From assembly GCF_002938435.1 (NCBI RefSeq), contig NZ_POQT01000003.1:156164-220163 (forward strand): a DNA stretch of 64,000 nucleotides, read 5' to 3'. Both the position numbers and the translations under genes were made by a program. Positions within the stretch are counted from its first letter, which is position 1, and every line of letters begins with the position of its first letter. Positions 1 to 64,000 of this stretch are shown here, in pieces. Below the pieces are notes generated by a model, which saw nothing but the letters and a program-made list of their open reading frames with translations, was not told where the DNA came from and made no database searches. The stretch is from Blastococcus saxobsidens. Its GTDB lineage: Bacteria; Actinomycetota; Actinomycetes; Mycobacteriales; Geodermatophilaceae.

Positions 1-396
1 GCGCTGGGCTCCGCGATCGGCGGACACGCAGCCGTGCTGATCAGCGTGGCCGTCGCCGTCGCCGTCGTCTCCGCCCTGTTCTTCCTCAGCCGCACCGATC
101 GCCGTGACCGGCGGCGCGTCCTCGGCGCCCTCACCGGTTACGCCGCCGCCTCGGTCGGGCTCTCCGCCCTCAGCGGCGTCGCCCCCGGCGGCTGGGCGGT
201 GACGGCCACCTACCTCGAGGAGTCCGGCGAGGCGCTGGCCGGCGTCGCGTTCCTCGTCGCCGTGCTCGTCGGCGTCGCCCCGCGCCTGGTGCTCCCGGCC
301 GACTGGGCGCTGCGCCGAGCCGCCGACACCGAGACCCTCGACGTCCGCGACGCCCTTCCGGGCCGTCCCACGACCGGGGACGCGTTCCGCGGCTGA
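1..396 (+). CDS. C-terminal part of an integral membrane protein (5' truncated)
   Basis: The frame is open from the first base and ends at TGA 394-396, so only the last 131 residues are visible and the start lies outside the window. Three hydrophobic stretches are seen: one near the left edge (ending SALFFL), a second after a very Arg-rich loop (RTDRRDRRR), and a third just before the polar C-terminus. An acidic EESGEAL segment sits between the last two. No family motif is recognisable, so no function is assigned. Codon third positions are almost all G/C, as in neighbouring real genes. Confidence 0.6.
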   Translation, partial: ALGSAIGGHAAVLISVAVAVAVVSALFFLSRTDRRDRRRVLGALTGYAAASVGLSALSGVAPGGWAVTATYLEESGEALAGVAFLVAVLVGVAPRLVLPADWALRRAADTETLDVRDALPGRPTTGDAFRG

Positions 397-409
397 CCGC
401 CGGCAGCGG

Positions 410-577
410 TCAGAGGCCGGGGCGCACCACGCCGCACCGGCAGGCGTACAGACTCGACCCGCTGAACGGGTCGGCGCCGGACCAGCGGAACCAGTGCACG
501 TGCCGGACGGCGATGGACGGCAGCCGCTGCTGACGGTCCGCGGCCGTTGCCGGAGCTGCCCCCGGACGTGTGTGCAT
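410..577 (-). CDS. Small conserved-looking protein with a Cys/Arg-rich tail
   Basis: This 55-residue frame starts at ATG 577-575. The first half is Ala/Arg rich; the second half has a more protein-like pattern (HVHWFRWSGADPFSG, then YACRCGVV). The aromatic/His cluster and CRC motif resemble short zinc-ribbon-like actinobacterial proteins, but a two-Cys motif is too little to call metal binding. No clear Shine-Dalgarno sequence precedes the ATG. It lies between the truncated membrane gene and the PHP gene, and all longer frames here run antisense to the PHP gene. Function unknown; existence moderately likely. Confidence 0.45.
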   Translation of the reverse strand: MHTRPGAAPATAADRQQRLPSIAVRHVHWFRWSGADPFSGSSLYACRCGVVRPGL

Positions 578-690
578 GGCGGCAGTGTGCCATCGCAGGC
601 AGCCGATCGGGGAGGGGGTTCCTGCTGTTCCCCCGATGTTCGGCGGGCGGCCGCCGAAGAGGGGATGCCCCGCCGCCCCGCCGGTTCCGG

Positions 691-1740
691 TCAGCCCGCC
701 GTCCAGGTCACCAGATCGTCGGCGGACCGGGTGTTGACGACCCGCTCCACCGGGACCCCGCACTCGAGGGCCCGCTCGCAGCCGTTGCCCAGCCAGTCCA
801 GCTGGCCGGGGGCGTGCGCGTCCGTGTCGATGGCGAACTCGCAGCCCAGCTCGACCGCCAGGGTGAGCAACCGGCGGGGTGGGTCGAGCCGCTCCGGGCG
901 GGAGTTGATCTCCACGGCGGTGCCGAACTCGACGCAGGCGCTGAACACGGCCTCGGCGTCGAACTGGCTCTCCGGGCGCGGCTTCTGGGTGCCGTTGCGC
1001 TGCCGGCGGCCGATGACCAGCCGCCCGGTGCAGTGGCCCAGGACGTCGGTGTGCGGGTTGGCGACGGCGGTGAGCATCCGCGCCGTCATGGCCTTGGCGT
1101 CCGCGCGCAGGTCGGAGTGCACGCTGGCGACGACGACGTCGAGCCGGCCGAGCAGCTCGTCGGTCTGGTCGAGGGAGCCGTCGACGTTGATGTCGCACTC
1201 GATGCCGGTGAGGATCCGGAAGGGAGCCAGCTCCTCGTTGAGCTCGGCGACGACGTCCAGCTGCTTCTCCAGCCGCGCGGCGGTCAGCCCGTTGGCCACC
1301 GTCAGCCGGGGGGAGTGGTCGGTCAGCGCCATGTAGTCGTGGCCGAGCGCCATCGCGGCCTCGGCCATCTCCCGAATGGGGCTGCCGCCGTCGGACCAGT
1401 CGCTGTGCACGTGCAGGTCGCCCTTGAGGGCGGCGCGGAAGGCGGCGACGTCGTCGGCTGCCGGCAGCTGTTCGGCGTAGTCGCTCTCGAGCTTCGCCAG
1501 GTACTCCGGCACCTGGCCCTTGTGCGCCTGGACGACGACGGCGGCCGTCTTGGGGCCCACGCCCTTGAGGTCCTTGAGCGTGTTCGTACCGATCTTGAGG
1601 TCCAGCTGTTCGTCGGTCAGCCCGTCGACCACGGCGGCCGCCGTCCGGAACGCCTGCACCCGGTAGCTGGGCTCGCGGGCGCGCTCCAGGAGGAAGGCGA
1701 TCCTCCGGAGCGCGGCCGCGGGCGGGAGCGGTGTGCTCAG
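691..1740 (-). CDS. PHP-domain phosphoesterase with N-terminal helix-hairpin-helix (PolX C-terminal type)
   Basis: About 349 residues. Residues 1-100 resemble the PolX helical region, with a helix-hairpin-helix DLKGVGPKTAA near 57-67. The PHP metallo-phosphoesterase domain follows from about 107: GDLHVHSDWSDGG, LTDHSP, GIECDIN, VASVHSD, LGHCTG, EINSRP and DTDAHAPGQ supply the usual His/Asp/Glu metal ligands. The polymerase palm of true PolX is missing, so this is a stand-alone PHP hydrolase (nuclease or phosphatase). The start is uncertain: the frame abuts the TGA of the upstream DoxX gene and the nearest candidate is CTG at 1740; a later GTG would cut into the helical region. Confidence 0.8.
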   Translation of the reverse strand: MSTPLPPAAALRRIAFLLERAREPSYRVQAFRTAAAVVDGLTDEQLDLKIGTNTLKDLKGVGPKTAAVVVQAHKGQVPEYLAKLESDYAEQLPAADDVAAFRAALKGDLHVHSDWSDGGSPIREMAEAAMALGHDYMALTDHSPRLTVANGLTAARLEKQLDVVAELNEELAPFRILTGIECDINVDGSLDQTDELLGRLDVVVASVHSDLRADAKAMTARMLTAVANPHTDVLGHCTGRLVIGRRQRNGTQKPRPESQFDAEAVFSACVEFGTAVEINSRPERLDPPRRLLTLAVELGCEFAIDTDAHAPGQLDWLGNGCERALECGVPVERVVNTRSADDLVTWTAG

Positions 1741-2285
1741 CGGGAGGCCTTCTTCAGGCGCTTCTCGGTCTGCTTCTGGGCCTTCGCGGCGCGCTTCTGC
1801 GCCTTCGCGAAGTTCTTCTCGGTCGCGTCGGCGGCCTTCGTCGCCGCGCGGCGGGCCCGGTAGCCCACCGACGGCTTGCCCTCGGTGTCCACGGCGGCCA
1901 GGAGCAGCCCGCCGAGCATGCCCAGGTTCTTCACGAAGTGGGCGGTCTTCTCGAAGGAGACCTTCGGGTCGCTCTCCTCCCAGAAGCGGTGGCCGGCCAG
2001 CGTCGTCGGCACGGTGGAGCCGGCCAGCGCCAGGGACGTCAGCCGCGGGAACCGGCCGAGGGCGAACAGCACGCCGGCACCGACCTGCAGGGCGGCGTTG
2101 GCCTTGACGTACTGCTCCACGTCCCGGGGGACCTCGACGGGGAGCTGCTTGTCGGCGGTCTCGGCGATCTTCTCCACCACGGGGCGGGCGCCGGGCACGC
2201 GGTCCTGCGGCTTCCGCAGGGTGCTGATGCCCCCGTAGATGTAAGGCGTGGCGAGCAGTGGCCGTGCGATCCGGCGGACGAGCAT
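1737..2285 (-). CDS. DoxX family membrane protein
   Basis: A 182-residue protein starting at ATG 2285-2283, preceded on the minus strand by AGGAAAGAGG, a good ribosome binding site. The start RRIARPLLATPYIYGGI is the typical DoxX entry into the first membrane helix. Further hydrophobic helices (GAGVLFALGRF, LALAGSTVPTTLAG, NLGMLGGLLLAAVD) complete a four-helix DoxX topology. The C-terminus is a Lys/Ala/Arg-rich helix (AQKRAAKAQKQTEKR), probably cytoplasmic. DoxX proteins are often linked to redox or oxidative-stress membrane complexes, but this role is only family knowledge. It is followed directly by the PHP gene. Confidence 0.8.
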   Translation of the reverse strand: MLVRRIARPLLATPYIYGGISTLRKPQDRVPGARPVVEKIAETADKQLPVEVPRDVEQYVKANAALQVGAGVLFALGRFPRLTSLALAGSTVPTTLAGHRFWEESDPKVSFEKTAHFVKNLGMLGGLLLAAVDTEGKPSVGYRARRAATKAADATEKNFAKAQKRAAKAQKQTEKRLKKASR

Positions 2286-2427
2286 GGTGACCTCTTTCCT
2301 CGATGTCACTGGGGAGTCCCGGGTGCACTGCCCGGAAGATCCATCTCGCAATCCCGGAACCGGCGTGCGCCGTCGTTCCGGAATCCGCCGCCGTTCCGCG
2401 GGCGGACCACCGCTACCGTCGCAGGAC

Positions 2428-2850
2428 ATGAGCCGCCGGCTGTCCGTTGCGGGGCTGGTCGTCTACCTGGCGGTCCTCGCCGCCGTGACCCTGGGAGCGT
2501 CCCCGGGTGCCCTCTTCGTCCGGGGCGCCGACGTCGCCCGGCGCTTCGACGGCCTCGGGTGGGTGTCCAGCGGCGACGTCGAGCGCGCCGCCAACGTGCT
2601 GCTGTTCGCGCCGTTCGGGCTGCTGCTCTGCTTCGCCCTGCCGCGGGTTTCGCGCCTGCTGGTCTGGTTGCTCTGCGTCGCGGTGTCGATGTCGGTGGAG
2701 AGCGCCCAGGTCTTCCTGCCCGGCCGCGAGTCCACGCCGGTCGACGTCGTCACGAACGCCACCGGCGCCGCGCTCGGTGTCCTCGCGCACGTCGTCTGGA
2801 CCTGGTGGAGCCGGCGAGGAAGGAACAGCGAGGTCGCCGAACCGTCCTGA
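2428..2850 (+). CDS. VanZ-like family membrane protein
   Basis: A 140-residue protein starting at ATG 2428. It has an N-terminal membrane helix (VAGLVVYLAVLAAVTLG), then the VanZ signature: RAANVLLFAPFGLLLC, ESAQVFLPGR, and DVVTNATGAALG before the last helix. VanZ-like proteins are small four-helix membrane proteins; VanZ itself gives low-level teicoplanin resistance, but chromosomal relatives mostly have unknown functions. It is divergent from the DoxX gene and convergent with trkA, whose stop lies 18 bases beyond its own stop. Confidence 0.8.
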   Translation: MSRRLSVAGLVVYLAVLAAVTLGASPGALFVRGADVARRFDGLGWVSSGDVERAANVLLFAPFGLLLCFALPRVSRLLVWLLCVAVSMSVESAQVFLPGRESTPVDVVTNATGAALGVLAHVVWTWWSRRGRNSEVAEPS

Positions 2851-2868
2851 CCGGGTCGGATCACCGGG

Positions 2869-3531
2869 TCACTGCAGGTCCACGAACCGTTCCACGTCCT
2901 GCGGCCGGCCGGCGATGACGATTTCGCAGCCGTAGCGGAGCACCGTGTCCATCCCCGCGTGGGTGTAGGCGTCGCCGCCCTCGGGCTTCACCGAGACGAC
3001 GGTGACGCGGTGCCGCCTGCGCAGCCCGGTCTGCCCGAGCGGCACGCCCACGATCTCCCGCGGCGGCTTGGTCTTGGCGAACACCCACTGCGGGTCCAGC
3101 TCGACCCAGTCCAGCAGCCGGCCGGAGACCAGGTGCGCGACGCGCTCGCCCATCTCGTGCTCGGGGAACACCACGTGGTGGGCGCCGATGCGTTCGAGGA
3201 TCTTTCCGTGCTGGCTGCTGAGGGCCTTGGCCCAGATGTCGGTCACCTCGAGCTCCACCAGCAGTGACGTCGTCAGGATGCTGGCCTCGAGGTCGGTGCC
3301 GATGGCGACGACGACGCGGCGGAACTCACCGATCCCGAGCTCCCGCAGCGCGTCCATGTCGGTGCCGTCGGCCACCACGACCTGACCGAGCTGGCCGGAG
3401 AGCCGCTGGACGATCTCCGGGCGGTGGTCGATCGCCAGCACCTCGGTGCCGCCGCCGGCCAGCTCGGTGGCCAGCGAGGTGCCGAACCGGCCCAGCCCGA
3501 TGACCGCGACCGGGTCCCTGTGACTAGCCAA
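2869..3531 (-). CDS. TrkA/KtrA-type potassium uptake regulatory subunit
   Basis: A 220-residue cytoplasmic protein with one RCK unit. A Rossmann NAD(H)/nucleotide-binding fold begins at VAVIGLGRFGTSLA (GxGxxG near residues 12-17), with the acidic strand end LAIDHRPE and VVVADGTD following. The TrkA-C domain occupies about 140-220. It gates its membrane partner in response to bound nucleotide. Its start codon overlaps the end of the downstream-listed TrkH-type gene by eight bases, so the channel gene is transcribed first and the two are translationally coupled. One RCK domain per chain fits KtrA rather than the double-domain TrkA of enterics. Confidence 0.9.
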   Translation of the reverse strand: MASHRDPVAVIGLGRFGTSLATELAGGGTEVLAIDHRPEIVQRLSGQLGQVVVADGTDMDALRELGIGEFRRVVVAIGTDLEASILTTSLLVELEVTDIWAKALSSQHGKILERIGAHHVVFPEHEMGERVAHLVSGRLLDWVELDPQWVFAKTKPPREIVGVPLGQTGLRRRHRVTVVSVKPEGGDAYTHAGMDTVLRYGCEIVIAGRPQDVERFVDLQ

Positions 3532-4891
3532 CGATGGTCCTCTCCTCTGGGAGCTGGTAGCGCCGGGCGCGGTCCCGCAGGGCCAGGCCCGAGGCCAGTG
3601 TGAGCGGACCGATCCGGCCCACGAACATCAGCAGGACGACGAGCAGCTGCGCGCCCGGCGGCAGCGCCGGGGTGATGCCGGTGGACAGCCCGACCGTGGA
3701 GAACGCCGAGATCGTCTCGAACAGAACCTGCTCGAAGGAGAAGTCGGTCATGGCCTCCATGAGGAAGGTGGCGACCGCGATCACCCCGATGCTGAGGAGC
3801 GCCACCGCGAGCGCCTGCCGCTGGTTGGTGGGAGGTACGCGGCGGCGCCCTACCTCGACGTCGACGTCACCGCGGAGCTCCGCCCAGAGCACGTAGGCAA
3901 GCAGGCCGAACGTCGTCACCTTGATGCCGCCGGCGGTGCCGGCGCTGCCGCCGCCGATGAACATCAGCGCGTCGGTGAGGAACAGCGTCTCCGGCTGCAG
4001 GGCCGAGATGTCGAGGTTGTTGAACCCCGCGGTGCGCGGCATGGTGCCCGCCACGAAGGCGGCCATCACGCTGTCGACGGCGCTCAGCGGCCCGAGCGTC
4101 CGCGGGTTGCGCCACTCGGCCAGCAGGTAGCCGACCGTGCCCACGACCAGCAGTACGGCGGTGACGACCACGGTGATCCGGGTGAGCACCGTCCACGTCC
4201 GGGGGCGGCGCCAGGACCGGAGGAGTTCGAAGACCACCGGGAAGCCCAGCCCGCCGATGATCACCGCCGCGGCGATGGTGAGGCTCACCCAGGGGTCGCC
4301 GACCCAGCCCATCAGGTTGTCCGGGCGGAGCCCGAAGCCGGCGTTGTTGAACGCCGAGACCGCGTGGAACACCCCGCTGTACAGGGCGTCGGGCAGCGGC
4401 TCGTCGTAGCCGAGGGCGAAGCGGGTAGTCAGCACGGCCGCCGCCACCGCCTCGCAGGCGAGGCTGAACAGCACGACCCGGCCGATGACACGGCGCACGT
4501 CGGAGCCGGAGAGCGACTTCGTCTCGGCCTGGGCGATCAGCCGTGCCCGCAGGCCGAGCCGGCGGGAGAGGAGCAGCGCCACCAGAGTGGCCAGGGTCAT
4601 GATCCCCAGCCCGCCGACCTGGATGAGCGCGAGGATGACGCCTTGCCCGAAGCCCGACCAGTAGGTGCCGGTGTCCACGGTGACCAGGCCGGTGACGCAG
4701 ACGGCCGAGGTGGCGTGGAAGAGCGCGGTGAGGAAGGGCGCCCGCTCCGGCCCCGGCGTCGCCAGCGGCAGGGAGAGCAGCGCCGTGCCGATGAGGACGG
4801 CCGTGAGGAACGCCCCGGAGATCACCCGCCCCGGATGCCGGAAGCCGCGAGCGGTGGCCGGTTGGGCCGGGGCGCGGAACCCCTGCGTCAC
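3524..4891 (-). CDS. TrkH/KtrB-type potassium translocating membrane subunit
   Basis: About 455 residues. The chosen start is GTG 4891-4889 because GAGGAGGAA lies just upstream. The chain has four repeated M1-P-M2 units of the superfamily; pore loops are visible at TSAVCVTGLVTVDTG, AVSAFNNAGFGL, TMPRTAGFNNLD and TISAFSTVGLSTG, each with the selectivity-filter glycine. LMFIGGGSAGTAGGIKVTT is the characteristic flexible segment of KtrB/TrkH. It forms K+ uptake channels with the adjacent RCK protein. Intergenic spacing (overlap of eight bases) supports one operon. Confidence 0.92.
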   Translation of the reverse strand: MTQGFRAPAQPATARGFRHPGRVISGAFLTAVLIGTALLSLPLATPGPERAPFLTALFHATSAVCVTGLVTVDTGTYWSGFGQGVILALIQVGGLGIMTLATLVALLLSRRLGLRARLIAQAETKSLSGSDVRRVIGRVVLFSLACEAVAAAVLTTRFALGYDEPLPDALYSGVFHAVSAFNNAGFGLRPDNLMGWVGDPWVSLTIAAAVIIGGLGFPVVFELLRSWRRPRTWTVLTRITVVVTAVLLVVGTVGYLLAEWRNPRTLGPLSAVDSVMAAFVAGTMPRTAGFNNLDISALQPETLFLTDALMFIGGGSAGTAGGIKVTTFGLLAYVLWAELRGDVDVEVGRRRVPPTNQRQALAVALLSIGVIAVATFLMEAMTDFSFEQVLFETISAFSTVGLSTGITPALPPGAQLLVVLLMFVGRIGPLTLASGLALRDRARRYQLPEERTIVG

Positions 4892-4981
4892 CGTTCCTCC
4901 TCTTCCCGTGCGGCACCCGGCGTGCGCCGGACACCTTGGCACACCGTCGTTCCTGCCCGGCGACGGCTCGCGCGGCCGCTC

Positions 4982-6418
4982 TCAGCTCGTCCGGCAGCAG
5001 TAGACGGTGAGCGGTTCGCGCTTGCGGAAGCGGAACTCGGTGGCCGCCGCGCCCATCTCGCCGTCGTAGGCCACCCGCTGCGGGCCGGAGCGGGAGACCA
5101 CCCGGACCTCCGCGGCGGAGAAGTGCCCGTAGCTGCGGGCGTGCTCGCTGACGCCGAGCAGCGTGGCCAGCACCGCACGGGTGCGGCCGAAGCGCAGGTC
5201 GGCCCGCAGGTACTGCACGTCGAGCAGCCCGTCCTCCAGGCGCGGCCGGTACGCCGGCGCCAGCCCGCGTGGGGTGTAGGTGCAGTTGCCGACGAACAGG
5301 ATCCAGGTGCGCAGCCGCCGGCCGTTCACCTCCAGCTCCACCGGCGTCCCCGTGCGCAGCACCTGCGCCGCCGCCACGCTCAGCGCCAGCCACTTGCCGA
5401 GCGAGCCGGCCAGCCGGTCGCGGCGGCGCACCATCTCCGGGTAGGCGCCGATGCTCGAGGTGTTCAGGAACGGCGTCCCGTTGACCTCGGCGACGTCGAC
5501 CTTGACCGCCTGGCCGGCGAGCACGGCGTCGACGGCGTCCTGCGGGGTGATCAGCCCGACGTCGCGGGCGAAGTGGTTGAGCGTGCCGGCCGGGATGACC
5601 GCCAGCGGCAGCCCGTGCTCCAGGGCCACCGCGGCGGCCGCGGCCACGCTGCCGTCCCCGCCGGCCACGCCCAGCGCCGTCGCCCGGCCGGACGCGGCCG
5701 CCTCGCCCAGCAGCTCGGCGACGCCCGCCTGCTCGCTCAGCTCCAGCACCTCGGCGCGGGGGAGCAGCCGGCGGATGTCCTGCGCGGGGTCGTAGTCGTC
5801 GGGGCCCGAGCGCGGGTTGACCGCCACCACCAGGCCCGCCCCCTCCTCCAGTGCCGGAGCGGCGAAGGACGAGCGCACCTTCGCGGGCACCGTGGGACGC
5901 CGCAGCCACCAGTGCTGGCTGGCCGCGGCCACCGCGCTGCCCACGGCCAGGCCGGCCAGGACGTCGCCGGGGTAGTGGACGCCCACGTGCACGCGGGAGT
6001 AGCCGACACCGAGCGCGAGCGGTGCCAGCGCGGCGCCCGCGACCGGGCTCTCCATGGCCAGGCCGGTGACGAACGCCGCCGCCGAGCTGGAGTGCCCGCT
6101 CGGGAAGGAGAGGCTGCCCGGCTCCCGCCGCAGCCGCCGGTCGGTCCGCAGGTTGGCCAGGTCGGGGCGGACCCGCCCGAAGAGCCGCTTGAGGACGGCG
6201 TTGACCACGCCGCTGGAGACCAGCATCGACCCCAGGCCCCGGACGGCGCCGCGCCGCAGGGCGCCGCGGCGGGCGCTCAGCGCGAGGCCGATGACCATCC
6301 AGAGCTTGCCGTGGTCGGCGGCCGTGGAGAGCCGGCGCAGCCAGCGGTCGGCCGGCGTCGTGGGCAGCGAGCCGACGAACGCGTGCAGCCGTCGGTCGAG
6401 CTGCCGGGGGGAGGCCAT
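4982..6418 (-). CDS. PAP2 phosphatase - diacylglycerol/lipid kinase fusion
   Basis: A 478-residue two-domain protein. Residues about 1-180 are a membrane PAP2 phosphatase with all three signature motifs: KRLFGRVRP (77-85), FPSGHSS (105-111) and SRVHVGVHYPGD (141-152). From about 194 follows a diacylglycerol-kinase catalytic domain: VVAVNPRSG, GVAGGDGSVA (nucleotide loop), and AGTLNHFARDVG. The fusion suggests a lipid-recycling enzyme that dephosphorylates a phospholipid or prenyl phosphate and can phosphorylate a lipid alcohol, perhaps in phosphatidylinositol or decaprenyl lipid metabolism; the true substrate is not visible. Start ATG 6418-6416. Confidence 0.88.
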   Translation of the reverse strand: MASPRQLDRRLHAFVGSLPTTPADRWLRRLSTAADHGKLWMVIGLALSARRGALRRGAVRGLGSMLVSSGVVNAVLKRLFGRVRPDLANLRTDRRLRREPGSLSFPSGHSSSAAAFVTGLAMESPVAGAALAPLALGVGYSRVHVGVHYPGDVLAGLAVGSAVAAASQHWWLRRPTVPAKVRSSFAAPALEEGAGLVVAVNPRSGPDDYDPAQDIRRLLPRAEVLELSEQAGVAELLGEAAASGRATALGVAGGDGSVAAAAAVALEHGLPLAVIPAGTLNHFARDVGLITPQDAVDAVLAGQAVKVDVAEVNGTPFLNTSSIGAYPEMVRRRDRLAGSLGKWLALSVAAAQVLRTGTPVELEVNGRRLRTWILFVGNCTYTPRGLAPAYRPRLEDGLLDVQYLRADLRFGRTRAVLATLLGVSEHARSYGHFSAAEVRVVSRSGPQRVAYDGEMGAAATEFRFRKREPLTVYCCRTS

Positions 6419-6769
6419 GGCCGGACGCTAGAGGAGCCGTCTCGCCGCGGTACCGGCGGAGACCCGAAGGGGTGGGGTCCTGGCCGGCGGCCTCCGCTCG
6501 CCCAGGGGCAGCCGCTGTGCGCCCGTCCCGCACACTGCGCGCTCATGCGCACGAACGCGGTCATCGAGCGCCCGATGGCCGCGTTCATGCGGATGACTGC
6601 GGTCTGGGTCGTGACCCGCACGATGCCGGGGGCTGCTGAACGGACCGCTGCGGGCGGCGGTCCCGACCCCGCGCAGGCATCCGTGCACGCTCACGCTGTG
6701 CCCACCCGGGTGGGCAGAGGGGAACTGTCGCGGGCGGGGTGCGGCCGGTCGGCCGAGCCCGACGCCGGC
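6419..6769. other. Intergenic stretch without a convincing gene
   Basis: These 351 bases lie between the fusion gene and the CGNR gene. Frames run through on both strands but none has a ribosome site or a recognisable product. A weak direct repeat is present: ATGCGCACGAACGCGGTC at about 6545 and ATGCGGATGACTGCGGTC 42 bases later. It may contain the promoter of the PAP2-kinase gene near 6420-6480. No tRNA or clear terminator is seen. Confidence 0.4.
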
Positions 6770-7300
6770 TCAGGCCTTCTGGCGGGCCCGGTACGCGGCG
6801 ACGGTCGAGCGGCTCGCGCACGTGTTGGAGCAGTAGCGCCGGCTGGCGTTGCGCGAGGTGTCGACGTAGACGTCGTCGCAGCCCTCCGCCGAGCAGACGC
6901 CCAGCCGCTGCCAGCCGTGCTGCACCACGACCTGTGACAACCCCATCGCGACCGTCGTCGTCAGCTGCTCGAGCACGGGGGCGTCCGGGCGCGCGTAGTG
7001 CAGGTGCAGCTCGCCGTCGTGGTCGGTCGCGTACGGCCGCGGCCGCGCCAGGGCCAGCAGTTCGTTGAGCCGGCTGAGGACGTCGTCCTGCGTCTCGGCC
7101 AGCGCCACGGCGCGCACCAGCCGGGCGGTGGCCGCGGCCTCGTCCACCTCGCCGGGGGTGAGGTCGAGCGACGTCCCGGGGGTGAACCACTCGTCGTGCG
7201 ACGTGAGGAAAGCCGACACGCCGTCGTCCGGGTCAAGGTCGGCGTTGGCCAGGGCGATGGCCAGTTCGACGGCGCTTGACCCGTAGGTGTCGTAGTCCAA
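6770..7300 (-). CDS. CGNR zinc-finger / ABATE domain putative regulator
   Basis: A 176-residue protein. The N-terminal two thirds match the ABATE-type helical region; the C-terminal part is a CGNR zinc finger: CSAEGCDDVYVDTSRN then SRRYCSNTCASR, giving Cys-x4-Cys and Cys-x3-Cys pairs and the conserved Asn-Arg segment. Such proteins are believed to be stress-related transcription factors. The gene is divergent from an MFS exporter with an 85-base shared control region containing inverted repeats, an arrangement seen when the regulator controls the neighbouring pump. That regulatory link is inference. Confidence 0.85.
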   Translation of the reverse strand: MDYDTYGSSAVELAIALANADLDPDDGVSAFLTSHDEWFTPGTSLDLTPGEVDEAAATARLVRAVALAETQDDVLSRLNELLALARPRPYATDHDGELHLHYARPDAPVLEQLTTTVAMGLSQVVVQHGWQRLGVCSAEGCDDVYVDTSRNASRRYCSNTCASRSTVAAYRARQKA

Positions 7301-7368
7301 TTGACTCCCTACGGTCGAGTCCCTACTCTCGGGACTGCGTAGGCGGCCAACGGTCTTTGACCGCCTAC
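7301..7368 (+). promoter_or_regulatory. Divergent promoter/operator region of the CGNR and MFS genes
   Basis: TTGACT (7301-7306) and TACTCT (7324-7329) are spaced by 17 bases, a good sigma-70-like promoter reading toward the MFS gene. Two inverted repeats overlap or follow it: AGTCCC/GGGACT (7318-7323 and 7331-7336) straddling the -10 box, and GTAGGCGG/CCGCCTAC (7339-7346 and 7361-7368) in the leader. Either could be a repressor site, or the second a small leader hairpin. Function is inferred from position only. Confidence 0.55.
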
Positions 7369-7385
7369 TGTTCCTTCCCTGCAGT

Positions 7386-8603
7386 GTGAAACGAGTGCTC
7401 AGCGTGCGTGCTTACCTCACCGTGTGGCGGCTGCCCTCCGCTCCGGTGCTCCTCCTCGCCGGCTTCGCCGGTCGTCTGCCGTCCTCCATGGTGCCGCTCG
7501 CGCTGCTGCTCATGGTGCAGCAGCAGACCGGTTCCTACGCCGTCGCGGGGCTCGCCGCGGCCACGCTGGGCATCGCGTCGGCCGTCATGGCGCCGGTCCT
7601 GGGCCGGGTGGCCGACCGGAGGGGCCCCCGCCGGGTGCTGCTGACGCAGGCCGCGCTCTACCCGCTGCTGCTGGCCCTGCTGGTGGCCGTCGCCCTCGGT
7701 GGAGCGCCCGACGCCCTCGTCATCGCCGCCTCGGGCCTGGCCGGCGCCACCACGCCGCTCGTCTCCGGCACCGTCCGCGCCCTGTGGGCGCGCACCGACC
7801 CGCGCAGCCGCCCGACTGCCTACGCGCTCGACGCCACGGCCACCGAACTCGTCTTCGTCGTCGGCCCGACGCTCGTCGCCACGCTGGCGGTCCTGGCCGC
7901 GCCGGCCTGGGCGGTCGGCGTCGCCGGCGCCCTCGCGATCGTCGGTACGGTCGGCGTCGCCGGTGCCGCGCGCTCCTGGGTGCCGGCCCCGGCCGCCCCG
8001 GCGAGCCTGTTCAGCACCGTCCTGGCGCCCGGCATGCCGCGGGTGCTGCTCAGCGGCTCGGCGCTGATGCTCGGCTTCGGGGCGCTCGAGGTGGCCATCC
8101 CCGCGTTCGCCGACTCCGCCGGCTCGCCGGGGATGTCCGGCCTGCTGCTGGCGGTGTGGTCGCTCGGCTCGGTCATCGGTGGCCTCTGGTTCGGGGCCAA
8201 GGTGCTCAGCGCCTCCCTGCCCCGGCAGTACCGCTGGCTGCTGTTCGGCGTCACCATCGGGCTCGCGCCGCTGGCCTGGGTCTCCAGCCCCTGGGCGCTG
8301 GGTGCGCTGCTCTTCCTCGGCGGGACCGCGATCGCGCCGACGCTCACGGTGCAGAACTCGCTGGTCGGCTCGATCGCCCCGGTGCACGCCACCACCGAGG
8401 CGTTCACCTGGCTCTCGACCGTCGCCGTCGGCGCCTCCGCGGTCGGGGCGGCGCTCGGCGGCGCGCTGATCGAGGGGCGGTTCGGTGTGTCCGGCGCGCT
8501 GGTCCTCGCCTGCACCGGTGCGGCCGCCGCGGTCGTCGTCACGCTGGTGCCGGGGCGCGATCTGCGGCCGCTGCCGCCGGTCCGGGAGTCCGTCCCCGCC
8601 TGA
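7386..8603 (+). CDS. Major facilitator superfamily transporter (drug efflux type)
   Basis: A 405-residue protein with about twelve hydrophobic helices. The A-motif-like loop GRVADRRGPRR lies between helices 2 and 3, and a short hydrophilic linker divides the two six-helix halves. The sequence resembles actinobacterial MFS proteins usually annotated as drug efflux or unknown. GTG 7386 is the start; the leader contains an inverted repeat. Paired divergently with the CGNR regulator. It is followed by a large hairpin (8622-8664) and tRNA-Ser. Substrate cannot be told from sequence. Confidence 0.85.
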   Translation: MKRVLSVRAYLTVWRLPSAPVLLLAGFAGRLPSSMVPLALLLMVQQQTGSYAVAGLAAATLGIASAVMAPVLGRVADRRGPRRVLLTQAALYPLLLALLVAVALGGAPDALVIAASGLAGATTPLVSGTVRALWARTDPRSRPTAYALDATATELVFVVGPTLVATLAVLAAPAWAVGVAGALAIVGTVGVAGAARSWVPAPAAPASLFSTVLAPGMPRVLLSGSALMLGFGALEVAIPAFADSAGSPGMSGLLLAVWSLGSVIGGLWFGAKVLSASLPRQYRWLLFGVTIGLAPLAWVSSPWALGALLFLGGTAIAPTLTVQNSLVGSIAPVHATTEAFTWLSTVAVGASAVGAALGGALIEGRFGVSGALVLACTGAAAAVVVTLVPGRDLRPLPPVRESVPA

Positions 8604-8621
8604 TCCCGCGGCCCGACTGCC

Positions 8622-8664
8622 ACGAACTCGTGGTCATCAGCCCGGCTGATCGCCACGAGTTCGT
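8622..8664. repeat. Long perfect inverted repeat after the MFS gene
   Basis: Arms ACGAACTCGTGG (8622-8633) and CCACGAGTTCGT (8653-8664) are perfectly complementary, and the interior adds ATCAG/CTGAT around a CCCGG turn, giving an almost fully paired 43-base hairpin. No U-tract follows. It could end MFS transcription or be a dispersed palindromic unit; only one copy was noticed in this window. Confidence 0.7.
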
Positions 8665-8770
8665 ACCACTGGACGCCTGGCCGGTCCGGGTCCTCGGCAC
8701 CCGGGCTGGGAGGCCTCCGGAGGCGCTGGTAGTCTCTCTTCTCGGCGGTTACGAGGGAACTCGGACCCCG

Positions 8771-8859
8771 GGAGGCTTCGCCTAGTCCGGTCTATGGCGC
8801 CGCACTGCTAATGCGGTTTGGGTTAATCCCCATCCCGGGTTCAAATCCCGGAGCCTCCG
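8771..8859 (+). tRNA. tRNA-Ser (anticodon GCT)
   Basis: The acceptor arm GGAGGCT (8771-8777) pairs with AGCCTCC (8852-8858), with discriminator G at 8859. The anticodon loop reads CTGCTAA, so the anticodon is GCT, decoding AGC/AGU serine. A long variable arm between the anticodon arm and the T arm (CCCGGGTTCAAATCCCGG) is the type II feature of serine tRNAs. The CCA end is not encoded. A strong terminator follows at 8884-8921. Confidence 0.95.
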
Positions 8860-8883
8860 CGCTCGAGAACTCAACGCGTGAAC

Positions 8884-8921
8884 CGCAACCCGTGATCCGG
8901 TCCAGCCGGTCACGGGTTGCG
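8884..8921. terminator. Bidirectional hairpin terminator between tRNA-Ser and the ParB-like gene
   Basis: CGCAACCCGTGA (8884-8895) pairs perfectly with TCACGGGTTGCG (8910-8921), extended inside by CCGG/CCGG. There is no U-tract. It lies between a plus-strand tRNA and a minus-strand gene end, so it can serve both. Confidence 0.75.
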
Positions 8922-8923
8922 TG

Positions 8924-10429
8924 CTACTGGGTGGGGTGCCGGTCCCCGGCGAGCATCCTGAGGTAGCGGTCCGGGAGCCAGGTACCCCGTGCGAGCCCGA
9001 CGTCGGGCGTGAAGCCGCGCCAGTCGGGGAACCGGCCCTCCAGGTCGGAGGCGGGCGCGTCGACCGGGCGCCGTTCGGACATGACGAACGCCAACACGCG
9101 GACGTCGGTGGCCGCGTCCTTGCGCCGCCTCCGCCGCCAGCCGGTCCGCCGTTCCTCGGCGAGGGCGCGGGCGGCGGCCAGCCGGTGGTTCCCGTCGAGC
9201 ACCAGGCGCTGGGTCCGCCCGCCGGCGGTGACGACGTCGTACACCAGGACGCACACCGTGGCGATCTCCTGCTGGCGCAGCAGGTCGCGCAGGTTTGCGA
9301 TCGCCCGGCGGCGCATGCCGGCGGGGAGACCGCCGTGCCTCAGCAGCTCGGGGAAGCGGGGCAGGCCGGGACGGTCGACGACCGGATCATGGTGCGCGGC
9401 CTCGTCCAGGTCGTCGAACAGGACGTTGACCGGGTGCAACGGCGGCGGCATGTCGCTGACGTACCAGGGTGCGAGCCAGTGGTCGGTGCCGGAGAGGTCG
9501 CTCAGGACCACCCGGCAGGCGATCGCGTCCCCCGCGTCGAAGACCACGCGCCAGTCCTTCTTCACGGTGAGCTCGCGCCGGTAGAGGCAGGACAGCCGTT
9601 CCCGTCGGACGAGGAGTGCCTCGCCCTGCCGGTCGGCGTCGGCCGCCCCCTTCTCGGCCGCCGCTGTTCGCGCCGCCTGCTGCTCGGGGCTCTCGACGCC
9701 GTCCGGCCGGGTCTCCGGGGCCGGCGGGACCCCGTCCCAGACGCACCGGAGCACCTGGGGCCGTCCCGGGGGGAGGGGTGGGCGGTGCTGCTCGCGGACC
9801 TGGCGGCCTATCGACAAGGCGAAGGTGACGTTGTCGGCCAGCCGTGACAGATCGCCTCCCTGGCTCTCGGCGCGGCGTCCCAGTCCGGCCGCCACCTGCC
9901 GCGCCTCCGCGACGACTCCTTCCGCCCCGGCCGCGAGCTGGTTCCAGACGGACCGGGGGAGGGCGTCGGCGCGGGCGAAGGTGCCGAACGCCAGGTCGCT
10001 GAAGGCGTCCTCGATCGTCCGCAGGAGTGCGGACTGCTCGTCGGCGCTCGCGTTCGGATAGTGCTGGAGCGCGGCGCGGGCGTCGGCCGCGATCCGCAGG
10101 GCGTGCCGGTCGGAGCCGGCGAAACTGCGGGCGCTGCTCATGTGGAGAGCCCCAATCGTCGTCATCAGCTCGGCATCGGCGACCGCGCGGGCCCGGCGCT
10201 CGCCGTCCCGGCCCAGCACGTGCGCCAGGACGAAGAAGAGCAACCCGAGCAGCATCGAGATGATCAGCGCCGCCCAGTCGTCCCACAGCCACTGGTCGGC
10301 GTCGCGGTAGCGAGCGTAGAGCGCCACGCCGAGCGGCAGGACCACCGCGAGCAGCAGGATCAGCGCACCCACCGCAGCGGTGCTCCGCGTGCTGCGCCGG
10401 CGTCCCACGGAGCGCTCGCCCTCCACCAC
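8924..10429 (-). CDS. Two-helix membrane protein with C-terminal ParB/Srx-like domain
   Basis: About 501 residues when started at GTG 10429-10427, which has AGGAG twelve bases upstream; a longer frame would run into the divergent gene. Two membrane helices occur near residues 18-40 and 51-72, separated by a short loop rich in Asp/Trp (YRDADQWLWDDW). A long helical cytoplasmic region follows (Ala/Arg rich, residues about 75-320). The C-terminal part holds LVLDGNHRLAAARAL, the ParB-like GxHR nucleotide-binding motif, within a ParB/sulfiredoxin-like fold. The combination of membrane anchor and ParB-like enzyme is unusual; function unknown. Confidence 0.75.
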   Translation of the reverse strand: MVEGERSVGRRRSTRSTAAVGALILLLAVVLPLGVALYARYRDADQWLWDDWAALIISMLLGLLFFVLAHVLGRDGERRARAVADAELMTTIGALHMSSARSFAGSDRHALRIAADARAALQHYPNASADEQSALLRTIEDAFSDLAFGTFARADALPRSVWNQLAAGAEGVVAEARQVAAGLGRRAESQGGDLSRLADNVTFALSIGRQVREQHRPPLPPGRPQVLRCVWDGVPPAPETRPDGVESPEQQAARTAAAEKGAADADRQGEALLVRRERLSCLYRRELTVKKDWRVVFDAGDAIACRVVLSDLSGTDHWLAPWYVSDMPPPLHPVNVLFDDLDEAAHHDPVVDRPGLPRFPELLRHGGLPAGMRRRAIANLRDLLRQQEIATVCVLVYDVVTAGGRTQRLVLDGNHRLAAARALAEERRTGWRRRRRKDAATDVRVLAFVMSERRPVDAPASDLEGRFPDWRGFTPDVGLARGTWLPDRYLRMLAGDRHPTQ

Positions 10430-10446
10430 GATGCCCGAGCGCTCCT

Positions 10447-11505
10447 GTGTGCCGGTTCCGCAACGACCCCGGCGCACTACCCGTCGTCGCTGCCCCGAAC
10501 CGCAAGCGCCGGCCGCCTAGACTCCGGCGCATCGAACGCCACCGTCCAGCGGCCCCAGGCAGCATCCCGCCCGATCTCGCCGCGGCGCTGGCCGGACAGC
10601 GCGCAGCGGTCGCGGCGTCCGGGACGGACGACCTGGCGGCCCTCGACGCGGCTCTCGGTGTCCTGCCCGGTCTGCTCGTCGATCTCGGGCTCGGGACCTT
10701 CCTCGGTGCGCTCGCCGACTTCAAGCCTCGCCTGGTGCTGCGGTTCCGCCGCGATCCGGCCGGGCGTCCCACCGGCGTGGGCGACGACGTCGTGCTCAAG
10801 GTGTACGGCGACAGGCCGCGGGGAGAAGGGCCGCTGCTGCAGCTCTGGCACGGCCTCGGGGTGCCCACGCCGCGTGTCCGGTCCGGGGAGCGCGGCGGTT
10901 GCAGCTGGCTGCTCCTCGAGCACCTCCCGCTGCGGCCGGTGCGCGTCCCCGACCGCGCCTCCCGGCTCGCGCTGACGCGGGAGGTGGCGGCACACGGAAC
11001 CGTGATGCACCGCCCTGCGCCGCGGCTGGACGCGGTCCTGCGGCCGCTCCCAGCCGTCATGGTGCCGCGGTGGACCTCCGCCGTCGCCGTGCTGGCGGCC
11101 GCCGGTCACGAGGTCGCGCCACACCAGCGGGCGGCTGTGCTGCCGGCGTACGGGGCCGGCCCGTCCCGCCCGCTGCACGGTGACCTCGGCCTGCCCAACC
11201 TCGCCCGAGGACCAGGCGGGCGTCTGGTCCTCTACGACGCGTCCGCGCTGGCAGGGCCCGCGGCCTTCGATGCGGCGCGGTGGTCGGCCCGACTGGCCGG
11301 CGACGACCTCGGTCCCGAGGAGCTGCTGCACGTCTGGTCGGAGCACGAGCCGCTGGAGCACGGCTGCATGGCGACACGGCTGCTCGGCGCCGAGTGCCTG
11401 CTCGAGGCCGGATCGCGCCTGGTGGTAGCGGCCCAGGATCCCGATGCGGCCCCGCCTCCCGCGATCGACGTCCTGCTCGACGCGGCCGCCCGGCTTCTCA
11501 CCTGA
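10447..11505 (+). CDS. Aminoglycoside phosphotransferase (APH)-like protein
   Basis: Up to 352 residues. PLHGDLGLPNLARG is the APH/choline-kinase catalytic loop (HGDxxxxN), followed by LVLYDASALAGPAAFD at the metal-binding position, where the usual D-x-D is altered to YDAS. A nucleotide-site Lys may be that in VVLKVYGD. The start is doubtful: GTG 10447 gives an Arg-rich N-terminus and lies only 17 bases from the divergent gene; no later ATG/GTG occurs before the kinase-like core is entered, so a CTG or leaderless start is possible. It may be a small-molecule kinase, not necessarily a resistance enzyme. Confidence 0.7.
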   Translation: MCRFRNDPGALPVVAAPNRKRRPPRLRRIERHRPAAPGSIPPDLAAALAGQRAAVAASGTDDLAALDAALGVLPGLLVDLGLGTFLGALADFKPRLVLRFRRDPAGRPTGVGDDVVLKVYGDRPRGEGPLLQLWHGLGVPTPRVRSGERGGCSWLLLEHLPLRPVRVPDRASRLALTREVAAHGTVMHRPAPRLDAVLRPLPAVMVPRWTSAVAVLAAAGHEVAPHQRAAVLPAYGAGPSRPLHGDLGLPNLARGPGGRLVLYDASALAGPAAFDAARWSARLAGDDLGPEELLHVWSEHEPLEHGCMATRLLGAECLLEAGSRLVVAAQDPDAAPPPAIDVLLDAAARLLT

Positions 11506-11546
11506 ACGACCGCCGAACCCCCGACAGGTGCCTGGATCGGACCCGG

Positions 11547-11552
11547 TACACT
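11547..11552 (+). promoter_or_regulatory. Probable -10 box of the tRNA-Arg gene
   Basis: TACACT at 11547-11552 lies 26 bases before the mature tRNA end, followed by a T-rich stretch (CTTTTTCC). No good -35 consensus is visible, common in actinobacterial stable-RNA promoters. Confidence 0.45.
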
Positions 11553-11577
11553 TTTTCCGTGCCGCTCGCGCGGTGCC

Positions 11578-11650
11578 GCACCCGTAGCTCAACGGATAGA
11601 GCATCTGACTACGGATCAGAAGGTTAGGGGTTCGAATCCCTTCGGGTGCA
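11578..11650 (+). tRNA. tRNA-Arg (anticodon ACG)
   Basis: A 73-base cloverleaf: acceptor GCACCCG (11578-11584) pairs with CGGGTGC (11643-11649), discriminator A. The anticodon stem TCTGA/TCAGA encloses CTACGGA, so the anticodon is ACG (inosine-modified, decodes CGU/CGC/CGA). The T arm is AGGGGTTCGAATCCCTT. CCA is not encoded. Confidence 0.95.
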
Positions 11651-11669
11651 CGTCTGGTTGAGACACCGA

Positions 11670-11703
11670 GCGGCCCCGCACTTCGACGGAAGTGCGGGGC
11701 CGC
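11670..11703 (+). terminator. Strong hairpin terminator after tRNA-Arg
   Basis: GCGGCCCCGCACTTC (11670-11684) pairs without mismatch to GAAGTGCGGGGCCGC (11689-11703) around a GACG loop, followed by TTCGTCGT. It lies 20 bases after the tRNA. Confidence 0.85.
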
Positions 11704-11942
11704 TTCGTCGTCCGCACCCTGCCGCTCCGCTCCCCCGGCTGTGTGGGGGCGTTGTGCGTGCTCCCGGACTCCTGCAGTGACCCCTGAGCGGAGGCGCGAC
11801 TTCCGGAGCGGAGCCGGCCGGCCACTTTGCGATCGCGTGACAGAGCGGCCGTCGGGGTGACGTGCCCATCTGGATCGGGCACGACGGAAGTCGGCCTCGC
11901 TGCGCGCGGGCGCCACCGCTGCCGTCTGCGCCGAGGAGTTCC

Positions 11943-14645
11943 GTGCCATCCCGCCCCACCATCGACGGCCTGCCGCTGCCCGGCATCGAGCAGGCCACGG
12001 GGGCGGTGGCACCACGTCGTCGGCCGGGGGTCCTGGGGCGCCTGGCGCTGGCGGTCGTGCTGGCGGGTGCCCTGCTGGCCGCGCTCTTCGCGCCGGTCCT
12101 GGGCGGTGCCTCCTTCCTCACCCAGCAGGGTGCCGGCCTGCTGCGCCCGATGGCCGACGCCGACGTGCTCGACCGCACCCCGCCCGGCAACACCCGCATC
12201 CTCGCCGCCGACGGCTCGCTGATCGCCGAGCTCTACCGCCGCAACCGCACCGTGGTGCCCGGCGACGCGATCGCCCCGGTGATGAAGGACGCCCTCGTCG
12301 CGATCGAGGACAGCCGCTTCTTCTCCCACGAGGGCGTCGACGGCAAGGGACTGCTCCGGGCGCTCGTCCGCAACCTCTCCGCCGGTGAGGTGGTCGAGGG
12401 CGGTTCCACGCTCACCCAGCAGCTGGTCAAGCAGATCCGGCTCCAGTCGGCCGACGACCCCGACGCGCGGCAGGCGGCGACCGACCAGAGCGTCGGCCGC
12501 AAGCTCCGCGAGGCGCAGCTCGCCCTCGCGCTGGAGGAGCGCTACAGCAAGGACGAGATCCTCACCCGCTACCTCAACCGCGTGTACTTCGGCGCCGGTG
12601 CCTACGGCGTGGCCGCCGCCGCCGAGACGTACTTCGGCGTGACGCCCGACGCCCTCACCCTCGCCCAGGCCGCCACCCTCGCCGGGCTGGTGCAGAGCCC
12701 GACCCGGTACGACCCGTTCGTCGCCCCCGAGCGGGCCACCGAGCGGCGCGACGTCGTCCTCGCCCGGATGGCCGAGCTCGGCATGGCCGACCCGGCCGCC
12801 GTCGAGGAGGCACGTAGCGCCCCCGTCCTCCTCACCCCGGGGGAGGGACCGCCGCGCGGTTGCCGCGAGGCGCGCATCGGCGGCTTCTTCTGCGACTACG
12901 TGCTCGACCACCTCACCGGCACGCTCGGCCTCGACCGGGAGCAGCTGGAGACCGGCGGCTTCACCGTGGAGACGACGCTGGACCCGGTCGTGCAGCGAGC
13001 CGGCGACGCCGCCGTACTGCAGACCCTCGACCTGGGCGACCCGCGCGCCGGCATCTACACCGCCGTCGAGCCCGGCACCGGGCGGGTGCTGGCCATGTCG
13101 GTCAACCGGATCTTCGGTGTCGCCGAGGGCGACCCGGCGCGGACGACGGTGGACCTCAACGTCGTGGCCGGCCAGGGCGCGGGCTCCACCTACAAGGTGT
13201 TCACCGCCGCCGCGGCGCTCGAGCAGGGCATCGGGCTGGACCACCGGATCACGACGTCGGACCCCTACGTGTCCACGGTCTACCGCGACGGCGACGGCCC
13301 CTACGACGTCGAGAACGCCGGCCGCTACCCGCGCACGCTGGACATGGAGGAGGCGCTCTACAGGTCCTCCAACACCTACTTCCTGGCGCTGGAGGACCAG
13401 CTCGGCAGCGTCGAGGGGCCGGTGCGCATGGCCCAGCGGCTGGGGCTGCGGTCGCTGGACCCCGTCGCCGACCGGGTGAGCGCGGAGAACCGGGGCTCGT
13501 TCACCTTCGGCGCCGAGCGCACCAGCCCCCTGCACCTGGCCAACGCCTACGCCACGCTCGCCGCCGGCGGCACGCGGTGCGAGCCCTCGCCCGTCCACCG
13601 GGTCCTCGACCGCGACGGCGAGCCGCTGCTGGACGACGAGGGCCGCCCGCTGGGCGAGCCGCGGTGTGAGGCCGACGTGGTCGCGCCCGGCCTGGCGCAC
13701 ACCCTCTCGCAGGCGCTGCGCAAGGACGTCGAGCCCGGCTTCCCGGGGCAGACCGGCCGCCGCGCCCACGTGCCCGGGCACCAGATCGCCGGGAAGACCG
13801 GCACCACGCAGAACAACTACTCGGTCACCTTCGTCGGGTACACGCCCGAGCTGGCGGCCAGCGTGATGGTCTACGACCCGGTCCGCAACCAGGACGTCGG
13901 CGGCTTCGGCGGCGGCATGCCGGCCCAGATCTGGCACGACGCCATGCAGCCGGTGCTCGGCGCCCGGACCCCCGTGCCCTTCCCGCCGGCCGACCCGCAG
14001 TACGTGGCGGGCACCCTCGAGACGGTCCCCGCCGGCTGCGCCCGCCGGTCCGTCGACCGGTGCCGCACCCTGCTCGGCGCCCGCGACCTGGCCGCCTCCG
14101 TCGTGCCGGTCGACAGCGCGCTGGCACCCGGCGCGGTCGTGTCGGTGGACCCGGGGCCGGGCACGCTGGTGCAGACCGACCGCGCCGTGACGGTGTTCGT
14201 CAGCAACGGCGCTCGGTGGACGCCGCCGCGTCCCGAGCCCGAGCCCGAGCCCGAGCCGGCGCCCGCACCGGCCCCTGCATCCGCGCCGTCCCCGGAGCCG
14301 ACGCCGGAACCGACCCCTGCGCCGTCCCCGGAACCGACGCCGGAACCGACCCCTGCGCCATCCCCGGAACCGACACCGGAACCGACCCCTGCGCCGACGC
14401 CGACGCGCACTCCTGAGCCGGCTCCGGAGCCGTCACCCAGTCCCGAGCCCACGCAGGAGCCGGAGCCCACGCAGGAGCCGGAGCCCACGCAGGAGCCGGA
14501 GCCCACGCAGGAGCCGGAGCCCACGCAGGAGCCGGAGCCCACGCAGGAGCCGGAGCCGACGCAGGAGCCGGAGCCCACACAGGAACCGGCACCCACCGCG
14601 GAGCCCGCACCGACGGCGGAACCCACGTCGAGCACGGCGGAGTAG
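11943..14645 (+). CDS. Class A penicillin-binding protein with PASTA-like domain and Pro-rich repeat tail
   Basis: About 900 residues; GTG 11943 is chosen because GAGGAG sits four bases before it. One membrane helix (near 40-62) precedes a GT51 peptidoglycan glycosyltransferase ([13 protein letters not shown] near 118-130; [12 protein letters not shown]). The transpeptidase has GSTYK (active Ser near 414), SSN (near 474) and KTGTT (near 617). After it comes one PASTA-like domain ([19 protein letters not shown]), then about 140 residues of Pro/Glu/Thr repeats probably crossing or binding the cell wall. It polymerises and crosslinks peptidoglycan at the outer membrane face. TAG is its stop codon. 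Confidence 0.93.
14286..14393 (+). repeat. 36-bp tandem repeat (three copies) in the PBP tail
   Basis: Three near-identical 36-base units (14286-14321, 14322-14357, 14358-14393), each coding for [12 protein letters not shown]. Differences are mostly synonymous (GAG/GAA, CCG/CCA), which indicates recent expansion under in-frame constraint. Confidence 0.85.
14451..14594 (+). repeat. 18-bp tandem repeat (eight copies) in the PBP tail
   Basis: Eight 18-base units starting at 14451, each coding for TQEPEP; the first six are identical (ACGCAGGAGCCGGAGCCC) and the last two have diverged slightly. Copy number is likely to vary by slippage between strains, changing tail length in steps of six residues. 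Confidence 0.9.
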
Positions 14646-14903
14646 GTGTGGGGGCGGGGGGCCGGTTCTGACGGTCTGGCCGCGTTGGTCGGTCTACCCA
14701 GCGATGGGTAGCCACTCGGTCCCGGCTACCCCCGCCCGGGGCCTACTGTGACCCAGGCCACTCCGTGGCGTCAAGACGACGCCGGGGTGTCGCACGCGCG
14801 CCGATCGGCGAGTCGGCGGGACAGCCGACGAGCGGGCACACATGACATTTCCTATAAGATCGGCCCTCCCCGTGCCCCCGTGACCGCTGGAAAGGACGAG
14901 CCT

Positions 14904-15314
14904 GTGTTCTCGAACGTGCTCATCGCCCTCAAGGAAGACCTCGATCGGGAGCCACTCATCGAGCTCGCCAAGCGGGCGGCCGCTCCGGACGCGCGCCTGC
15001 ACCTGCTGACCCTCATCAAGGTCGCGGCCAACGAGGACGGCGTCCGCCGGCTGAAGTCCGCCGAGCAGGCCCTGGAGGGCCGGGCCGACACCCTGCGCGC
15101 AGAGGGCTACGACGCGTCCTTCGAGGTCGGGATCGTCGTCGTGGCCGCAGCCATGGACATCGCGCGGATCGCCGAGGAGCGCGGAGTGGACCTCATGGTC
15201 ATCGGCCTCGCGAAGCGCTCGCGCGTCGGCAAGGCGCTGGTCGGCAGTGACGCGCAGCGGGTCCTGCTGGGCGCGACCTGCCCGGTTCTGGTGACGCACC
15301 TCTACGAGCGGTGA
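14904..15314 (+). CDS. Universal stress protein family (UspA-like)
   Basis: A 136-residue single Usp domain. GTG 14904 is chosen since GGAAAGGA lies seven bases upstream and the protein then begins FSNVLIALKED, the usual first strand. The C-terminal VDLMVIGLAKRSRVGKALVGSDAQRVL carries a variant of the G-2x-G-9x-G(S/T) nucleotide loop; LAKRS replaces the usual GxxG(R)G pattern, so ATP binding may be altered. It overlaps no gene and is followed four bases later by the lyase gene, suggesting co-transcription. Confidence 0.85.
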   Translation: MFSNVLIALKEDLDREPLIELAKRAAAPDARLHLLTLIKVAANEDGVRRLKSAEQALEGRADTLRAEGYDASFEVGIVVVAAAMDIARIAEERGVDLMVIGLAKRSRVGKALVGSDAQRVLLGATCPVLVTHLYER

Positions 15315-15318
15315 CGCC

Positions 15319-16248
15319 GTGACCCGGCCGCTGGGTCCCGGGGCCGTGAATCCGCGCGTCGCGCTGCGCGAGCTGCTCTCGCGCCCGGGCATCCGCCAGG
15401 TGCCGGGCGTGTACGACGGCATCACCGCCCGGCTGGCCGAGCAAGCCGGCTTTCCGGCGCTCTTCGTGACCGGCAACGGGCTCGCCGCGGCACTGCTCGG
15501 TGCTCCCGACGTCGGTCTGGTGACGATGACCGAGAGCCTCTCGGCCGCCCGGGGGGTGGCCGGTGCTGTCGAGGTGCCGGTCATCCACGACGCGGACACC
15601 GGCTACGGCGGCGCTCTGAACGTGGTCAGGACCGTCCGCGAGGCCGAGGCCGCCGGTCTGGCGGGCGTCACGCTCGAGGATCAGGTCACCCCGAAACGGT
15701 GCGGGATCCTCGACGCGCCGCCCGCTGTCGTCCCGCAGGAGGAGTTCCTCGCCAGGGTGCGGGCGGCCGTGTGGGCGCGCCGCGACGGCCTGGTGGTCAT
15801 CGCCCGAACCGACGCGATGCGTGGTCTGGGCCTGGACGCGGCGATCGAGCGCTGTCGGCTGGCGGTGGACAGCGGTGCCGACGCGGTCATGGTCGTCGGG
15901 CTGGCGGAGCTGTCCCAGGTCCGCAGGGTCGCCACCGAGGTGGATGCACCGCTGGTCGTGCTGGTGCACGACTCCGGCGGGCTGTCCGACTGCTCACCCA
16001 CCGACCTCGGGGCGGCCGGCGCCGCCCTCGCCGTCCATCCCGGCACGGTGCGCGCCGCGGTCGTGGCCGCGGCCGGACGGGCGCTGCGCGCGCTGCGCGC
16101 CGACGGGACCAGCGTCGCCGTCCGCGGCGATCTGGCCACCGCGGCGGAGTGGAACGAGGTGACGGCCGTGGCCGCACACCTGGAGATGGAGCGGCGCTTC
16201 CTGGACGCCGGTGGCCTCCCGGCCGACGTCACGGGAACAGGGCGGTGA
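15319..16248 (+). CDS. PEP mutase / isocitrate lyase superfamily C-C lyase
   Basis: A 309-residue TIM-barrel enzyme. DADTGYGGALNV (near 92-103) supplies the Mg2+-binding Asp pair, and LEDQVTPKRCG (near 118-128) is the active-site loop with the KRCG signature of 2-methylisocitrate lyase, oxaloacetate decarboxylase and 2,3-dimethylmalate lyase. The His that normally follows KRCG is replaced by Ile, which suggests a substrate other than methylisocitrate. Start GTG 15319, four bases after the usp stop. Its 3' end overlaps the convergent MaoC gene by 20 bases. It fits the surrounding di/tricarboxylate catabolic region; exact substrate unknown. Confidence 0.85.
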   Translation: MTRPLGPGAVNPRVALRELLSRPGIRQVPGVYDGITARLAEQAGFPALFVTGNGLAAALLGAPDVGLVTMTESLSAARGVAGAVEVPVIHDADTGYGGALNVVRTVREAEAAGLAGVTLEDQVTPKRCGILDAPPAVVPQEEFLARVRAAVWARRDGLVVIARTDAMRGLGLDAAIERCRLAVDSGADAVMVVGLAELSQVRRVATEVDAPLVVLVHDSGGLSDCSPTDLGAAGAALAVHPGTVRAAVVAAAGRALRALRADGTSVAVRGDLATAAEWNEVTAVAAHLEMERRFLDAGGLPADVTGTGR

Positions 16249-17239
16249 AGCGCCAGTCCAGGACCGGGCGGGGTTCCTCGCCGGGGACGGACCGGGCCGT
16301 CACGCGGGACCGGAGGTCGACCGCCCGCCCGGCGGGCAGCTGACGCGTGCCCTCCACGTCGACGACGCTGGCGAGCGTGTCCCCCTCGCGCACCGGACCC
16401 AGGTGGTCGCAGTGCCGCCAGGACAGCACGGTGAGGATGTCGGGGAAGGCTCGGGTCACCTGGCTCAGTGCGACGCCGATGGTGTGGCCGCCGTAGACCA
16501 GCCGGCCCGAGGCGCTGGACGCGTCGTCGTGGTGCGCCCGGGCGACGTTCAGGGTCAGTCGGGCCAGCTCGGGGGCGCTGGAGACGACGTCGCCGCCGGT
16601 GACCGACCACGCCCGACCGGCCTCGAGGAGGGAGCCGGGCGCCGCGCCGTACAGGTCTCCGACCGCCGCGAGGTCCCAGCCCCACGCGCCCGGGTCGGCG
16701 GCGACGGCGTCGGTGCCGACCAGGGCCAGGTCGTCGGCGGCACCGGTGCGGACGCCCTGGTCGCGCAGCGGCAACATCGCGCAGCGCCAGTAGTCCAGGA
16801 CGGGGCGCCCCTCCTGGTCGCTGGTGGTGATCCGCAGGGCGGCCAGGCCGGTCGCCGGCCGGCCCTCGCGGACGGTGTTCTGGCGCAGGGCCACCACCTC
16901 CGTGCGGCTGTAGAGGGTGTCGCCCAGGGAGGGCAGCCGCCGGAAGGCGAGCCCCCGGTAGAAGAGGTTGGCCACCACGTGGTGGGTGACCGACGTCGAC
17001 TGGCCGATGGAGACGTCCCAGACCAGGGACGGCGCGGCCGGCGGCCGGTCCTGCCCGGTCACGCGGCGGCCGAACTCGTGGTCCAGCGCGATCCGCAGCC
17101 GGTCGCCCACGATCGACTGGTGGGTGGCGGCCAGCCCCTCGGTCAGCGTCAGGCCCGACGCATTGTGCAGGACCTGCCCGACGCGCAGCTCCTCGAACCA
17201 GGGGCCCTCCGCCGTCAACCGCTCGTCCACCGTGCTCAC
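16229..17239 (-). CDS. Double-hotdog MaoC-type hydratase (mesaconyl-/itaconyl-CoA hydratase-like)
   Basis: A 336-residue protein, about the length of mesaconyl-CoA (2-methylfumaryl-CoA) hydratases, with two hotdog halves. The second half carries RLVYGGHTIGVALSQV, the His-containing hydratase motif of this group; the first half has GDTLYSRTEV and the SVTHHVVANLFYRGLAFR region. It should add water to an unsaturated C5 dicarboxyl-CoA such as mesaconyl- or itaconyl-CoA. GTG 17239 overlaps the stop of the CitE-type gene (GTGA, four bases) so the lyase and hydratase are translationally coupled. GGAGGACGGAGC precedes the start. Confidence 0.85.
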   Translation of the reverse strand: MSTVDERLTAEGPWFEELRVGQVLHNASGLTLTEGLAATHQSIVGDRLRIALDHEFGRRVTGQDRPPAAPSLVWDVSIGQSTSVTHHVVANLFYRGLAFRRLPSLGDTLYSRTEVVALRQNTVREGRPATGLAALRITTSDQEGRPVLDYWRCAMLPLRDQGVRTGAADDLALVGTDAVAADPGAWGWDLAAVGDLYGAAPGSLLEAGRAWSVTGGDVVSSAPELARLTLNVARAHHDDASSASGRLVYGGHTIGVALSQVTRAFPDILTVLSWRHCDHLGPVREGDTLASVVDVEGTRQLPAGRAVDLRSRVTARSVPGEEPRPVLDWRFTALFP

Positions 17240-18156
17240 GCTCCGTCCTCCGCCGGATCTCCTGCTGACCGTGCCAGGACCCGGCGGGCCGCGGCGGCCA
17301 CCGCCTCGTCCAGCATCTGCCCGTGCAGCTGCGCCGCCCCGGCGCCGGCGACGGCCGCTCGGGCCAGGGTGTCCAGCACCTCCCGCGCGGCGGCCACCTC
17401 GCTGCCGGAGGGGGTGAAGGCCGCCGTGATCGGCTCGAGCTGGGCAGGGTGGATCGCCCACTTGCCGTCGAAGCCGAGGTCCCGGGCCCGTCCGACGTCC
17501 CGGGCGAAGTGCTCGTCCACGCCGACGCCGAGGTGCGGTCCGTCGATGGCCTGGATGCCGGCCGCGCGGGCCGCCACCAGCAGCGCCTGCTGCGCCGGCA
17601 ACCACAGGTCGAGCCGGTCCGGCGCGGGGGCGGTCATGCCCAGGGACGCGGCCAGGTCGGCGTAACCGAGGACGAGCGAGACCAGCCGGGGGCTCGACCG
17701 GGCGATCTCCTGCACCCGTTCCAGCCCCGCCGCCGTCTCGATCAGCGCCTGCACGGTCATGGGCACGACCGCCGCGCGGCCGGCCTCCGCGCCGGCGAGC
17801 AGCCGGTCGACGAAGGCCAGGTCGCCGGCGCTCTCCACCTTCGGCACGACGACGGTCGCCGGCGGGCGGGGGAGGACGGCCAGGGCGAGCAGGTCGGCGT
17901 GGCACCAGGGGGAGCCGGGCGCGTTCACGCGCACCGTCAGGATCGGCGCCCGGCGCGGCTCGAGGTCGTGCAGGGTGGCGACGAGCAGCTCGCGTGCGGC
18001 GTCCTTGTCGCCCACGGCGACGGCGTCCTCCAGGTCGAGGACGAGCTCGTCGGCCGCGCTCCCCAGTGCCTTGGCGACCTTGCGGGCGTCACCGGCGGGC
18101 ACGGAGAGCACGCACCGGCGCCGGCCCGGCGGTGGAGGGACGGCGGATCCGGTCAT
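17236..18156 (-). CDS. CitE/HpcH family CoA-thioester lyase (citramalyl-/methylmalyl-CoA lyase-like)
   Basis: A 306-residue TIM-barrel lyase started at ATG 18156-18154, which has GAGGAGG upstream. Family landmarks: RCVLSVPAGDARKVAKAL, LVLDLEDAV, RVNAPGSPW, VVPKVESAGDL, LVLGYADLAASLGM, and GFDGKWAIHPAQL. These give the Mg2+-binding Glu/Asp and the CoA site. Known relatives cleave (S)-citramalyl-CoA to acetyl-CoA and pyruvate, or beta-methylmalyl-CoA to propionyl-CoA and glyoxylate. Coupling with the downstream hydratase makes one of these the best guess; which one cannot be decided here. Confidence 0.85.
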   Translation of the reverse strand: MTGSAVPPPPGRRRCVLSVPAGDARKVAKALGSAADELVLDLEDAVAVGDKDAARELLVATLHDLEPRRAPILTVRVNAPGSPWCHADLLALAVLPRPPATVVVPKVESAGDLAFVDRLLAGAEAGRAAVVPMTVQALIETAAGLERVQEIARSSPRLVSLVLGYADLAASLGMTAPAPDRLDLWLPAQQALLVAARAAGIQAIDGPHLGVGVDEHFARDVGRARDLGFDGKWAIHPAQLEPITAAFTPSGSEVAAAREVLDTLARAAVAGAGAAQLHGQMLDEAVAAAARRVLARSAGDPAEDGA

Positions 18157-18269
18157 CTGCGGCCTCCTCGAGAAGGGACGTGAACCTCGCACATCCGGGA
18201 GAGCGACTGATATTGTGTATTTTGTACCATCGTACGTGGCCGCTCAGCCACCGTGTGAATGGAGACCGC
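18157..18269. promoter_or_regulatory. Divergent control region between citE-type and prpD-type genes
   Basis: This 113-base gap contains an unusually AT-rich core near 18210-18235 (GATATTGTGTATTTTGTACC) in very GC-rich surroundings, so it likely holds the promoters for both directions. TTGTACCATCGTACGT resembles the palindrome at 32270-32282, with GTAC half-sites spaced differently. A GntR/FCD regulator encoded at 23070-23756 could act here; this is a guess. Confidence 0.5.
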
Positions 18270-19520
18270 GTGACCACCCTCGCCGCACAGCTGGCGCAGT
18301 GGGCCGCCGGCCTGGCCCCCACGGACCAGGACCTCGAGCTCGCCGACCGCTCCCTGCTCGACACCCTCGCGGTCACCGTCGCGGCGACCGACGACCCCAT
18401 CCGCCAGGTCGCCGCCGACCTGCCCGAGGCGGCGCGCTGGGCGACCCTCGGCCACGTCCTCGACTTCGACGACCTGCACATGGAGTCGACCACGCACATC
18501 AGCGTGGTCACCGTCCCCACGGTGCTGGCCGCGGGTGGTGGCGCTCGGGCCTACCTCGCGGCCGCCGGTGTCATGGCTCGGCTCGGCACGGCACTGGGCT
18601 GGCCGCACTACTCCAGCGGCTGGCACGCGACCTGCACCGCCGGAGCCCCGGCCGCGGCCGTCGGCGCGGCCGTCTCCCTCGGCCTGGACGCCGACGGCAT
18701 CGCGCGTGCGATCGCCCTGGCCGTGCCCGGCGCCGGCGGCGTCCAGCGGGCCTTCGGCACCTCCGCGAAGTCCCTGCAGGTCGGTTTCGCGGCGGAGGCC
18801 GGCCTCCGTGCCGCGCGGCTGGCCGCCGCCGGCGCGACCGCCGACCTGACCGCCCTCGACCAGTGGCTGGCGCTGGTCGGGGGGGACCCCGCCCGTGCCG
18901 ACCTGTCCGGGCCGGCCGTTCCGGGTGGCCTCGCCATCAAGGTCTACCCGTGCTGCTACGCCCTGCAGCGGCCGATCAGCGCCGTCCGGGACCTGCTCGA
19001 CGGCGGCGTGCAGCCCGGCGACGTCGACCGCATCCGGTTGCGCACGCCGGCCGGCACCGTCCAGCCGCTCATCCACTCCCGGCCCGGTACCGGCCTGGAG
19101 GGCAAGTTCAGCCTCGAGTACTCGGTGGTCGCGGCCCTCCTGGACCGCTACCCCGGCTTCGCCAGCTTCACCGACGACGCCGTCCGCCGGCCGGAGGTCC
19201 GGGACCTGGTCGAGAAGGTCGACATCGAGCTGACCGAGGGCGGCGACTGGCTCCTGACCGGCACGCTCGACGTCGAGCTGGTGCTGCGGGACGGCAGCAC
19301 GCGGACCACCGGCCTGGACCTGCCGCCCGGTTCGCCCGGCCGTCCGCCGTCGCCCGAGGAGATGGCGGCGAAGGTGCGGGACTGCGCGGGACCCGCGGCC
19401 GACGCCGTCCAGCAGGTGACGTGGGCCGACGCGGCCGACTTCCTGCGCACGACCGTGGACCGGGCACCGATGAGCCACGCGCCCGTGTCGGCGTCCGCGG
19501 CCTCGACCGAGGCCTCCTGA
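18270..19520 (+). CDS. MmgE/PrpD family protein 1 (shortened)
   Basis: 416 residues from GTG 18270, with GGAG upstream. It shows PrpD landmarks: HVLDFDDLHM, VPTVLAAGGG, HYSSGWHATC, GTSAKSLQVGFAAEAG, IKVYPCCYALQRPI, and LEGKFSLEYSV. Compared with the other four paralogs it lacks about 30 residues before the LDFDD motif, so the substrate pocket entrance may differ. Family members are 2-methylcitrate dehydratase, cis-aconitate decarboxylase and iminodisuccinate epimerase. It is coupled to the CoA-transferase gene (TGATG, one shared base), which links its product to CoA activation. Confidence 0.85.
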   Translation: MTTLAAQLAQWAAGLAPTDQDLELADRSLLDTLAVTVAATDDPIRQVAADLPEAARWATLGHVLDFDDLHMESTTHISVVTVPTVLAAGGGARAYLAAAGVMARLGTALGWPHYSSGWHATCTAGAPAAAVGAAVSLGLDADGIARAIALAVPGAGGVQRAFGTSAKSLQVGFAAEAGLRAARLAAAGATADLTALDQWLALVGGDPARADLSGPAVPGGLAIKVYPCCYALQRPISAVRDLLDGGVQPGDVDRIRLRTPAGTVQPLIHSRPGTGLEGKFSLEYSVVAALLDRYPGFASFTDDAVRRPEVRDLVEKVDIELTEGGDWLLTGTLDVELVLRDGSTRTTGLDLPPGSPGRPPSPEEMAAKVRDCAGPAADAVQQVTWADAADFLRTTVDRAPMSHAPVSASAASTEAS

Positions 19521-20701
19521 TGGTGCGCCCCCTCGACGGCATCACCGTGGTCAGCATCGAGCAGGCGGTTGCGGCCCCCTTCGCCACCCGGCAGCTGGCC
19601 GACCTGGGCGCCCGGGTGATCAAGGTGGAGCGGCCCGGGGCCGGTGACTTCGCCCGCGGGTACGACGAGTCGATCCAGGGGCAGTCCAGCTACTTCGTGT
19701 GGCTCAACCGCTCCAAGGAATCGCTGACCTGCGATCTCAAGTCCCCGGACGGGGTCGCCGTCGTCGAGCGCCTGCTCGAGACCGCCGACGTGTTCGTCCA
19801 GAACCTCGCTCCCGGTGCCGCGGCGCGGCTGGGACTGGGCGCGCAGCAGCTGCGGGCGAAGTTCCCCCGGCTCATCGTCTGCGACGTCTCCGGCTACGGC
19901 AGCACCGGGCCGTGGTCGGGTCACAAGGCCTACGACCTGCTCATCCAGTGCGAGGCCGGGCTGGTGTCCCTGACCGGCACGCCGGAGCAGCCGGCGAAGG
20001 TGGGCATCTCCGTGGCCGACATCGCAGGGGGCATGTACGCCTACAGCGGTGTCCTCACCGCCTTGCTGCAGCGGGGGATCACCGGGGAGGGCTCCGTCGT
20101 CGAGGTCTCCCTCTTCGAGTCCCTCGCCGAGTGGATGGGCTCCCCCGCGTACTACACCGCCGGGTCCGGCCGGTCCCCGGCCCGGGTCGGTATGGAGCAC
20201 GCCACGATCGCGCCCTACGGCCCCTTCACCGTCGGCGACGGGGCCGTCGTCCTGCTCGCCGTCCAGAACGAGCGCGAGTGGAAGTCGCTGTGCGAGCAGG
20301 TGCTCGGGGACCCCGCGCTGGCCACCGACGAGCGGTTCGTCCGCAACTCGGCCCGCGTGGCCAACCGCGAGGAGCTCAACGCGCTCATCACCGCGCGGCT
20401 CGGGCGGCTGGACGAGGCGCAGGCGGTCTCGCTGCTGCAGGACGCCGACGTCGCCCACGCCCGGGTCAACGACGTCCAGGGCATGCTCGACCACCCGGTG
20501 CTGTCGGGCCGCGGCCGCTGGCGCACCGTCGGGACCCCCGGTGGCCCCGTCCAGGCGCTCGTGCCGCCCGCGACGGTGAGTGGCGTGGAGCCGCGGATGG
20601 ACCCGGTGCCCGCCGTCGGCGAGCACACCGACCAGCTCCTGGCCGAGCTGGGCTTCGACGCCGACGGCGTGGAGCGCCTCCGCCGGGTGCGTGCCGTATG
20701 A
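19520..20701 (+). CDS. Class III (CaiB/BaiF) CoA-transferase
   Basis: A 393-residue protein with the family N-terminus LDGITVVSIEQAVAAPFATR and LGARVIKVERPGAGDFAR. The catalytic Asp is expected at residue 139 in HKAYDLLIQCEAG. LTCDLKSPDG, CDVSGYGSTGPW and GSVVEVSLFESLAEWM are typical of the fold. It would move CoA from a donor thioester such as succinyl-CoA to a dicarboxylate, as itaconate and mesaconate CoA-transferases do. Start ATG 19520 shares its A with the preceding TGA. It is part of the prpD-caiB-acyl-CoA dehydrogenase transcript. Confidence 0.92.
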   Translation: MVRPLDGITVVSIEQAVAAPFATRQLADLGARVIKVERPGAGDFARGYDESIQGQSSYFVWLNRSKESLTCDLKSPDGVAVVERLLETADVFVQNLAPGAAARLGLGAQQLRAKFPRLIVCDVSGYGSTGPWSGHKAYDLLIQCEAGLVSLTGTPEQPAKVGISVADIAGGMYAYSGVLTALLQRGITGEGSVVEVSLFESLAEWMGSPAYYTAGSGRSPARVGMEHATIAPYGPFTVGDGAVVLLAVQNEREWKSLCEQVLGDPALATDERFVRNSARVANREELNALITARLGRLDEAQAVSLLQDADVAHARVNDVQGMLDHPVLSGRGRWRTVGTPGGPVQALVPPATVSGVEPRMDPVPAVGEHTDQLLAELGFDADGVERLRRVRAV

Positions 20702-20753
20702 GGTCCCTCGTCGCCTCCAGTGCTCGACCAGTGCCCTACGAGAGGAGCTCCTC

Positions 20754-21905
20754 ATGACCGAGCTGAACGAGGAAGAACAGGCCATCGTCGACACGGTGCG
20801 GGAGTTCGTCGACCGCGACGTCCGCCCCGCCGTCCGGGACCTCGAGCACGCCAACGAGTACCCCGAGAAGCTCATCGAGCAGATGAAGCAGCTGGGCATC
20901 TTCGGGCTGGCCATCCCCGAGCCCTACGGCGAGGTCGGTGTCTCGACCGTCTGCTACGCGCGGGTCACCGAGGAGCTCGCGCGCGGCTGGATGAGCCTGG
21001 CCGGAGCCATGGGCGGTCACACCGTGGTGGCCAAGCTGCTGCTGGCCTACGGCACGGAGGAGCAGAAGGAGCGCTACCTGCCGCGCATGGCCACCGGCGA
21101 GATCCGCGCGACGATGGCGCTCACCGAGCCCGGCGGCGGGTCGGACCTGCAGGCGATGCGCACCACGGCGGTCAAGGACGGCGATGACTACGTCGTGACC
21201 GGATCCAAGACGTGGATCACCAACGCCCGCCGCTCCCAGGTCGTGGCCCTGCTGTGCCGGACCGACCCCCAGGCCTCGCCGCCGCACCGCGGCATGAGCA
21301 TCCTGCTGGCCGAGAAGGGCCCCGGCTTCGAGGTCTCCCGCGACCTGCCCAAGCTCGGCTACAAGGGCGTGGAGAGCTGCGAGCTGTCCTTCGACGGCTA
21401 CCGGACGCCGCAGTCCTCGCTCCTGGGCGGGGTCGAGGGCCAGGGCTTCCCGCAGATGATGAAGGGGCTCGAGGTCGGCCGGATCCAGGTGGCGGCCCGG
21501 GCCAGTGGCGTGGCCAGTGCGGCACTGGCCGACGCGCTCAGGTACGCCCAGGAGCGCGAGTCCTTCGGCAAGCCCATCTGGCAGCACCAGTCGGTCGGCA
21601 ACCTGCTCGCCGACATGGCCACCAAGGTCGCTGCCGCCCAGCAGCTGATCTACCACGCCGCGCGCCGCTACGACGGCGGGCAGCGCACCGACATGGAGGC
21701 GGGGATGGCCAAGCTGTTCGCCTCCGAGATCGCGGCCCAGGTCACCCTCGACGCCATCCGGGTGCACGGCGGCTACGGCTACTCCACCGAGTTCGACGTC
21801 GAGCGGTACTTCCGCGATGCGCCGCTGATGATCGTCGGCGAGGGCACCAACGAGATCCAGCGCAACGTCATCGCCGCGCAGCTGGTCAAGCGGGGCGGCC
21901 TGTGA
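20754..21905 (+). CDS. Acyl-CoA dehydrogenase
   Basis: 383 residues from ATG 20754, preceded by GAGAGGAG. Landmarks: ATMALTEPGGGSDLQAMRTTA (FAD/substrate loop, in part), TWITNARRS, QERESFGKPIWQHQSV, and IRVHGGYGYSTEFDVERYFR. The catalytic base is probably Glu363 in GEGTNEIQ, the MCAD position. It oxidises an acyl-CoA at C2-C3 with FAD and passes electrons to ETF. Next to the CoA-transferase and near the hydratase, it could create the double bond of a branched dicarboxyl-CoA such as methylsuccinyl-CoA. The substrate is inferred from context only. Confidence 0.92.
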   Translation: MTELNEEEQAIVDTVREFVDRDVRPAVRDLEHANEYPEKLIEQMKQLGIFGLAIPEPYGEVGVSTVCYARVTEELARGWMSLAGAMGGHTVVAKLLLAYGTEEQKERYLPRMATGEIRATMALTEPGGGSDLQAMRTTAVKDGDDYVVTGSKTWITNARRSQVVALLCRTDPQASPPHRGMSILLAEKGPGFEVSRDLPKLGYKGVESCELSFDGYRTPQSSLLGGVEGQGFPQMMKGLEVGRIQVAARASGVASAALADALRYAQERESFGKPIWQHQSVGNLLADMATKVAAAQQLIYHAARRYDGGQRTDMEAGMAKLFASEIAAQVTLDAIRVHGGYGYSTEFDVERYFRDAPLMIVGEGTNEIQRNVIAAQLVKRGGL

Positions 21906-21946
21906 GCCCGCGGGTGGAGCACGCACGCCCAGGGCCGCACCGGTCG

Positions 21947-21967
21947 GCCCGGGACGGCCGCCCGGGC
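21947..21967. terminator. Hairpin between convergent acyl-CoA dehydrogenase and Grx-DinB genes
   Basis: GCCCGGG (21947-21953) and CCCGGGC (21961-21967) form a seven-pair stem with a seven-base loop. It lies in the 127-base gap between two converging genes and may end transcription in both directions. No U-tract. Confidence 0.5.
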
Positions 21968-22032
21968 GCGGCGGAGCGCCGGCCAGGTGCCCTCGTGGGT
22001 CCATGGCCGCACGCCCGCCGCTCATCCGGTGA

Positions 22033-22824
22033 TCAGTACAGCTCCTCCGGGAGACCGATCCCGGTGAAGGCGGTCACGTCCAGCAACCGGGCGACCGGCA
22101 CTCCCGCATTGTCGAGGAAGTCGCAGATCTGCCGGTGGTGGAAGGCCGCATGGAACCGCTGCAGTCGCACCAGTTCCGAGAAGGCGGTGTCGCCGCGGTT
22201 CGAGACGACGAACGGGTCGTCGACCTCGGGGAGCTCGCTGACCTCCAGGAGGAACGCCTGCCAGGTGCGCGAAGCCCGTTCCACGTACGTCCTGACCTGC
22301 TCCGTGGTGTGCAGGTAAGCCTCGACCTGGAGATCGGCTTCGCCGGTGTACCAGGCGAAGAAGTGCTCCCGGTAGGCCGCGGGCAGCAGGTCGATGGGCC
22401 GGCAGACGTTGACGGTCAGGTTGCGGGAGTCGCGTCCCCGGGACAGCGTCGGCTCGAGCAGCTGATCCCACTCGTAGTGCCCGACGAGGCGCACCCAGTC
22501 GTCCAGGACGGCCGCGATGTCCCAGGCCATCGGCAACCATGGCTCGGCGGCCGACCCGCTCTCGTCAGGCATCCCGAGGATGCCGCGCAGTTGAACCGGA
22601 TGGATGATCGGCACGGGATCGCCGTCGACGAGGACCGACGGGATGATCGGCTTGCCGACCGCCTCGTGGCGTTGCTGGCCGGCACCGCCGTCGATCGCGT
22701 TGAGCAGCACGAGATCCGTGCCCTGGCTGCCGAGGAACTCCTCGACCGCGGGGCTCTGCAGGAACTGCTTCGCCGCCGCGCAGTGGGCCTAGCCGGGCCT
22801 CCAGAACAGCACCAGTTCGCGCAT
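22033..22824 (-). CDS. Glutaredoxin-like + DinB-like protein with in-frame TAG at the active-site Cys (candidate UAG-selenoprotein)
   Basis: From ATG 22824-22822 the frame reads MRELVLFWRPG, then TAG (22791-22789, codon 12), then AHCAAAKQFL and on without a further stop to TGA 22035-22033. Residues 1-90 form a glutaredoxin/thioredoxin half: strand ELVLFW, the motif [TAG]-A-H-C in place of CxxC, a helix, strand DLVLLNAIDG, and the cis-Pro segment IIPSVLVDGD. Residues about 120-255 look like DinB/YfiT (RLQRFHAAFHHRQICDFLD, with metal-binding His). TAG thus replaces exactly the catalytic Cys, as selenocysteine would. If decoded, 263 residues. A conventional reading would begin at GTG 22710 and lose the active site. 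GAGGGAG lies upstream of the ATG. Confidence 0.75.
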
Positions 22825-23069
22825 CTGCGCACCCTGCTCCCTCGACGTGTCCGGCGGTGGATTCCAGCCGGGCGTCCGACGGTAGCGCGGCACGCCCCGG
22901 TCGGCCTCCCGGTCACCGGGCCGGGGCGCCGATCCTGCGCACGTCCAGCGGTCGTCGTCCTCGATCCACCCGCGGCACCAGAGGTGGACCGAGCTGGGGA
23001 GGGGGGCCGGTGACCGGCACGCCCGCCACCGTCGTCGCCGAGGAGCTCAGCGCGGTCCCGCTGCCGGGG

Positions 23070-23756
23070 TCACTGACCGGTGGCCGCCTGGGCGCGGAGG
23101 TGCTCGGCCAGCAGGTCACCGGCGTGCACGATGTGCAGGCGCATCGCCTCGCGTGCCTTCTCCGAGTCGCCGGCCTCGAGCGCGTTCAGCACGTCGTCGT
23201 GGTCGTGCAGCGAGGCCTGGCTCCACCCCTCGATGGTGAGGAAGAACGGCTCGGGCACGTACCGGACGGCGACGCTGAGCATCCAGGCCAGCTTGGGCGC
23301 GTTCGCGTGCAGGTTGATCAGCCGGTGCACCTGCCGGTTGTGCGCCACGACGTCCTCGGGACGGCCGGTGGCCATGGCGTCGCTGAGCTTCGCCTGGTGG
23401 GCGCGCAGCGTGGCGATCCACTCCGGGTTCGTCGCCGCGGCCGCCCGGGCGGCCAGCTCGCCGGCGATCTCCGCCTGCACGAGGAACAGGTCGTGCACGT
23501 CGTCGGGCGACAGCGGGGCCACCATGAACCCGCGCCGCGGCTCGAAGGTCAGGAAGCCCTCGCCGCGCAGCGCCTGCAGTCCCTCGCGAACCGGCGTGGC
23601 ACTCACGTCGAGCTCCTCGGCGATCCGGTCCAGCCGGACGAACTCACCGGCCTCGAGCTGCCCCGACATGATCAGCGACCGGACGTGAGCCGCGACCTCC
23701 TCGCTCAACGGCCGGCGCTCGGGCCGCTGCCGAGCGGAGGAGAAGGGGGTCGTCAT
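23070..23756 (-). CDS. GntR family transcriptional regulator (FCD/FadR subfamily)
   Basis: 228 residues from ATG 23756-23754. The N-terminal winged helix-turn-helix (residues about 15-80) has LSEEVAAHVRSLIMSGQL, IAEELDVSATPVREGLQAL, and GFLTFEPRRGFMV. The C-terminal FCD domain is all-helical with metal/ligand-binding residues in NRQVHRLINLHA and HDHDDVLNALEAG. FCD regulators usually sense organic acids and repress uptake or breakdown genes. It is divergent from two prpD-type genes with a 189-base gap and is the only dedicated regulator in the catabolic region, so it is the likely local controller. Confidence 0.9.
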   Translation of the reverse strand: MTTPFSSARQRPERRPLSEEVAAHVRSLIMSGQLEAGEFVRLDRIAEELDVSATPVREGLQALRGEGFLTFEPRRGFMVAPLSPDDVHDLFLVQAEIAGELAARAAAATNPEWIATLRAHQAKLSDAMATGRPEDVVAHNRQVHRLINLHANAPKLAWMLSVAVRYVPEPFFLTIEGWSQASLHDHDDVLNALEAGDSEKAREAMRLHIVHAGDLLAEHLRAQAATGQ

Positions 23757-23945
23757 GGGCACTCGTCTCTCTCCGGGGTGGCAGTCGGCGAGACGGACTT
23801 CCGAGAAATGGCCGACCGGAAGAGAAATATATCCTACTGGAAGCGCTCGATGGACAGGAGAATCCGTGATTTCCATGCGAACTGGTGAGACCTCGAGAAG
23901 AAGCTCCGGGGGTCTCCGCGCGCCGGCCGCGACCGGGGTCCGGCG
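23757..23945. promoter_or_regulatory. Divergent promoter region between gntR and prpD-type genes
   Basis: A 189-base gap with an AT-rich core (AGAAATATATCCTACTGG near 23820-23840) that stands out from the GC-rich surroundings and probably carries the divergent promoters. No perfect palindrome was found here. Confidence 0.4.
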
Positions 23946-25292
23946 ATGACCGCGACGGTCGCCGGGCCCACCGCCGGGCTGGCCGCCGGGCTGGGGGCCG
24001 CCGCCCGGACCGGACTGCCCGACGACGTCCGCCGCGAGACGGTCCGGTCGCTGCTGAACGTCGTCGGCACCAGCGTGGGCGCCGCCGGAACCCCCGAGGT
24101 CGACCTGCTGGTCCGGCACGCCCAGGCGCACGGAGCCGCGGGCTCCTGCCCGGTCCCAGGGCGGCGGGAGACCCTGGAGGCCTCCCAGGCCGCGCTGGTC
24201 ACGGGCTTCGCCGCCCACCTCGACGACTTCGACGACACCCACCTGGCCACGGTCGTCCACCCGGGTGCGGCCGTGCTCGCCGCCGCGCTGCCGTTCGTGG
24301 CGCAGGGCGAGGTCGCACCGCTGCGACTGCTCGACGCGCTCGCCCTGGGCATCGAGGCCCAGTTGCGGGTCGCGCTGGCGATGACGCCCTCCCACTACGA
24401 CCAGGGCTGGCACGTCACCGGGACGGTCGGGCCGCTGGGTGCCGCCGTCACCGCCGGGCTGCTGCGCGGCCTCGACGACCAGCAGCTCACGCACGCGATC
24501 GCGATCGCGTCGAGCACCAGCCTGGGGCACCGGCAGGGCTTCGGGACCATGGTCAAGCCGTTCCACCCCGGCAAGGCGGCGGCGAACGGCCTGCTGGCCG
24601 CAGCGCTGGCCGGCCGTGGCTCGACCGGGGCGCCGGCGGCCCTGGAGGGCCCGCGCGGCTACTTCCGCGGCATGGCGCCCTCGGTCGACCTCGACCGCGT
24701 GACCGCCGGCCTGGGATCGACCTGGGACCTGCTGGACAACACCTACAAGCCCTATCCGTGCGGGATCGTCAGCCACCCTGCGATCGAGGCGGCGGAACGC
24801 CTCTCCGCGCGGCTCGCCGGCACCGCTCCGGTCGCGGTGCGCGTGCGGTGCCACCCGCTGGTGGTCGAGCTGACCGGCAACCCGGACCCGCGCACCGGTC
24901 TCGAGGCCCGCTTCAGCACCGTGCACGGTGTCGCGGTGGCCTTGGCCGACGGGCGCGCCGGCCTCGCGCAGTACGAGGACGGGCGGGTGGTGGCCGAGGA
25001 CGTCACGGCCCTGCGCGGCCTGGTCACCCTGGTCCCGGACGACGCCGTCGCCCGGGACGAGGCGGTGGTGGAGGTCGAGACGGCGGACGGGCAGCTGGTG
25101 GAGCACGTGGAGCACGCGCGCGGCAGCCTGGCCAGGCCGCTCACCGACGCCGAGCTCGACGACAAGGTCGCCGTCCTGGTGGAACGGACCCTGCCGGGCC
25201 GGGGCGCCGATGTCGTCGCCGCCGTCCGGTCCCTGCCCGAGCGGTCCGACACGGCGTTCCTGATCCCTGCCCTCACCCCGGAGACGACATGA
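23946..25292 (+). CDS. MmgE/PrpD family protein 2
   Basis: 448 residues from ATG 23946. Landmarks: AAHLDDFDDTHLATVVHPGAA (in part), HYDQGWHVTGTVGPLGAAVTAG (in part), GTMVKPFHPGKAAANG, YKPYPCGIVSHPAIEA, and LEARFSTVHGVAVAL. The positions around HP, the Lys of KPFHPGK and the YKPYPCG loop form the usual active-site cleft between the helical and alpha/beta domains. It is followed by prpD-type 3 with an ATGA overlap. Two PrpD proteins in one transcript suggests a heteromer or two sequential steps; PrpD proteins normally work as homodimers. Confidence 0.9.
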   Translation: MTATVAGPTAGLAAGLGAAARTGLPDDVRRETVRSLLNVVGTSVGAAGTPEVDLLVRHAQAHGAAGSCPVPGRRETLEASQAALVTGFAAHLDDFDDTHLATVVHPGAAVLAAALPFVAQGEVAPLRLLDALALGIEAQLRVALAMTPSHYDQGWHVTGTVGPLGAAVTAGLLRGLDDQQLTHAIAIASSTSLGHRQGFGTMVKPFHPGKAAANGLLAAALAGRGSTGAPAALEGPRGYFRGMAPSVDLDRVTAGLGSTWDLLDNTYKPYPCGIVSHPAIEAAERLSARLAGTAPVAVRVRCHPLVVELTGNPDPRTGLEARFSTVHGVAVALADGRAGLAQYEDGRVVAEDVTALRGLVTLVPDDAVARDEAVVEVETADGQLVEHVEHARGSLARPLTDAELDDKVAVLVERTLPGRGADVVAAVRSLPERSDTAFLIPALTPETT

Positions 25293-26644
25293 CCACCACT
25301 GGTACGACCACTACCGCGCCGAGCAGGGTGCTGGCAGGGTGGGCCAGCACCCTGCGCTGGCAGGACCTGCCCGATGGCGCCCGCAGCGCCGCCCGGCGCA
25401 CCCTCGCCAACGTCGTCGGCCTCGGCGTGGGTGCCGCCGACCACCCCGCCGTGGTCACGGCGATGGGCGCGCTGGGCGACCTGGGTGCCGCCGGCGACTG
25501 CTCGGTCCTGGGGCGCGCCGAGCGGTTCGGGATCACCTGGGCACCGCTGGTCAACGGGATCGCCATGCACGTCGAGGACTTCGACGACACCCACCTGCGG
25601 ACGGTGCTCCACCCGGGCGCGCCGGTGGTCGCCGCGGCGCTGTCGGTCGCCGAGTCCACCGGGGCATCGGGGGCCGAGGTCCTGACCGCGGTCGCCGCTG
25701 GTGTGGAGGTGTCCTCCCGGGTGGGCAACGGCATCTGCCCAGGGCACTTCGACCTGGGCTGGCACGTCACCGGCACGATGGGGCACCTGGGCGCCGCGGT
25801 GGCTGCCGGGCGGTTGCTGGGGCTGGACCCCGAGGCCATGCACCACGCACTCGCGCTGGCCGCCACGCAGGCCGCCGGTCACACCCAGCAGCTGGGCACG
25901 ATGACGAAGTCACTGCATCCGGGCAAGGCGGCGGCCGACGGCGTGGAGGCGGCGCTGCTGGCCGCGGCGGGCTTCACCGGTCCCGACGAGCCGATCGAGG
26001 GCCGGCGGGGACTCGCGGCCCTCATGGCGCCGGAGGTGGAGCTCGAGGAGATGCTGCGCGACCTGGGGTCGGTGTGGGAGCTGGAGGACAACGCGTTCAA
26101 GCCCTACGCCTGCGGCATCGTCAGCCACCCCGTCATCGACGCCGGCGTCGCGCTGCGCGAGCAGGGCGTCGACCCGGCGCAGATTGCCTCGGTGGAGGTC
26201 GTCGTCCGGCCGGTGGTGCTGCAGGTGATGGGGGTGGAGGAGCCACAGGACGGGCTGCAGAGCAAGTTCTCGGTCTACCACTGCTTCGCCGTCGGGCTGC
26301 TGGACGGCGCTGCGGGCCCAGCGCAGTACAGCGACGAGCGGGCGACCGACGCCGAGGTCGTGGCGCTGCGGCGCAAGGTCCGCGCGGTGACCGATCAGGA
26401 CATGCCCAAGGACGCCTGCCGGGTCGAGGTCGTGCTCCAGGACGGGACCACCCTGAACGAGGTGGTCGACCACGCCACCGGGAGCGTGGAGCGCCCCATG
26501 AGCGACGAGCAGCTCCGGGCGAAGTTCGAGCTCGTCGTCCGCCCGGTGCTGGGGGAGCGGACCGGAGCGCTGTGGGAGGCCGCCTTCGGGCTGGCCGACC
26601 TGCCGTCGGTGGCGCCGCTGCTCGAGGCGTCCCGCCCGGCCTGA
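25289..26644 (+). CDS. MmgE/PrpD family protein 3
   Basis: 451 residues from ATG 25289, which overlaps the preceding stop (ATGA). The N-terminus has a Thr-rich leader (MTTTGTTTTAP). Landmarks: AMHVEDFDDTHLRTVLHPGA, FDLGWHVTGTMGHLGAAVAA, GTMTKSLHPGKAAADG, FKPYACGIVSHPVIDAG, LQSKFSVYHCFAVGL. It is closest in pattern to copies 2 and 4 (shared DFDDTH, GWHxTGT and KPY[AP]CG motifs). Substrate unknown; a dehydratase, decarboxylase or epimerase acting on a di/tricarboxylate is the family expectation. Confidence 0.9.
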   Translation: MTTTGTTTTAPSRVLAGWASTLRWQDLPDGARSAARRTLANVVGLGVGAADHPAVVTAMGALGDLGAAGDCSVLGRAERFGITWAPLVNGIAMHVEDFDDTHLRTVLHPGAPVVAAALSVAESTGASGAEVLTAVAAGVEVSSRVGNGICPGHFDLGWHVTGTMGHLGAAVAAGRLLGLDPEAMHHALALAATQAAGHTQQLGTMTKSLHPGKAAADGVEAALLAAAGFTGPDEPIEGRRGLAALMAPEVELEEMLRDLGSVWELEDNAFKPYACGIVSHPVIDAGVALREQGVDPAQIASVEVVVRPVVLQVMGVEEPQDGLQSKFSVYHCFAVGLLDGAAGPAQYSDERATDAEVVALRRKVRAVTDQDMPKDACRVEVVLQDGTTLNEVVDHATGSVERPMSDEQLRAKFELVVRPVLGERTGALWEAAFGLADLPSVAPLLEASRPA

Positions 26645-26655
26645 GCGACGGGCTG

Positions 26656-26715
26656 CCGACGACCGACCGACCGATCGGCCCGGGTCCCACCGGACACGGG
26701 CCGGTCCGTCGTCGG
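26656..26715. terminator. Nested hairpin between convergent prpD-type and abrB-type genes
   Basis: Outer arms CCGACGAC (26656-26663) and GTCGTCGG (26708-26715), inner arms CGGCCCG (26676-26682) and CGGGCCG (26697-26703). Located in the short gap between two converging genes; a likely bidirectional terminator. Confidence 0.65.
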
Positions 26716-26731
26716 AAACCTGAGTCCGGCC

Positions 26732-27898
26732 TCAGGCCAGGGCCGGTGGTGGTGCCCGGAAGATGCGCAGCCACAGCGGCATGAGGATGTTCACCGCGAT
26801 CTGGCGGGACATCTGCGCGATGACCACCAGGTGCAGATCGCTCGGGCTGGCGGCGGCGAGCACGATCATCTCCGGCGCCCCGCCCGGCGCGGTCATCAGC
26901 ACGCAGGTGAGGAACGACCACGGGGTGAGCAGGGCCAGCGCCACGGCGACGAGCAGCGAGAGGACCATCGTCCCGCCCACGCCGGCCAGCCCGCCCAGCG
27001 CCGCCCGACGCTTCACCCGGGCGTCCTGGGCGAGGTACTCGCCGACGGTGATGCCGAGCAGCGCCTGACCGACGATCGAGTGCAGGTAGGGCACCTCGAG
27101 GGGGTCGGCGCCGCTCACCAGCGCGCGGTAGGCCAGCGCGGCGACCAGGCCGAACACCATCGGGCCCAGCAGCGAGGCGACCGGCACGTGCAGGCGGGTC
27201 GCGATCGCGGAGGCGACGAACGCGCCGCCGAGCAGCAGGATCCAGCTGCCGTAGCCCGCGCCGTCGGTGGGCAGCAGGCTCGGCACGTCACCGGGCTCGA
27301 CCGTGGGAGCGCCGCCGATGAGCAGGATGACCGGGACGATCGAGACGACCACCGCGACGCGGGCGCCCTGCACCAGCGCCACCAGCGTGGGCGACCTGCC
27401 GCGGTCCGCGGCGACCGACGCCATGATGCCGATGCCGCCGGGCAGTGTCGCCAGGCCGGCGGTCAGCAGGTCCACGCCGCCCCAGCGGGCGTAGGCGCGG
27501 GCGACGACCACGGCGCCGATGAACGCGATGAGCACCGCGCCGAGCAGCAGGGCCAGGTAGGCGAGCTCCTCGCCCATCGACTGGGCGGCCAGGACCGGGC
27601 CCAGGCTCACCCCGACCAGCACCTGGCCGGTCTTGCGCGTGGCGGCGTTGGGAGCGTGGGCGAGCGCCGCCTTCCGGAAGAACGCGCTGACGATCCAGCC
27701 GGCCGCGAGCCCGCCGAGGACCCAGACGAACTCCTGCCGCACCAACAGGTACAGCCCGGTGCTGAGGACGGTGGTCAGCAGCAGTTCGGCGGGGAGGAGC
27801 CAGAAGCTCCGGGACCGCCCGCCCGCGGACGTCTTCCTCACGCGAGGACCGAGGCCCGGGCGCCTTGTGCTCCGGGGCCGCGAGCTCCTCGGCGCCAC
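26732..27898 (-). CDS. AbrB family (Pfam AbrB/PF05145-type) integral membrane protein
   Basis: Up to 388 residues with about ten hydrophobic helices. The two internally related halves each contain the family signature: TAGLATLPGGIGIMAS in the first and MTAPGGAPEMIVLAA in the second. Annotated members are often called ammonia monooxygenase or AbrB regulators, both misleading; they look like transporters. It sits between prpD-type genes and tctC, so uptake or export of an organic acid is a fair guess. No ribosome site precedes GTG 27898; GTG at the VRKTSAGG segment is an alternative, and a leaderless message is possible. Confidence 0.75.
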   Translation of the reverse strand: MAPRSSRPRSTRRPGLGPRVRKTSAGGRSRSFWLLPAELLLTTVLSTGLYLLVRQEFVWVLGGLAAGWIVSAFFRKAALAHAPNAATRKTGQVLVGVSLGPVLAAQSMGEELAYLALLLGAVLIAFIGAVVVARAYARWGGVDLLTAGLATLPGGIGIMASVAADRGRSPTLVALVQGARVAVVVSIVPVILLIGGAPTVEPGDVPSLLPTDGAGYGSWILLLGGAFVASAIATRLHVPVASLLGPMVFGLVAALAYRALVSGADPLEVPYLHSIVGQALLGITVGEYLAQDARVKRRAALGGLAGVGGTMVLSLLVAVALALLTPWSFLTCVLMTAPGGAPEMIVLAAASPSDLHLVVIAQMSRQIAVNILMPLWLRIFRAPPPALA

Positions 27899-27992
27899 GC
27901 CGCAGAATAATCGCGCACTGTAATCGTAAGGTCACTCAGTGCCAAACCTGTGGTGTGCCAGGTAACGGACACGTCACTCCTAACGATGGAGG

Positions 27993-28021
27993 TTGACTTC
28001 TGGTGAACTGGACCACACAGT
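27993..28021 (+). promoter_or_regulatory. Probable promoter of tctC
   Basis: TTGACT (27993-27998) and CACAGT (28016-28021) are 17 bases apart. Just downstream lies an imperfect dyad around 28020-28050 (TCGTATCACG...CACGATATCGA), a possible regulator site. The leader to ATG 28074 is about 45 bases. Confidence 0.45.
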
Positions 28022-28073
28022 CGTATCACGTACTTCATGCACGATATCGAACCGCCCAGACCCTGGAGGCAGC

Positions 28074-29111
28074 ATGACGACACGCTCCACACGCGCCCGC
28101 CGGTTGAGCATCCTGCTCGTCCCGATGTTCGCGGCGGTTGCCTGTGGCAACGCGGCGAGTTCCGGCGGTGGGGGCGGCGACGCCGAGGCCCCGCTCGCCG
28201 GCGAGCGGATCAGGTTCATCGTCCCCACGTCGGCCGGCGGTGGCTTCGACACCACGGCCCGCCAGCTGCAGCCATACCTGGAAGAGGCCCTCGACGCCAC
28301 GATCGTCGTCGAGAACCTCGAGGGTGGTGGCTACGCCATCGGTACCCAGGCTGCCATCAACGCCGGCGGGGACTGCAAGACGATCCTGTTCCACGCCGTC
28401 CCGCACGTGACGTTCTCCTACCTGACGCAGAACGTCGACTACACGATCGACGACCTCGCGCCCCTGGCCGGCGTCAGCATCGAGCCGGGCATGTACCGCG
28501 TCCGCGACGACGCGCCCTGGGAGACGATGCAGGACCTGATCGACGACGCCAAGGCCCGTCCGAACGAGATCCGGCTCAGCGTCAGCGACCTGACCACCAG
28601 CAACTTCGTCGCGGTCAAGCAGCTGCAGGAGCTCACCGGCGCAGACTTCAACGTCGTCCCCTACGACGGCGGTGGCCCTGCCCGTACGGCGCTCGTCGCC
28701 GGCGAGGTCGACGTGACCGAGGCCGGTGTCTTCAACAGCCTCGCGATCGACGACGGCACCCGGGTGCTGGCCGTCAACCAGCCCGAGAACCAGTGGCCGG
28801 ACGTCACCGACGACGCGCCGACCACCAGCGAGGCGCTGGGCATGGAGGTCCCCTCGGACGCCTCCAACTACGGCATGTTCGCCCCGGCCTCCTGCGAGGA
28901 GGAGAACCCCGAGGCCTACCAGGCCCTCGTGGACGGCGTGCAGACCGCCATGGAGAACCCGGAGTTCGTGTCGACGCTCGAGAAGCTCGGCGAGGCCGAC
29001 AAGCTCTTCTACCTGAGCCCGGAGGAGTACGGCGACCTCGCCCAGGAGAGCGCCGACGAGATCAGCGGCATCCTGGAGGAGGACCCGGACGCCTTCGAGG
29101 TCGCGAACTGA
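28074..29111 (+). CDS. tctC: TctC/Bug family substrate-binding lipoprotein
   Basis: 345 residues from ATG 28074 with GGAGG upstream. A lipoprotein signal (RRLSILLVPMFAAVAC, lipidated Cys24) is followed by an acid-poor Gly/Ser linker. The binding domain starts IRFIVPTSAGGGFDTTARQL, the Bug-family motif (P-x-x-GG-x-D), and continues VVENLEGGGYAIGTQAA. TctC proteins hand carboxylates such as citrate or aconitate to TctAB. Here tctC is separated from tctBA (32302-34564) by four minus-strand genes, but all three components are in the region and no other set is seen. Confidence 0.92.
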   Translation: MTTRSTRARRLSILLVPMFAAVACGNAASSGGGGGDAEAPLAGERIRFIVPTSAGGGFDTTARQLQPYLEEALDATIVVENLEGGGYAIGTQAAINAGGDCKTILFHAVPHVTFSYLTQNVDYTIDDLAPLAGVSIEPGMYRVRDDAPWETMQDLIDDAKARPNEIRLSVSDLTTSNFVAVKQLQELTGADFNVVPYDGGGPARTALVAGEVDVTEAGVFNSLAIDDGTRVLAVNQPENQWPDVTDDAPTTSEALGMEVPSDASNYGMFAPASCEEENPEAYQALVDGVQTAMENPEFVSTLEKLGEADKLFYLSPEEYGDLAQESADEISGILEEDPDAFEVAN

Positions 29112-29149
29112 TCGCATCAGCTCGGCACTGAGCCGCTCGGCGGCTCGGA

Positions 29150-29207
29150 CCCGTACAGCACTGGACTCCCCGCTCATCCGTGAGCGGGGAGTCCGCTGCT
29201 GTACGGG
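29150..29207. terminator. Very long nested hairpin after tctC
   Basis: Inner arms GGACTCCCCGCTCA (29163-29176) and TGAGCGGGGAGTCC (29181-29194) pair perfectly around TCCG; outer arms CCCGTACAGCA (29150-29160) and TGCTGTACGGG (29197-29207) add eleven more pairs across a 2x2 internal loop. This 58-base structure sits 38 bases after the tctC stop and should end tctC transcription. Confidence 0.85.
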
Positions 29208-29251
29208 CGTGGCCCGCCGGTTCGGACGCCCGGCGAGCACCCCGCACGGAA

Positions 29252-29286
29252 CGGGCCCCCCGGTGGCGCTGCCGCCGGGGGGCCCG
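29252..29286. terminator. Hairpin downstream of minus-strand prpD-type gene 4
   Basis: CGGGCCCCCCGG (29252-29263) pairs with CCGGGGGGCCCG (29275-29286), with extra CGCAC/GTGCG pairing outside. It lies 25 bases past the stop of the minus-strand gene and forms a tandem pair with the tctC terminator. Confidence 0.75.
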
Positions 29287-29310
29287 TCCTGTCGTGCGGA
29301 GGTCGGCGGG

Positions 29311-30705
29311 TCAGCCGGCGGGGGTGGCCGCCGCGATCAGGTCGGCGACGGACGTCGCCCGGTCCACCTGCCACACGCGGGTGGCGAGCAGCTCGGCCCG
29401 CTCGCGCCCCAGGATCCCGTCGACGAGGTCGTGGAACTTCTCCTGGAGCTCCTCGTCGGAGATGCGGTTGCCCGGGGTGCCGGTGGCCGCGTCGACGCGG
29501 ATCGTCAGCTCCCGGCCGTCGGTCAGGCGGGCCGTGGCGATCGCGGCCTCGTGCGGCACCTGGTCGGAGGGGACGACCGAGATGCGGGACATCAGGCTGC
29601 GGACGTCCGGCCGCACCACGTTGGCGTCGGTGAACTGCCGCTCGCGGGCGGTGCCCTCGATCAGGGCGATCGAGCAGGCGAACTGGACGCTGAACTTGCC
29701 CTCGAGGGCCGTCAGCGGGTTCGTCTTCCCGGTCAGCTCGGCGACCAGCGGGTGCACCTGCAGTTCGATCGACTCGACGTCCTCGGGCCGGACGCCGTGC
29801 TCGCTGCCGAGGCTGCGCACCGAGTCGATCGGCGGGTGCGTCACGACGCCGCAGGCGTAGGGCTTGATGCCGTTGCGGAAGATCTCCCACCGGTCGCCCA
29901 GCCCGGACGTCAGGTCCTCCGGGGTGGACCTCGTGGACATCACCGAGAACATGCCGCGGCGGCCCTCCAGCGAGTCGGGGGCGGCCACGTAGCCGCCCTC
30001 GGCCAGCAGCGCCGACAGCAGCCCCGCCTCGGCCGCGTGGCCGGCGTGGAAGGACTTCGTCATCGCGCCGAACTGCTCGCGGTGCCCGGCGGCCTGCGTG
30101 GCCGCCAGTCCGAGGGCGTGCGGCATGAGCGCGGGGGACAGGCCCAGCAGTCGGGCGCTGGCGGTGGCCGCGCCCAGGGTGCCGGTGGTGCCGGTCATGT
30201 GCCAGCCGATGTCGTAGTGCTCGGGGTACAGGGCGACGCTCACCCGGGCGCTCAGCTCGTAGCCGAGGGCGTGCGCGGCGAGCAGGTCGGCGCCGGTGCC
30301 TCCGCGCCACTCCGCGAGCGCCAGGCCGCTGGCGTACAGCGGGGTGGTCGGGTGCAGGATCGTCGGGATGTGCGTGTCGTCGAAGTCGAAGACGTGCGCC
30401 GAGATGCCGTTCACCAGGGCCGCGTCCGTGGCCCGCAGGCGGGCCGTGGTGCCGAGGACCGCCGCCTGCGGCTGACCCCCCATGGCCTGCATCGTCCGCG
30501 CGACGATCGTCGGTGCCTCCTCGTGGACGGCGCCGATCGCCGTGCCGAAGAAGTCCAGCAGGCACCGCTTGCTCTCGTGCAGCACATCGGCGGGCAGGTC
30601 CTCGGTCCGCGTCCGGGAGACGAAGGTCGCCAGCTCCCGGGTCGCCGCGGATACCCGCTCGTCCATCGTGTCCGGGTCCTGGGTGGTCGCTGGTTCCGGG
30701 GCCAT
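29311..30705 (-). CDS. MmgE/PrpD family protein 4
   Basis: 464 residues from ATG 30705-30703, preceded by AAGGAGAACC. Landmarks: AHVFDFDDTHIPTILHPTTP, HYDIGWHMTGTTGTLGAA, GAMTKSFHAGHAAEAG, IKPYACGVVTHPPIDS, LEGKFSVQFACSIALIEG. In the usual KxxHPGK loop this copy has KSFHAGH, so the second Lys is replaced by His; this may change chemistry at the active site. It heads a short distance downstream of a carboxymuconolactone decarboxylase-like gene and an oxidoreductase gene on the same strand (31265-32185, 30752-31177), which are likely transcribed with it. Confidence 0.9.
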   Translation of the reverse strand: MAPEPATTQDPDTMDERVSAATRELATFVSRTRTEDLPADVLHESKRCLLDFFGTAIGAVHEEAPTIVARTMQAMGGQPQAAVLGTTARLRATDAALVNGISAHVFDFDDTHIPTILHPTTPLYASGLALAEWRGGTGADLLAAHALGYELSARVSVALYPEHYDIGWHMTGTTGTLGAATASARLLGLSPALMPHALGLAATQAAGHREQFGAMTKSFHAGHAAEAGLLSALLAEGGYVAAPDSLEGRRGMFSVMSTRSTPEDLTSGLGDRWEIFRNGIKPYACGVVTHPPIDSVRSLGSEHGVRPEDVESIELQVHPLVAELTGKTNPLTALEGKFSVQFACSIALIEGTARERQFTDANVVRPDVRSLMSRISVVPSDQVPHEAAIATARLTDGRELTIRVDAATGTPGNRISDEELQEKFHDLVDGILGRERAELLATRVWQVDRATSVADLIAAATPAG

Positions 30706-30715
30706 GGTTCTCCTT

Positions 30716-30750
30716 GGGTTGGGTCGGGTCGGATCGGGTTGGCTGGGGGG
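30716..30750 (+). other. G-quadruplex-type motif on the non-coding strand
   Basis: The plus strand has GGG runs at 30716, 30721, 30726 and 30736 with loops of 2, 2 and 7 bases, followed by a run of six G at 30745-30750, meeting the G3N1-7 rule. It lies in the 46-base gap between two minus-strand genes, just before the ribosome site of prpD-type 4, so the G-rich strand is the template strand. Confidence 0.6.
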
Positions 30751-30751
30751 A

Positions 30752-31177
30752 TCAGTTGCCCTGGTCGTCGCGGGCCGTGCCGGCCACCGGGACGGTCGGC
30801 TCGATGCCCTCGGCGCCGACGACCTCCCGCCAGGCGTCGAAGCCGACCTGGAACGCCACGACACCGGCCTCCGGGAGGGAGATCTCGATCGCCTCGAGTA
30901 TTTCCTGGGGGCTGAGACCCAGGTCGAGCGCGACCCGGATGTGGCTCTGGATGTGCTCCTTGGAAGCCCGCATGACCGTCAGGCTGACGATGAAGATCAG
31001 CTCCTTGACGGTGCGGTCCAGGGTGCGCTGTTCGAGGTAGGCGGCCTTGACCAGACCGTTGGCGGCGGTCAGCACCTCGAAGTCGTGCTTGGCCATCACC
31101 TTGTGGTAGTCGAGCACGTATCCCCGCGAGCGGACCATGTCGTCGACGTACTGCTGCTGCTGCTCGGGTGTGGCCAT
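30752..31177 (-). CDS. Carboxymuconolactone decarboxylase-like protein lacking the CxxC
   Basis: 141 residues with a CMD/AhpD-like helical core: RTLDRTVKELIFIVSLTVMR followed by KEHIQSHIRVALDLGLS and EILEAIEISLPEAG. AhpD-type relatives have a Cys-x-x-Cys before the EH motif; here the corresponding segment is SLTVMRASKEH, with no Cys. It is therefore not a thiol peroxidase partner and may be a decarboxylase or isomerase on a small ring or carboxylate. It lies between the HIBADH-like and prpD-type 4 genes on the same strand. Confidence 0.8.
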   Translation of the reverse strand: MATPEQQQQYVDDMVRSRGYVLDYHKVMAKHDFEVLTAANGLVKAAYLEQRTLDRTVKELIFIVSLTVMRASKEHIQSHIRVALDLGLSPQEILEAIEISLPEAGVVAFQVGFDAWREVVGAEGIEPTVPVAGTARDDQGN

Positions 31178-31264
31178 GGCTGGGCTCCTCGGTGATCGCG
31201 GGCGCCGCGGGCGCGGGCCCGTCGGCTGTGGGTGTGCCTCCTCGCGGCGGTCCGGGCCGCCGCC

Positions 31265-32185
31265 TCAGTCGCCCCTCGGGCCCGGTCGCACGCCCGCGCG
31301 CGCCGCCACGTAGGCGGCGATCTCGGTGTGGTCGGCCCCGGCCTCCCGGTCCTGCGCCGCAGCGATCCACTGCTCGAGGCAGCCGGCCGACAGCGGCGAG
31401 GGCGTGCCGGTGTCGTGGGCCAGGTCCAGGGCGGTGCGCAGGTCCTTGACCATCAGGCGCATGGCGAACCCGGAGTCGAAGGTGCCGGAGAGCACGAAGC
31501 GCGCCATCTTGACCTCGGTGGCGTGGTTGCGGCCCGTCGACCCGTTGAGAACGTCGAGCATGACGGCGGGGTCCAGTCCGAAGTTCGACCCGATCGCGAG
31601 GACCTCGGAGGCGGCGGCCAGGCCGACGGCCGAGAGCAGGTTGTTCAGCGCCTTCATCGCGTGGCCCGCCCCGGCGGGGCCGACGTGCACCGGCTCGCCG
31701 AGGGCGGAGAGCAGGGCGTGCACGCGGTCGACGTCGGCAGGTTCCCCGCCGGCCATGATCGCCAGCTCGCCGGTCCGTGCCCGTGCCACGCCGCCGGACA
31801 CCGGGGCGTCGACGAGCGCGATGCCGCGGCTGCGGGCGCCGGCGGCGAGGGTGACCGTGCTCGCGGGGCGCGACGAGCCCATGTCCACGACCGTGCTGCC
31901 CCTCGCCATCACCGCGAGCAGCCCGTCCGGCCCGTCGAGCACGCTCTCGACCGCGGGGCTGTCGGGCAGCATCAGGACGACCGTGCCGGCCGACGCCGCG
32001 GCGTCCCGGAGGCCGGCGGCTGCGACGGCCGTGGCCTCGATCGTCCGGGCGAGGGAGACGGTGCGCTCCGGGTCGACGTCGTGCACCGCGAGGGAGTGGC
32101 CCGCGCCGGCCAGCAGCGTCGCCATGGGCGAACCCATGGCGCCCAGGCCGAGGAACAGGACATCGTGCTCGTGACCGTGGTCCAC
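31265..32185 (-). CDS. 3-hydroxyisobutyrate dehydrogenase family NAD(P)-dependent oxidoreductase
   Basis: 306 residues. The N-terminal Rossmann fold begins VLFLGLGAMGSPMATLL (GxGxMG). The substrate motif DAPVSGGVARARTGELAIM and the catalytic Lys in GHAMKALNNLLSAVG are typical of beta-hydroxyacid dehydrogenases (HIBADH, tartronate semialdehyde reductase, 2-hydroxymethylglutarate dehydrogenase). It interconverts a beta-hydroxy acid and a semialdehyde. Its position beside prpD-type 4 fits carboxylic-acid catabolism. Divergent from tctB across a 116-base gap. Confidence 0.88.
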   Translation of the reverse strand: MDHGHEHDVLFLGLGAMGSPMATLLAGAGHSLAVHDVDPERTVSLARTIEATAVAAAGLRDAAASAGTVVLMLPDSPAVESVLDGPDGLLAVMARGSTVVDMGSSRPASTVTLAAGARSRGIALVDAPVSGGVARARTGELAIMAGGEPADVDRVHALLSALGEPVHVGPAGAGHAMKALNNLLSAVGLAAASEVLAIGSNFGLDPAVMLDVLNGSTGRNHATEVKMARFVLSGTFDSGFAMRLMVKDLRTALDLAHDTGTPSPLSAGCLEQWIAAAQDREAGADHTEIAAYVAARAGVRPGPRGD

Positions 32186-32269
32186 CCGGACTCTCCTGCC
32201 TGCTGCGGACGCCGAATGCGACGCGTTGCGCGTGCCTCGAGCATCTGTGTTCCAGATCGCACCTACCTG

Positions 32270-32282
32270 ATGTACGGTACAT
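32270..32282. promoter_or_regulatory. Palindromic operator candidate upstream of tctB
   Basis: ATGTACGGTACAT is a perfect 6+1+6 palindrome ending 19 bases before the tctB start, within the divergent control region of the HIBADH-like and tctB genes. The TGTAC-N-GTACA pattern matches the T-x-G-T...A-C-x-A shape of FadR/FCD GntR operators, making the regulator at 23070-23756 a candidate binder. Confidence 0.5.
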
Positions 32283-32301
32283 GATCCATGAGGGAGGCTC
32301 G

Positions 32302-32871
32302 ATGACTACTTCGTCCCGGTCGACCGGTGACGTGCGGCCCGGAATCGGCAGACGGCTCTGGCTGGTGTCGGTACCGTTGTTCGCTCTCGTCGTGGCAGGC
32401 GGGATCCTCGCGGTGTCGGGGGAGATCACCGGCCGCGAGGGCACTTATCCACGGGTGCTCGCCGGGATCATCATCGTGCTGGCGCTCATCTCGATGCGCA
32501 GCGACTACGTGATGGCCCGCCGCGACGAGCACGACGGGGCCGGCCCCATGGCCGTGCCCGGCGAGGAGCACGGTGCCCCGGCCGCGCCGCTGCACGAAGA
32601 GGGCGCCGAGGACTTCGAGGGCAGTCGGGGCGCGGGCGTCGCCTGGAAGCGCGTGCTGGCGCTGACCGCCGTCACCTTCCTGGCGATCTACCTGATGTCC
32701 TGGCTGGGCTTCTTCATCCCCGCCACCCTGCTCGTCGGCGGTGGCCTGATCGTGCTGGGTGTCCGCACCTGGTGGAAGGTCGCCACCTACACGGGCGGCC
32801 TCGTCGTGGGCGCCTACCTGTTGTTCGTGGAGGCGCTCGGCGTCCCCTTCCCGCCTGCCCCCTGGAGCTGA
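32302..32871 (+). CDS. tctB: TctB-type small membrane subunit of tripartite tricarboxylate transporter
   Basis: 189 residues from ATG 32302 with GGGAGG just upstream (an ATG at 32281 is less likely). Four hydrophobic helices: LWLVSVPLFALVVAGGILAV, VLAGIIIVLALISM, ALTAVTFLAIYLMSW plus FFIPATLLVGGGLIVLG, and VGAYLLFVEALGVPFP at the end, the usual TctB ending. An acidic loop rich in Glu/Gly/Ala connects the halves. It works with TctA in the membrane and receives substrate from TctC. tctA starts one base after its stop. Confidence 0.88.
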   Translation: MTTSSRSTGDVRPGIGRRLWLVSVPLFALVVAGGILAVSGEITGREGTYPRVLAGIIIVLALISMRSDYVMARRDEHDGAGPMAVPGEEHGAPAAPLHEEGAEDFEGSRGAGVAWKRVLALTAVTFLAIYLMSWLGFFIPATLLVGGGLIVLGVRTWWKVATYTGGLVVGAYLLFVEALGVPFPPAPWS

Positions 32872-32872
32872 C

Positions 32873-34564
32873 GTGCCGTTCGACGAAATCAGCGCCGGGC
32901 TGGACCTGCTCTTCCAGGCCGGTCCTCTCGCGTGGCTCCTCCTCGGGGTGACCCTCGGGTTCGTGGTGGGTGTCCTCCCCGGCCTGAGCACCTCGAACAC
33001 CGCAGCGCTTCTGCTGCCGTTCTCCATCGGCCTGCCGCTGGAGTCCTCGCTGGTGCTGATCGTGAGCATCTACGCCGGTGCTGCCTTCGGCGGCGCGGTG
33101 CCGGCCATCCTGGTGAACGTGCCGGGTGAGACCGGGTCGGCCGTGACGGCCCTCGACGGCTACCCGATGGCCAAGCGCGGTGAGGGCGGCTACGCGATCG
33201 GCATCGCGCGCATGGCCTCGGTCCTCGGTGGCGTGATCAGCGGGATCGTCGTGCTGCTGGTCCTCGAGCCGCTGGGCGGGCTGGCGCTGAAGTTCGGCGC
33301 CCGCGAGATGTTCGTGGTCATCCTGCTGGGCTTCGTCGTCGCCTCCTCGATCATGGGCTCGAACGTGCGCAAGGGGATCCTGGCCGGCGTGCTGGGGCTG
33401 CTCCTGGCCACCGTCGGTGCCAGCCCGCTGACCGCGCAGAACCGCTTCACCTTCGACATCCTCGACCTCTACGAGGGCATCCCGTTCCTCCCGGCGCTCA
33501 TCGGCGCCTTCGCGATCAGCGAGATGCTCCTGCTCGCCGGGTCGAAGGACCCGACGAAGCCGGGCGGGAAGATCGTCGGCCTCGGCGGCATCCGGCAGCA
33601 GCTCAGCGATGCGCTGCGCGGTGTCAAGACGACCCTCGCCCATCCCGTCGCGGTGCTCCGGGCGAGCAGCATCGGCATGTTCCTGGGCGTCATCCCCGGC
33701 GTCGGCACCTCGATCGCCAACTTCGTGTCCTACGGGCTGGCGAAGCGGCAGTCCAAGGAACCGGAGCAGTTCGGCAAGGGCGAGCCCAAGGGCGTCATCG
33801 CCTCGGAGGCCTGCGACAACGCGGTCACCAGCGCCACGCTCGTCCCGACGCTGACCCTCGGCATCCCGGGCAGCGCCACGATGGCCGTCGTCCTGGCCGC
33901 CTTCTACCTGCAGGGCATCGCGCCCGGGCCCCGGGTGCTGGTCACCAACAGCGCCGAGGTCTACGCGGTCGTGCTCGCCCTGCTCGTCGCCAGCCTCCTG
34001 ATCCTGCCGCTGGGGATCCTGCTGGCCGCGCCGCTGACCCAGATCAGCCGGATGCCGATCTCCTTCCTGGTCCCGGGCGTGGTCTTCGTGTCGCTCGCCG
34101 GCGCGTTCGCCAGCCGGTCGTCGCTCTTCGACGTCGCGCTCACCGTGATCTTCGGCGTCGTCGCCTACATCATGCGACTGCACGGCTACCCCGTGATCCC
34201 GCTCATCCTGGGCCTGATCCTCGGTCCGCTGGCCGAGGAGTACCTGCTGCGCGGGCTGACGCTCGGCAACGACCAGATGAGCTACTTCTTCGACTCCGCC
34301 GTCGTCAACGTGCTCTGGTTCCTCCTGGCCGCGATGGTGGTCTACCTGGTGGTCTCCGGGCGCCGGGACGCGGTGCGCCGCCGGCGCCGCGCCGAAGGCT
34401 CCGGACCCGCCGGTCCGCAGCTCCTGGAGGAACCTGCGGACCGGCGCGTATCGACCGTGAGCACGACCGCGGGCCGTCCCGGGCCCGACGGCGTGACCGG
34501 TGAACGACCGGCGGACGGCGCATCGCCCCCGTCGCAGGCCCCTGACGACAGGAATGCACCATGA
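32873..34564 (+). CDS. tctA: TctA-type large membrane subunit of tripartite tricarboxylate transporter
   Basis: 563 residues from GTG 32873, with GGAG before it. Two homologous halves carry the TctA signatures: GVLPGLSTSNTAALLLPF and YAGAAFGGAVPAILVNVPGE in the first, GVIPGVGTSIANFVSYG and TLVPTLTLGIPGSATMAVV in the second. About twelve helices. The last 60 residues are hydrophilic and Arg/Pro/Gly-rich (RRRRAEGSGPAGP onward), an extension beyond the roughly 500-residue family norm. The stop overlaps the next gene's ATG (ATGA), coupling the transporter to the SDR. Confidence 0.93.
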   Translation: MPFDEISAGLDLLFQAGPLAWLLLGVTLGFVVGVLPGLSTSNTAALLLPFSIGLPLESSLVLIVSIYAGAAFGGAVPAILVNVPGETGSAVTALDGYPMAKRGEGGYAIGIARMASVLGGVISGIVVLLVLEPLGGLALKFGAREMFVVILLGFVVASSIMGSNVRKGILAGVLGLLLATVGASPLTAQNRFTFDILDLYEGIPFLPALIGAFAISEMLLLAGSKDPTKPGGKIVGLGGIRQQLSDALRGVKTTLAHPVAVLRASSIGMFLGVIPGVGTSIANFVSYGLAKRQSKEPEQFGKGEPKGVIASEACDNAVTSATLVPTLTLGIPGSATMAVVLAAFYLQGIAPGPRVLVTNSAEVYAVVLALLVASLLILPLGILLAAPLTQISRMPISFLVPGVVFVSLAGAFASRSSLFDVALTVIFGVVAYIMRLHGYPVIPLILGLILGPLAEEYLLRGLTLGNDQMSYFFDSAVVNVLWFLLAAMVVYLVVSGRRDAVRRRRRAEGSGPAGPQLLEEPADRRVSTVSTTAGRPGPDGVTGERPADGASPPSQAPDDRNAP

Positions 34565-35304
34565 CCGTTGCGCTGGTGACCGGTGCCACGAAGAACATCG
34601 GCTACGCGATCGCGTCCGCCCTGGCGGCACAGGGAATCACCGTCGCGCTCAACGGCCGCGACGAGGCCGTCGTCGGGGAGGCGGTCGAGCGGCTGTCCGC
34701 GACCGGGGCCACCGTGCTGCCCGCCGTCGGGGACATCGCCAGCGAGCAGGGCGTCGCCGCGCTGGTCGACGACCTGCTGGGACGGGTGCCCCAGGTCGAC
34801 ATCCTGGTCAACAACGCCGGGATCCGCGCCCACGGACCGCTCGTGGACACCGACCTGGCCGACTGGCAGGCCGTCCTGGACACGGTGCTCACCGGCGCCT
34901 TCCTCACCACGCGCGCCCTGCTGGGTGGGATGTGCGACCGCGGGTGGGGCCGGATCGTCAACATCGCCGGCGTGAGCGGCCAGAGCGGGGCGGCGAACCG
35001 ACCGTCCGTGGTCGCCGCCAAGAGCGGCCTGATCGGCCTCACCAAGGCCACCGCCCACGAGGCCGCCGCTCGTGGCGTCACCGTGAACGCCGTCTCGCCG
35101 GGTCTCATCGACACCCAGCGCTCGGCCACGCGCGGCGACCACGCCGTCGCCGACGCCCACTACAAGCAGATGGCCGCGGCCGTCCCGCTGCAGCGCCAGG
35201 GGAAGCCCGAGGAGGTCGGCGCCCTGTGCGCGTTCCTCTGCTCGGACGCCGCCGGGTTCATCACCGGGCAGGTCTACGGCATCAACGGCGGCGTCTACAT
35301 GTGA
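34561..35304 (+). CDS. Short-chain dehydrogenase/reductase with altered active site
   Basis: 247 residues. TGATKNIGYAIA is the Gly-rich nucleotide loop (with TGxxxxIG), NNAG (84-87) and Ser139 in NIAGVSG are present, and the C-terminus TGQVYGINGGVYM is typical of FabG-like SDRs. The catalytic Tyr of YxxxK should be residue 150, but the sequence is SVVAAK: Val150 (codon GTG 35008-35010) with Lys154 kept. It may have lost reductase activity or use other chemistry. Start overlaps the tctA stop (ATGA). Confidence 0.88.
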   Translation: MTVALVTGATKNIGYAIASALAAQGITVALNGRDEAVVGEAVERLSATGATVLPAVGDIASEQGVAALVDDLLGRVPQVDILVNNAGIRAHGPLVDTDLADWQAVLDTVLTGAFLTTRALLGGMCDRGWGRIVNIAGVSGQSGAANRPSVVAAKSGLIGLTKATAHEAAARGVTVNAVSPGLIDTQRSATRGDHAVADAHYKQMAAAVPLQRQGKPEEVGALCAFLCSDAAGFITGQVYGINGGVYM

Positions 35305-35354
35305 CCGCCGCCTCCCCGCCCCATCCCGCTCCCAGCACTGCTCGAGGAGAAACC

Positions 35355-36731
35355 GTGCGTTCAGAGATCAGTCCGGAGACAGCCCGGCTGGCGGAGTTCG
35401 TCGCCGCGGCCCGGACCGCCGAGGTCCCGCCCGCCGTGGCCGAGAAGGCCGCCATGCACGTGATCGACACCCTTGCCGCCACGCTCTCGGGCTCGTGCCT
35501 GCCTCCCGGCGTGCGCGGAGCCGAGTACGTCCAGGACATCGGTGGTCGGCCGGTGGCCACCGTCCTCGGCGCCGGCGGGCTGCGTACCGACGTCGTGTCG
35601 GCGGCGCTCGCCAACGGGATGTCGGCACACGCCGACGAGACCGACGACTCCCACGCCGCCTCGATCAGCCACCCCGGTTGCGCGGTCGTCCCCGCCGCGC
35701 TCGCCGTGGCCGAGCAGCAGGGCAGCTCCGGGCAGGAGTTCCTGCGCGCCGTCATCGCCGGCTACGACGTGGGGCCGCGGGTGGTGCTCGCGATGGGCCA
35801 CCCGCGTCTGGACACCGAGCGCAGCGGTCACAGCACCCACGCGCTGGTGGGCCTTTTCGGTGCCGCCGCCGCGGCCGCGGTCCTCTACGGGCTCGACGAG
35901 CGTGGTGTGCGGCACACGCTCTCCTACGCCGCCCAGAGCGGATCGGGGGTGACCAGCTGGGTCCGCGACGGCAACCACGTCGAGAAGGCGTTCGTCTTCG
36001 GGGGCATGCCGGCGTCCAACGGCGTCCGGGCCGCGGCCATGGTCGCCAGTGGCTGCGACGGTGTCGACGACGTCTTCGCCCAGCAGCCGAACTTCCTCGA
36101 TGCGTTCTCCGACGACGTGCGCCGCGACCGCCTGGTCGACGGGCTGGGCGATCGGTACGAGGTCGTCCAGACCAACATCAAGAAGTTCGCCGTCGGGTCG
36201 CCGGCGCAGGCCGCCGTCCAGGCGATGCTGGACCTCGTCGGCGAGCACGACTTCGACCCCGGCACCGTCGAGGACATCGAGATCGTGTTGCCGCACGACC
36301 TGGCGCGGGTCGTCGACGGCCGGGACATGCCCGACATCAACTGCCAGTACCTGGTCATCGGGACGATGCTGGACAAGGCGTTCAGCTTCGCCATGGCGCA
36401 CGACGACGAGCGGATGCGCTCGCCCCAGGTCGCCGGCCTGATGGCCAGGACCCGGCTGCGGCCGGACCCGGAGAAGGCCGGCGTCCGCACCGCCGAGGTG
36501 ACGGTGCGCACGTCCGACGGCGGCGAGTTCTACCGCTACGTGCCGGCCGTCCGCGGCACGGTGGACGACCCGATGAGCCGTGAGGAAGTGCACGCCAAGG
36601 CGCTCGACCTCATCGCCCCGGTGATCGGGGAGGACTCCTCGACCGCCCTGCTGGGCAAGCTCTGGGCGCTCCAGGACCTCGGGGACGTCAAGGAGATCGT
36701 CGACCTGATGGGCTCGCAGGCCGGCGCCTGA
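35355..36731 (+). CDS. MmgE/PrpD family protein 5 (divergent)
   Basis: 458 residues from GTG 35355, with GAGGAGAAACC upstream. It is the most divergent copy: the usual DFDDTH is replaced by SAHADETDDSHAASISHPG, and KPYxCG by IKKFAVGSPAQAA. SGHSTHALVGLFGAAAAAA replaces the GWHxTG region. It keeps the ISHPGCAVVPAALA helix entry and overall length. The changes at several pocket positions suggest a different reaction, for example isomerisation or epimerisation as in iminodisuccinate epimerase relatives. It follows the SDR and precedes the LeuB-like dehydrogenase on one strand. Confidence 0.85.
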   Translation: MRSEISPETARLAEFVAAARTAEVPPAVAEKAAMHVIDTLAATLSGSCLPPGVRGAEYVQDIGGRPVATVLGAGGLRTDVVSAALANGMSAHADETDDSHAASISHPGCAVVPAALAVAEQQGSSGQEFLRAVIAGYDVGPRVVLAMGHPRLDTERSGHSTHALVGLFGAAAAAAVLYGLDERGVRHTLSYAAQSGSGVTSWVRDGNHVEKAFVFGGMPASNGVRAAAMVASGCDGVDDVFAQQPNFLDAFSDDVRRDRLVDGLGDRYEVVQTNIKKFAVGSPAQAAVQAMLDLVGEHDFDPGTVEDIEIVLPHDLARVVDGRDMPDINCQYLVIGTMLDKAFSFAMAHDDERMRSPQVAGLMARTRLRPDPEKAGVRTAEVTVRTSDGGEFYRYVPAVRGTVDDPMSREEVHAKALDLIAPVIGEDSSTALLGKLWALQDLGDVKEIVDLMGSQAGA

Positions 36732-36788
36732 TCCGTCCACCACGGCGCGTGGACGACACGCGCCCCATCCATGAGCAAAGGTGTTCCC

Positions 36789-37871
36789 TTGACGAACGAC
36801 ATGCACTTGACCCTCGGCGTGCTCGAGGGCGACGACATCGGCCACGAGATCGTGCCGGCGTCGGTGGAGATCGCCTCGGCCGCCGCCGAGCGCGCGGGGC
36901 TGCGGATCGACTGGCGGCACCTGCCCATCGGGCGGCGCGCGCTGGAGCAGGTCGGGCACACCCTGCCCGAGGGGACGCTGGAGACCCTCGGCACCCTGGA
37001 CGGCTGGATCCTCGGTCCCATCGGCCACCGCGAGTACCCGAAGGTCCCCGAGGCGATCAACCCGCACCCCATCCTGCGGAAGAGCTTCGACCTGTTCGGC
37101 AACGTCCGGCCCACGCGCTCGTTCCCCGACATCGGTTGCTTCTACGACGACATCGACCTGGTGATCGTGCGAGAGAACAACGAGGGCTTCCAGCCCGACC
37201 GGAACGTGGTCGCCGGCAGCGGCGAGTTCCGGCCCACCGAGGAGGTCACGATCTCCGTCCGGGTCATCTCCCGCACGGGCAGCCGCAAGGTGGCGGAGGC
37301 GGCGCTGGCCATCGCGCAGTCCCGGCCGCGCAAGAAGCTGACCATCGTGCACAAGAACACGGTGTTCAAGCTCGGCTGCGGCATGTTCGTCGAGGAGTGC
37401 TACAAGGCCGCGGAGAAGTTCCCCGACGTGGAGGTCGACGAGGTCATCGTCGACACGATGGCCATGCGCCTGCTGCGTGACCCGCAGTCCTTCGACACGG
37501 TGGTCACCACCAACATGTTCGGCGACATCCTCACCGACGAGGCGGCCGGCCTCGTCGGCGGGCTCGGCATGGCCCCGGGGCTCAGCGTGGGCCGTGGCGA
37601 CGTCGCGATGGCCCAGGCCACCCACGGCTCCGCTCCGGACATCGCCGGGAAGGGCATTGCCAACCCCTACGCGATGATCGAGTCCACCCGCATGCTCCTG
37701 GAGTGGCTGGGTCGACGCCGCGACATCCCCGAGGCCGTGACGGCGTCGGAGTACATGCTCGCCGGCATCGAGGCCGCGCTCGCCGATCCGGCGACCCGAA
37801 CCCCGGACATCCGCGGTACCGGCACCCAGCGGGAGATGATCGACGGGATCCTCGCCGGGATCGCCGGCTGA
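36789..37871 (+). CDS. Isocitrate/isopropylmalate dehydrogenase family (tartrate/homoisocitrate type)
   Basis: 360 residues if started at TTG 36789, which has AAAGG eight bases upstream; ATG 36771 is the alternative. Landmarks: GVLEGDDIGHEIVPAS (here GDDIGHE for the usual GDGIGPE), LFGNVRPTRSFP, VIVRENNEGFQPDR, KNTVFKLGCGMF, VVTTNMFGDILTDEAAGLVGG (in part), and ATHGSAPDIAGKGIANP. It binds NAD(P)+ and Mg2+ and oxidises then decarboxylates a 2-hydroxy di/tricarboxylate. With five prpD-type genes nearby it probably acts on a product of one of them. A strong terminator follows. Confidence 0.9.
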   Translation: MTNDMHLTLGVLEGDDIGHEIVPASVEIASAAAERAGLRIDWRHLPIGRRALEQVGHTLPEGTLETLGTLDGWILGPIGHREYPKVPEAINPHPILRKSFDLFGNVRPTRSFPDIGCFYDDIDLVIVRENNEGFQPDRNVVAGSGEFRPTEEVTISVRVISRTGSRKVAEAALAIAQSRPRKKLTIVHKNTVFKLGCGMFVEECYKAAEKFPDVEVDEVIVDTMAMRLLRDPQSFDTVVTTNMFGDILTDEAAGLVGGLGMAPGLSVGRGDVAMAQATHGSAPDIAGKGIANPYAMIESTRMLLEWLGRRRDIPEAVTASEYMLAGIEAALADPATRTPDIRGTGTQREMIDGILAGIAG

Positions 37872-37891
37872 CGTTCGCGCACGACGACGCG

Positions 37892-37930
37892 GCCCCCGGG
37901 CCGGGCGCAGGGAGCACCCGGCCCGGGGGC
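37892..37930 (+). terminator. Strong hairpin terminator ending the tct-prpD region
   Basis: GCCCCCGGGCCGGG (37892-37905) pairs fully with CCCGGCCCGGGGGC (37917-37930), loop of eleven. It lies 20 bases past the dehydrogenase stop and likely marks the end of the tctBA-SDR-prpD-dehydrogenase transcript. Confidence 0.85.
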
Positions 37931-38189
37931 AGCTGACCACACCCCGGTGAGCGGCCGTCCCTGCGTGGGGAACCGACCGGGATTTCGCGCGCATCGTGAC
38001 TCCAGGAACCACGGGTGCCGATGACCCTCCGGCGCCTCGCGGCGATGGGGGACCGGCGGCAATCGTGCCGGTGTGGAGCGTTCCTGCTGCCACAATGGAC
38101 AATGCGGCAGGGCTCGGTCGCGACTCGCGCCCCTATCCTCCGGCGACGATCCGCCGTGCACCCGGCGGCCTCAGGAAAGAGGTGGACCG
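37931..38189 (+). promoter_or_regulatory. Upstream region of the NCS1 permease operon
   Basis: A 259-base gap. CACAATGGACAATG (38094-38107) contains a direct repeat of ACAAT flanked by GCTGCC and GGCAG, able to form a short dyad; TATCCT at about 38134 could be a -10 box. No gene or further terminator is recognised. Assignment as a promoter region rests on position only. Confidence 0.35.
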
Positions 38190-38360
38190 ATGGACGACAC
38201 CGACCGCGCTGTGCGTGACGAGCTCGAACGGCGGCTGGCCGTTCTCGCTGTCGAGGAACGGGAGGCGCCGCAGCCGGCATTCCCCCGCTCGGACATGGTC
38301 GCCCTCGTCGCGATCGTCGTCCTCTCGATCGTGCTCGGCCTGATCGTGGGGATCGCCTGA
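38190..38360 (+). CDS. Small single-helix membrane protein upstream of NCS1 permease
   Basis: 56 residues from ATG 38190, preceded by GGAAAGAGG. The first 35 residues are highly charged (DDTDRAVRDELERRLAVLA), followed by one membrane helix (MVALVAIVVLSIVLGLIVGIA). Its TGA shares a base with the permease ATG (TGATG), so the two are translationally coupled. It may be an accessory or assembly subunit of the permease; no family is recognised. Confidence 0.8.
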   Translation: MDDTDRAVRDELERRLAVLAVEEREAPQPAFPRSDMVALVAIVVLSIVLGLIVGIA

Positions 38361-39826
38361 TGGCCGCGCACGAGGACGTGAGCCGCGAGGCGACCTTCGG
38401 GTCGCTCCCGGTCACGCGCGACGAGCGGGTCTGGAACTTCGCCGACTTCACCTGGGTGAACGTCGGCCTGGCGATCGCCACCTGGGCGTTCCTGGTCGGC
38501 GGGGCGACGGCCCTGATGGTGGGCTTCGCCGAGGGCCTGCTCGCCATGCTCATCGGGAACGCGATCGGCGTCGTCATCATGCTGCTGGCCAGCGTGGTGA
38601 GCAGCCAGCGCTACGGGGTCGAGCAGTACACGATCCTGCGCAGCGTCTTCGGCTTCGGCGGCGTGGCGCTGATCGTCTTCACGATCATCCTGTTCACCGA
38701 GATGGGCTGGTCGTCGCTGCTCAGCGTGATGTTCGGCCGGGCGGTCAGCCAGGTCTCCAACGAGAGCCTGGGCACCTCGATCGACCCGAACGGGCTGGCG
38801 GTCACCGCCTTCGCCCTGGTCGCGATCGCCGCCGCGTGGTTCATCCTCGCCAAGGGCCCGCTGACCATCCGGTTCCTCAACCGGATCGTGGCCCCCGGGC
38901 TGGCGGTCCTCACGGTCGGCATGATCGTGCTGCTCTTCACCGAGACCAGCTGGTCGGAGCTGATGGACGCGGCGCCGTTGGCGCCGTTCGAGGACGACGC
39001 GCTCAACTTCGCGATCGCCGTGGAGTTCAACCTCGGCGTCGGCTTCTCGTGGTGGCCGGTCATGGGCAGCCTCGCCCGGCTGACCACGACGCCACGCGCG
39101 GCCATGTGGCCGGCCTTCATCGGCCTCTTCGGCGCCACCATCCTGGCGCAGGTGGTCGGCATGGCCGCCGCGCTCACCCTCACCGACTCCGACCCGACGG
39201 TGTGGATGGTGCCGCTCGGGGGTGCCTGGCTCGGCGTGCTGGCCCTGCTGTTCGTGGCCTTCGCGAACCTGACGAGCCTGGCCTCGATCGTGTACTCGAC
39301 GTGCCTGGCGCTGCGGCAGGCAGGTGGCCGGTTCCTCACCGGGGTGCCGTGGCCGTGGCTGTGCGGCGGCTTCTTCGTGCTGCCGGCCGTCCTGGCGTTC
39401 TTCCCGGGTCTCCTCTACGACCAGTTCCTGCTGTTCGTGCTGTGGACCGGCGCCTTCCTGGCCGCGATCTGCGGCACGGTCATCGCGGACTACTTCGTGC
39501 TCCGCAACCAGCGGATCGACCTGCGCGGCCTCTACGGCCGCGGGTCCGCCAGCCCGTACCACTTCACCGGCGGGTTCAACGTCGCCGCGCTGGTGTCGGT
39601 CGGGCTGGGGGCGCTGACCTTCATCCTGCTCTACAACCCGATCACCCTCGAGACCCGCGGGGCCTTCACGTTGCTGACCGCATCGGTGCCCGCGGTGGTG
39701 GTGGCCGGCGTCGTGCACGTCCTCCTCACGGTGCTGCTCGTCCGCCGGGCGGGCCAGGGGGGCTACGACGCCGCTCCCGGCGCGCAGCCGGCGGCCGGGA
39801 CGGCGCAGCAGGACCGGGTGCTCTGA
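38360..39826 (+). CDS. NCS1 family purine/cytosine permease
   Basis: 488 residues with about twelve helices. The N-terminus has the NCS1 pattern PVTRDERVWNFADFTWVNVG, and LIGNAIGVVIML and SVFGFGG match the first half of the LeuT-like fold. It imports nucleobases, hydantoins, allantoin or similar N-rings by cation symport. The downstream alcohol dehydrogenase and nitrilase-type amidohydrolase are coupled (TGATG) or four bases away, suggesting the imported compound is a nitrogen-containing molecule that is oxidised and hydrolysed. Exact substrate unknown. Confidence 0.88.
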   Translation: MAAHEDVSREATFGSLPVTRDERVWNFADFTWVNVGLAIATWAFLVGGATALMVGFAEGLLAMLIGNAIGVVIMLLASVVSSQRYGVEQYTILRSVFGFGGVALIVFTIILFTEMGWSSLLSVMFGRAVSQVSNESLGTSIDPNGLAVTAFALVAIAAAWFILAKGPLTIRFLNRIVAPGLAVLTVGMIVLLFTETSWSELMDAAPLAPFEDDALNFAIAVEFNLGVGFSWWPVMGSLARLTTTPRAAMWPAFIGLFGATILAQVVGMAAALTLTDSDPTVWMVPLGGAWLGVLALLFVAFANLTSLASIVYSTCLALRQAGGRFLTGVPWPWLCGGFFVLPAVLAFFPGLLYDQFLLFVLWTGAFLAAICGTVIADYFVLRNQRIDLRGLYGRGSASPYHFTGGFNVAALVSVGLGALTFILLYNPITLETRGAFTLLTASVPAVVVAGVVHVLLTVLLVRRAGQGGYDAAPGAQPAAGTAQQDRVL

Positions 39827-40932
39827 TGGCGCGGACCGCACGCGCCGCCGTCCACGACGGCACCGGTGACCGGTTGGAGATCCGGCCGGTCACCGTTGCC
39901 GACCCGGGGCCCGGGGAGGTGCTCGTCCGTCTCGGTGCCTCCGGTGTCTGCGGGTCCGACCGGCACGTCCTGGACGGCGAGTGGCACCTGCCGTCGCCGA
40001 CCGTCATGGGGCACGAGGGGGCTGGCGTCGTCGAGGCGATCGGCCCCGGCGTGCGGGACGTCGCGGTCGGCGACCACGTCGTGCTCTCCTGGTACTACCC
40101 GTGCCGGCGCTGCCGGGCCTGCGCGCAGGGCAAGGCGTGGGCCTGCACCGGCACCCGGTCCGGGGAGTGCCTCCTGCCCGACGGCACCACCCGGCTGACC
40201 GGTGAGGACGGCGGAACGCTCTACCCGTACCTCGCCGTCGGCACGATGAGCGAGTACACCGTCGTCGCGGAGTCGGCCGCCGTCGCGATCCCGAAGGAGG
40301 TGCCCTTCGAGGTCGCCAGCCTGATCGGCTGCTCGATCACGACGGGGGTCGGCGCGGTGGTCAACAACGCGCAGGTGCCGGCCGGGGCCTCGGCCGTGGT
40401 GCTCGGCTGCGGCGGGGTGGGCCTGGCCGTGGTCATGGGGCTGGCGCTCGTCGGCGCCAGTCCGATCATCGCCGTCGACACCAGCGAGGCCAAGCTCGAT
40501 GCCGCGCGCTCCTTCGGCGCCACGCACACCGTGCGGGCGGCCGGCGACGACGTCGCGGCCCGGGTGCACGAGATCACCGGCGGTGGCGCGGACTTCGCGT
40601 TCGAGGTCATCGGGCGCACCGAGACGATCGAGCAGGTCCCCGGCCTGCTGGCCACCGCGGGCACGGGCGTGCTCGTCGGCCTGCCGGGCGAGGGGCAGAA
40701 GGCGGCCATCGACGTCCTCGAGCTCGCGGAGGCGGGCAAGACGCTGGTGGGATCCAACTACGGGGGAGCGGTGCCCAGCATCGACTTCCCCCGGCTGGCC
40801 CGGCTCTACCTCGAGGGCAAGCTCCCCCTGGACCGGCTGATCTCCGACCGGGTCCGGCTGGACGAGGTCAACGAGGCGTTCGACGCGATGCGGGCCGGGG
40901 AGCGGACCCGCAGCGTCATCGTGTTCGACTGA
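39826..40932 (+). CDS. Zinc-dependent (medium-chain) alcohol dehydrogenase
   Basis: 368 residues. Catalytic zinc ligands: Cys in GVCGSDRHVLDG, GHEGAG (Glu/His) and the later Cys in IGCSITTGVG; the structural zinc has four Cys in PCRRCRACAQGKAWACTG. The Rossmann motif is VVLGCGGVGLAVVMG and the acidic end AVDTSEAKLDAAR marks NAD+ preference. It resembles class III/arylalcohol dehydrogenases. Coupled to the permease by TGATG and followed four bases later by the nitrilase-like gene. Confidence 0.92.
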   Translation: MARTARAAVHDGTGDRLEIRPVTVADPGPGEVLVRLGASGVCGSDRHVLDGEWHLPSPTVMGHEGAGVVEAIGPGVRDVAVGDHVVLSWYYPCRRCRACAQGKAWACTGTRSGECLLPDGTTRLTGEDGGTLYPYLAVGTMSEYTVVAESAAVAIPKEVPFEVASLIGCSITTGVGAVVNNAQVPAGASAVVLGCGGVGLAVVMGLALVGASPIIAVDTSEAKLDAARSFGATHTVRAAGDDVAARVHEITGGGADFAFEVIGRTETIEQVPGLLATAGTGVLVGLPGEGQKAAIDVLELAEAGKTLVGSNYGGAVPSIDFPRLARLYLEGKLPLDRLISDRVRLDEVNEAFDAMRAGERTRSVIVFD

Positions 40933-40936
40933 GGAC

Positions 40937-42619
40937 GTGGACCGCCACCCCGTCGTCGCCGCCCTGCAGCTGGTCGCCGGCCGCGGCGACAAGGAGGCCA
41001 ACCTCGAGGCGATCGAGGAGCTCACCGCCGCGGCGGCGCGCGACGGGGCGGTCGTGGTCGTCGCCCCGGAGATGGCCGTCACCGGCTACTGCTGGCCGGA
41101 CGAGGACGAGGTGCGTGCCCTCGCCGAGCCCCTCGGCGGCCCGGCGGTGCAGCGGCTCACGGCGCTCGCCCGGCGCACGGGTGTCTGGGTCGTCGCCGGG
41201 CTGCCCGAGGTGGACGCCGACCTCGGCACCCTGCACAACAGCTGCGTGCTCGTCGGCCCGGAGGGCCTGCAGGGTGCCTACCGCAAGATCCACCCGTTCC
41301 TGGCCGACCCCTTCTGGGCCGTCGACGGCAACGCCGTGCCGCCGGTCTGGAACACCCCCGCCGGGCGGGTGAGCCCGATGATCTGCGCCGACCTCGACTA
41401 CCCGGAGATGGCCCGCTTCGCCGCCCTGGCCGGGGCCGACTGGGCCGCGGTGCCCACCGCCTGGGTCGACGAGCCCGGCCCCAGCGCCACCTGGCGGCTG
41501 CGCGCCTGGGAGAACGCGTTGCCCATGGTGGTGGCCGACATGGCCGGTGCCGAGCTGGGCGTCCAGTTCAGCGGCGGCAGCGCCGTCCTGGACCACCGCG
41601 GCGGGGTGCTCTCCTCCCGGGACGCCGGACCGGGCCACGTGGTGGCGACCCTGGACCTCGACGCCGCGGCGCGGGCCCGGACGGAGCTGCTCGGCAGGCG
41701 CCGTCCTGCCGAGTACCGGCCGCTGGCGTTGAGCAGGCGGTGGCCACGGCGCTCCGTCGACAGCCTGTTCGGCGCGGCCCCGACGGAGGACCGGGTGGTC
41801 ACGGCCGTCCTGTCGGCCGTCCCCGGGAAGGTGCCCGTGATCCCCGAGGGCGTCGGGCTGGCCGTGCTCCCGGCCTTCCACCTGTGCGGCGGAGCACCGC
41901 AGGGGCGCGCGGCCGCCGAGGCGGCCGCCGTCGCCTGGCCCGCTGCGCTGCAGCGCCTGCGCGAACTGGCCGCCGCCGGGGCGTGCGAGGTGGTGACCTC
42001 GCTGGTGGAGGCCGGAGACGGCGGAGTGCTGCACCACACCGTCGTCGCCGTCGCGCCGGATGGGGAGCCGGTGCGTCACCGGGTCACCCACCTCGGCCGG
42101 CACGCGTCCTGGGCGACCCCGGGCGCCGGGTCCGACCGGCCCGTTCCGCGGCCGTGGGGCCGCCTCGCCCTGCTCGCCGGCGAGGAGCTGGAGGCCTTCG
42201 AGCCCTCGCGCGTGCTCGCCGTGCACGACGCCGACGTGATCGCCGTCCCCGCCGCCGTCGACTGGCCGTGGCCGGTGGCCTTCGCCGGCTCCGAGGTGCC
42301 GCTCGGGGCAGAGCTGCAGGCGCCCGACCCCTGCTTCGCCCACCCGGCGCGGCTGCGCGCGGGCGACTCGCACGTCTGGATCGCGCTCGCCAACGCCGAG
42401 CCGGCAGGGCCCGGGCACGGTGTCCCCGGAGGCGTCTTCGCCCCCGATCACGTCCGCGTGCCCCGTGCCGAGGTGCTCGCCCGGGCGGAGGGCTGGACCG
42501 TCCTGGGCTGCGCCACCCGGGCTCCCGACGACCTCGGGCGGACCTGCGAGGACAAGCCGCAGCTGGTGCGCCGTCGGACGGACCTCCTGGCCGGTGCGCT
42601 GCTGACGTCGAGGGCCTGA
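40937..42619 (+). CDS. Carbon-nitrogen hydrolase with a second, degenerate nitrilase domain
   Basis: 560 residues, about twice the family norm. The first half holds the full Glu-Lys-Cys triad: Glu45 in VAPEMAVTGY, Lys117 in YRKIHPF and Cys150 in SPMICADLDYPE. The second half (about 280-560) shows a related pattern with the nucleophile lost: THLGRHASWATPG at the Lys loop and LALLAGEELEAFEP where the Cys-Ala-Asp would be, so Cys is replaced by Gly. The second domain may serve dimerisation or regulation. It hydrolyses an amide, nitrile or carbamoyl bond. GTG 40937 is the start. Confidence 0.85.
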   Translation: MDRHPVVAALQLVAGRGDKEANLEAIEELTAAAARDGAVVVVAPEMAVTGYCWPDEDEVRALAEPLGGPAVQRLTALARRTGVWVVAGLPEVDADLGTLHNSCVLVGPEGLQGAYRKIHPFLADPFWAVDGNAVPPVWNTPAGRVSPMICADLDYPEMARFAALAGADWAAVPTAWVDEPGPSATWRLRAWENALPMVVADMAGAELGVQFSGGSAVLDHRGGVLSSRDAGPGHVVATLDLDAAARARTELLGRRRPAEYRPLALSRRWPRRSVDSLFGAAPTEDRVVTAVLSAVPGKVPVIPEGVGLAVLPAFHLCGGAPQGRAAAEAAAVAWPAALQRLRELAAAGACEVVTSLVEAGDGGVLHHTVVAVAPDGEPVRHRVTHLGRHASWATPGAGSDRPVPRPWGRLALLAGEELEAFEPSRVLAVHDADVIAVPAAVDWPWPVAFAGSEVPLGAELQAPDPCFAHPARLRAGDSHVWIALANAEPAGPGHGVPGGVFAPDHVRVPRAEVLARAEGWTVLGCATRAPDDLGRTCEDKPQLVRRRTDLLAGALLTSRA

Positions 42620-42629
42620 GCCGCCGGGC

Positions 42630-43907
42630 TCACACCCGGCGCAGGATGTCCGGGCTCAGCTGGTCGACGGCGGTGTGCCCGGTCAGCCCGAGCGTCAGGT
42701 CGAACTCGCCGACGACGTCCTCGACGACCTGGCGGACGCCCTGCTCGCCGGCCAGCGCCAGGCCCCAGGCGAACGGGCGGCCCAGCAGCACCGCCGTGGC
42801 CCCGAGCGCCACCGCGGTGAACACGTCGGCGCCGCTGCGGATGCCACTGTCCAGCAGCACCGGTACCCGCCCGGCGACGGCGCCGAGCACCTCCGGCAGC
42901 GCGTCCAGCGCGGCGATCGAGCGATCCACCTGCCGGCCGCCGTGGGTGCTGACGACGAGGCCGTCCATGCCCTCGTCGAGCGCGCGGCGGGCGTCATCGG
43001 GGTGCAGCACGCCCTTGAGCAGGATCGGCAGCCGCGTGCGCGAGCGCAGCCAGGCCAGGTCGTCCCAGCTGATCGACGGTCGCGAGTAGATGGACAGGAA
43101 CGTCTCGACGGCGGCCCGCGGCAGCGGCGAGCGCAGGTTGTCCCGGAAGCTGCCGGGCCACGCCCGGGCCATCGAGACCAGCGCCTTCACCGCGGCGGGC
43201 GTCGGGCGCGGCTGGGCCTGCTCCGGGCCCGGGGCCGCGGCCCGCTCCTCGACGAGCCGGCGGAACACCGGGTCGGAGGTGTACTGGGCGATCCCCTTGC
43301 CCAGGGCGAAGGGCAGGTGGCCCAGGTCCAGGTCGCGCGGGCGCCAGCCGAGCATGGTCGTGTCGAGGGTGACCACCAGGGCGTCGCAGCCGGCGGCCTC
43401 CGCGCGGCGGACCAGGCTCTCCACCAGCTCGTCGGAGGTGGACCAGTACAGCTGGAACCACCGGGGCGCGTCGCCCATCACGGCCGCGCAGTCCTCCATC
43501 GACGCCGAGCCCTGGTTGGAGAAGACCATGGGGACGCCGGTGGCCGCGGCGGCCCGGGCGACCGCGACGTCGGCCTCGGGGTGGACCAGTTCCAGCGCGC
43601 CCACCGGCCCGAGCAGCAACGGCGCGGGCAGCCGGCGGCCGAACAGCTCGACGGAGGTGTCGCGGGCGCTGGCGTCGCGCAGCACGCGCGGGACGACCGC
43701 CCACTTGTCGAACGCCGCCCGGTTGGCCCGCTGCGTGACCTCGTCGCCGGCACCACCGGCCACGTAGGCGTACGCCCGGGCGTCGAGGGCGCGCTCGGCC
43801 CGCTCCTGCAGCCGGCGGATGCCGACCGGGACCGAGGGGGAGCGGCCGAACACCCCCGCCCGGTACACCTCGTTCTGCCGCCGCCGTCCCGCGCCCGCTC
43901 CGTCCAC
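42630..43907 (-). CDS. FMN-dependent alpha-hydroxyacid oxidase (lactate 2-monooxygenase/mandelate dehydrogenase type)
   Basis: 425 residues from GTG 43907. TIM-barrel landmarks: LLLGPVGALELVHPEAD, WFQLYWSTSDE, LVVTLDTTMLGWRPRDLDLG, ILLKGVLHPDDARRA, catalytic His/Arg in VSTHGGRQVD, and the FMN phosphate site LLDSGIRSGADVFTA and GATAVLLGRPF. The length and insertion before RPSISWDDLAW resemble lactate 2-monooxygenase. It oxidises a 2-hydroxy acid to a keto acid or decarboxylated product. Convergent with the nitrilase gene (10 bases apart). Confidence 0.9.
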   Translation of the reverse strand: MDGAGAGRRRQNEVYRAGVFGRSPSVPVGIRRLQERAERALDARAYAYVAGGAGDEVTQRANRAAFDKWAVVPRVLRDASARDTSVELFGRRLPAPLLLGPVGALELVHPEADVAVARAAAATGVPMVFSNQGSASMEDCAAVMGDAPRWFQLYWSTSDELVESLVRRAEAAGCDALVVTLDTTMLGWRPRDLDLGHLPFALGKGIAQYTSDPVFRRLVEERAAAPGPEQAQPRPTPAAVKALVSMARAWPGSFRDNLRSPLPRAAVETFLSIYSRPSISWDDLAWLRSRTRLPILLKGVLHPDDARRALDEGMDGLVVSTHGGRQVDRSIAALDALPEVLGAVAGRVPVLLDSGIRSGADVFTAVALGATAVLLGRPFAWGLALAGEQGVRQVVEDVVGEFDLTLGLTGHTAVDQLSPDILRRV

Positions 43908-44189
43908 GCGGCCACCGTAGTGATCGCGATCTCATCGTGGCCGCCGGGTGGCCGGATCATGGCCGGCTGATGACTCCCACCGGACGGATCCGGGACGAAT
44001 TCGCAACACGCCGCGCGACACGCACGACACGCGCGTAACGGGCTAGCAACGAAGCGTCACACCAGTCATCATCTGAAACTCCAGTGCATCGGTTGGGGGG
44101 CAGCGCTGACGAGCAGTTTCGAGCGGAACGCCGGGCCGACGTGGACCACGTCGGCGCGGTCGGCCCGCGGCGCGCTCTCCGCCGGTGTC

Positions 44190-45218
44190 GTGACCGGCCT
44201 CCTCACCGTGCTGCTGGCGGGAAGCGTGGCCCTGGCCGCCCCCGCCACCGCGATCGGGGACCCCACCCGCCCGGACTCCCGGGTCACCCACGGACCGAGC
44301 TGCCGCCCGGGCGGGATCGTCGTCGAGGTGGTCGCCGGCACCTCCTCGTACAGCGTGCGGCTGTCGACCACCCGGCAGCCCGCGGGTGAGGACGAGGTCA
44401 CCCTGGCTCCCGGCGCCTCCGCCGTGCTCCGGACGGGTGACGTGGCCCCCGGCGAGACGATCGACCCGCGGCTGGAGTTCACCGCCCTCGACGGCTCGGG
44501 CGCCACCTACGTCGACGAGCTCGAGGACTACACGCTCACCCGCCCGACGACGGAGGACTGCGAGGCGGCGACGTCCCCGCCGCCGGCGCCCCCGGCTCCC
44601 TCGGCCACCGTGCAGCCCGGCAGCCCGAGCCCCTCCCGGACGAGCCCGCGGCCCCCGGCCACGACGCCGCCGAGCAGCACGGGGAGCACGACCGCCGGCA
44701 GCACGACCACCGGCACCGCCACCACGAGCGCCACCCCGTCGCGGACGACGAACGGGACCGCCCCCTCCCGCACGTCCGGCGCCGTGCCGACCGTGGACGG
44801 GCCGGGCCGCGGGGACGGGCAGGCCGTGGTCCCCGGGGGCACGGTCTCGCTGACCGGCGCCGGCTTCCTGCCCGGCGAGCGGGTCGAGGTCCTGCTGCAC
44901 GGCACGGACATGGTCCTGGCCACGGCCACCGCGGGGACCGACGGCCACGTGCACGTCGACGTGCTCATCCCCCCGGAGGCGACGCTCGGGCCGGCCACCC
45001 TCGACCTCGTCGGGGTGGACTCGGCGCAGTCCGCCGGGGTGCGTCTGCAGGTCGCCGCCGCCGAGCAGGCGGTGGACCCGGCGCCGCGGGGAGCGGTGTC
45101 GCTGGCCTCCCTCGTCGCGGCCGCGACGGCGCTGGTGCTCACCGCGGCCGCGCTGGTCTCGGTCGCCGGGAGCCGGCACGCCGAGCGTCGCGGGCACACC
45201 GGGCCGCGCACTTCCTGA
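44190..45218 (+). CDS. Secreted Ser/Thr/Pro-rich protein with C-terminal membrane anchor
   Basis: At least 342 residues. A signal sequence (GLLTVLLAGSVALAAPATA) comes first; the frame is open upstream and CTG 44106, after GGGGGG, would add a basic n-region and looks better biologically than GTG 44190. A beta-rich domain (about 25-120) is followed by a linker rich in Thr/Ser/Pro (residues about 130-200), an Ig-like or transthyretin-like domain (GGTVSLTGAGFLPGERVEV), and a C-terminal helix with an Arg/His tail (sortase-independent anchor). A cell-surface protein; function unknown. Confidence 0.7.
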   Translation: MTGLLTVLLAGSVALAAPATAIGDPTRPDSRVTHGPSCRPGGIVVEVVAGTSSYSVRLSTTRQPAGEDEVTLAPGASAVLRTGDVAPGETIDPRLEFTALDGSGATYVDELEDYTLTRPTTEDCEAATSPPPAPPAPSATVQPGSPSPSRTSPRPPATTPPSSTGSTTAGSTTTGTATTSATPSRTTNGTAPSRTSGAVPTVDGPGRGDGQAVVPGGTVSLTGAGFLPGERVEVLLHGTDMVLATATAGTDGHVHVDVLIPPEATLGPATLDLVGVDSAQSAGVRLQVAAAEQAVDPAPRGAVSLASLVAAATALVLTAAALVSVAGSRHAERRGHTGPRTS

Positions 45219-45258
45219 CGGCGGTTTCGCGGTTCCCCGATCAGGGGACGAAGGGCCC

Positions 45259-45759
45259 GTGCAACGGTCCGAGGACGCGCTCGCGAGTGGTGTCCCTCGG
45301 GACGCCACCAGTCTTCCCGGAGTCGCTCCCCGCCCCGCCGAGACGTGGCTGCGCATCGTGCAGGTGCACGACCGCATCACCCGGCGGGTCGACTCGGCTC
45401 TCCACCGCCACCACGACCTCTCGCTCACCGGGTTCGAGGCGCTGCGGCGCATCGCCGAGTCACCGGGTGAACGGGCCTCGATGGGTGACGTCGCCGACGC
45501 CGTCGGCCTGTCCCGTCCCGGCGTGACCAGCACGATCACCCGGCTGGTCGAGCAGGGGCTGGTCGTGCGGGAGCGGGCGGGCCGCGACCGGCGGCTGCTG
45601 CACGCCACGCTGACCCCGGCCGGCCGGGAGCGGGTCGAGGCGGCCGCCGTCACGCACGACGAGCTGGTCGCCCACCTGCTGACCATGCTCGGCGACGACG
45701 CCGTGCTGGTCACCGACGCCCTGGCCCGCGTCTCCGCGGCCACCCGCGACCGCCGCTAG
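45259..45759 (+). CDS. MarR family transcriptional regulator
   Basis: 166 residues from GTG 45259. The winged helix domain is LSLTGFEALRRIAESPG, MGDVADAVGLSRPGVTSTITRLVEQGLV, and RAGRDRRLLHATLTPAGRER, with the basic wing RDRR. MarR dimers sense small phenolics or oxidants and repress pumps or stress genes. Its targets are not obvious here: neighbours are a surface protein and the heptose operon. Ends with TAG, one of several ordinary amber stops in this window. Confidence 0.88.
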   Translation: MQRSEDALASGVPRDATSLPGVAPRPAETWLRIVQVHDRITRRVDSALHRHHDLSLTGFEALRRIAESPGERASMGDVADAVGLSRPGVTSTITRLVEQGLVVRERAGRDRRLLHATLTPAGRERVEAAAVTHDELVAHLLTMLGDDAVLVTDALARVSAATRDRR

Positions 45760-45868
45760 GGCCCGGTCGAGGCGCCCGCGCGCCGTCGACCAGGGGCGCC
45801 GCCGGTCGCGCCGCGGACGCTTCAAGCCCGTAGTGTTTCGCCGTTCCGAGATCGGGCAGGACGCGATC

Positions 45869-47359
45869 ATGCTCGCGCAGGTGACAGTGGTCGTGCCGAC
45901 GATCGGGCGTCCGTCGCTCGACGCGCTGCTCGACGAGCTGGCGGCCGCGCCCGGGCCGCGCCCGGCCGAGCTGATCCTGGTCGACGACCGTCCCGCGGGT
46001 CAGCCGCTGCAGCCGGACCGTCCCGGGCTCCCGCCCGTCCGCGTGGTGCGCACCGGCGGCGGCGGACCGGCCCGCGCCCGGAACCTGGGCTGGCGCAGCG
46101 CGCGCACCGGGTGGATCGCTTTCCTCGACGACGACGTCGTGCCCGACCGCGACTGGTACTCCCGGCTGGAGGTCGATCTGGCCGGCCTGCCGGCCGGCGT
46201 CGCCGGCAGCCAGGGCCGGGTGCGCGTCCCGCTGCCGGAGCACCGCCGGCCCACCGACTGGGAGCGCGGCACCGCCGGCCTGGCCACCTCCAGCTGGATC
46301 ACCGCCGACCTCGCCTACCGCCGCGCCGCCCTGGCCGCGGTCGGCGGCTTCGACGAGCGCTTCCCCCGGGCGTTCCGCGAGGACTCCGACCTCGCCCTGC
46401 GGGTCATGGACACCGGCTCGAGGCTCGTCCGGGGCGAGCGGTGGATCACCCACCCCGTCCGGCCGGCCGACCGCTGGGTCAGCGTGCGCGTCCAGGCCGG
46501 GAACGCCGACGACGTCCTGATGCGCCGGCTGCACGGGCCCGACTGGCGCGACCGGGCCGACGCCGCGCTCGGCCGCCGTCCGCAGCACACGGCGGTCACC
46601 GCCGCGGCGCTGGCCGCCGTCGGCCTGGCCGCGGCCGGACGGCCGCGCGCGGCGCTGGCCGCCGCGGCCGCCTGGGTGGCCGGCACCGGTGAGTTCGCCT
46701 GGCGGCGGATCGCGCCGGGGCCGCGCGACCGTGCCGAGGTCACCACGATGCTGGCCACCAGTGCGCTCATCCCGCCGCTGGCCACCTGGCACTGGCTGAA
46801 GGGCGTGGTGCGGCACGTCGGCGTCCGCCGCTGGAGGGGCCTGCCCGACCTCGTGCTGTTCGACCGCGACGGCACCCTCGTGCACGACTACCCCTACAAC
46901 GGCGACCCCGAGTGGGTCCGCCCGGTGGACGGCGCCCGGGAGGCGCTGGACGCGCTGCGCGCCCGCGGTGTGAAGGTCGGGGTCGTCAGCAACCAGTCGG
47001 GCGTGGCCCGCGGGCTGATCACGACCGACCAGGTGGACGCGTGCATGAAGCGGCTCGACGAGCTGGTCGGCCCGTTCGACACCGTGCAGTACTGCCCGCA
47101 CGGCCCCGACGACGGCTGCGACTGCCGCAAGCCCGCCCCCGGGATGGTCACCGCCGCCTGCGCCGAGCTCGGGATCGACCCCGCGCGCTGCGTGGTGATC
47201 GGCGACATCGGTGCGGACGTCGAGGCCGCGGCCGCGGCCGGCGCCGTCGGGATCATGGTGCCCACCCCGGTCACCCGCCGCGAGGAGGTCGAAGCCGCAC
47301 CGCAGCGAGCGGAGGACCTGGCGGAGGCGGTCGGGCGCGTGCTGGCGGGCGCGTGGTGA
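45869..47359 (+). CDS. GT2 glycosyltransferase fused to GmhB-like HAD phosphatase
   Basis: 496 residues. Residues about 1-230 are a family 2 glycosyltransferase: VTVVVPTIGRPSLD, LILVDDRPA, WIAFLDDDVVPD (DxD) and FREDSDLALRV. Two short hydrophobic segments follow (TAAALAAVGLAAA, TTMLATSALIPPLATWHWL). From about 332 a HAD domain begins DLVLFDRDGTLVHD, with VSNQSGVARG, the zinc loop CPHGPDDGCDCRKPAPG and IGDIGADVEAA: a heptose-1,7-bisphosphate phosphatase signature. It removes the C7 phosphate in heptose donor synthesis and may add sugars. ATG 45869 is preferred over GTG 45833. Confidence 0.88.
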   Translation: MLAQVTVVVPTIGRPSLDALLDELAAAPGPRPAELILVDDRPAGQPLQPDRPGLPPVRVVRTGGGGPARARNLGWRSARTGWIAFLDDDVVPDRDWYSRLEVDLAGLPAGVAGSQGRVRVPLPEHRRPTDWERGTAGLATSSWITADLAYRRAALAAVGGFDERFPRAFREDSDLALRVMDTGSRLVRGERWITHPVRPADRWVSVRVQAGNADDVLMRRLHGPDWRDRADAALGRRPQHTAVTAAALAAVGLAAAGRPRAALAAAAAWVAGTGEFAWRRIAPGPRDRAEVTTMLATSALIPPLATWHWLKGVVRHVGVRRWRGLPDLVLFDRDGTLVHDYPYNGDPEWVRPVDGAREALDALRARGVKVGVVSNQSGVARGLITTDQVDACMKRLDELVGPFDTVQYCPHGPDDGCDCRKPAPGMVTAACAELGIDPARCVVIGDIGADVEAAAAAGAVGIMVPTPVTRREEVEAAPQRAEDLAEAVGRVLAGAW

Positions 47360-48447
47360 CCGCGCCCCGCCCCCGACGGCGCACCGTCCTCGTCGCGCGG
47401 CTGGACAACGCCGGGGACGTGCTGCTCCAGGGCCCGCTGGTCCGCGCGGTGGCCGCCGGGGCCGACCGCGTCGTCCTCCTGGCCGGCCCGGCCGGCGCCG
47501 CGGCGGCCGAGCTGCTGCCCGGCGTCGACGAGGTCTGGACCTGGGCCTGCCCCTGGATCCTCGGCGACCCGCCGCCGCTGGACCCTGCCGACCTGGCCGC
47601 GCTCACCGAGCGGGTCCGCGACCTGGCGCCCGACGAGGCCCTGGTTTCCACGTCCTTCCACCAGTCGCCCCTGCCCCTGGCCCTGGTGCTCCGCGCGGCC
47701 GGCGCGCCGCGCATCTCGGCCATCAGCGTCGACTACCCCGGCTCGCTGCTCGACGTCCGGCACCGGGTCGACGACGACCTGCCCGAGCCGGAGCGCGCCC
47801 TCTCGCTCGCCCGGGCGGCCGGCTTCGAGCTGCCCGACGGCGACGACGGACGCCTCGCCGTGCGGCGGCCCCTGCCCCCGGTCACCCACGAGCCGGGCTA
47901 CGTGGTCGTGCACCCGGGGGCCTCGGTGCCCGCCCGTGCCTGGCCGGCGGAGCGCTGCGCGGAGGCCGTCGAGGCGCTGGCCGACGCCGGCCACCGGGTG
48001 CTGGTCACCGGCGGCCCGGCCGAGCGGGAGCTCACCGCGGCCGTCGCCGGTACGCGCGGCTTCGACCTCGGCGGGGCGACCACCCTGGCCGAGATGGCGG
48101 CGCTGCTGGACGGGGCCGCCGCGGTCGTCGTCGGCAACACCGGTCCGGCGCACCTGGCCGCCGCCGTCGGCACGCCGGTCGTGTCGCTCTTCGCACCCGT
48201 CGTCCCCGCCGCGCGCTGGGCGCCCTACGGCGTGCCCAGCGTGCTCCTCGGTGACCAGCTCGCCCCGTGCCGCGACACCCGGGCCCGCGAGTGCCCGGTG
48301 CCCGGCCACCCCTGCCTGACCTCGGTGACGGCGCCGGACGTCGTCGCCGCCGTCGACAAGCTCCTCAGCACGGTCCAGCAGCCGGCCGTTCTCCGATCCC
48401 CCGCCGCGGCCCGAGAGGCGGCGGCGAACCTCCAGGGGAGAACGTGA
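47356..48447 (+). CDS. Glycosyltransferase family 9 (heptosyltransferase-like)
   Basis: 363 residues. GTG 47356 overlaps the preceding stop (GTGA); GTG 47353 is also in frame. GT9 landmarks: VLVARLDNAGDVLLQGPLV, VVHPGASVPARAWPAERCAE, VLVTGGPAERELTAAVA, LAEMAALLDGAAAVVVGNTG and GPAHLAAAVGTPVVSLFAP. Family members transfer heptose from ADP-heptose in LPS assembly; here the acceptor must be some other surface glycan. It is the second gene of a tightly overlapping seven-gene heptose operon. Confidence 0.88.
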   Translation: MTAPRPRRRTVLVARLDNAGDVLLQGPLVRAVAAGADRVVLLAGPAGAAAAELLPGVDEVWTWACPWILGDPPPLDPADLAALTERVRDLAPDEALVSTSFHQSPLPLALVLRAAGAPRISAISVDYPGSLLDVRHRVDDDLPEPERALSLARAAGFELPDGDDGRLAVRRPLPPVTHEPGYVVVHPGASVPARAWPAERCAEAVEALADAGHRVLVTGGPAERELTAAVAGTRGFDLGGATTLAEMAALLDGAAAVVVGNTGPAHLAAAVGTPVVSLFAPVVPAARWAPYGVPSVLLGDQLAPCRDTRARECPVPGHPCLTSVTAPDVVAAVDKLLSTVQQPAVLRSPAAAREAAANLQGRT

Positions 48448-49424
48448 AGATCCTGATCTGGCACGTGCACGGGTCCTGGACGACGTCCTTCGTCCACGGC
48501 GAGCACGAATACCTGCTGCCGGTCACCCCGGACCGGGGCCCGGACGGCCTCGGCCGGGCCCGCACCTGGGACTGGCCGGCATCGGCCCGGGAGGTGACAC
48601 CCGAGCAGCTGCGCGACGAGCACGTCGACGTCGTCGTGCTGCAGCGCCGCCGGGACCTCGAGCTGGTGCGCGAGTGGCTGGGCCGCGAGCCCGGCCGCGA
48701 CCTGCCGGCGGTCTTCCTCGAGCACAACGCCCCGGGGCTGGAGCCGGGTGACGGGCCGGTGCCGCACACCCGGCACCCGATGGCCGACCGGGCCGAGATC
48801 CCGATCGCGCACGTGACCTCGTTCAACGAGCTGTTCTACGACAACGGCCGGGCCCCGACGACGGTCATCGAGCACGGCATCGTCGACCCCGGCGAGCGCT
48901 ACACCGGCGAGCTGGCACGTGCCGCCGTCGTCACCAACGAGCCGGTGCGCCGCGGCCGCACCGTGGGTGCGGACCTGCTCCCCGGGCTGGCCGCGGCCGC
49001 CCCCGTCGACGTGTTCGGGATGGGCCTGGCCGGTCTGCACGAGCAGTACGGCCTGGACCCCGACCGGGTCGCGCTGCACGACGACCCGCCGCAGGCCGCC
49101 ATGCACACGGAGCTGGCCCGCCGCCGGGTCTACGTGCACCCGGTCCGCTGGACCTCCCTCGGGCTGTCGTTGCTGGAGGCCATGCACCTGGGCATGCCGG
49201 TCGTCGGGCTGGCCACCACCGAGGCCGTGGAGGCCGTCCCCGCCGAGGCCGGGGTGCTCTCCACCCGGCCCGAACGGCTGTGGGGGGCCGTGCGGCACTT
49301 CCTGGCCGACGAGGACGCCGCCCGGCTGGCCGGGAAGGCTGCCCGCGCGGCGGCCCTGGAGCGGTACGGGCTGGACCGCTTCCTGCGCGACTGGGACCGC
49401 CTCCTCCAGGAGGTGACCCGGTGA
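48444..49424 (+). CDS. Glycosyltransferase family 4-like protein
   Basis: 326 residues from GTG 48444, overlapping the previous stop (GTGA) and preceded by AGGGGAG. ILIWHVHGSWTTSFVHGEHE is an unusual N-terminal with an early His pair. The C-terminal donor-binding region has YVHPVRWTSLGLSLLEAMHLGMPVVG (in part) matching the GT-B E-x7-E style signature (TSLGLSLLEAM). It is shorter than standard GT4 enzymes and lacks a clear first Rossmann GG motif. Likely a sugar transferase acting with its operon partners. Confidence 0.82.
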   Translation: MKILIWHVHGSWTTSFVHGEHEYLLPVTPDRGPDGLGRARTWDWPASAREVTPEQLRDEHVDVVVLQRRRDLELVREWLGREPGRDLPAVFLEHNAPGLEPGDGPVPHTRHPMADRAEIPIAHVTSFNELFYDNGRAPTTVIEHGIVDPGERYTGELARAAVVTNEPVRRGRTVGADLLPGLAAAAPVDVFGMGLAGLHEQYGLDPDRVALHDDPPQAAMHTELARRRVYVHPVRWTSLGLSLLEAMHLGMPVVGLATTEAVEAVPAEAGVLSTRPERLWGAVRHFLADEDAARLAGKAARAAALERYGLDRFLRDWDRLLQEVTR

Positions 49425-49481
49425 TGTGCCCGGCAGTCCGGCGAAGCCGGTCCGCTCCTGCACCGGAGGTGGGTCGATGAG
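49421..49481 (+). repeat. Duplicated leader, copy 1
   Basis: This 61-base segment, from the stop of one glycosyltransferase to the start of the next, is 52/61 identical to 50688-50748; the last 26 bases, including GGAGGTGGG and ATGAG, are identical. CCGGC-GAA-GCCGG forms a hairpin whose outermost C-G pair is A-T in copy 2, a compensatory change. Confidence 0.8.
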
Positions 49482-50691
49482 GATCGATCTGGTGTCCGAG
49501 CACGCCAGCCCGCTCGCCGCCATCGGCGGTGTCGACGCCGGTGGGCAGAACGTGCACGTCGCGGCCCTGGCTGCCGGGCTCGCCCGGCGCGGGCACGAGG
49601 TCACCGTGCACACCCGCCGCGACGACGAGTCGCTGCCCGAGCGGGTCGTCGTGCAGGACGGCTACAACGTCGTGCACGTGACCGCCGGCCCGCCCGAGCA
49701 GCTGCCCAAGGACGAGCTGCTGCAGCACATGCCCGCCTTCGCGCGGGTGCTGCGGCACGGCTGGGCGGCGGCCCGGCCCGACGTCGTGCACGCCCACTTC
49801 TGGATGAGCGGCCTGGCGTCGGTCGAGGCCTCGGCCAGCCTGCTGCAGCCGGTGCCGGTGCTGCAGACCTTCCACGCGCTCGGCTCGGTCAAGCGGCGCC
49901 ACCAGGGCGACGCCGACACCTCGCCGGCCGAGCGCGTCGACCTCGAGCGCGGGCTCTGCCGCGACGTCGGCCACGTCGTGGCCACCTGCTCCGACGAGGT
50001 GTTCGAGCTGCGCCGCCTGGGGCTGCCCAGCGACCGCGTCTCGATCGTGCCCTGCGGCGTCGACACGTCGGTCTTCACGCCGCGCGGCCCGGTCGCCCCG
50101 CGCGGGGACCGGAAGCGGCTGCTGGTGCTGGGCCGGCTGGTCGAGCGCAAGGGCCAGGACGACGCCGTGCGGGCGCTGCGGGCGGTGCCCGACGCCGAGC
50201 TCGTCGTCGTCGGCGGGCCCGCGCCCGACGCGATCGACGCCGATCCGGAGGTGCGGCGGTTGCGCGGCATCGCCGCCGAGGCGGGCGTGGCCGACCGGCT
50301 GGTGTTCGCCGGCTCGGTCGCGCGGGCCGACGTCCCGGCGTGGGTGCGCTCGGCCGACGTCGTGCTGGCCGTGCCCTGGTACGAGCCGTTCGGCATCACC
50401 CCGCTGGAGGCCATGGCCTGCGGGCGTCCCGTCGTGGCCACCGCGGTCGGTGGCCTGCAGGACACCGTCGCCGACGGCGTCACCGGCGACCTCGTCCCCC
50501 CGCGGGACCCGGCCCGCCTGGGCGAGGTGCTCGCCGCGCTCCTGGCCGACGACGAGCGCCGTGCCGCCTACGGCGCGGCCGGTGTGCGTCGCGCCCGGGC
50601 CCGCTACCGCTGGGACCGCGTCGTCGCCGACACCGAAACCGTCTACCGGCAGGTCCTCGCCCGCCGCCGTCCCGTGGAGGTCGCAAGGTGA
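49477..50691 (+). CDS. Glycosyltransferase family 4
   Basis: 404 residues from ATG 49477 with GGAGG eight bases upstream in a duplicated leader. Classic GT4 layout: VSEHASPLAAIGGVDAGGQN in the acceptor domain, VVHAHFWMSGLASVEA, KRLLVLGRLVERKGQDDAV and the donor motif YEPFGITPLEAMACGRPVVA (E-x7-E). It resembles MshA/D-inositol-3-phosphate and sucrose-phosphate-synthase-like transferases, using a nucleotide sugar. In this operon the donor is perhaps a nucleotide-activated heptose. Followed by the second copy of the leader and gmhA. Confidence 0.9.
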   Translation: MRIDLVSEHASPLAAIGGVDAGGQNVHVAALAAGLARRGHEVTVHTRRDDESLPERVVVQDGYNVVHVTAGPPEQLPKDELLQHMPAFARVLRHGWAAARPDVVHAHFWMSGLASVEASASLLQPVPVLQTFHALGSVKRRHQGDADTSPAERVDLERGLCRDVGHVVATCSDEVFELRRLGLPSDRVSIVPCGVDTSVFTPRGPVAPRGDRKRLLVLGRLVERKGQDDAVRALRAVPDAELVVVGGPAPDAIDADPEVRRLRGIAAEAGVADRLVFAGSVARADVPAWVRSADVVLAVPWYEPFGITPLEAMACGRPVVATAVGGLQDTVADGVTGDLVPPRDPARLGEVLAALLADDERRAAYGAAGVRRARARYRWDRVVADTETVYRQVLARRRPVEVAR

Positions 50692-50748
50692 AGTGCTCGA
50701 CAGCACGGCGCAGCCGTTCAGTTCCTGCACCGGAGGTGGGTCGATGAG
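50688..50748 (+). repeat. Duplicated leader, copy 2
   Basis: Second copy of the 61-base leader, immediately before the gmhA-like start. The small hairpin is ACGGC-GCA-GCCGT; its closing A-T replaces the C-G of copy 1, and the loop changes GAA to GCA, keeping a GNA form. The ribosome site CCGGAGGTGGG is unchanged. Confidence 0.8.
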
Positions 50749-51469
50749 CATCCCCCCGCACTCCTTCCGGGAGAACGTGGTCGCGCAGGCCCCGGCGCCC
50801 CAGGGGCGGGCGCAGGGGGCGGCTGCCGCCTTCCCGATGCCGGACACCTGCACGCACCTCACCGGTGCCGACCACGTCGCGTCGCTGACCGCGGCGCTCG
50901 GCTCGCTGGACGCCCAGCTGCCGGCGCTGGACCGCTGGGGTCGGCTGGCCGCCGAGGTGCTCTGCGGTCCCGGGCGCGGGCGGCTGCTCGCCGCCGGCAA
51001 CGGGGGCAGCGCCGCGCAGGCCCAGCACCTCACCGCCGAGCTGGTCGGCCGCTACCGCGCGGACCGGCCCCCGTTCTCGGCGATCTGCCTGACCGCCGAG
51101 ACGTCCTCGCTGACCGCGATCGCCAACGACTACCCGGCCGACGAGCTGTTCGCCCGCCAGGTGGAGGCGCACGGCCGCGAGGGCGACGTCCTCGTCCTGC
51201 TCTCCACCTCCGGGCGCTCGCCGAACGCCGTCGCCGCGGCCCGCCGGGCCCGCGAGTGCGGCATCACCGTGCTGGCGATGACCGGCCCGGCGCCCAATCC
51301 GCTGGCCGCCGTGGCCGACGACGCCGTCGCCATCGACTCGCCGTGGACGGCCACCGTGCAGGAGTGCCACCTCGTCGCGCTGCACCTGCTCTGCGCCGCG
51401 TTCGACGAGGCGGTGCTCGCCGAGCCGGCCCGCGTGCCGACCGGCCCGTCGTTCGAGGCGGCGACGTGA
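50744..51469 (+). CDS. gmhA: Sedoheptulose-7-phosphate isomerase (GmhA-like SIS protein)
   Basis: 241 residues from ATG 50744. A 35-residue N-terminal tail precedes the SIS domain. Landmarks: LLAAGNGGSAAQAQHLTAEL (phosphosugar site and metal His), FSAICLTAETSSLTAIANDY, LVLLSTSGRSPNAVAAARRA and WTATVQECHLVALHLLCAAF with the catalytic Glu/His. GmhA converts sedoheptulose 7-phosphate to D-glycero-D-manno-heptose 7-phosphate, the first step of nucleotide-heptose synthesis. The next gene (GTGA overlap) encodes the following two steps, so the assignment is well supported. Confidence 0.93.
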   Translation: MSIPPHSFRENVVAQAPAPQGRAQGAAAAFPMPDTCTHLTGADHVASLTAALGSLDAQLPALDRWGRLAAEVLCGPGRGRLLAAGNGGSAAQAQHLTAELVGRYRADRPPFSAICLTAETSSLTAIANDYPADELFARQVEAHGREGDVLVLLSTSGRSPNAVAAARRARECGITVLAMTGPAPNPLAAVADDAVAIDSPWTATVQECHLVALHLLCAAFDEAVLAEPARVPTGPSFEAAT

Positions 51470-52851
51470 GCGCCCGGCCGCTGGTCGTCGTCGGCGACGC
51501 GCTGCTCGACGTCGACCTGGTCGGGAGCGCGTCCCGGCTCACCCCCGACGCGCCCGTGCCGGTGGTCGAGGACATCGAGCGCCGCGAGCGTCCCGGCGGG
51601 GCGGCGCTGGCCGCGGTGATCGCGGCGGCGGCAGGATCCCGCGAGGTCGTGCTCGTCGCCCCGATCGACTCCGACGACGGGGCCGCCCGCCTGCGCGAGC
51701 TGCTCGCCGGCCGGGTCCGGCTGATCGCGATCCCGGCCGGCGGGGGCACCGCGGTCAAGCAGCGGGTGCGCGTGGGGGACCACTCCGTCGCACGGCTGGA
51801 CAGCGGTGCGCCGGTCGCCACGCTGGGCCCGCTGCCGGCCGAGGCGGCCGAGGCGATCCGGGACGCGGCAGCGGTGCTCGTCGCCGACTACGGCCGGGGG
51901 ACGACGGCCGCGGCCGACGTCCGCGAGGCGCTCGGCGCCGCCCGTGGGCCGGTCGTCTGGGATCCGCACCCGCGCGGCGCCGACCCGGTGCCGAACGCCC
52001 GGCTGGTGACGCCGAACGGCGCCGAGGCGGCCCGCGTGGCCGCCGACGCCGCCACCGGGAACGGCCTGGCCGCGGTGGGGGCCCGCGCGGAGGCCCTGAT
52101 CCGGCTGTGGGGCGTCGGCGCGGTCGCCGTCACCCTCGGCTCCCGGGGTGCCCTGCTCTCCTACGGCTCCGGGGCGCCCATGGTCGTGCCGGCGGTGGCG
52201 GTGACCGGCGGTGACCCGTGCGGTGCCGGCGACTCGTTCGCCGCCGCCGCCGCGCTGGCGCTGGCCGACGGCGCGGTCACCGGCGAGGCGGTCGCGGCAG
52301 CCGTGGCGTTCGCCTCGGCGTTCGTCGCCCGCGGCGGGGCGACGGCGTGGGACGCGGGCGACGCCGCCGGTGCGGCCGGGCGGCCGGACGCCGTCGCCGA
52401 CACCGGTGCCGAGGGGGTCATCGCCCAGGTGCGGGCGTCCGGCGGCACCGTCGTCGCCACCGGGGGCTGCTTCGACCTGCTGCACCCCGGCCACGTCGCC
52501 ACGCTCCGCGCCGCCCGCGGCCTCGGGGACTGCCTGGTCGTCTGCATCAACTCCGACGCCTCGGTCCGCCGGCTCAAGGGGCCCTCGCGGCCGCTGGTGA
52601 CGGCGGGGGACCGGGCGCGCGTGCTCGAGGCCCTGGAGTTCGTCGACGCCGTCGTCGTGTTCGACGAGGACACCCCGGCGGAGGTGCTGGACCGGCTGCG
52701 GCCCGACGTGTGGGCCAAGGGCGGCGACTACGCCGGCGCCGACCTGCCCGAGGCCGAGGTGCTGCGCACGTGGGGCGGGCAGGCCGTCGTCCTGCCCTAC
52801 CTCGACGGGCACTCGACGACCGCACTGGTCGAGCGCTCCCGGGTGTGGTGA
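51466..52851 (+). CDS. hldE: Bifunctional heptose kinase / adenylyltransferase (HldE-like)
   Basis: 461 residues from GTG 51466. The PfkB kinase half (about 1-310) has LVVVGDALLDVDLVG, RPGGAALAAVIAAAAG, and the catalytic GDPCGAGDSFAAAAAL. The nucleotidyltransferase half has GGCFDLLHPGHVATLRAAR (near 332-350) and INSDASVRRLKG. HldE phosphorylates heptose 7-phosphate at C1 and, after GmhB removes the C7 phosphate, adds AMP. GmhA, GmhB domain and HldE are all in this operon, giving a complete ADP-heptose route except the HldD epimerase, which is not seen. Confidence 0.93.
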   Translation: MSARPLVVVGDALLDVDLVGSASRLTPDAPVPVVEDIERRERPGGAALAAVIAAAAGSREVVLVAPIDSDDGAARLRELLAGRVRLIAIPAGGGTAVKQRVRVGDHSVARLDSGAPVATLGPLPAEAAEAIRDAAAVLVADYGRGTTAAADVREALGAARGPVVWDPHPRGADPVPNARLVTPNGAEAARVAADAATGNGLAAVGARAEALIRLWGVGAVAVTLGSRGALLSYGSGAPMVVPAVAVTGGDPCGAGDSFAAAAALALADGAVTGEAVAAAVAFASAFVARGGATAWDAGDAAGAAGRPDAVADTGAEGVIAQVRASGGTVVATGGCFDLLHPGHVATLRAARGLGDCLVVCINSDASVRRLKGPSRPLVTAGDRARVLEALEFVDAVVVFDEDTPAEVLDRLRPDVWAKGGDYAGADLPEAEVLRTWGGQAVVLPYLDGHSTTALVERSRVW

Positions 52852-53864
52852 AGGACCCCGCTGCCCCCCACGGCTCGCACGCTCGCCGCGAGACCCTGCA
52901 GCGGGGCCGTTCCAGGCCCGTCACCGTCGTGCTGCGGCCGCTCGGGCTGGGCGACCTGCTCACCGGCGTCCCTGCGCTCCGCGCGATCCGGGCGGCGGTG
53001 CCCGACCACCGGCTGGTGCTCGCCACCACGGCGGCGCTGCGGCCGCTCGCCGAGCTGATCGACGCCGTCGACGAGGTGCTGCCCGCCCGGGAGCTCGAGC
53101 CGCTGGCCTGGGACGGCCCCCCGCCGGAGCTCGCCGTCGACCTGCACGGCAAGGGGCCGGCCTCGCACGTGGTGGTCGCCGACCTGCGGCCGCAGCGGCT
53201 GCTCACCTTCGGCAGCCCCGGCTATCCCGGGCCGACGTGGTTCCCCGACGAGCACGAGGTGCGGCGCTGGTGCCGGCTGGTCTCCGAGGGGCTGGGCGTC
53301 GACGCCGACCCCGACGCCCTCGACCTGGCCGTCCCCGCCGTGCCCCCGCCGGTGCGCGACGTAGCCGTCGTCCACCCCGGGGCGGCCTACCCGGGCCGGC
53401 GGTGGCCGCCGGACCGGTTCGCCGCCGTCGCCCGGCACCTGGCGGACGCCGGGCACGACGTCCGGATCACCGGCGGACCCGCCGAGGTCCAGCTCGCGCG
53501 GTCGGTCGCCGCGGGGGCAGGGCTGGGCGACGACGCCGTGCTGGCCGGCCGCACGACGTCCCTGGAGCTCGCCGCGGTGGTGGCTTCAGCGCGCGTGGTG
53601 GTCTGCGGCGACACCGGCGTCGCCCACCTGGCCACGGCCTACCGGCGTCCGTCGGTGGTGCTGTTCGGGCCGGTGCCGCCCGCGCTGTGGGGTCCGCCCC
53701 CACGGGAGCAGCACGTCGTCCTCTGGCACGGCGACGGCACCGGCGACCCCTGGGGCACCGAGCTCGACCCGGCGCTGGCGAGGATCACCGTCGACGAGGT
53801 CACCACGGCCCTGGACCGCCTCTTGGCCCCGTCCGGAGGCTCGCCCCGAGCGTGCGAGGGGTGA
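52848..53864 (+). CDS. Glycosyltransferase family 9 (heptosyltransferase-like), second copy
   Basis: Up to 338 residues from GTG 52848 (GTGA overlap with hldE). The first 20 or so residues are encoded by one of the conserved-loop hairpins (52852-52910), so the real start may be GTG near 52933, at VLRPLGLGDLLTGVPALRA, the genuine first GT9 strand. Other landmarks: AVVHPGAAYPGRRWPPDRFA, VRITGGPAEVQLARSVA, LAAVVASARVVVCGDTGVAHLA. It should transfer heptose or a related sugar. Its own 3' end also abuts a hairpin of the same family. Confidence 0.88.
   Translation: MKDPAAPHGSHARRETLQRGRSRPVTVVLRPLGLGDLLTGVPALRAIRAAVPDHRLVLATTAALRPLAELIDAVDEVLPARELEPLAWDGPPPELAVDLHGKGPASHVVVADLRPQRLLTFGSPGYPGPTWFPDEHEVRRWCRLVSEGLGVDADPDALDLAVPAVPPPVRDVAVVHPGAAYPGRRWPPDRFAAVARHLADAGHDVRITGGPAEVQLARSVAAGAGLGDDAVLAGRTTSLELAAVVASARVVVCGDTGVAHLATAYRRPSVVLFGPVPPALWGPPPREQHVVLWHGDGTGDPWGTELDPALARITVDEVTTALDRLLAPSGGSPRACEG
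52852..52910 (+). repeat. Conserved-loop hairpin, copy A (after hldE)
   Basis: Directly after the hldE TGA: outer stem CCCCGCTGC/GCAGCGGGG (52856-52864, 52898-52906), inner stem CACGGC/GCCGCG (52869-52874, 52885-52890), loop TCGCACGCTC (52875-52884). The same loop occurs in copies B, C and D. The 3' side continues CCGTTCCAGG, as in copy C. Confidence 0.8.
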
Positions 53865-53885
53865 GAGGGACGGGGTCCTCTTTCA
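53827..53885 (-). repeat. Conserved-loop hairpin, copy B (after the vWA gene)
   Basis: Read on the minus strand it follows the vWA gene's TGA: stem CCCCGTCC/GGACGGGG (53868-53875, 53827-53834), inner CTCACCCC/GGGGCGAG (53858-53865, 53840-53847), loop TCGCACGCTC (53848-53857). On the plus strand the hairpin is followed by TCCTCTTTC, so it can also terminate the GT9 gene, whose stop lies inside it. Confidence 0.8.
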
Positions 53886-55514
53886 GTCGCGCTGGCGGAG
53901 GGCGTCGAAGAGGACGGTCTGCAGGTCGTTCTCGTCGACCGCGGAGTACGCCGCCCCACCGGTCGCCTCGGCGATCTGCTCCAGCGCTGACAGGTCGGCG
54001 TCCGGCCCCAGCGCCACGCCGATGACCTTGACCGGCCGGTCGGGGTCGGCCTCCGCAGCCAGCGCGACCAGCAGGTTCTGCAGGCTGATGCCCGCGTCGT
54101 CGTCCTCGTTCGTGCCGTCGGTGAGCACCAGCACGCTGTTGACCGCGGTCGGGTCGTAGTCGTCCCGCGCGGCCCGGACGGCGGCCAGCGTGGTGTCGTA
54201 CAGACCCGTGCCGCCGGGGGTGAGCCGCTCCGGGATGGTGTCGAGCTGGTCGTCGAGCACGTCGCGCTGCGGGGTGCCGCCGACGTCGGCGTCCAGCTCC
54301 CGGGTGGGCACCAGCGCCGTCCAGTCCTGCTCACCCTCCAGCTGGTAGGCGAACGCCCACAGGCCGAGCGCGAAGTCGCCCGGCACGAGCGAGAGCGTGC
54401 TCTTGGCGGCGTCGCGGGCGAGGGTGGCCCGGGTGCCGTCGCCGACCGGGGCCTTCATGGACGTGGAGACGTCGAACACCGCCAGCAGCCGGGAGGGCGC
54501 CGCCAGACTGGACAACCGGGTCAGCAGCGCCTGCACCTGCTGCACGTCCAGGGGCAGCGACGCCGGCATCTGCCCGGCGATGCCGGACTCGCCGCCGGCC
54601 CGCGGCGGGGCGCCGCCCTCGGGGCCGCGGAACCCGGCCTCCTGGACGGCTGCCAGCGCGTCCTCGGACCGCAGCCGGCGCACCACGGCCTCCACGGCCG
54701 TCTGCTCGGCGCCGGACGCCGCCCCGACCCGGAGCACCGGGTAGTCCAGCGCCGGCGTGCCCTCGGCCGGGTAGACGGCCACCAGGTTGGCCTCGGTCAC
54801 GCTCTCGTTGGCCGCGTACACCTCCTGCTCGCTCACCGGCACGAGCGGTGCGTCGGCGGCGCCCCCGGTGCCGGTGGCGAGCGCGTCGGCGGGGGAGGGG
54901 GCGGTGTTCCGGGCGGCGGACAGCACGGCCTGCACGACCGCGTTGTCGGCCTGCTCGTCCCCGCCCAGGGAGCTCCGGACGGCGGCCAGGGCGGACAGCC
55001 CCTCGGCGCTGGCGGCCAGGTCCGGCACGGCCAGCGGACGACCGGTGCCCAGCGCCTGCCCCCACGTCGGTGCCTGGTTGGACCAGCCCAGCTCCTCGAC
55101 GGCGGCGCGGCTGGTGGCCAGGACGACGGGGGAGACCGCCATCGACCCCATGGGCTGCAGCTCCCCGTACCCGGACCGGGCGGCCCACAGCGAGGAGTCG
55201 GGCACCCAGACGTCGGGCAGCGCCGCGGCCTCGAGGGCGCCGAGGGAGCCGGCGGTCTGCACCGGCTCCTGCGCGGTGACGGCGGCCTCGACGCACACGT
55301 CGTCGTCGGTCGTGGGGACCTCGGCCAGCAGCTCCTCGGCGAGCCCGCCCAGCTCCGGGGCGACGGTGACGTCGACGGTCACGCGGTCGTCGCAGCCGCG
55401 GGTGGTCAGCCACCAGGTGAGCCCGCCGCCCAGCAGCAGCACGACGAGGCCTGCGGCGAGGAGGACGGGGGGCACCGTACGGCGCCGGGCAGTGGGATCG
55501 GCGTGGCGGCCCAT
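53883..55514 (-). CDS. Membrane-anchored von Willebrand factor A protein with substrate-binding-like domain
   Basis: 543 residues from ATG 55514-55512. One membrane helix (VPPVLLAAGLVVLLLGGGLTWWL) anchors an extracytoplasmic region. Residues about 45-300 resemble a periplasmic binding fold (ALPDVWVPDSSLWAARSGYG, LVAVYPAEGTPALDYPVLR). The C-terminal vWA domain has the MIDAS motif DVSTSMK (near 353), the later Thr in LTPGGTGLYDTTLAAV and LVLTDGTNEDDD. It probably binds a metal-dependent ligand outside the cell. Family role in Gram-positives is mostly unknown. Confidence 0.85.
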   Translation of the reverse strand: MGRHADPTARRRTVPPVLLAAGLVVLLLGGGLTWWLTTRGCDDRVTVDVTVAPELGGLAEELLAEVPTTDDDVCVEAAVTAQEPVQTAGSLGALEAAALPDVWVPDSSLWAARSGYGELQPMGSMAVSPVVLATSRAAVEELGWSNQAPTWGQALGTGRPLAVPDLAASAEGLSALAAVRSSLGGDEQADNAVVQAVLSAARNTAPSPADALATGTGGAADAPLVPVSEQEVYAANESVTEANLVAVYPAEGTPALDYPVLRVGAASGAEQTAVEAVVRRLRSEDALAAVQEAGFRGPEGGAPPRAGGESGIAGQMPASLPLDVQQVQALLTRLSSLAAPSRLLAVFDVSTSMKAPVGDGTRATLARDAAKSTLSLVPGDFALGLWAFAYQLEGEQDWTALVPTRELDADVGGTPQRDVLDDQLDTIPERLTPGGTGLYDTTLAAVRAARDDYDPTAVNSVLVLTDGTNEDDDAGISLQNLLVALAAEADPDRPVKVIGVALGPDADLSALEQIAEATGGAAYSAVDENDLQTVLFDALRQRD

Positions 55515-55595
55515 GCTCGCTCTCTGGATCGACTCGGGGTTGGTGCGGCTCCCCCCGAGCCCGCCCCGTCAGAGTAGAGGGGACGACGAGCCTCT

Positions 55596-55664
55596 CGGTG
55601 TGACGCCGACCACGATCGGTGATCGGCCCTGGTCACACCGCCGTCGGACGGCTGTGTCCGACGG
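55596..55664. terminator. Two hairpins between the decarboxylase-like and vWA genes
   Basis: CGGTGTGAC/GTCACACCG (55596-55604, 55632-55640) and CCGTCGGAC/GTCCGACGG (55641-55649, 55656-55664) adjoin. Both lie just past the stop (55670) of the minus-strand epimerase-type gene and upstream of the vWA gene, so they probably separate these transcripts. Confidence 0.65.
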
Positions 55665-55669
55665 CTGCG

Positions 55670-56659
55670 TCAGACGGCCCGGGCCTGCTGGGCCGTGCGG
55701 TGGGCGGCGAACCACTCGACGGTGCGGCGCAGCCCGTCCTCCGAGGCCACCTGCGGCCGCCAGCCGAGCAGCTCCTGGGCGCGGGTGGTGTCGGGGCGGC
55801 GCACCTTCGGGTCGTCGACCGGCAGGTCGATGAAGTCGATCGGTGACGAGGAGCCGGTGAGCTCGACGATCCACTCGGCGAGCCGCAGCATCGACAGCTC
55901 GTCGGGGTTGCCGATGTTGATCGGTCCGGGCTGGTCGGAGAAGGCCATCGCCAGGATGCCCGCCACGGTGTCGTCGACGTAGCAGATCGAGCGGGTCTGC
56001 GAGCCGTCGCCGGCCACGGTCAGCGGGCGGCCGTCGAGGGCCTGGCTCACGAACGCCGGGATGGCGCGGCCGTCGTCGGCCCGCATGCGGGGACCGTAGG
56101 TGTTGAAGATCCGGACGATGCCGGTGTCGGTGCCCTTCGACGTCCGGTAGGCGGTCGTCATCGCCTCGCCGAAGCGCTTCGCCTCGTCGTAGACGCCGCG
56201 CGGGCCCACCGGGTTGACGTTGCCCCAGTACTCCTCGGTCTGCGGGTGCTGGAGGGGGTCGCCGTAGACCTCGGAGGTCGAGGCGAGGACGTACCGGGCC
56301 CGCTTCTCGTGCGCGAGGCCGAGCGTGTGCAGGGTGCCGAGGCTGCCGACCTTGAGCGTCTCGATCGGCATCTTCAGGTAGTCGATCGGGCTGGCGGGGG
56401 AGGCGAAGTGCAGGACCAGGTCGACCGGGCCGGGGACGTGCACGAACTCGCTCACGTCGCAGCGCACGAGCCGGAAACCGGGGTGCTCCATCAGGTGCAG
56501 CACGTTGTCGGGTGAACCGGTGAGGAAGTTGTCGAGGCAGACGACCTCGACGCCGCGCTCGAGCAGCTGCTCGCAGAGGTGGGAGCCGAGGAAGCCGGCC
56601 CCTCCGGTGACGACCGCCCGGCGGATCGTGCGTGCCTCGCGTACCGGTCCGGTCACCAT
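55670..56659 (-). CDS. NAD-dependent epimerase/dehydratase, UDP-glucuronate decarboxylase (UDP-xylose synthase)-like
   Basis: 329 residues from ATG 56659-56657 with GGAGGAGG upstream. [21 protein letters not shown] is the NAD+-binding loop, with [20 protein letters not shown], a signature close to UDP-glucuronate decarboxylase, and the catalytic YDEAKRFGE (YxxxK). [10 protein letters not shown] carries the catalytic Ser/Thr and Glu. It would make UDP-xylose from UDP-glucuronate for a surface glycan. Next to the heptose operon it fits polysaccharide synthesis. It is not an HldD epimerase by motif. Confidence 0.9.
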
Positions 56660-56774
56660 CGCTGCCTCCTCCTCGTGCGGGCGCGGCTGCCGCGCTCGGG
56701 GGCGTCCTACCCGGCGATCCCGGCCACACACTTCGGCACCGAAGTGTCCGGTCTCCCGGCCGGTGGAACGGCGA

Positions 56775-56809
56775 CGGGCCGCCGGCTCCCGGAGGAGACC
56801 GGCGGCCCG
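56775..56809. terminator. Hairpin upstream of the decarboxylase-like gene
   Basis: CGGGCCGCCGG (56775-56785) pairs with CCGGCGGCCCG (56799-56809), eleven pairs, loop of thirteen. It lies between the Liv binding-protein end and the next minus-strand gene start and forms a tandem terminator with copy C of the conserved-loop hairpin. Confidence 0.7.
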
Positions 56810-56821
56810 CCCGTGACGTGC

Positions 56822-56889
56822 TGGAACGGTCACCCTTCAGGGGCCCGCGCCGAGCGTGCGAGGCGTGGGGGAAGGGTGATCCTTCGTCA
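56822..56889 (-). repeat. Conserved-loop hairpin, copy C (after the Liv binding protein)
   Basis: On the minus strand, right after the TGA of the binding-protein gene: outer stem TCACCCTTC/GAAGGGTGA (56871-56879 and 56830-56838), inner CGCC/GGCG (56862-56865, 56848-56851), loop TCGCACGCTC (56852-56861). The outer stem differs in nearly every base from copy D but stays paired. Confidence 0.8.
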
Positions 56890-58236
56890 GCCCTCGTAGG
56901 CCTCCTCGTCGGGGATGCCGTTGGCCGGCGGGGTGGCCGGCTCCTTGTCGAACTCCTCGATCGGGGCGTCGCCGATGTCCGTCGTGCGGACCGGCTGCAC
57001 CTCCTCGGAACCGTTGCCGACGATCCGCTCGATCGTCATGCCGCTGGTGCCGAGGTGGCTGTCCTCGGAGTAGCGGAACGGCGCGAACACCGGTCCCTCC
57101 CACTCGGCGCCGACGGCCTCGACGGCCTCGACCAGGCCCTCGCGGGTCGGGTTCTGACCAGCGGCCTGCAGGGCCTGGGTCATGGTGTAGGCCTGCGACA
57201 TGCCGTAGACGCGGTAGTTGCTGAGCTCGCCCTCGCCACCGCACTCGTCCCAGATCCGGGAGAACTCCTGGATCCACGGGTTGTCGGTCATGTCGACCGT
57301 CGGCAGGTAGCCGGTGGTCAGCGCGCCGTCCAGCAGGGCGGCGTCGGAGACCTTGCCCTCGCTGAAGCGGTTCAGCAGACCGCCGACGAGGTTCGGGTCC
57401 GAACCCACGTTGGAGTAGAACCACTGCGGGTCGTAGCCGAGCTGCAGGGCAGTCAGCTGCGAGAGGGCCGTGTAGCTGGGCACGTTGAAGCCGACGACGA
57501 AGTCGGCGCCGGCCGCCTGCAGCGCCGCGATCTGCGGGCCGACGTTCGTGTTGCCCGGCACGTACCGCTCGGCCGCGACGATCTGGTCGTCGAGGTACTG
57601 GCGGATGCCCTCCTCGCCGTCCTGGCCGAAGTCGTCGTCCTGGAGGAAGAGGCCGACCTTGGCGTCGGGGAACTCGTTGGCGATGTACTCGCCGATGATC
57701 TTGCCCTCGCTCAGGTAGTCGGTCTGCCAGCCGAAGGACATCGGGTACTCCTCGGGGTTCTCACCCCACAGGAGGGAGCCGGAGGAGACGAAGAGGTCCG
57801 GGACGCCCTCGTCGTTGAGGAAGTCGACGACGGCGCTGTGGGTGGGGGTGCCCAGGCCGCTCATCATCGCGAAGATCTCTTCTTCGAGGACGAGCTCGTT
57901 GGTGACCTGGCTGGTCTGGCTCGGGTTGTAGGCGTCGTCCTTGAAGATGAACTCGATGTCGCGGCCGTAGACACCGCCCTCCTTGTTCAGGCAGTCGAAG
58001 TACGCCTGGACGCCGGTGGGGATCTCGCTGTAGCCGGGGGCGGCCACACCGGTCAGCGGGTAGTGCGCGCCGAGCTTGATCGAGTCCTCGGTGACGCCGA
58101 TGTCGGAGGCCTCGTTCTCGCCGCCACCCTCGGCGGACGACGAGCTGCCGTCGTCACCGCCGCCGCAGGCGGCGAGGGTGGAGGCGACGGTGGCCGCGGC
58201 GATGGCGGTCATGAGACGACGGGAGGATCTGGACAA
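56887..58236 (-). CDS. Branched-chain amino acid-type ABC transporter substrate-binding lipoprotein
   Basis: 449 residues from TTG 58236-58234, preceded by AGAGGAGAACTG. Signal RRLMTAIAAATVASTLAAC with lipidated Cys24 (LAAC), then a Gly/Ser/Glu linker. The periplasmic binding fold begins IKLGAHYPLTGVAAPGYSEIP and has VAGL-free hallmarks such as YNPSQTSQVTNELVLEEEIFA and FVVGFNVPSYTALSQL. It supplies ligand to LivHM/LivFG. Family ligands include Leu/Ile/Val, urea, amides and aromatic acids; the ligand here is unknown. The gene follows livM on the same strand. Confidence 0.92.
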   Translation of the reverse strand: MSRSSRRLMTAIAAATVASTLAACGGGDDGSSSSAEGGGENEASDIGVTEDSIKLGAHYPLTGVAAPGYSEIPTGVQAYFDCLNKEGGVYGRDIEFIFKDDAYNPSQTSQVTNELVLEEEIFAMMSGLGTPTHSAVVDFLNDEGVPDLFVSSGSLLWGENPEEYPMSFGWQTDYLSEGKIIGEYIANEFPDAKVGLFLQDDDFGQDGEEGIRQYLDDQIVAAERYVPGNTNVGPQIAALQAAGADFVVGFNVPSYTALSQLTALQLGYDPQWFYSNVGSDPNLVGGLLNRFSEGKVSDAALLDGALTTGYLPTVDMTDNPWIQEFSRIWDECGGEGELSNYRVYGMSQAYTMTQALQAAGQNPTREGLVEAVEAVGAEWEGPVFAPFRYSEDSHLGTSGMTIERIVGNGSEEVQPVRTTDIGDAPIEEFDKEPATPPANGIPDEEAYEG

Positions 58237-58255
58237 CAGTTCTCCTCTGGTGCGG

Positions 58256-58275
58256 CCCGGGCGTCGGTGCCCGGG
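58256..58275. terminator. Small hairpin between livM and the binding-protein gene
   Basis: CCCGGGC (58256-58262) and GCCCGGG (58269-58275) with a six-base loop lie in the 89-base gap between livM and the binding-protein gene. It may partially terminate or stabilise the mRNA so the binding protein is made in different amounts. Confidence 0.5.
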
Positions 58276-58325
58276 AGTCGGGGTGGGGTGGAGCGGTCGG
58301 GAGCAGCGGATCGGACGGGTGGTGC

Positions 58326-59513
58326 TCACCCCCCGTTCGCGCCGGCGGCCTTCGCCTGCGCGGCCGACCCACGCCTGGCCTTGGCGGTCATCCGCCGGAG
58401 GCGGATGGTGCCCACGAAGCCGGCGGGGGCGAAGATCATCGCGACGATCAGCACGACGCCGTAGACGAAGGGCGCGAGCTGGGCCGCCTCGGTGCCGTTC
58501 AGCCCGAAGTCCGAGCCCAGGTTGGTCACGAACGGCGGCAGGAAGACCAGCAGGGCCGAGCCGAGGAGCGCACCCAGCAGGCTTCCCAGGCCACCGATCA
58601 CGATCGCGGTGAGCAGTGCCAGCGAGAGCACCAGCGTGAAACCGCTGGGCGCGGCCAGCCGGACCACGATGGCCAGCACGCCGCCGGCGAGCCCGGCCGC
58701 AGCCGCGCTGACGACGAACGCCAGCACCCGCCACGCGCCGAGGTTGATGCCGGCGAGCTCCGCGGCGACCTCCTGGTCCCGCACCGCCCGCCAGGTGCGG
58801 CCGATCCGGCTGCGCACCAGGTTGGCGAGGAAGAAGTAGGTGATCAGCAGGCAGATGACGCCGACGTACGCCAGCCACTTGGTGCTGGACGCGTTGTTCC
58901 CCGACACCGTCTGGACGAAGCTCTCGAAGGCGTCCGGCGCCTGCGGTGCGCGCACCCGCATGCCCTGCTCGCCGCCGAAGATGTCGTGGAAGTAGATCGC
59001 CAGGCCCGGCAGGCCGACGGCGAGCGCGAGCGTCGCGCCGGCGAGGTACGGACCGTGCAGGCGGGCGGCGGCCACACCCACGAGCGCGCCCACCACGGTG
59101 GCCACCACGATGGCGGCCAGCAGGATGACCGGCAGCGGGAGCGGCTCGTCGGCGTCCAGGAACAGGGCCGTGGTGTAGGCGCCGGCGGCCATGAGGGCGC
59201 CGTGCCCGAGCGAGATCTGGCCGTTCATGCCGGTGAGGACGGTGAGACCGCCGGCGGCGATCGCGTAGTAGCTGAGCGTCGCGATCTGGGAGTTCTGGTA
59301 CGGGCTGCTGACCTCCAGCAGCACGACGGCGAGCACCGCGGAGAGGACCAGCACCACCAGGTGGCGCGGCAGGGTCGACTGCGGCAGGAAGGAGCGGCCG
59401 GTCCCGGTGGGGGCCGAGGGCGCGTTCGCGCCCGCGGTGGACGTGGTGGGGGCGTCGTCCGTGGCCTTGCCGGCGGCTGCGGACGTGGGGCTCTGCAGGT
59501 CGCTCATGGTCAT
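58326..59513 (-). CDS. livM: LivM-type ABC transporter permease
   Basis: 395 residues from ATG 59513, overlapping the livH stop (ATGA). A 45-residue hydrophilic N-terminal tail (Thr/Ala/Ser rich) precedes about ten helices. Family motifs: GGLTVLTGMNGQISLGHGALMA (in part), RLHGPYLAGATLALAVG, and the EAA-type loop RVRAVRDQEVAAELAGINL read here as RAVRDQEVAAELAGIN. It forms the membrane pore with LivH and binds LivF/LivG inside. The C-terminus is Lys/Ala/Arg rich. Confidence 0.92.
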   Translation of the reverse strand: MTMSDLQSPTSAAAGKATDDAPTTSTAGANAPSAPTGTGRSFLPQSTLPRHLVVLVLSAVLAVVLLEVSSPYQNSQIATLSYYAIAAGGLTVLTGMNGQISLGHGALMAAGAYTTALFLDADEPLPLPVILLAAIVVATVVGALVGVAAARLHGPYLAGATLALAVGLPGLAIYFHDIFGGEQGMRVRAPQAPDAFESFVQTVSGNNASSTKWLAYVGVICLLITYFFLANLVRSRIGRTWRAVRDQEVAAELAGINLGAWRVLAFVVSAAAAGLAGGVLAIVVRLAAPSGFTLVLSLALLTAIVIGGLGSLLGALLGSALLVFLPPFVTNLGSDFGLNGTEAAQLAPFVYGVVLIVAMIFAPAGFVGTIRLRRMTAKARRGSAAQAKAAGANGG

Positions 59514-60394
59514 GCCCTCCGAGCCGTGGTGCTGCTGAACAGGCCGCCGGGACGCACCAGCAGCACGACGATGAGGATCACCAGGGCGGCCACGCTGACC
59601 AGCGCGCTGCCGCGCTCCACGTAGCCGTTCACGTAGCTGAGCGCGAGACCGAGGATCAGCCCGCCGACGATCGCGCCGACCGGTGAGTCGAGGCCGCCGA
59701 TGATGGCGGCGACGAAGCCGAAGACGATGAGCGAGTCCATGTAGGCGGGGTAGACGAACCCGCCGCCGGCGATCAGCAGGCCCGACAGGGAGCCGACGAC
59801 GGCGGCCAGGCCCCACCCGAGGGTGAGCATCCCGCCGACCTTGACGCCCAGCAGCCGGGCGACCTCCTGGCTGAAGGCCGAGGCCCGCATGGCCAGCCCG
59901 ACGCGGGTGAACCGGAAGAGCGCCACGAGCAGCGCCATCGTGATCAGCACGGAGCCGATGACGTAGAGGCTGGTCGGGGTCAGCGGGATCGTCGACCCGC
60001 CCACCTGGAAGCCGCGGACGCCGAAGGGCGTCGGGAAGGACTGGAACGAGGAGCCGAAGATGATGGCGATGAGGGCCTGGATGGCGACGAAGAGGCCCAG
60101 GGTGACGATGACGGCGTTGAGCTCGGGCCCCCCCTCGACCGGTCGGATGATCACCCGCTCGACGAGCGCGCCGAGGACGAACCCGGAGACGAGCGCGACG
60201 ACCAGCGCGACCCAGTAGGACTGGCCGGCCTGGATGAGGGCCAGGGCGATGAACGTGGTGGCCGCGGCCATCGAGCCCTGGGCGAAGTTGACGATGCGGG
60301 TGGAGCGCCAGATGAGCACCAGGGCGAGGGCGAAGGCCGAGTAGATGATGCCCTGGGTCAACCCGGTGATGGTGACGTTGACGAAGTAGTCCAC
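59510..60394 (-). CDS. livH: LivH-type ABC transporter permease
   Basis: 294 residues from GTG 60394. Family start FVNVTITGLTQGIIYSAFAL, then RIVNFAQGSMAAATTFIAL, ELNAVIVTLGLFVAIQALI, the cytoplasmic EAA loop FRFTRVGLAMRASAFSQEVA and LGVKVGGMLTLGWGLAA. It has about eight helices. GGLDSPVGAIVGGLILGLAL is the conserved late helix pair. It forms a heterodimer with LivM. Upstream neighbour livF ends 34 bases before its start, so all Liv genes share a transcript. Confidence 0.93.
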   Translation of the reverse strand: MDYFVNVTITGLTQGIIYSAFALALVLIWRSTRIVNFAQGSMAAATTFIALALIQAGQSYWVALVVALVSGFVLGALVERVIIRPVEGGPELNAVIVTLGLFVAIQALIAIIFGSSFQSFPTPFGVRGFQVGGSTIPLTPTSLYVIGSVLITMALLVALFRFTRVGLAMRASAFSQEVARLLGVKVGGMLTLGWGLAAVVGSLSGLLIAGGGFVYPAYMDSLIVFGFVAAIIGGLDSPVGAIVGGLILGLALSYVNGYVERGSALVSVAALVILIVVLLVRPGGLFSSTTARRA

Positions 60395-60428
60395 GACAGT
60401 GGGAAGCCTTCCTGGCAGAGCGTGAGGG

Positions 60429-61202
60429 TCAGAAACCGAGGTAGGCGTGCCGGAGGTCCTCGTCGCCCATCAGCGTGCTGGCGGAGTCGGTGACGACGAC
60501 CCGGCCGAGGTTGAGGACGACGCCGACGTCGGCGACCGACAGGGCGCTGCGTGCGTTCTGCTCGACCAGCAGGACCGAGAGGCCCTCGGCGTCGACCAGC
60601 TGGCGGAGCAGGCCGAAGATCTGCGCCACGATGCGCGGGGCCAGGCCCAGCGACGGCTCGTCGAGGAGCAGCACGCGCGGCTTGGCGAGCAGGGCCCGGC
60701 CGATGACCAGCATCTGCCGCTCACCGCCGGAGAGCGTGTGGGCGGCGTTGTTCCGGCGCTCGGCGATGCGCGGGAAGAGGTCGTACACCCGGTCGAACTC
60801 GTCCTTGCCGACCTTGCCGCGGAACAGCGCGCCGACCCGCAGGTTCTCGTCCACGGTGAGCTCGGCGATGACGCCGCGGCCCTCGGGGACGTGGGCCATG
60901 CCCCGACCGACCATCGACTCGACCGAGGCCTTGGTGATGTCCTCGCCGTCGAGCACGACCCGGCCGGCCACCGGACGGACCAGGCCGCTGATGGTGCGCA
61001 GCAGGGTCGTCTTGCCGGCGCCGTTCGCACCCAGGACCGCGGTGATCCTGCCGGCCTCCGCCGACAGCGAGACGCCGTCGAGCGCGCGGACCGGGCCGTA
61101 GGCCGAGCTCAGGCCCTCGACCTCCAGGAGGCGGGTGGTGGTGGCGGTGCCGCCGGTCGTCCCGGTGGCCGACATCGCGGTGCTGCCGTGGGTCTCAGCC
61201 AT
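60429..61202 (-). CDS. livF: LivF-type ABC transporter ATP-binding protein
   Basis: 257 residues from ATG 61202-61200, chosen because GGAGGGCGG lies upstream; an ATG at 61217 is less likely. Walker A GANGAGKTTLL, signature LSGGERQMLVIGRAL, Walker B RVLLLDEPSLGLAP and the H-loop position in LLVEQNA are all present. It hydrolyses ATP with LivG to drive import. It overlaps the livG stop by eight bases. Confidence 0.94.
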   Translation of the reverse strand: MAETHGSTAMSATGTTGGTATTTRLLEVEGLSSAYGPVRALDGVSLSAEAGRITAVLGANGAGKTTLLRTISGLVRPVAGRVVLDGEDITKASVESMVGRGMAHVPEGRGVIAELTVDENLRVGALFRGKVGKDEFDRVYDLFPRIAERRNNAAHTLSGGERQMLVIGRALLAKPRVLLLDEPSLGLAPRIVAQIFGLLRQLVDAEGLSVLLVEQNARSALSVADVGVVLNLGRVVVTDSASTLMGDEDLRHAYLGF

Positions 61203-62064
61203 GGGTCCGCCCTCCATCGACGTTGCTCAGCTCGGCGGCGTCGGCCTCGGCGTCGACGGCGTCGCCCAGGTAGGCCTCGGTGACCGCAGGGTCGTTCTGC
61301 ACCTGCTCCGGGGTGCCGGCGGCGATCTGCTTGCCCGAGTCGAGGACGGTGATCTGGTCGCAGACCCGCATGACCAGGTCCATGTGGTGCTCGACCAGCA
61401 GGACGCTCATCCGGCCGACGACCGAGCGGATCAGCTCGCCGAGCTCGTGCATCTCGTCCTCGGCCAGACCACTGGCCGGCTCGTCGAGCAGCAGCAGGTC
61501 GGGTTCGGCCACCAGGGCGCGGGCCAGGGCGACCCGCTTCTGCACCGGGTAGGGGAGCGAACCGGGGTAGCGGCCGGCGTAGCGCTCGGCGTTGAGCTCG
61601 GTGAGGGCGCGCATGGCGCGCTCGCGCAGCAGCCGCTCGTCCTTGTCCGAGGAGGGCAGCGCGAGGAACGCCGACAGGAAACCGGCCTTGCCGTGGCGGT
61701 GCGCGCCGACCATGACGTTCTCGAGCACGGTCATGCCGGGGAAGAGGCCGACACCCTGCAGGGTGCGGGCGACGCCGAGCTTGGTGAGCTGGCTCGGGCG
61801 CAGCCGGCGCATCTCCTCGCCGCGCCAGGTGATCCGCCCGGACGTGGGCCGGACCAGGCCGCAGGCGACGTTGAACAGCGTCGTCTTGCCTGCGCCGTTC
61901 GGGCCGATGAGGCCGTGCACCTGACCCGGCTCGACGACGAGTGAGACGTCGGTGAGCGCCAGGACGCCGCCGAAGGCGACGTTGATCCCGGTCATCTCGA
62001 GCCGGGCGGTGGGCCCTGAGTCGTGCGTTAGCTGGCTGCCGGTCGGCTGCGCCAAGGGGCCCAC
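61195..62064 (-). CDS. livG: LivG-type ABC transporter ATP-binding protein
   Basis: 289 residues from GTG 62064. Walker A GPNGAGKTTLF, Walker B LLLLDEPASGLA and H-loop VEHHMDLVM are present. The ABC signature is the odd SLPYPVQKRVALARAL in place of the usual LSYGQQRRLEIARAL, so the key Ser-Gly-Gly is absent, as in some actinobacterial LivG proteins. First gene of the Liv operon, divergent from the PucR-type regulator with a 172-base gap. Confidence 0.92.
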   Translation of the reverse strand: MGPLAQPTGSQLTHDSGPTARLEMTGINVAFGGVLALTDVSLVVEPGQVHGLIGPNGAGKTTLFNVACGLVRPTSGRITWRGEEMRRLRPSQLTKLGVARTLQGVGLFPGMTVLENVMVGAHRHGKAGFLSAFLALPSSDKDERLLRERAMRALTELNAERYAGRYPGSLPYPVQKRVALARALVAEPDLLLLDEPASGLAEDEMHELGELIRSVVGRMSVLLVEHHMDLVMRVCDQITVLDSGKQIAAGTPEQVQNDPAVTEAYLGDAVDAEADAAELSNVDGGRTHG

Positions 62065-62236
62065 TGCTCCTCTGCGTCGGGGAGATGGCCGTTCCGGAGG
62101 TGTCCGGACGGCGACGATTGGGTCACGAGTACGTCCCGCTGAGACTGCCCCCCGGTGTCACCGGTCACAATGGGCGCAGAGCACAGCGATGGAGTTGCGG
62201 CGTTGTGCTGTGTGTCACGGACGGGGAGGTGGGCGG

Positions 62237-63454
62237 GTGCAGCGGTTCCGACCGGAGATCTCGGCTCGCCTGGCCGAGCTCGCGCCACTGCTGATGGCCG
62301 AGCTCGAGGACATGACCGACCGCATGCTCGAGGTGCTGCTGCGCAGCGAGGCCGCCTACCGCGACCTGCTGGTGACGGAGGAGGAGCTGCGCGCCTCGGT
62401 CCGCCGCGGGCTCGAGCAGGGGCTGCGCACGCTGATCGACGGCTGGGCCGACGACGGCGACGGTGACCGCAGCGGAGCCCGCGCCGTCGGGCGCCGCCGG
62501 GCGGCGCAGGGCGTACCGCTGGAGGCGGTGCTGCGGGCATACCGCCTCGGCGGCCAGACCACCTGGGAGGGGCTGCTGTCGGTGTCCCAGCGCAACAGCC
62601 AGGGCCACGACGTGCTGCTCCTGGAGGTGGCCGGCTCGGTCTGGCGCACCAACGACGCCGACTGCGCCGCCGTCGCGGAGGGCTACCGCGAGGAGCAGCG
62701 ACGCCTGGCCGGTGTCGACGAGCAGGCCCGCCAGCAGGTGCTCGACGGCCTGATCGACGGTCGCGGCAGCGACCCGGCGTTCGTGCGGACGGCGTCGGAG
62801 CTGCTGGCCATGCCGCTGGGCGGCCGGTTGATGGCCGTGGTGGCGCTGCCCGGGCCCGACGGCGCGCCGGGGCTCGACGCCCCCGCCGAGGGGCTGCTCA
62901 AGCGCGGGGTCCGCTCCGTGTGGGGCGGCCGCGGCGGCGCGCAGGTCGGGGTGGTGGGGCTCGGCGCCGTGCGCCCGGCGGACCTCGTGTCCCTGCTGAC
63001 GGCGGTCGCCCGGGGGCCGGTCGGGGTGTCCGACGCCGTCGAGGGTGCCGCCGCCGCGGGGGTCGCCTACCGGCTGGCCGAGACCGCGGCGCGGACGCTG
63101 CCCGCGGGGGACAGCCGCGTCGTGAGCATCGACGAGCGGCTGCCCGAGGCGCTGCTGAGCAACTCGCCCGAGATCAGCTCACGCCTGGTGGGCCAGTCGC
63201 TGGGCGGCCTGCTGGACCTGCCCGACGACGAGCGGGGCGTCCTGCTGGACACGCTCGAGGCGTTCCTCGCCGCCGACGGCTCGCCGACCCGCGCCGCCGA
63301 TGCGCTGTACTGCCACCGGAACACCGTGATGCACCGGCTCCGGCGGATCGAGTCGGTCACCGGGCGCAAGGTCACCGACCCGCGGTCCCGGCTGCTCTGG
63401 CAGCTGGCGCTGCTGGGCGCCGGCTGCCGTCAGCCCACCACCCGCTCGGCCTGA
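62237..63454 (+). CDS. PucR-type helix-turn-helix transcriptional regulator
   Basis: 405 residues from GTG 62237, with GGGAGGTGGG just upstream; an ATG at 62189 is an alternative. A helical N-terminal sensor region (about 1-150) is followed by a GGDEF-like central part (about 165-300). The C-terminal PucR HTH is LEAFLAADGSPTRAADALYC then HRNTVMHRLRRIESVTGRK. PucR-type regulators control uptake or breakdown of purines, amino acids or phenolics. Divergent from the Liv operon, it likely controls it. The TGA begins copy D of the conserved-loop hairpin. Confidence 0.88.
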   Translation: MQRFRPEISARLAELAPLLMAELEDMTDRMLEVLLRSEAAYRDLLVTEEELRASVRRGLEQGLRTLIDGWADDGDGDRSGARAVGRRRAAQGVPLEAVLRAYRLGGQTTWEGLLSVSQRNSQGHDVLLLEVAGSVWRTNDADCAAVAEGYREEQRRLAGVDEQARQQVLDGLIDGRGSDPAFVRTASELLAMPLGGRLMAVVALPGPDGAPGLDAPAEGLLKRGVRSVWGGRGGAQVGVVGLGAVRPADLVSLLTAVARGPVGVSDAVEGAAAAGVAYRLAETAARTLPAGDSRVVSIDERLPEALLSNSPEISSRLVGQSLGGLLDLPDDERGVLLDTLEAFLAADGSPTRAADALYCHRNTVMHRLRRIESVTGRKVTDPRSRLLWQLALLGAGCRQPTTRSA

Positions 63455-63513
63455 AAGAGGACCCCCTCCCTCTCGACCCTCGCACGCTCGGGTCGAGCCT
63501 CCGGAGGGGGGCC
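63452..63513 (+). repeat. Conserved-loop hairpin, copy D (after the pucR-type gene)
   Basis: Begins at the stop codon: AAAGAGGA, outer stem CCCCCTCC/GGAGGGGG (63462-63469, 63503-63510), inner stem CTCGACCC/GGGTCGAG (63472-63479, 63490-63497), loop TCGCACGCTC (63480-63489). Almost identical to copy B, with base changes that keep pairing. It lies between converging genes and may stop both. Confidence 0.85.
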
Positions 63514-63528
63514 GGGCCAGGCCTCCCG

Positions 63529-63762
63529 CTACTGGAGGTAGTTCTCCACCTGCGGCTCGGGACGGGCCTCGGCCTCGTCGGGGTCCTCGCCGTACTGGCG
63601 CTTGGCGCGGCGCTGCCGCAGCAGGTCCCAGCACTGGTCGAGGTCGGCCTCGAGCTTGTTCATGCGGGCGCGGGTCTCGTCGGTGTGCTCCTCGCCGTCG
63701 CGCAGCGAGTGCTCCTCCTCGACCAGCGCGTGGATGCGGCTGAGGATGTCGGTCTCGTCCAT
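63529..63762 (-). CDS. DUF2630 family small acidic protein
   Basis: 77 residues from ATG 63762-63760. It matches the DUF2630 pattern: MDETDILSRIHALVEEEHSL, then KLEADLDQCWDLLRQRRAKR, and the acidic ending DPDEAEARPEPQVENYLQ. The protein is a short coiled helical hairpin of unknown function, widespread in Actinobacteria. TAG is its stop. A longer in-frame extension to 63990 exists but has Arg/Ala-rich low-complexity composition and is not believed. Confidence 0.88.
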   Translation of the reverse strand: MDETDILSRIHALVEEEHSLRDGEEHTDETRARMNKLEADLDQCWDLLRQRRAKRQYGEDPDEAEARPEPQVENYLQ

Positions 63763-63809
63763 GCCCCGGTCCCTGCCCGTCGGCGCGGGCGTGAAACCGG
63801 AGCACCCGG

Positions 63810-64000
63810 TCAGGCGTCGGGCAGCCAGCCCTCGACGAACGCCGCGCGCCGCCGGTGCACCGCCCCGCCGGCGCGGCCGAGCGCCAGCAGCGCCGCGCGC
63901 TCGAGCGGGACGCGCACCGTGCGCCGGTCCACGGCCCGTCGCGCCACCGCGTTGCCCCATCCAGTAGCGCTCCATCTCCGGGTCGACCATCTGCGTGTCG
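63810..64000 (-). CDS. C-terminal fragment of an unknown protein (truncated by window end)
   Basis: A minus-strand frame open from the window edge ends at TGA 63812-63810. Visible residues include GNAVARRAVDRRTVRVPLER and GGAVHRRRAAFVEGWLPDA, a natural-looking C-terminus. Just upstream, another frame reads MVDPEMERYW, which would join this one if a 1-2 base shift occurred near 63958-63965, so a frameshift or an alternative upstream start is possible. Family not recognised. Confidence 0.4.
   Translation of the reverse strand, partial: TRRWSTRRWSATGWGNAVARRAVDRRTVRVPLERAALLALGRAGGAVHRRRAAFVEGWLPDA

Follow-up and report, generated by a model that had tools for sequence, protein, structure and literature searches.

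A glutaredoxin-DinB gene of Blastococcus saxobsidens with UAG at the catalytic cysteine codon probably encodes a selenoprotein

An earlier report of UAG-directed selenocysteine (Sec) in Geodermatophilaceae is said to be that of Mukai et al. (2016). The accessible part of PMC5330540 credits an earlier report for UAG-Sec in this family and describes three of its genomes with a tRNA-Sec of anticodon CUA, in which TAG occurs in formate dehydrogenase (FDH), UGSC-motif, and AhpC selenoproteins. The first-pass annotation of the DNA studied here had stated that UAG-directed Sec was already reported in these bacteria, and that text, as far as it was accessible, agrees; so the decoding itself is already known. 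For selenoproteins in general, a 2026 catalogue (PMC13188914, accessible in part) states 119 families and subfamilies. DinB and mycothiol are absent from its main text, and no fusion of glutaredoxin (Grx) and DinB was noticed in its table. In addition, the literature on selenoprotein and DinB, selenocysteine and mycothiol, Geodermatophilaceae selenocysteine, and glutaredoxin fusions named no Grx-DinB selenoprotein in the titles and abstract openings of the matches listed; a prior mention elsewhere is possible.

Here, a Grx-DinB gene was analyzed in a 64,000-nucleotide stretch of the B. saxobsidens genome (the window). The frame runs on the minus strand from ATG at 22824 to TGA at 22035-22033, with 264 codons and a sole internal stop, TAG at 22791-22789, which is codon 12. 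Around it the N-terminus reads MRELVLFWRPG-TAG-AHCAAAKQFL. Re-reading of the frame gave the same result as the first-pass annotation, a single TAG interrupting 22824-22033 where a glutaredoxin CxxC has its first Cys. GC3 was 0.91 in the 11 codons 5' of the TAG and also 0.91 on its 3' side. A search of the whole genome (4.52 Mb, 86 contigs) found the gene once, with one TAG within. The features of the locus are as follows.

22033..22824, minus strand: glutaredoxin-DinB gene with internal UAG, predicted from the frame, the single TAG, and the relatives; the product would have 263 residues with Sec at the UAG
22789..22791, minus strand: TAG, predicted Sec codon, residue 12 (U of UxxC); Cys or TGA at the equivalent site in relatives
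22780..22782, minus strand: TGC (Cys15), the Cys of the UxxC pair; Cys in 34/34 site-spanning rows of alignment A3
22747..22780, minus strand: putative SECIS-like stem-loop spanning +12 to +45 (counted from the U of UAG), with G27-U28 near the tip
22567..22824, minus strand: thioredoxin/glutaredoxin-fold domain, residues 1-86; near-cut-off Pfam match and fold match
22075..22551, minus strand: DinB/YfiT-like four-helix bundle, residues 92-250; predicted fold
22138..22152, minus strand: HxxxH motif, His225 and His229; each conserved in all 50 rows of A3
22033..22710, minus strand: truncated ORF, 225 aa, reported by standard-code gene calling; starts at internal GTG 22710

We consider it very probable (about 0.9), judging from the sequence, that the product of this gene is a selenoprotein, with the tRNA-Sec(CUA) of the same genome inserting Sec at the UAG. 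TAG also serves as an ordinary stop: it terminates 9 of 47 ORFs in the window, the ORFs being picked heuristically, and the coordinates 14645, 45759, and 63529, pointed out earlier as TAG ends of other genes, are all TAG stops. Since ordinary genes also end in TAG, UAG decoding is taken to be context dependent.

Of the 37 relatives returned by the first protein search, 36 begin after the codon-12 site, as expected if a stop stands there; the remaining one, P0026, is complete and has Cys. This illustrates how such proteins escape standard gene calling. Among the metagenome relatives (P0002-P0012, 67-74% and 86% identical), the one with 86% identity starts at the same residue as the truncated 225-aa protein. 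A profile search added 27 full-length proteins with Cys at the site, mostly in the motif WRPGCASC. When the two protein searches were combined (n = 68), the site is covered by 29 proteins, 28 of them full length and one a fragment (P0067), and each of the 29 has Cys; the other 39 start downstream of the site. Sites with a stop are invisible in a protein database, and thus these 29 proteins exclude other residues and are silent on the frequency of Sec. Alignment A3, in which 44 of the 68 database proteins make up most of the 50 rows, has 34 rows that span the site, with six stop-bearing rows read as Cys by construction.

At the DNA level, a single-sequence scan of public genome contigs found no locus, and an alignment scan found six, of which five span the site and the sixth is a C-terminal fragment. 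The five site-spanning loci (L012-L016, all from Actinomycetota metagenome-assembled genomes) carry TGA at the same codon without exception, as FW(R/H/Q)P(S/A)-TGA-ASC. It had been argued at the outset that a stop falling on the redox residue is not random, and that homologs should be aligned at codon 12; with Cys in every site-spanning protein and TGA in every relative with DNA, the position of the TAG is indeed, on this comparison, more than chance. The genomes of L014 and L015 have a tRNA-Sec(UCA) according to ARAGORN, so codon and anticodon agree where both were seen. Those of L012, L013, and L016, whose completeness is not stated, gave no tRNA-Sec among the 10 matches examined, which were Ser, Leu, or Trp tRNAs. 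For SelB, the genomes of L014 and L016 gave matches over the cut-off, that of L015 a partial one, below the cut-off, on the contig with the tRNA-Sec, and those of L012 and L013 none over the cut-off; here too completeness is not stated. L015 and L016 are near-identical genes with the same two upstream ORFs, and nothing else was common to the flanking ORFs of the five loci, which were listed heuristically and compared by eye.

The genome possesses the decoding machinery. As had been proposed for checking, tRNA-Sec(CUA), selA, selB, and selD were sought, and all four are present. The tRNA (G000:C15:13444-13535) scored 65.8 bits against a cut-off of 47 and lies between selD, on the opposite strand beside it, and selA, with selA and selB downstream (locus L009). 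All three proteins exceeded the cut-offs of their NCBIfam models (SelA, 415.1 versus 267.9 bits; SelB, 285.2 versus 242.25 bits; SelD, 387.6 versus 125 bits), and the nearest named SelB proteins are from Blastococcus, at 89-90% identity, which points to a Blastococcus-like host. Further TAG-Sec candidates were found in a search restricted to chosen families, so that the three genes besides Grx-DinB are no full count. Two FDH alpha genes read ENQARI-TAG-HS(A/S)TVPGL (L021:1921, G000:C3; L022:1918, G000:C25), at a position that we take to be the Sec site of FDH-N. The third is an AhpC/TSA-like gene (43.3 bits; L205:1534; G000:C18, about 52488) in which TAG takes the place of the active Cys, in LRGDW-TAG-PYCC; it recalls the AhpC case of B. 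saxobsidens told in the accessible part of PMC5330540. No match to the UGSC-motif selenoprotein was obtained in this genome, but the same search gave none in control genomes either, so that this negative is uninformative.

Another proposed check, a SECIS element after the TAG, had a mixed outcome. A candidate hairpin of 34 nt has G-U at +27/+28 near the tip of a longer interrupted stem, with -18.9 kcal/mol and z -3.00, for a stretch picked after folding. The whole 54-nt fold after the UAG has a z of only -0.76. The UGA relatives have a common 7-bp hairpin with an AGUU loop and G-U at +27/+28. Hairpins of 7 bp also follow the UAG codons of the two FDH genes (strong, with the loop GGUCU and G-U at +23/+24) and of the AhpC-like gene (G-U at +25/+26). 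In a strict GU-loop test, these other 8 sites (3 UAG, 5 UGA) reached -8.5 to -13.6 kcal/mol, within the best 0.2-1.2% of 25,572 background places, whereas the window site failed at -0.3 kcal/mol, equalled or beaten by 16% of them. The hairpin is therefore suggestive only; from folding, it would be a non-canonical structure and a candidate SECIS only.

The best-surviving alternative is that the TAG is a recent nonsense mutation or a sequencing error in a Cys-type gene, leaving a useless truncated frame. The weakness of the SECIS-like hairpin would suit it, and so would the distribution: the gene was found in 1 of 112 genomes of the family, namely this one, and is so not fixed in the lineage, being absent from the other 111 by this search. 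Four observations speak against it. The truncated 225-aa protein is recorded identically on two database contigs, known there as a protein sequence, and the longest of these has 4,533,155 bases, so that it lies outside the 86-contig assembly searched. The metagenome relative described above starts at the same residue; five relatives have TGA at the very codon; and the genome carries a tRNA-Sec that matches UAG. On these sequence comparisons the nonsense reading is disfavoured, and we regard it as improbable.

Both parts of the proposed fusion were seen in the predicted fold, in line with the first-pass annotation, which had called the gene a glutaredoxin fused to a DinB-like domain. With the TAG read as a residue, Pfam Glutaredoxin (PF00462) scored 22.4 bits against a cut-off of 22.9 over residues 5-28; the same model was above the cut-off in 5/5 UGA relatives and in P0026. 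With the stop read as Cys, the U/CxxC opens helix 1 of a predicted thioredoxin fold. The model of the Uxx-star glutaredoxin-like selenoprotein (NF041212) stayed below its cut-off (13.7 versus 66 bits). The C-terminal half is predicted to form a four-helix bundle like those of DinB and mycothiol isomerase, with the HxxxH in its last long helix, and from the DinB fold His225 and His229 are likely metal ligands. No Pfam DinB model scored over its cut-off: only L013 showed DinB_2, at 15.6 versus 24.8 bits, and none appeared in the window protein or 9 others scanned. The standard-code ORF 22033-22710 gave no Pfam match.

That ORF is nevertheless what standard gene calling gives, and a DinB-domain protein made from the internal GTG at 22710, with the Grx part upstream left untranslated, is a second alternative. 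It is even less credible than a nonsense mutation. The sequence ahead of the GTG agrees with the N-termini of relatives (WRPG, CxxC, AAK), open full-length Cys forms exist, and translation from residue 39 would leave out the first strand and helices of the thioredoxin fold. As for UAG being read by pyrrolysine, as is known elsewhere, or by a general amber suppressor, this has next to nothing in its favor: ARAGORN calls the tRNA tRNA-Pyl because its anticodon is CTA, but the tRNA fits the tRNA-Sec model and sits between selD and selA, the residue replaced is a catalytic Cys, which suits the chemistry of Sec, and pyrrolysine decoding was rejected because no PylS scored over the cut-off in the genome (best, 21.7 versus 178.15 bits).

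For the selenoprotein reading, the following course can be proposed. SelD and SelA would make Sec-tRNA, and SelB would deliver it at the codon-12 UAG, perhaps aided by the downstream hairpin, while the remaining UAG codons would still terminate. Sec12 and Cys15 would form the UxxC redox pair of the glutaredoxin domain. Going by the predicted fold, this domain may act in cis with the DinB/maleylpyruvate-isomerase-like domain, where His225 and His229 would hold a metal; the substrate is probably mycothiol or its mixed disulfides.

Beyond the family Geodermatophilaceae the gene was also rare. In a phylum sample it was found in 1 of 396 genomes, again this one. In the sample around G508, 61 of 396 genomes gave a match, only G508 along the whole family model; the other 60 matches lie within the first 116 model positions and look like ordinary glutaredoxins. 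The plasmids searched gave no match to the Grx-DinB family. A tRNA-Sec was found in 108 of 112 genomes of the family, and the 110 tRNA-Sec genes comprise 102 with CUA and 8 with UCA. The UCA form occurs in genera g5, g6, and g7 (G066, G068-G070, G072-G074) and as an extra copy in G058, and the other sampled genera have CUA, which maps the codon switch within the family. G058 has two tRNA-Sec genes, UCA at 81.8 bits (L049, G058:C17) and CUA at 65.3 bits (L120, G058:C11); dual decoding, an acquired element, or contamination are possible explanations. The tRNA-Sec(CUA) genes seen here (e.g., L001:1501-1592) are labelled tRNA-Pyl by ARAGORN, and automatic annotation may therefore miss this variant of the code.

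In the tree, the window gene is placed with truncated metagenome relatives (98/98 with P0002). The Cys forms make one group with support 100/100, where the program warns of long branches meeting, and the TGA forms are found on the same side as the Cys forms in this arbitrarily rooted tree. This arrangement is compatible with transfer of the gene between hosts using UGA and hosts using UAG, or with its retention while the codon changed. Less firmly than for the gene itself, we think it likely that the locus represents an uncatalogued Actinomycetota selenoprotein family, joining a Sec-glutaredoxin to a DinB/mycothiol-transferase-like domain. Its codon 12 would take three forms: UGA for Sec in several lineages, a Cys codon in one group, and UAG for Sec in a Blastococcus with a switched Sec codon. 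Such a family would preserve a record of a reassigned Sec codon, and the protein would be an enzyme that combines selenium and thiol in a single chain and works with mycothiol. Because the relatives have UGA, UAG, or Cys at one and the same position, the route and the cost of reassigning the Sec codon become directly testable. The gene is also a candidate for a fourth UAG-Sec family, after the three named in the accessible part of PMC5330540, and its pairing of Sec-Grx with a DinB domain is not in the 119-entry catalogue PMC13188914, as far as the accessible part of the catalogue goes.

Compared with known systems, the locus resembles the Geodermatophilaceae UAG-Sec system in its tRNA-Sec(CUA), in TAG at the Sec site, and in the FDH and AhpC-like TAG genes of the same genome. 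It differs in that the Grx-DinB fusion is outside the three families named in the accessible text of PMC5330540 and in that its hairpin is less canonical. Like the Sec-containing glutaredoxin (PF00462, UxxC) of Table 1 in PMC13188914, the protein would have a thioredoxin-fold domain with a U/CxxC active site; unlike that entry, as given in the accessible part of the catalogue, it has a C-terminal DinB-like bundle, and its codon is UAG here and UGA in relatives. Finally, among the structures listed, the predicted four-helix bundle with HxxxH in the last long helix is shared with mycothiol-dependent maleylpyruvate isomerase and the DinB/YfiT superfamily (2nsf/2nsg, 6iz2, 1rxq), but identity to these is about 10%, no Pfam DinB match is over the cut-off, the likely metal ligands recognized are two His, and the bundle is placed behind a Grx domain.
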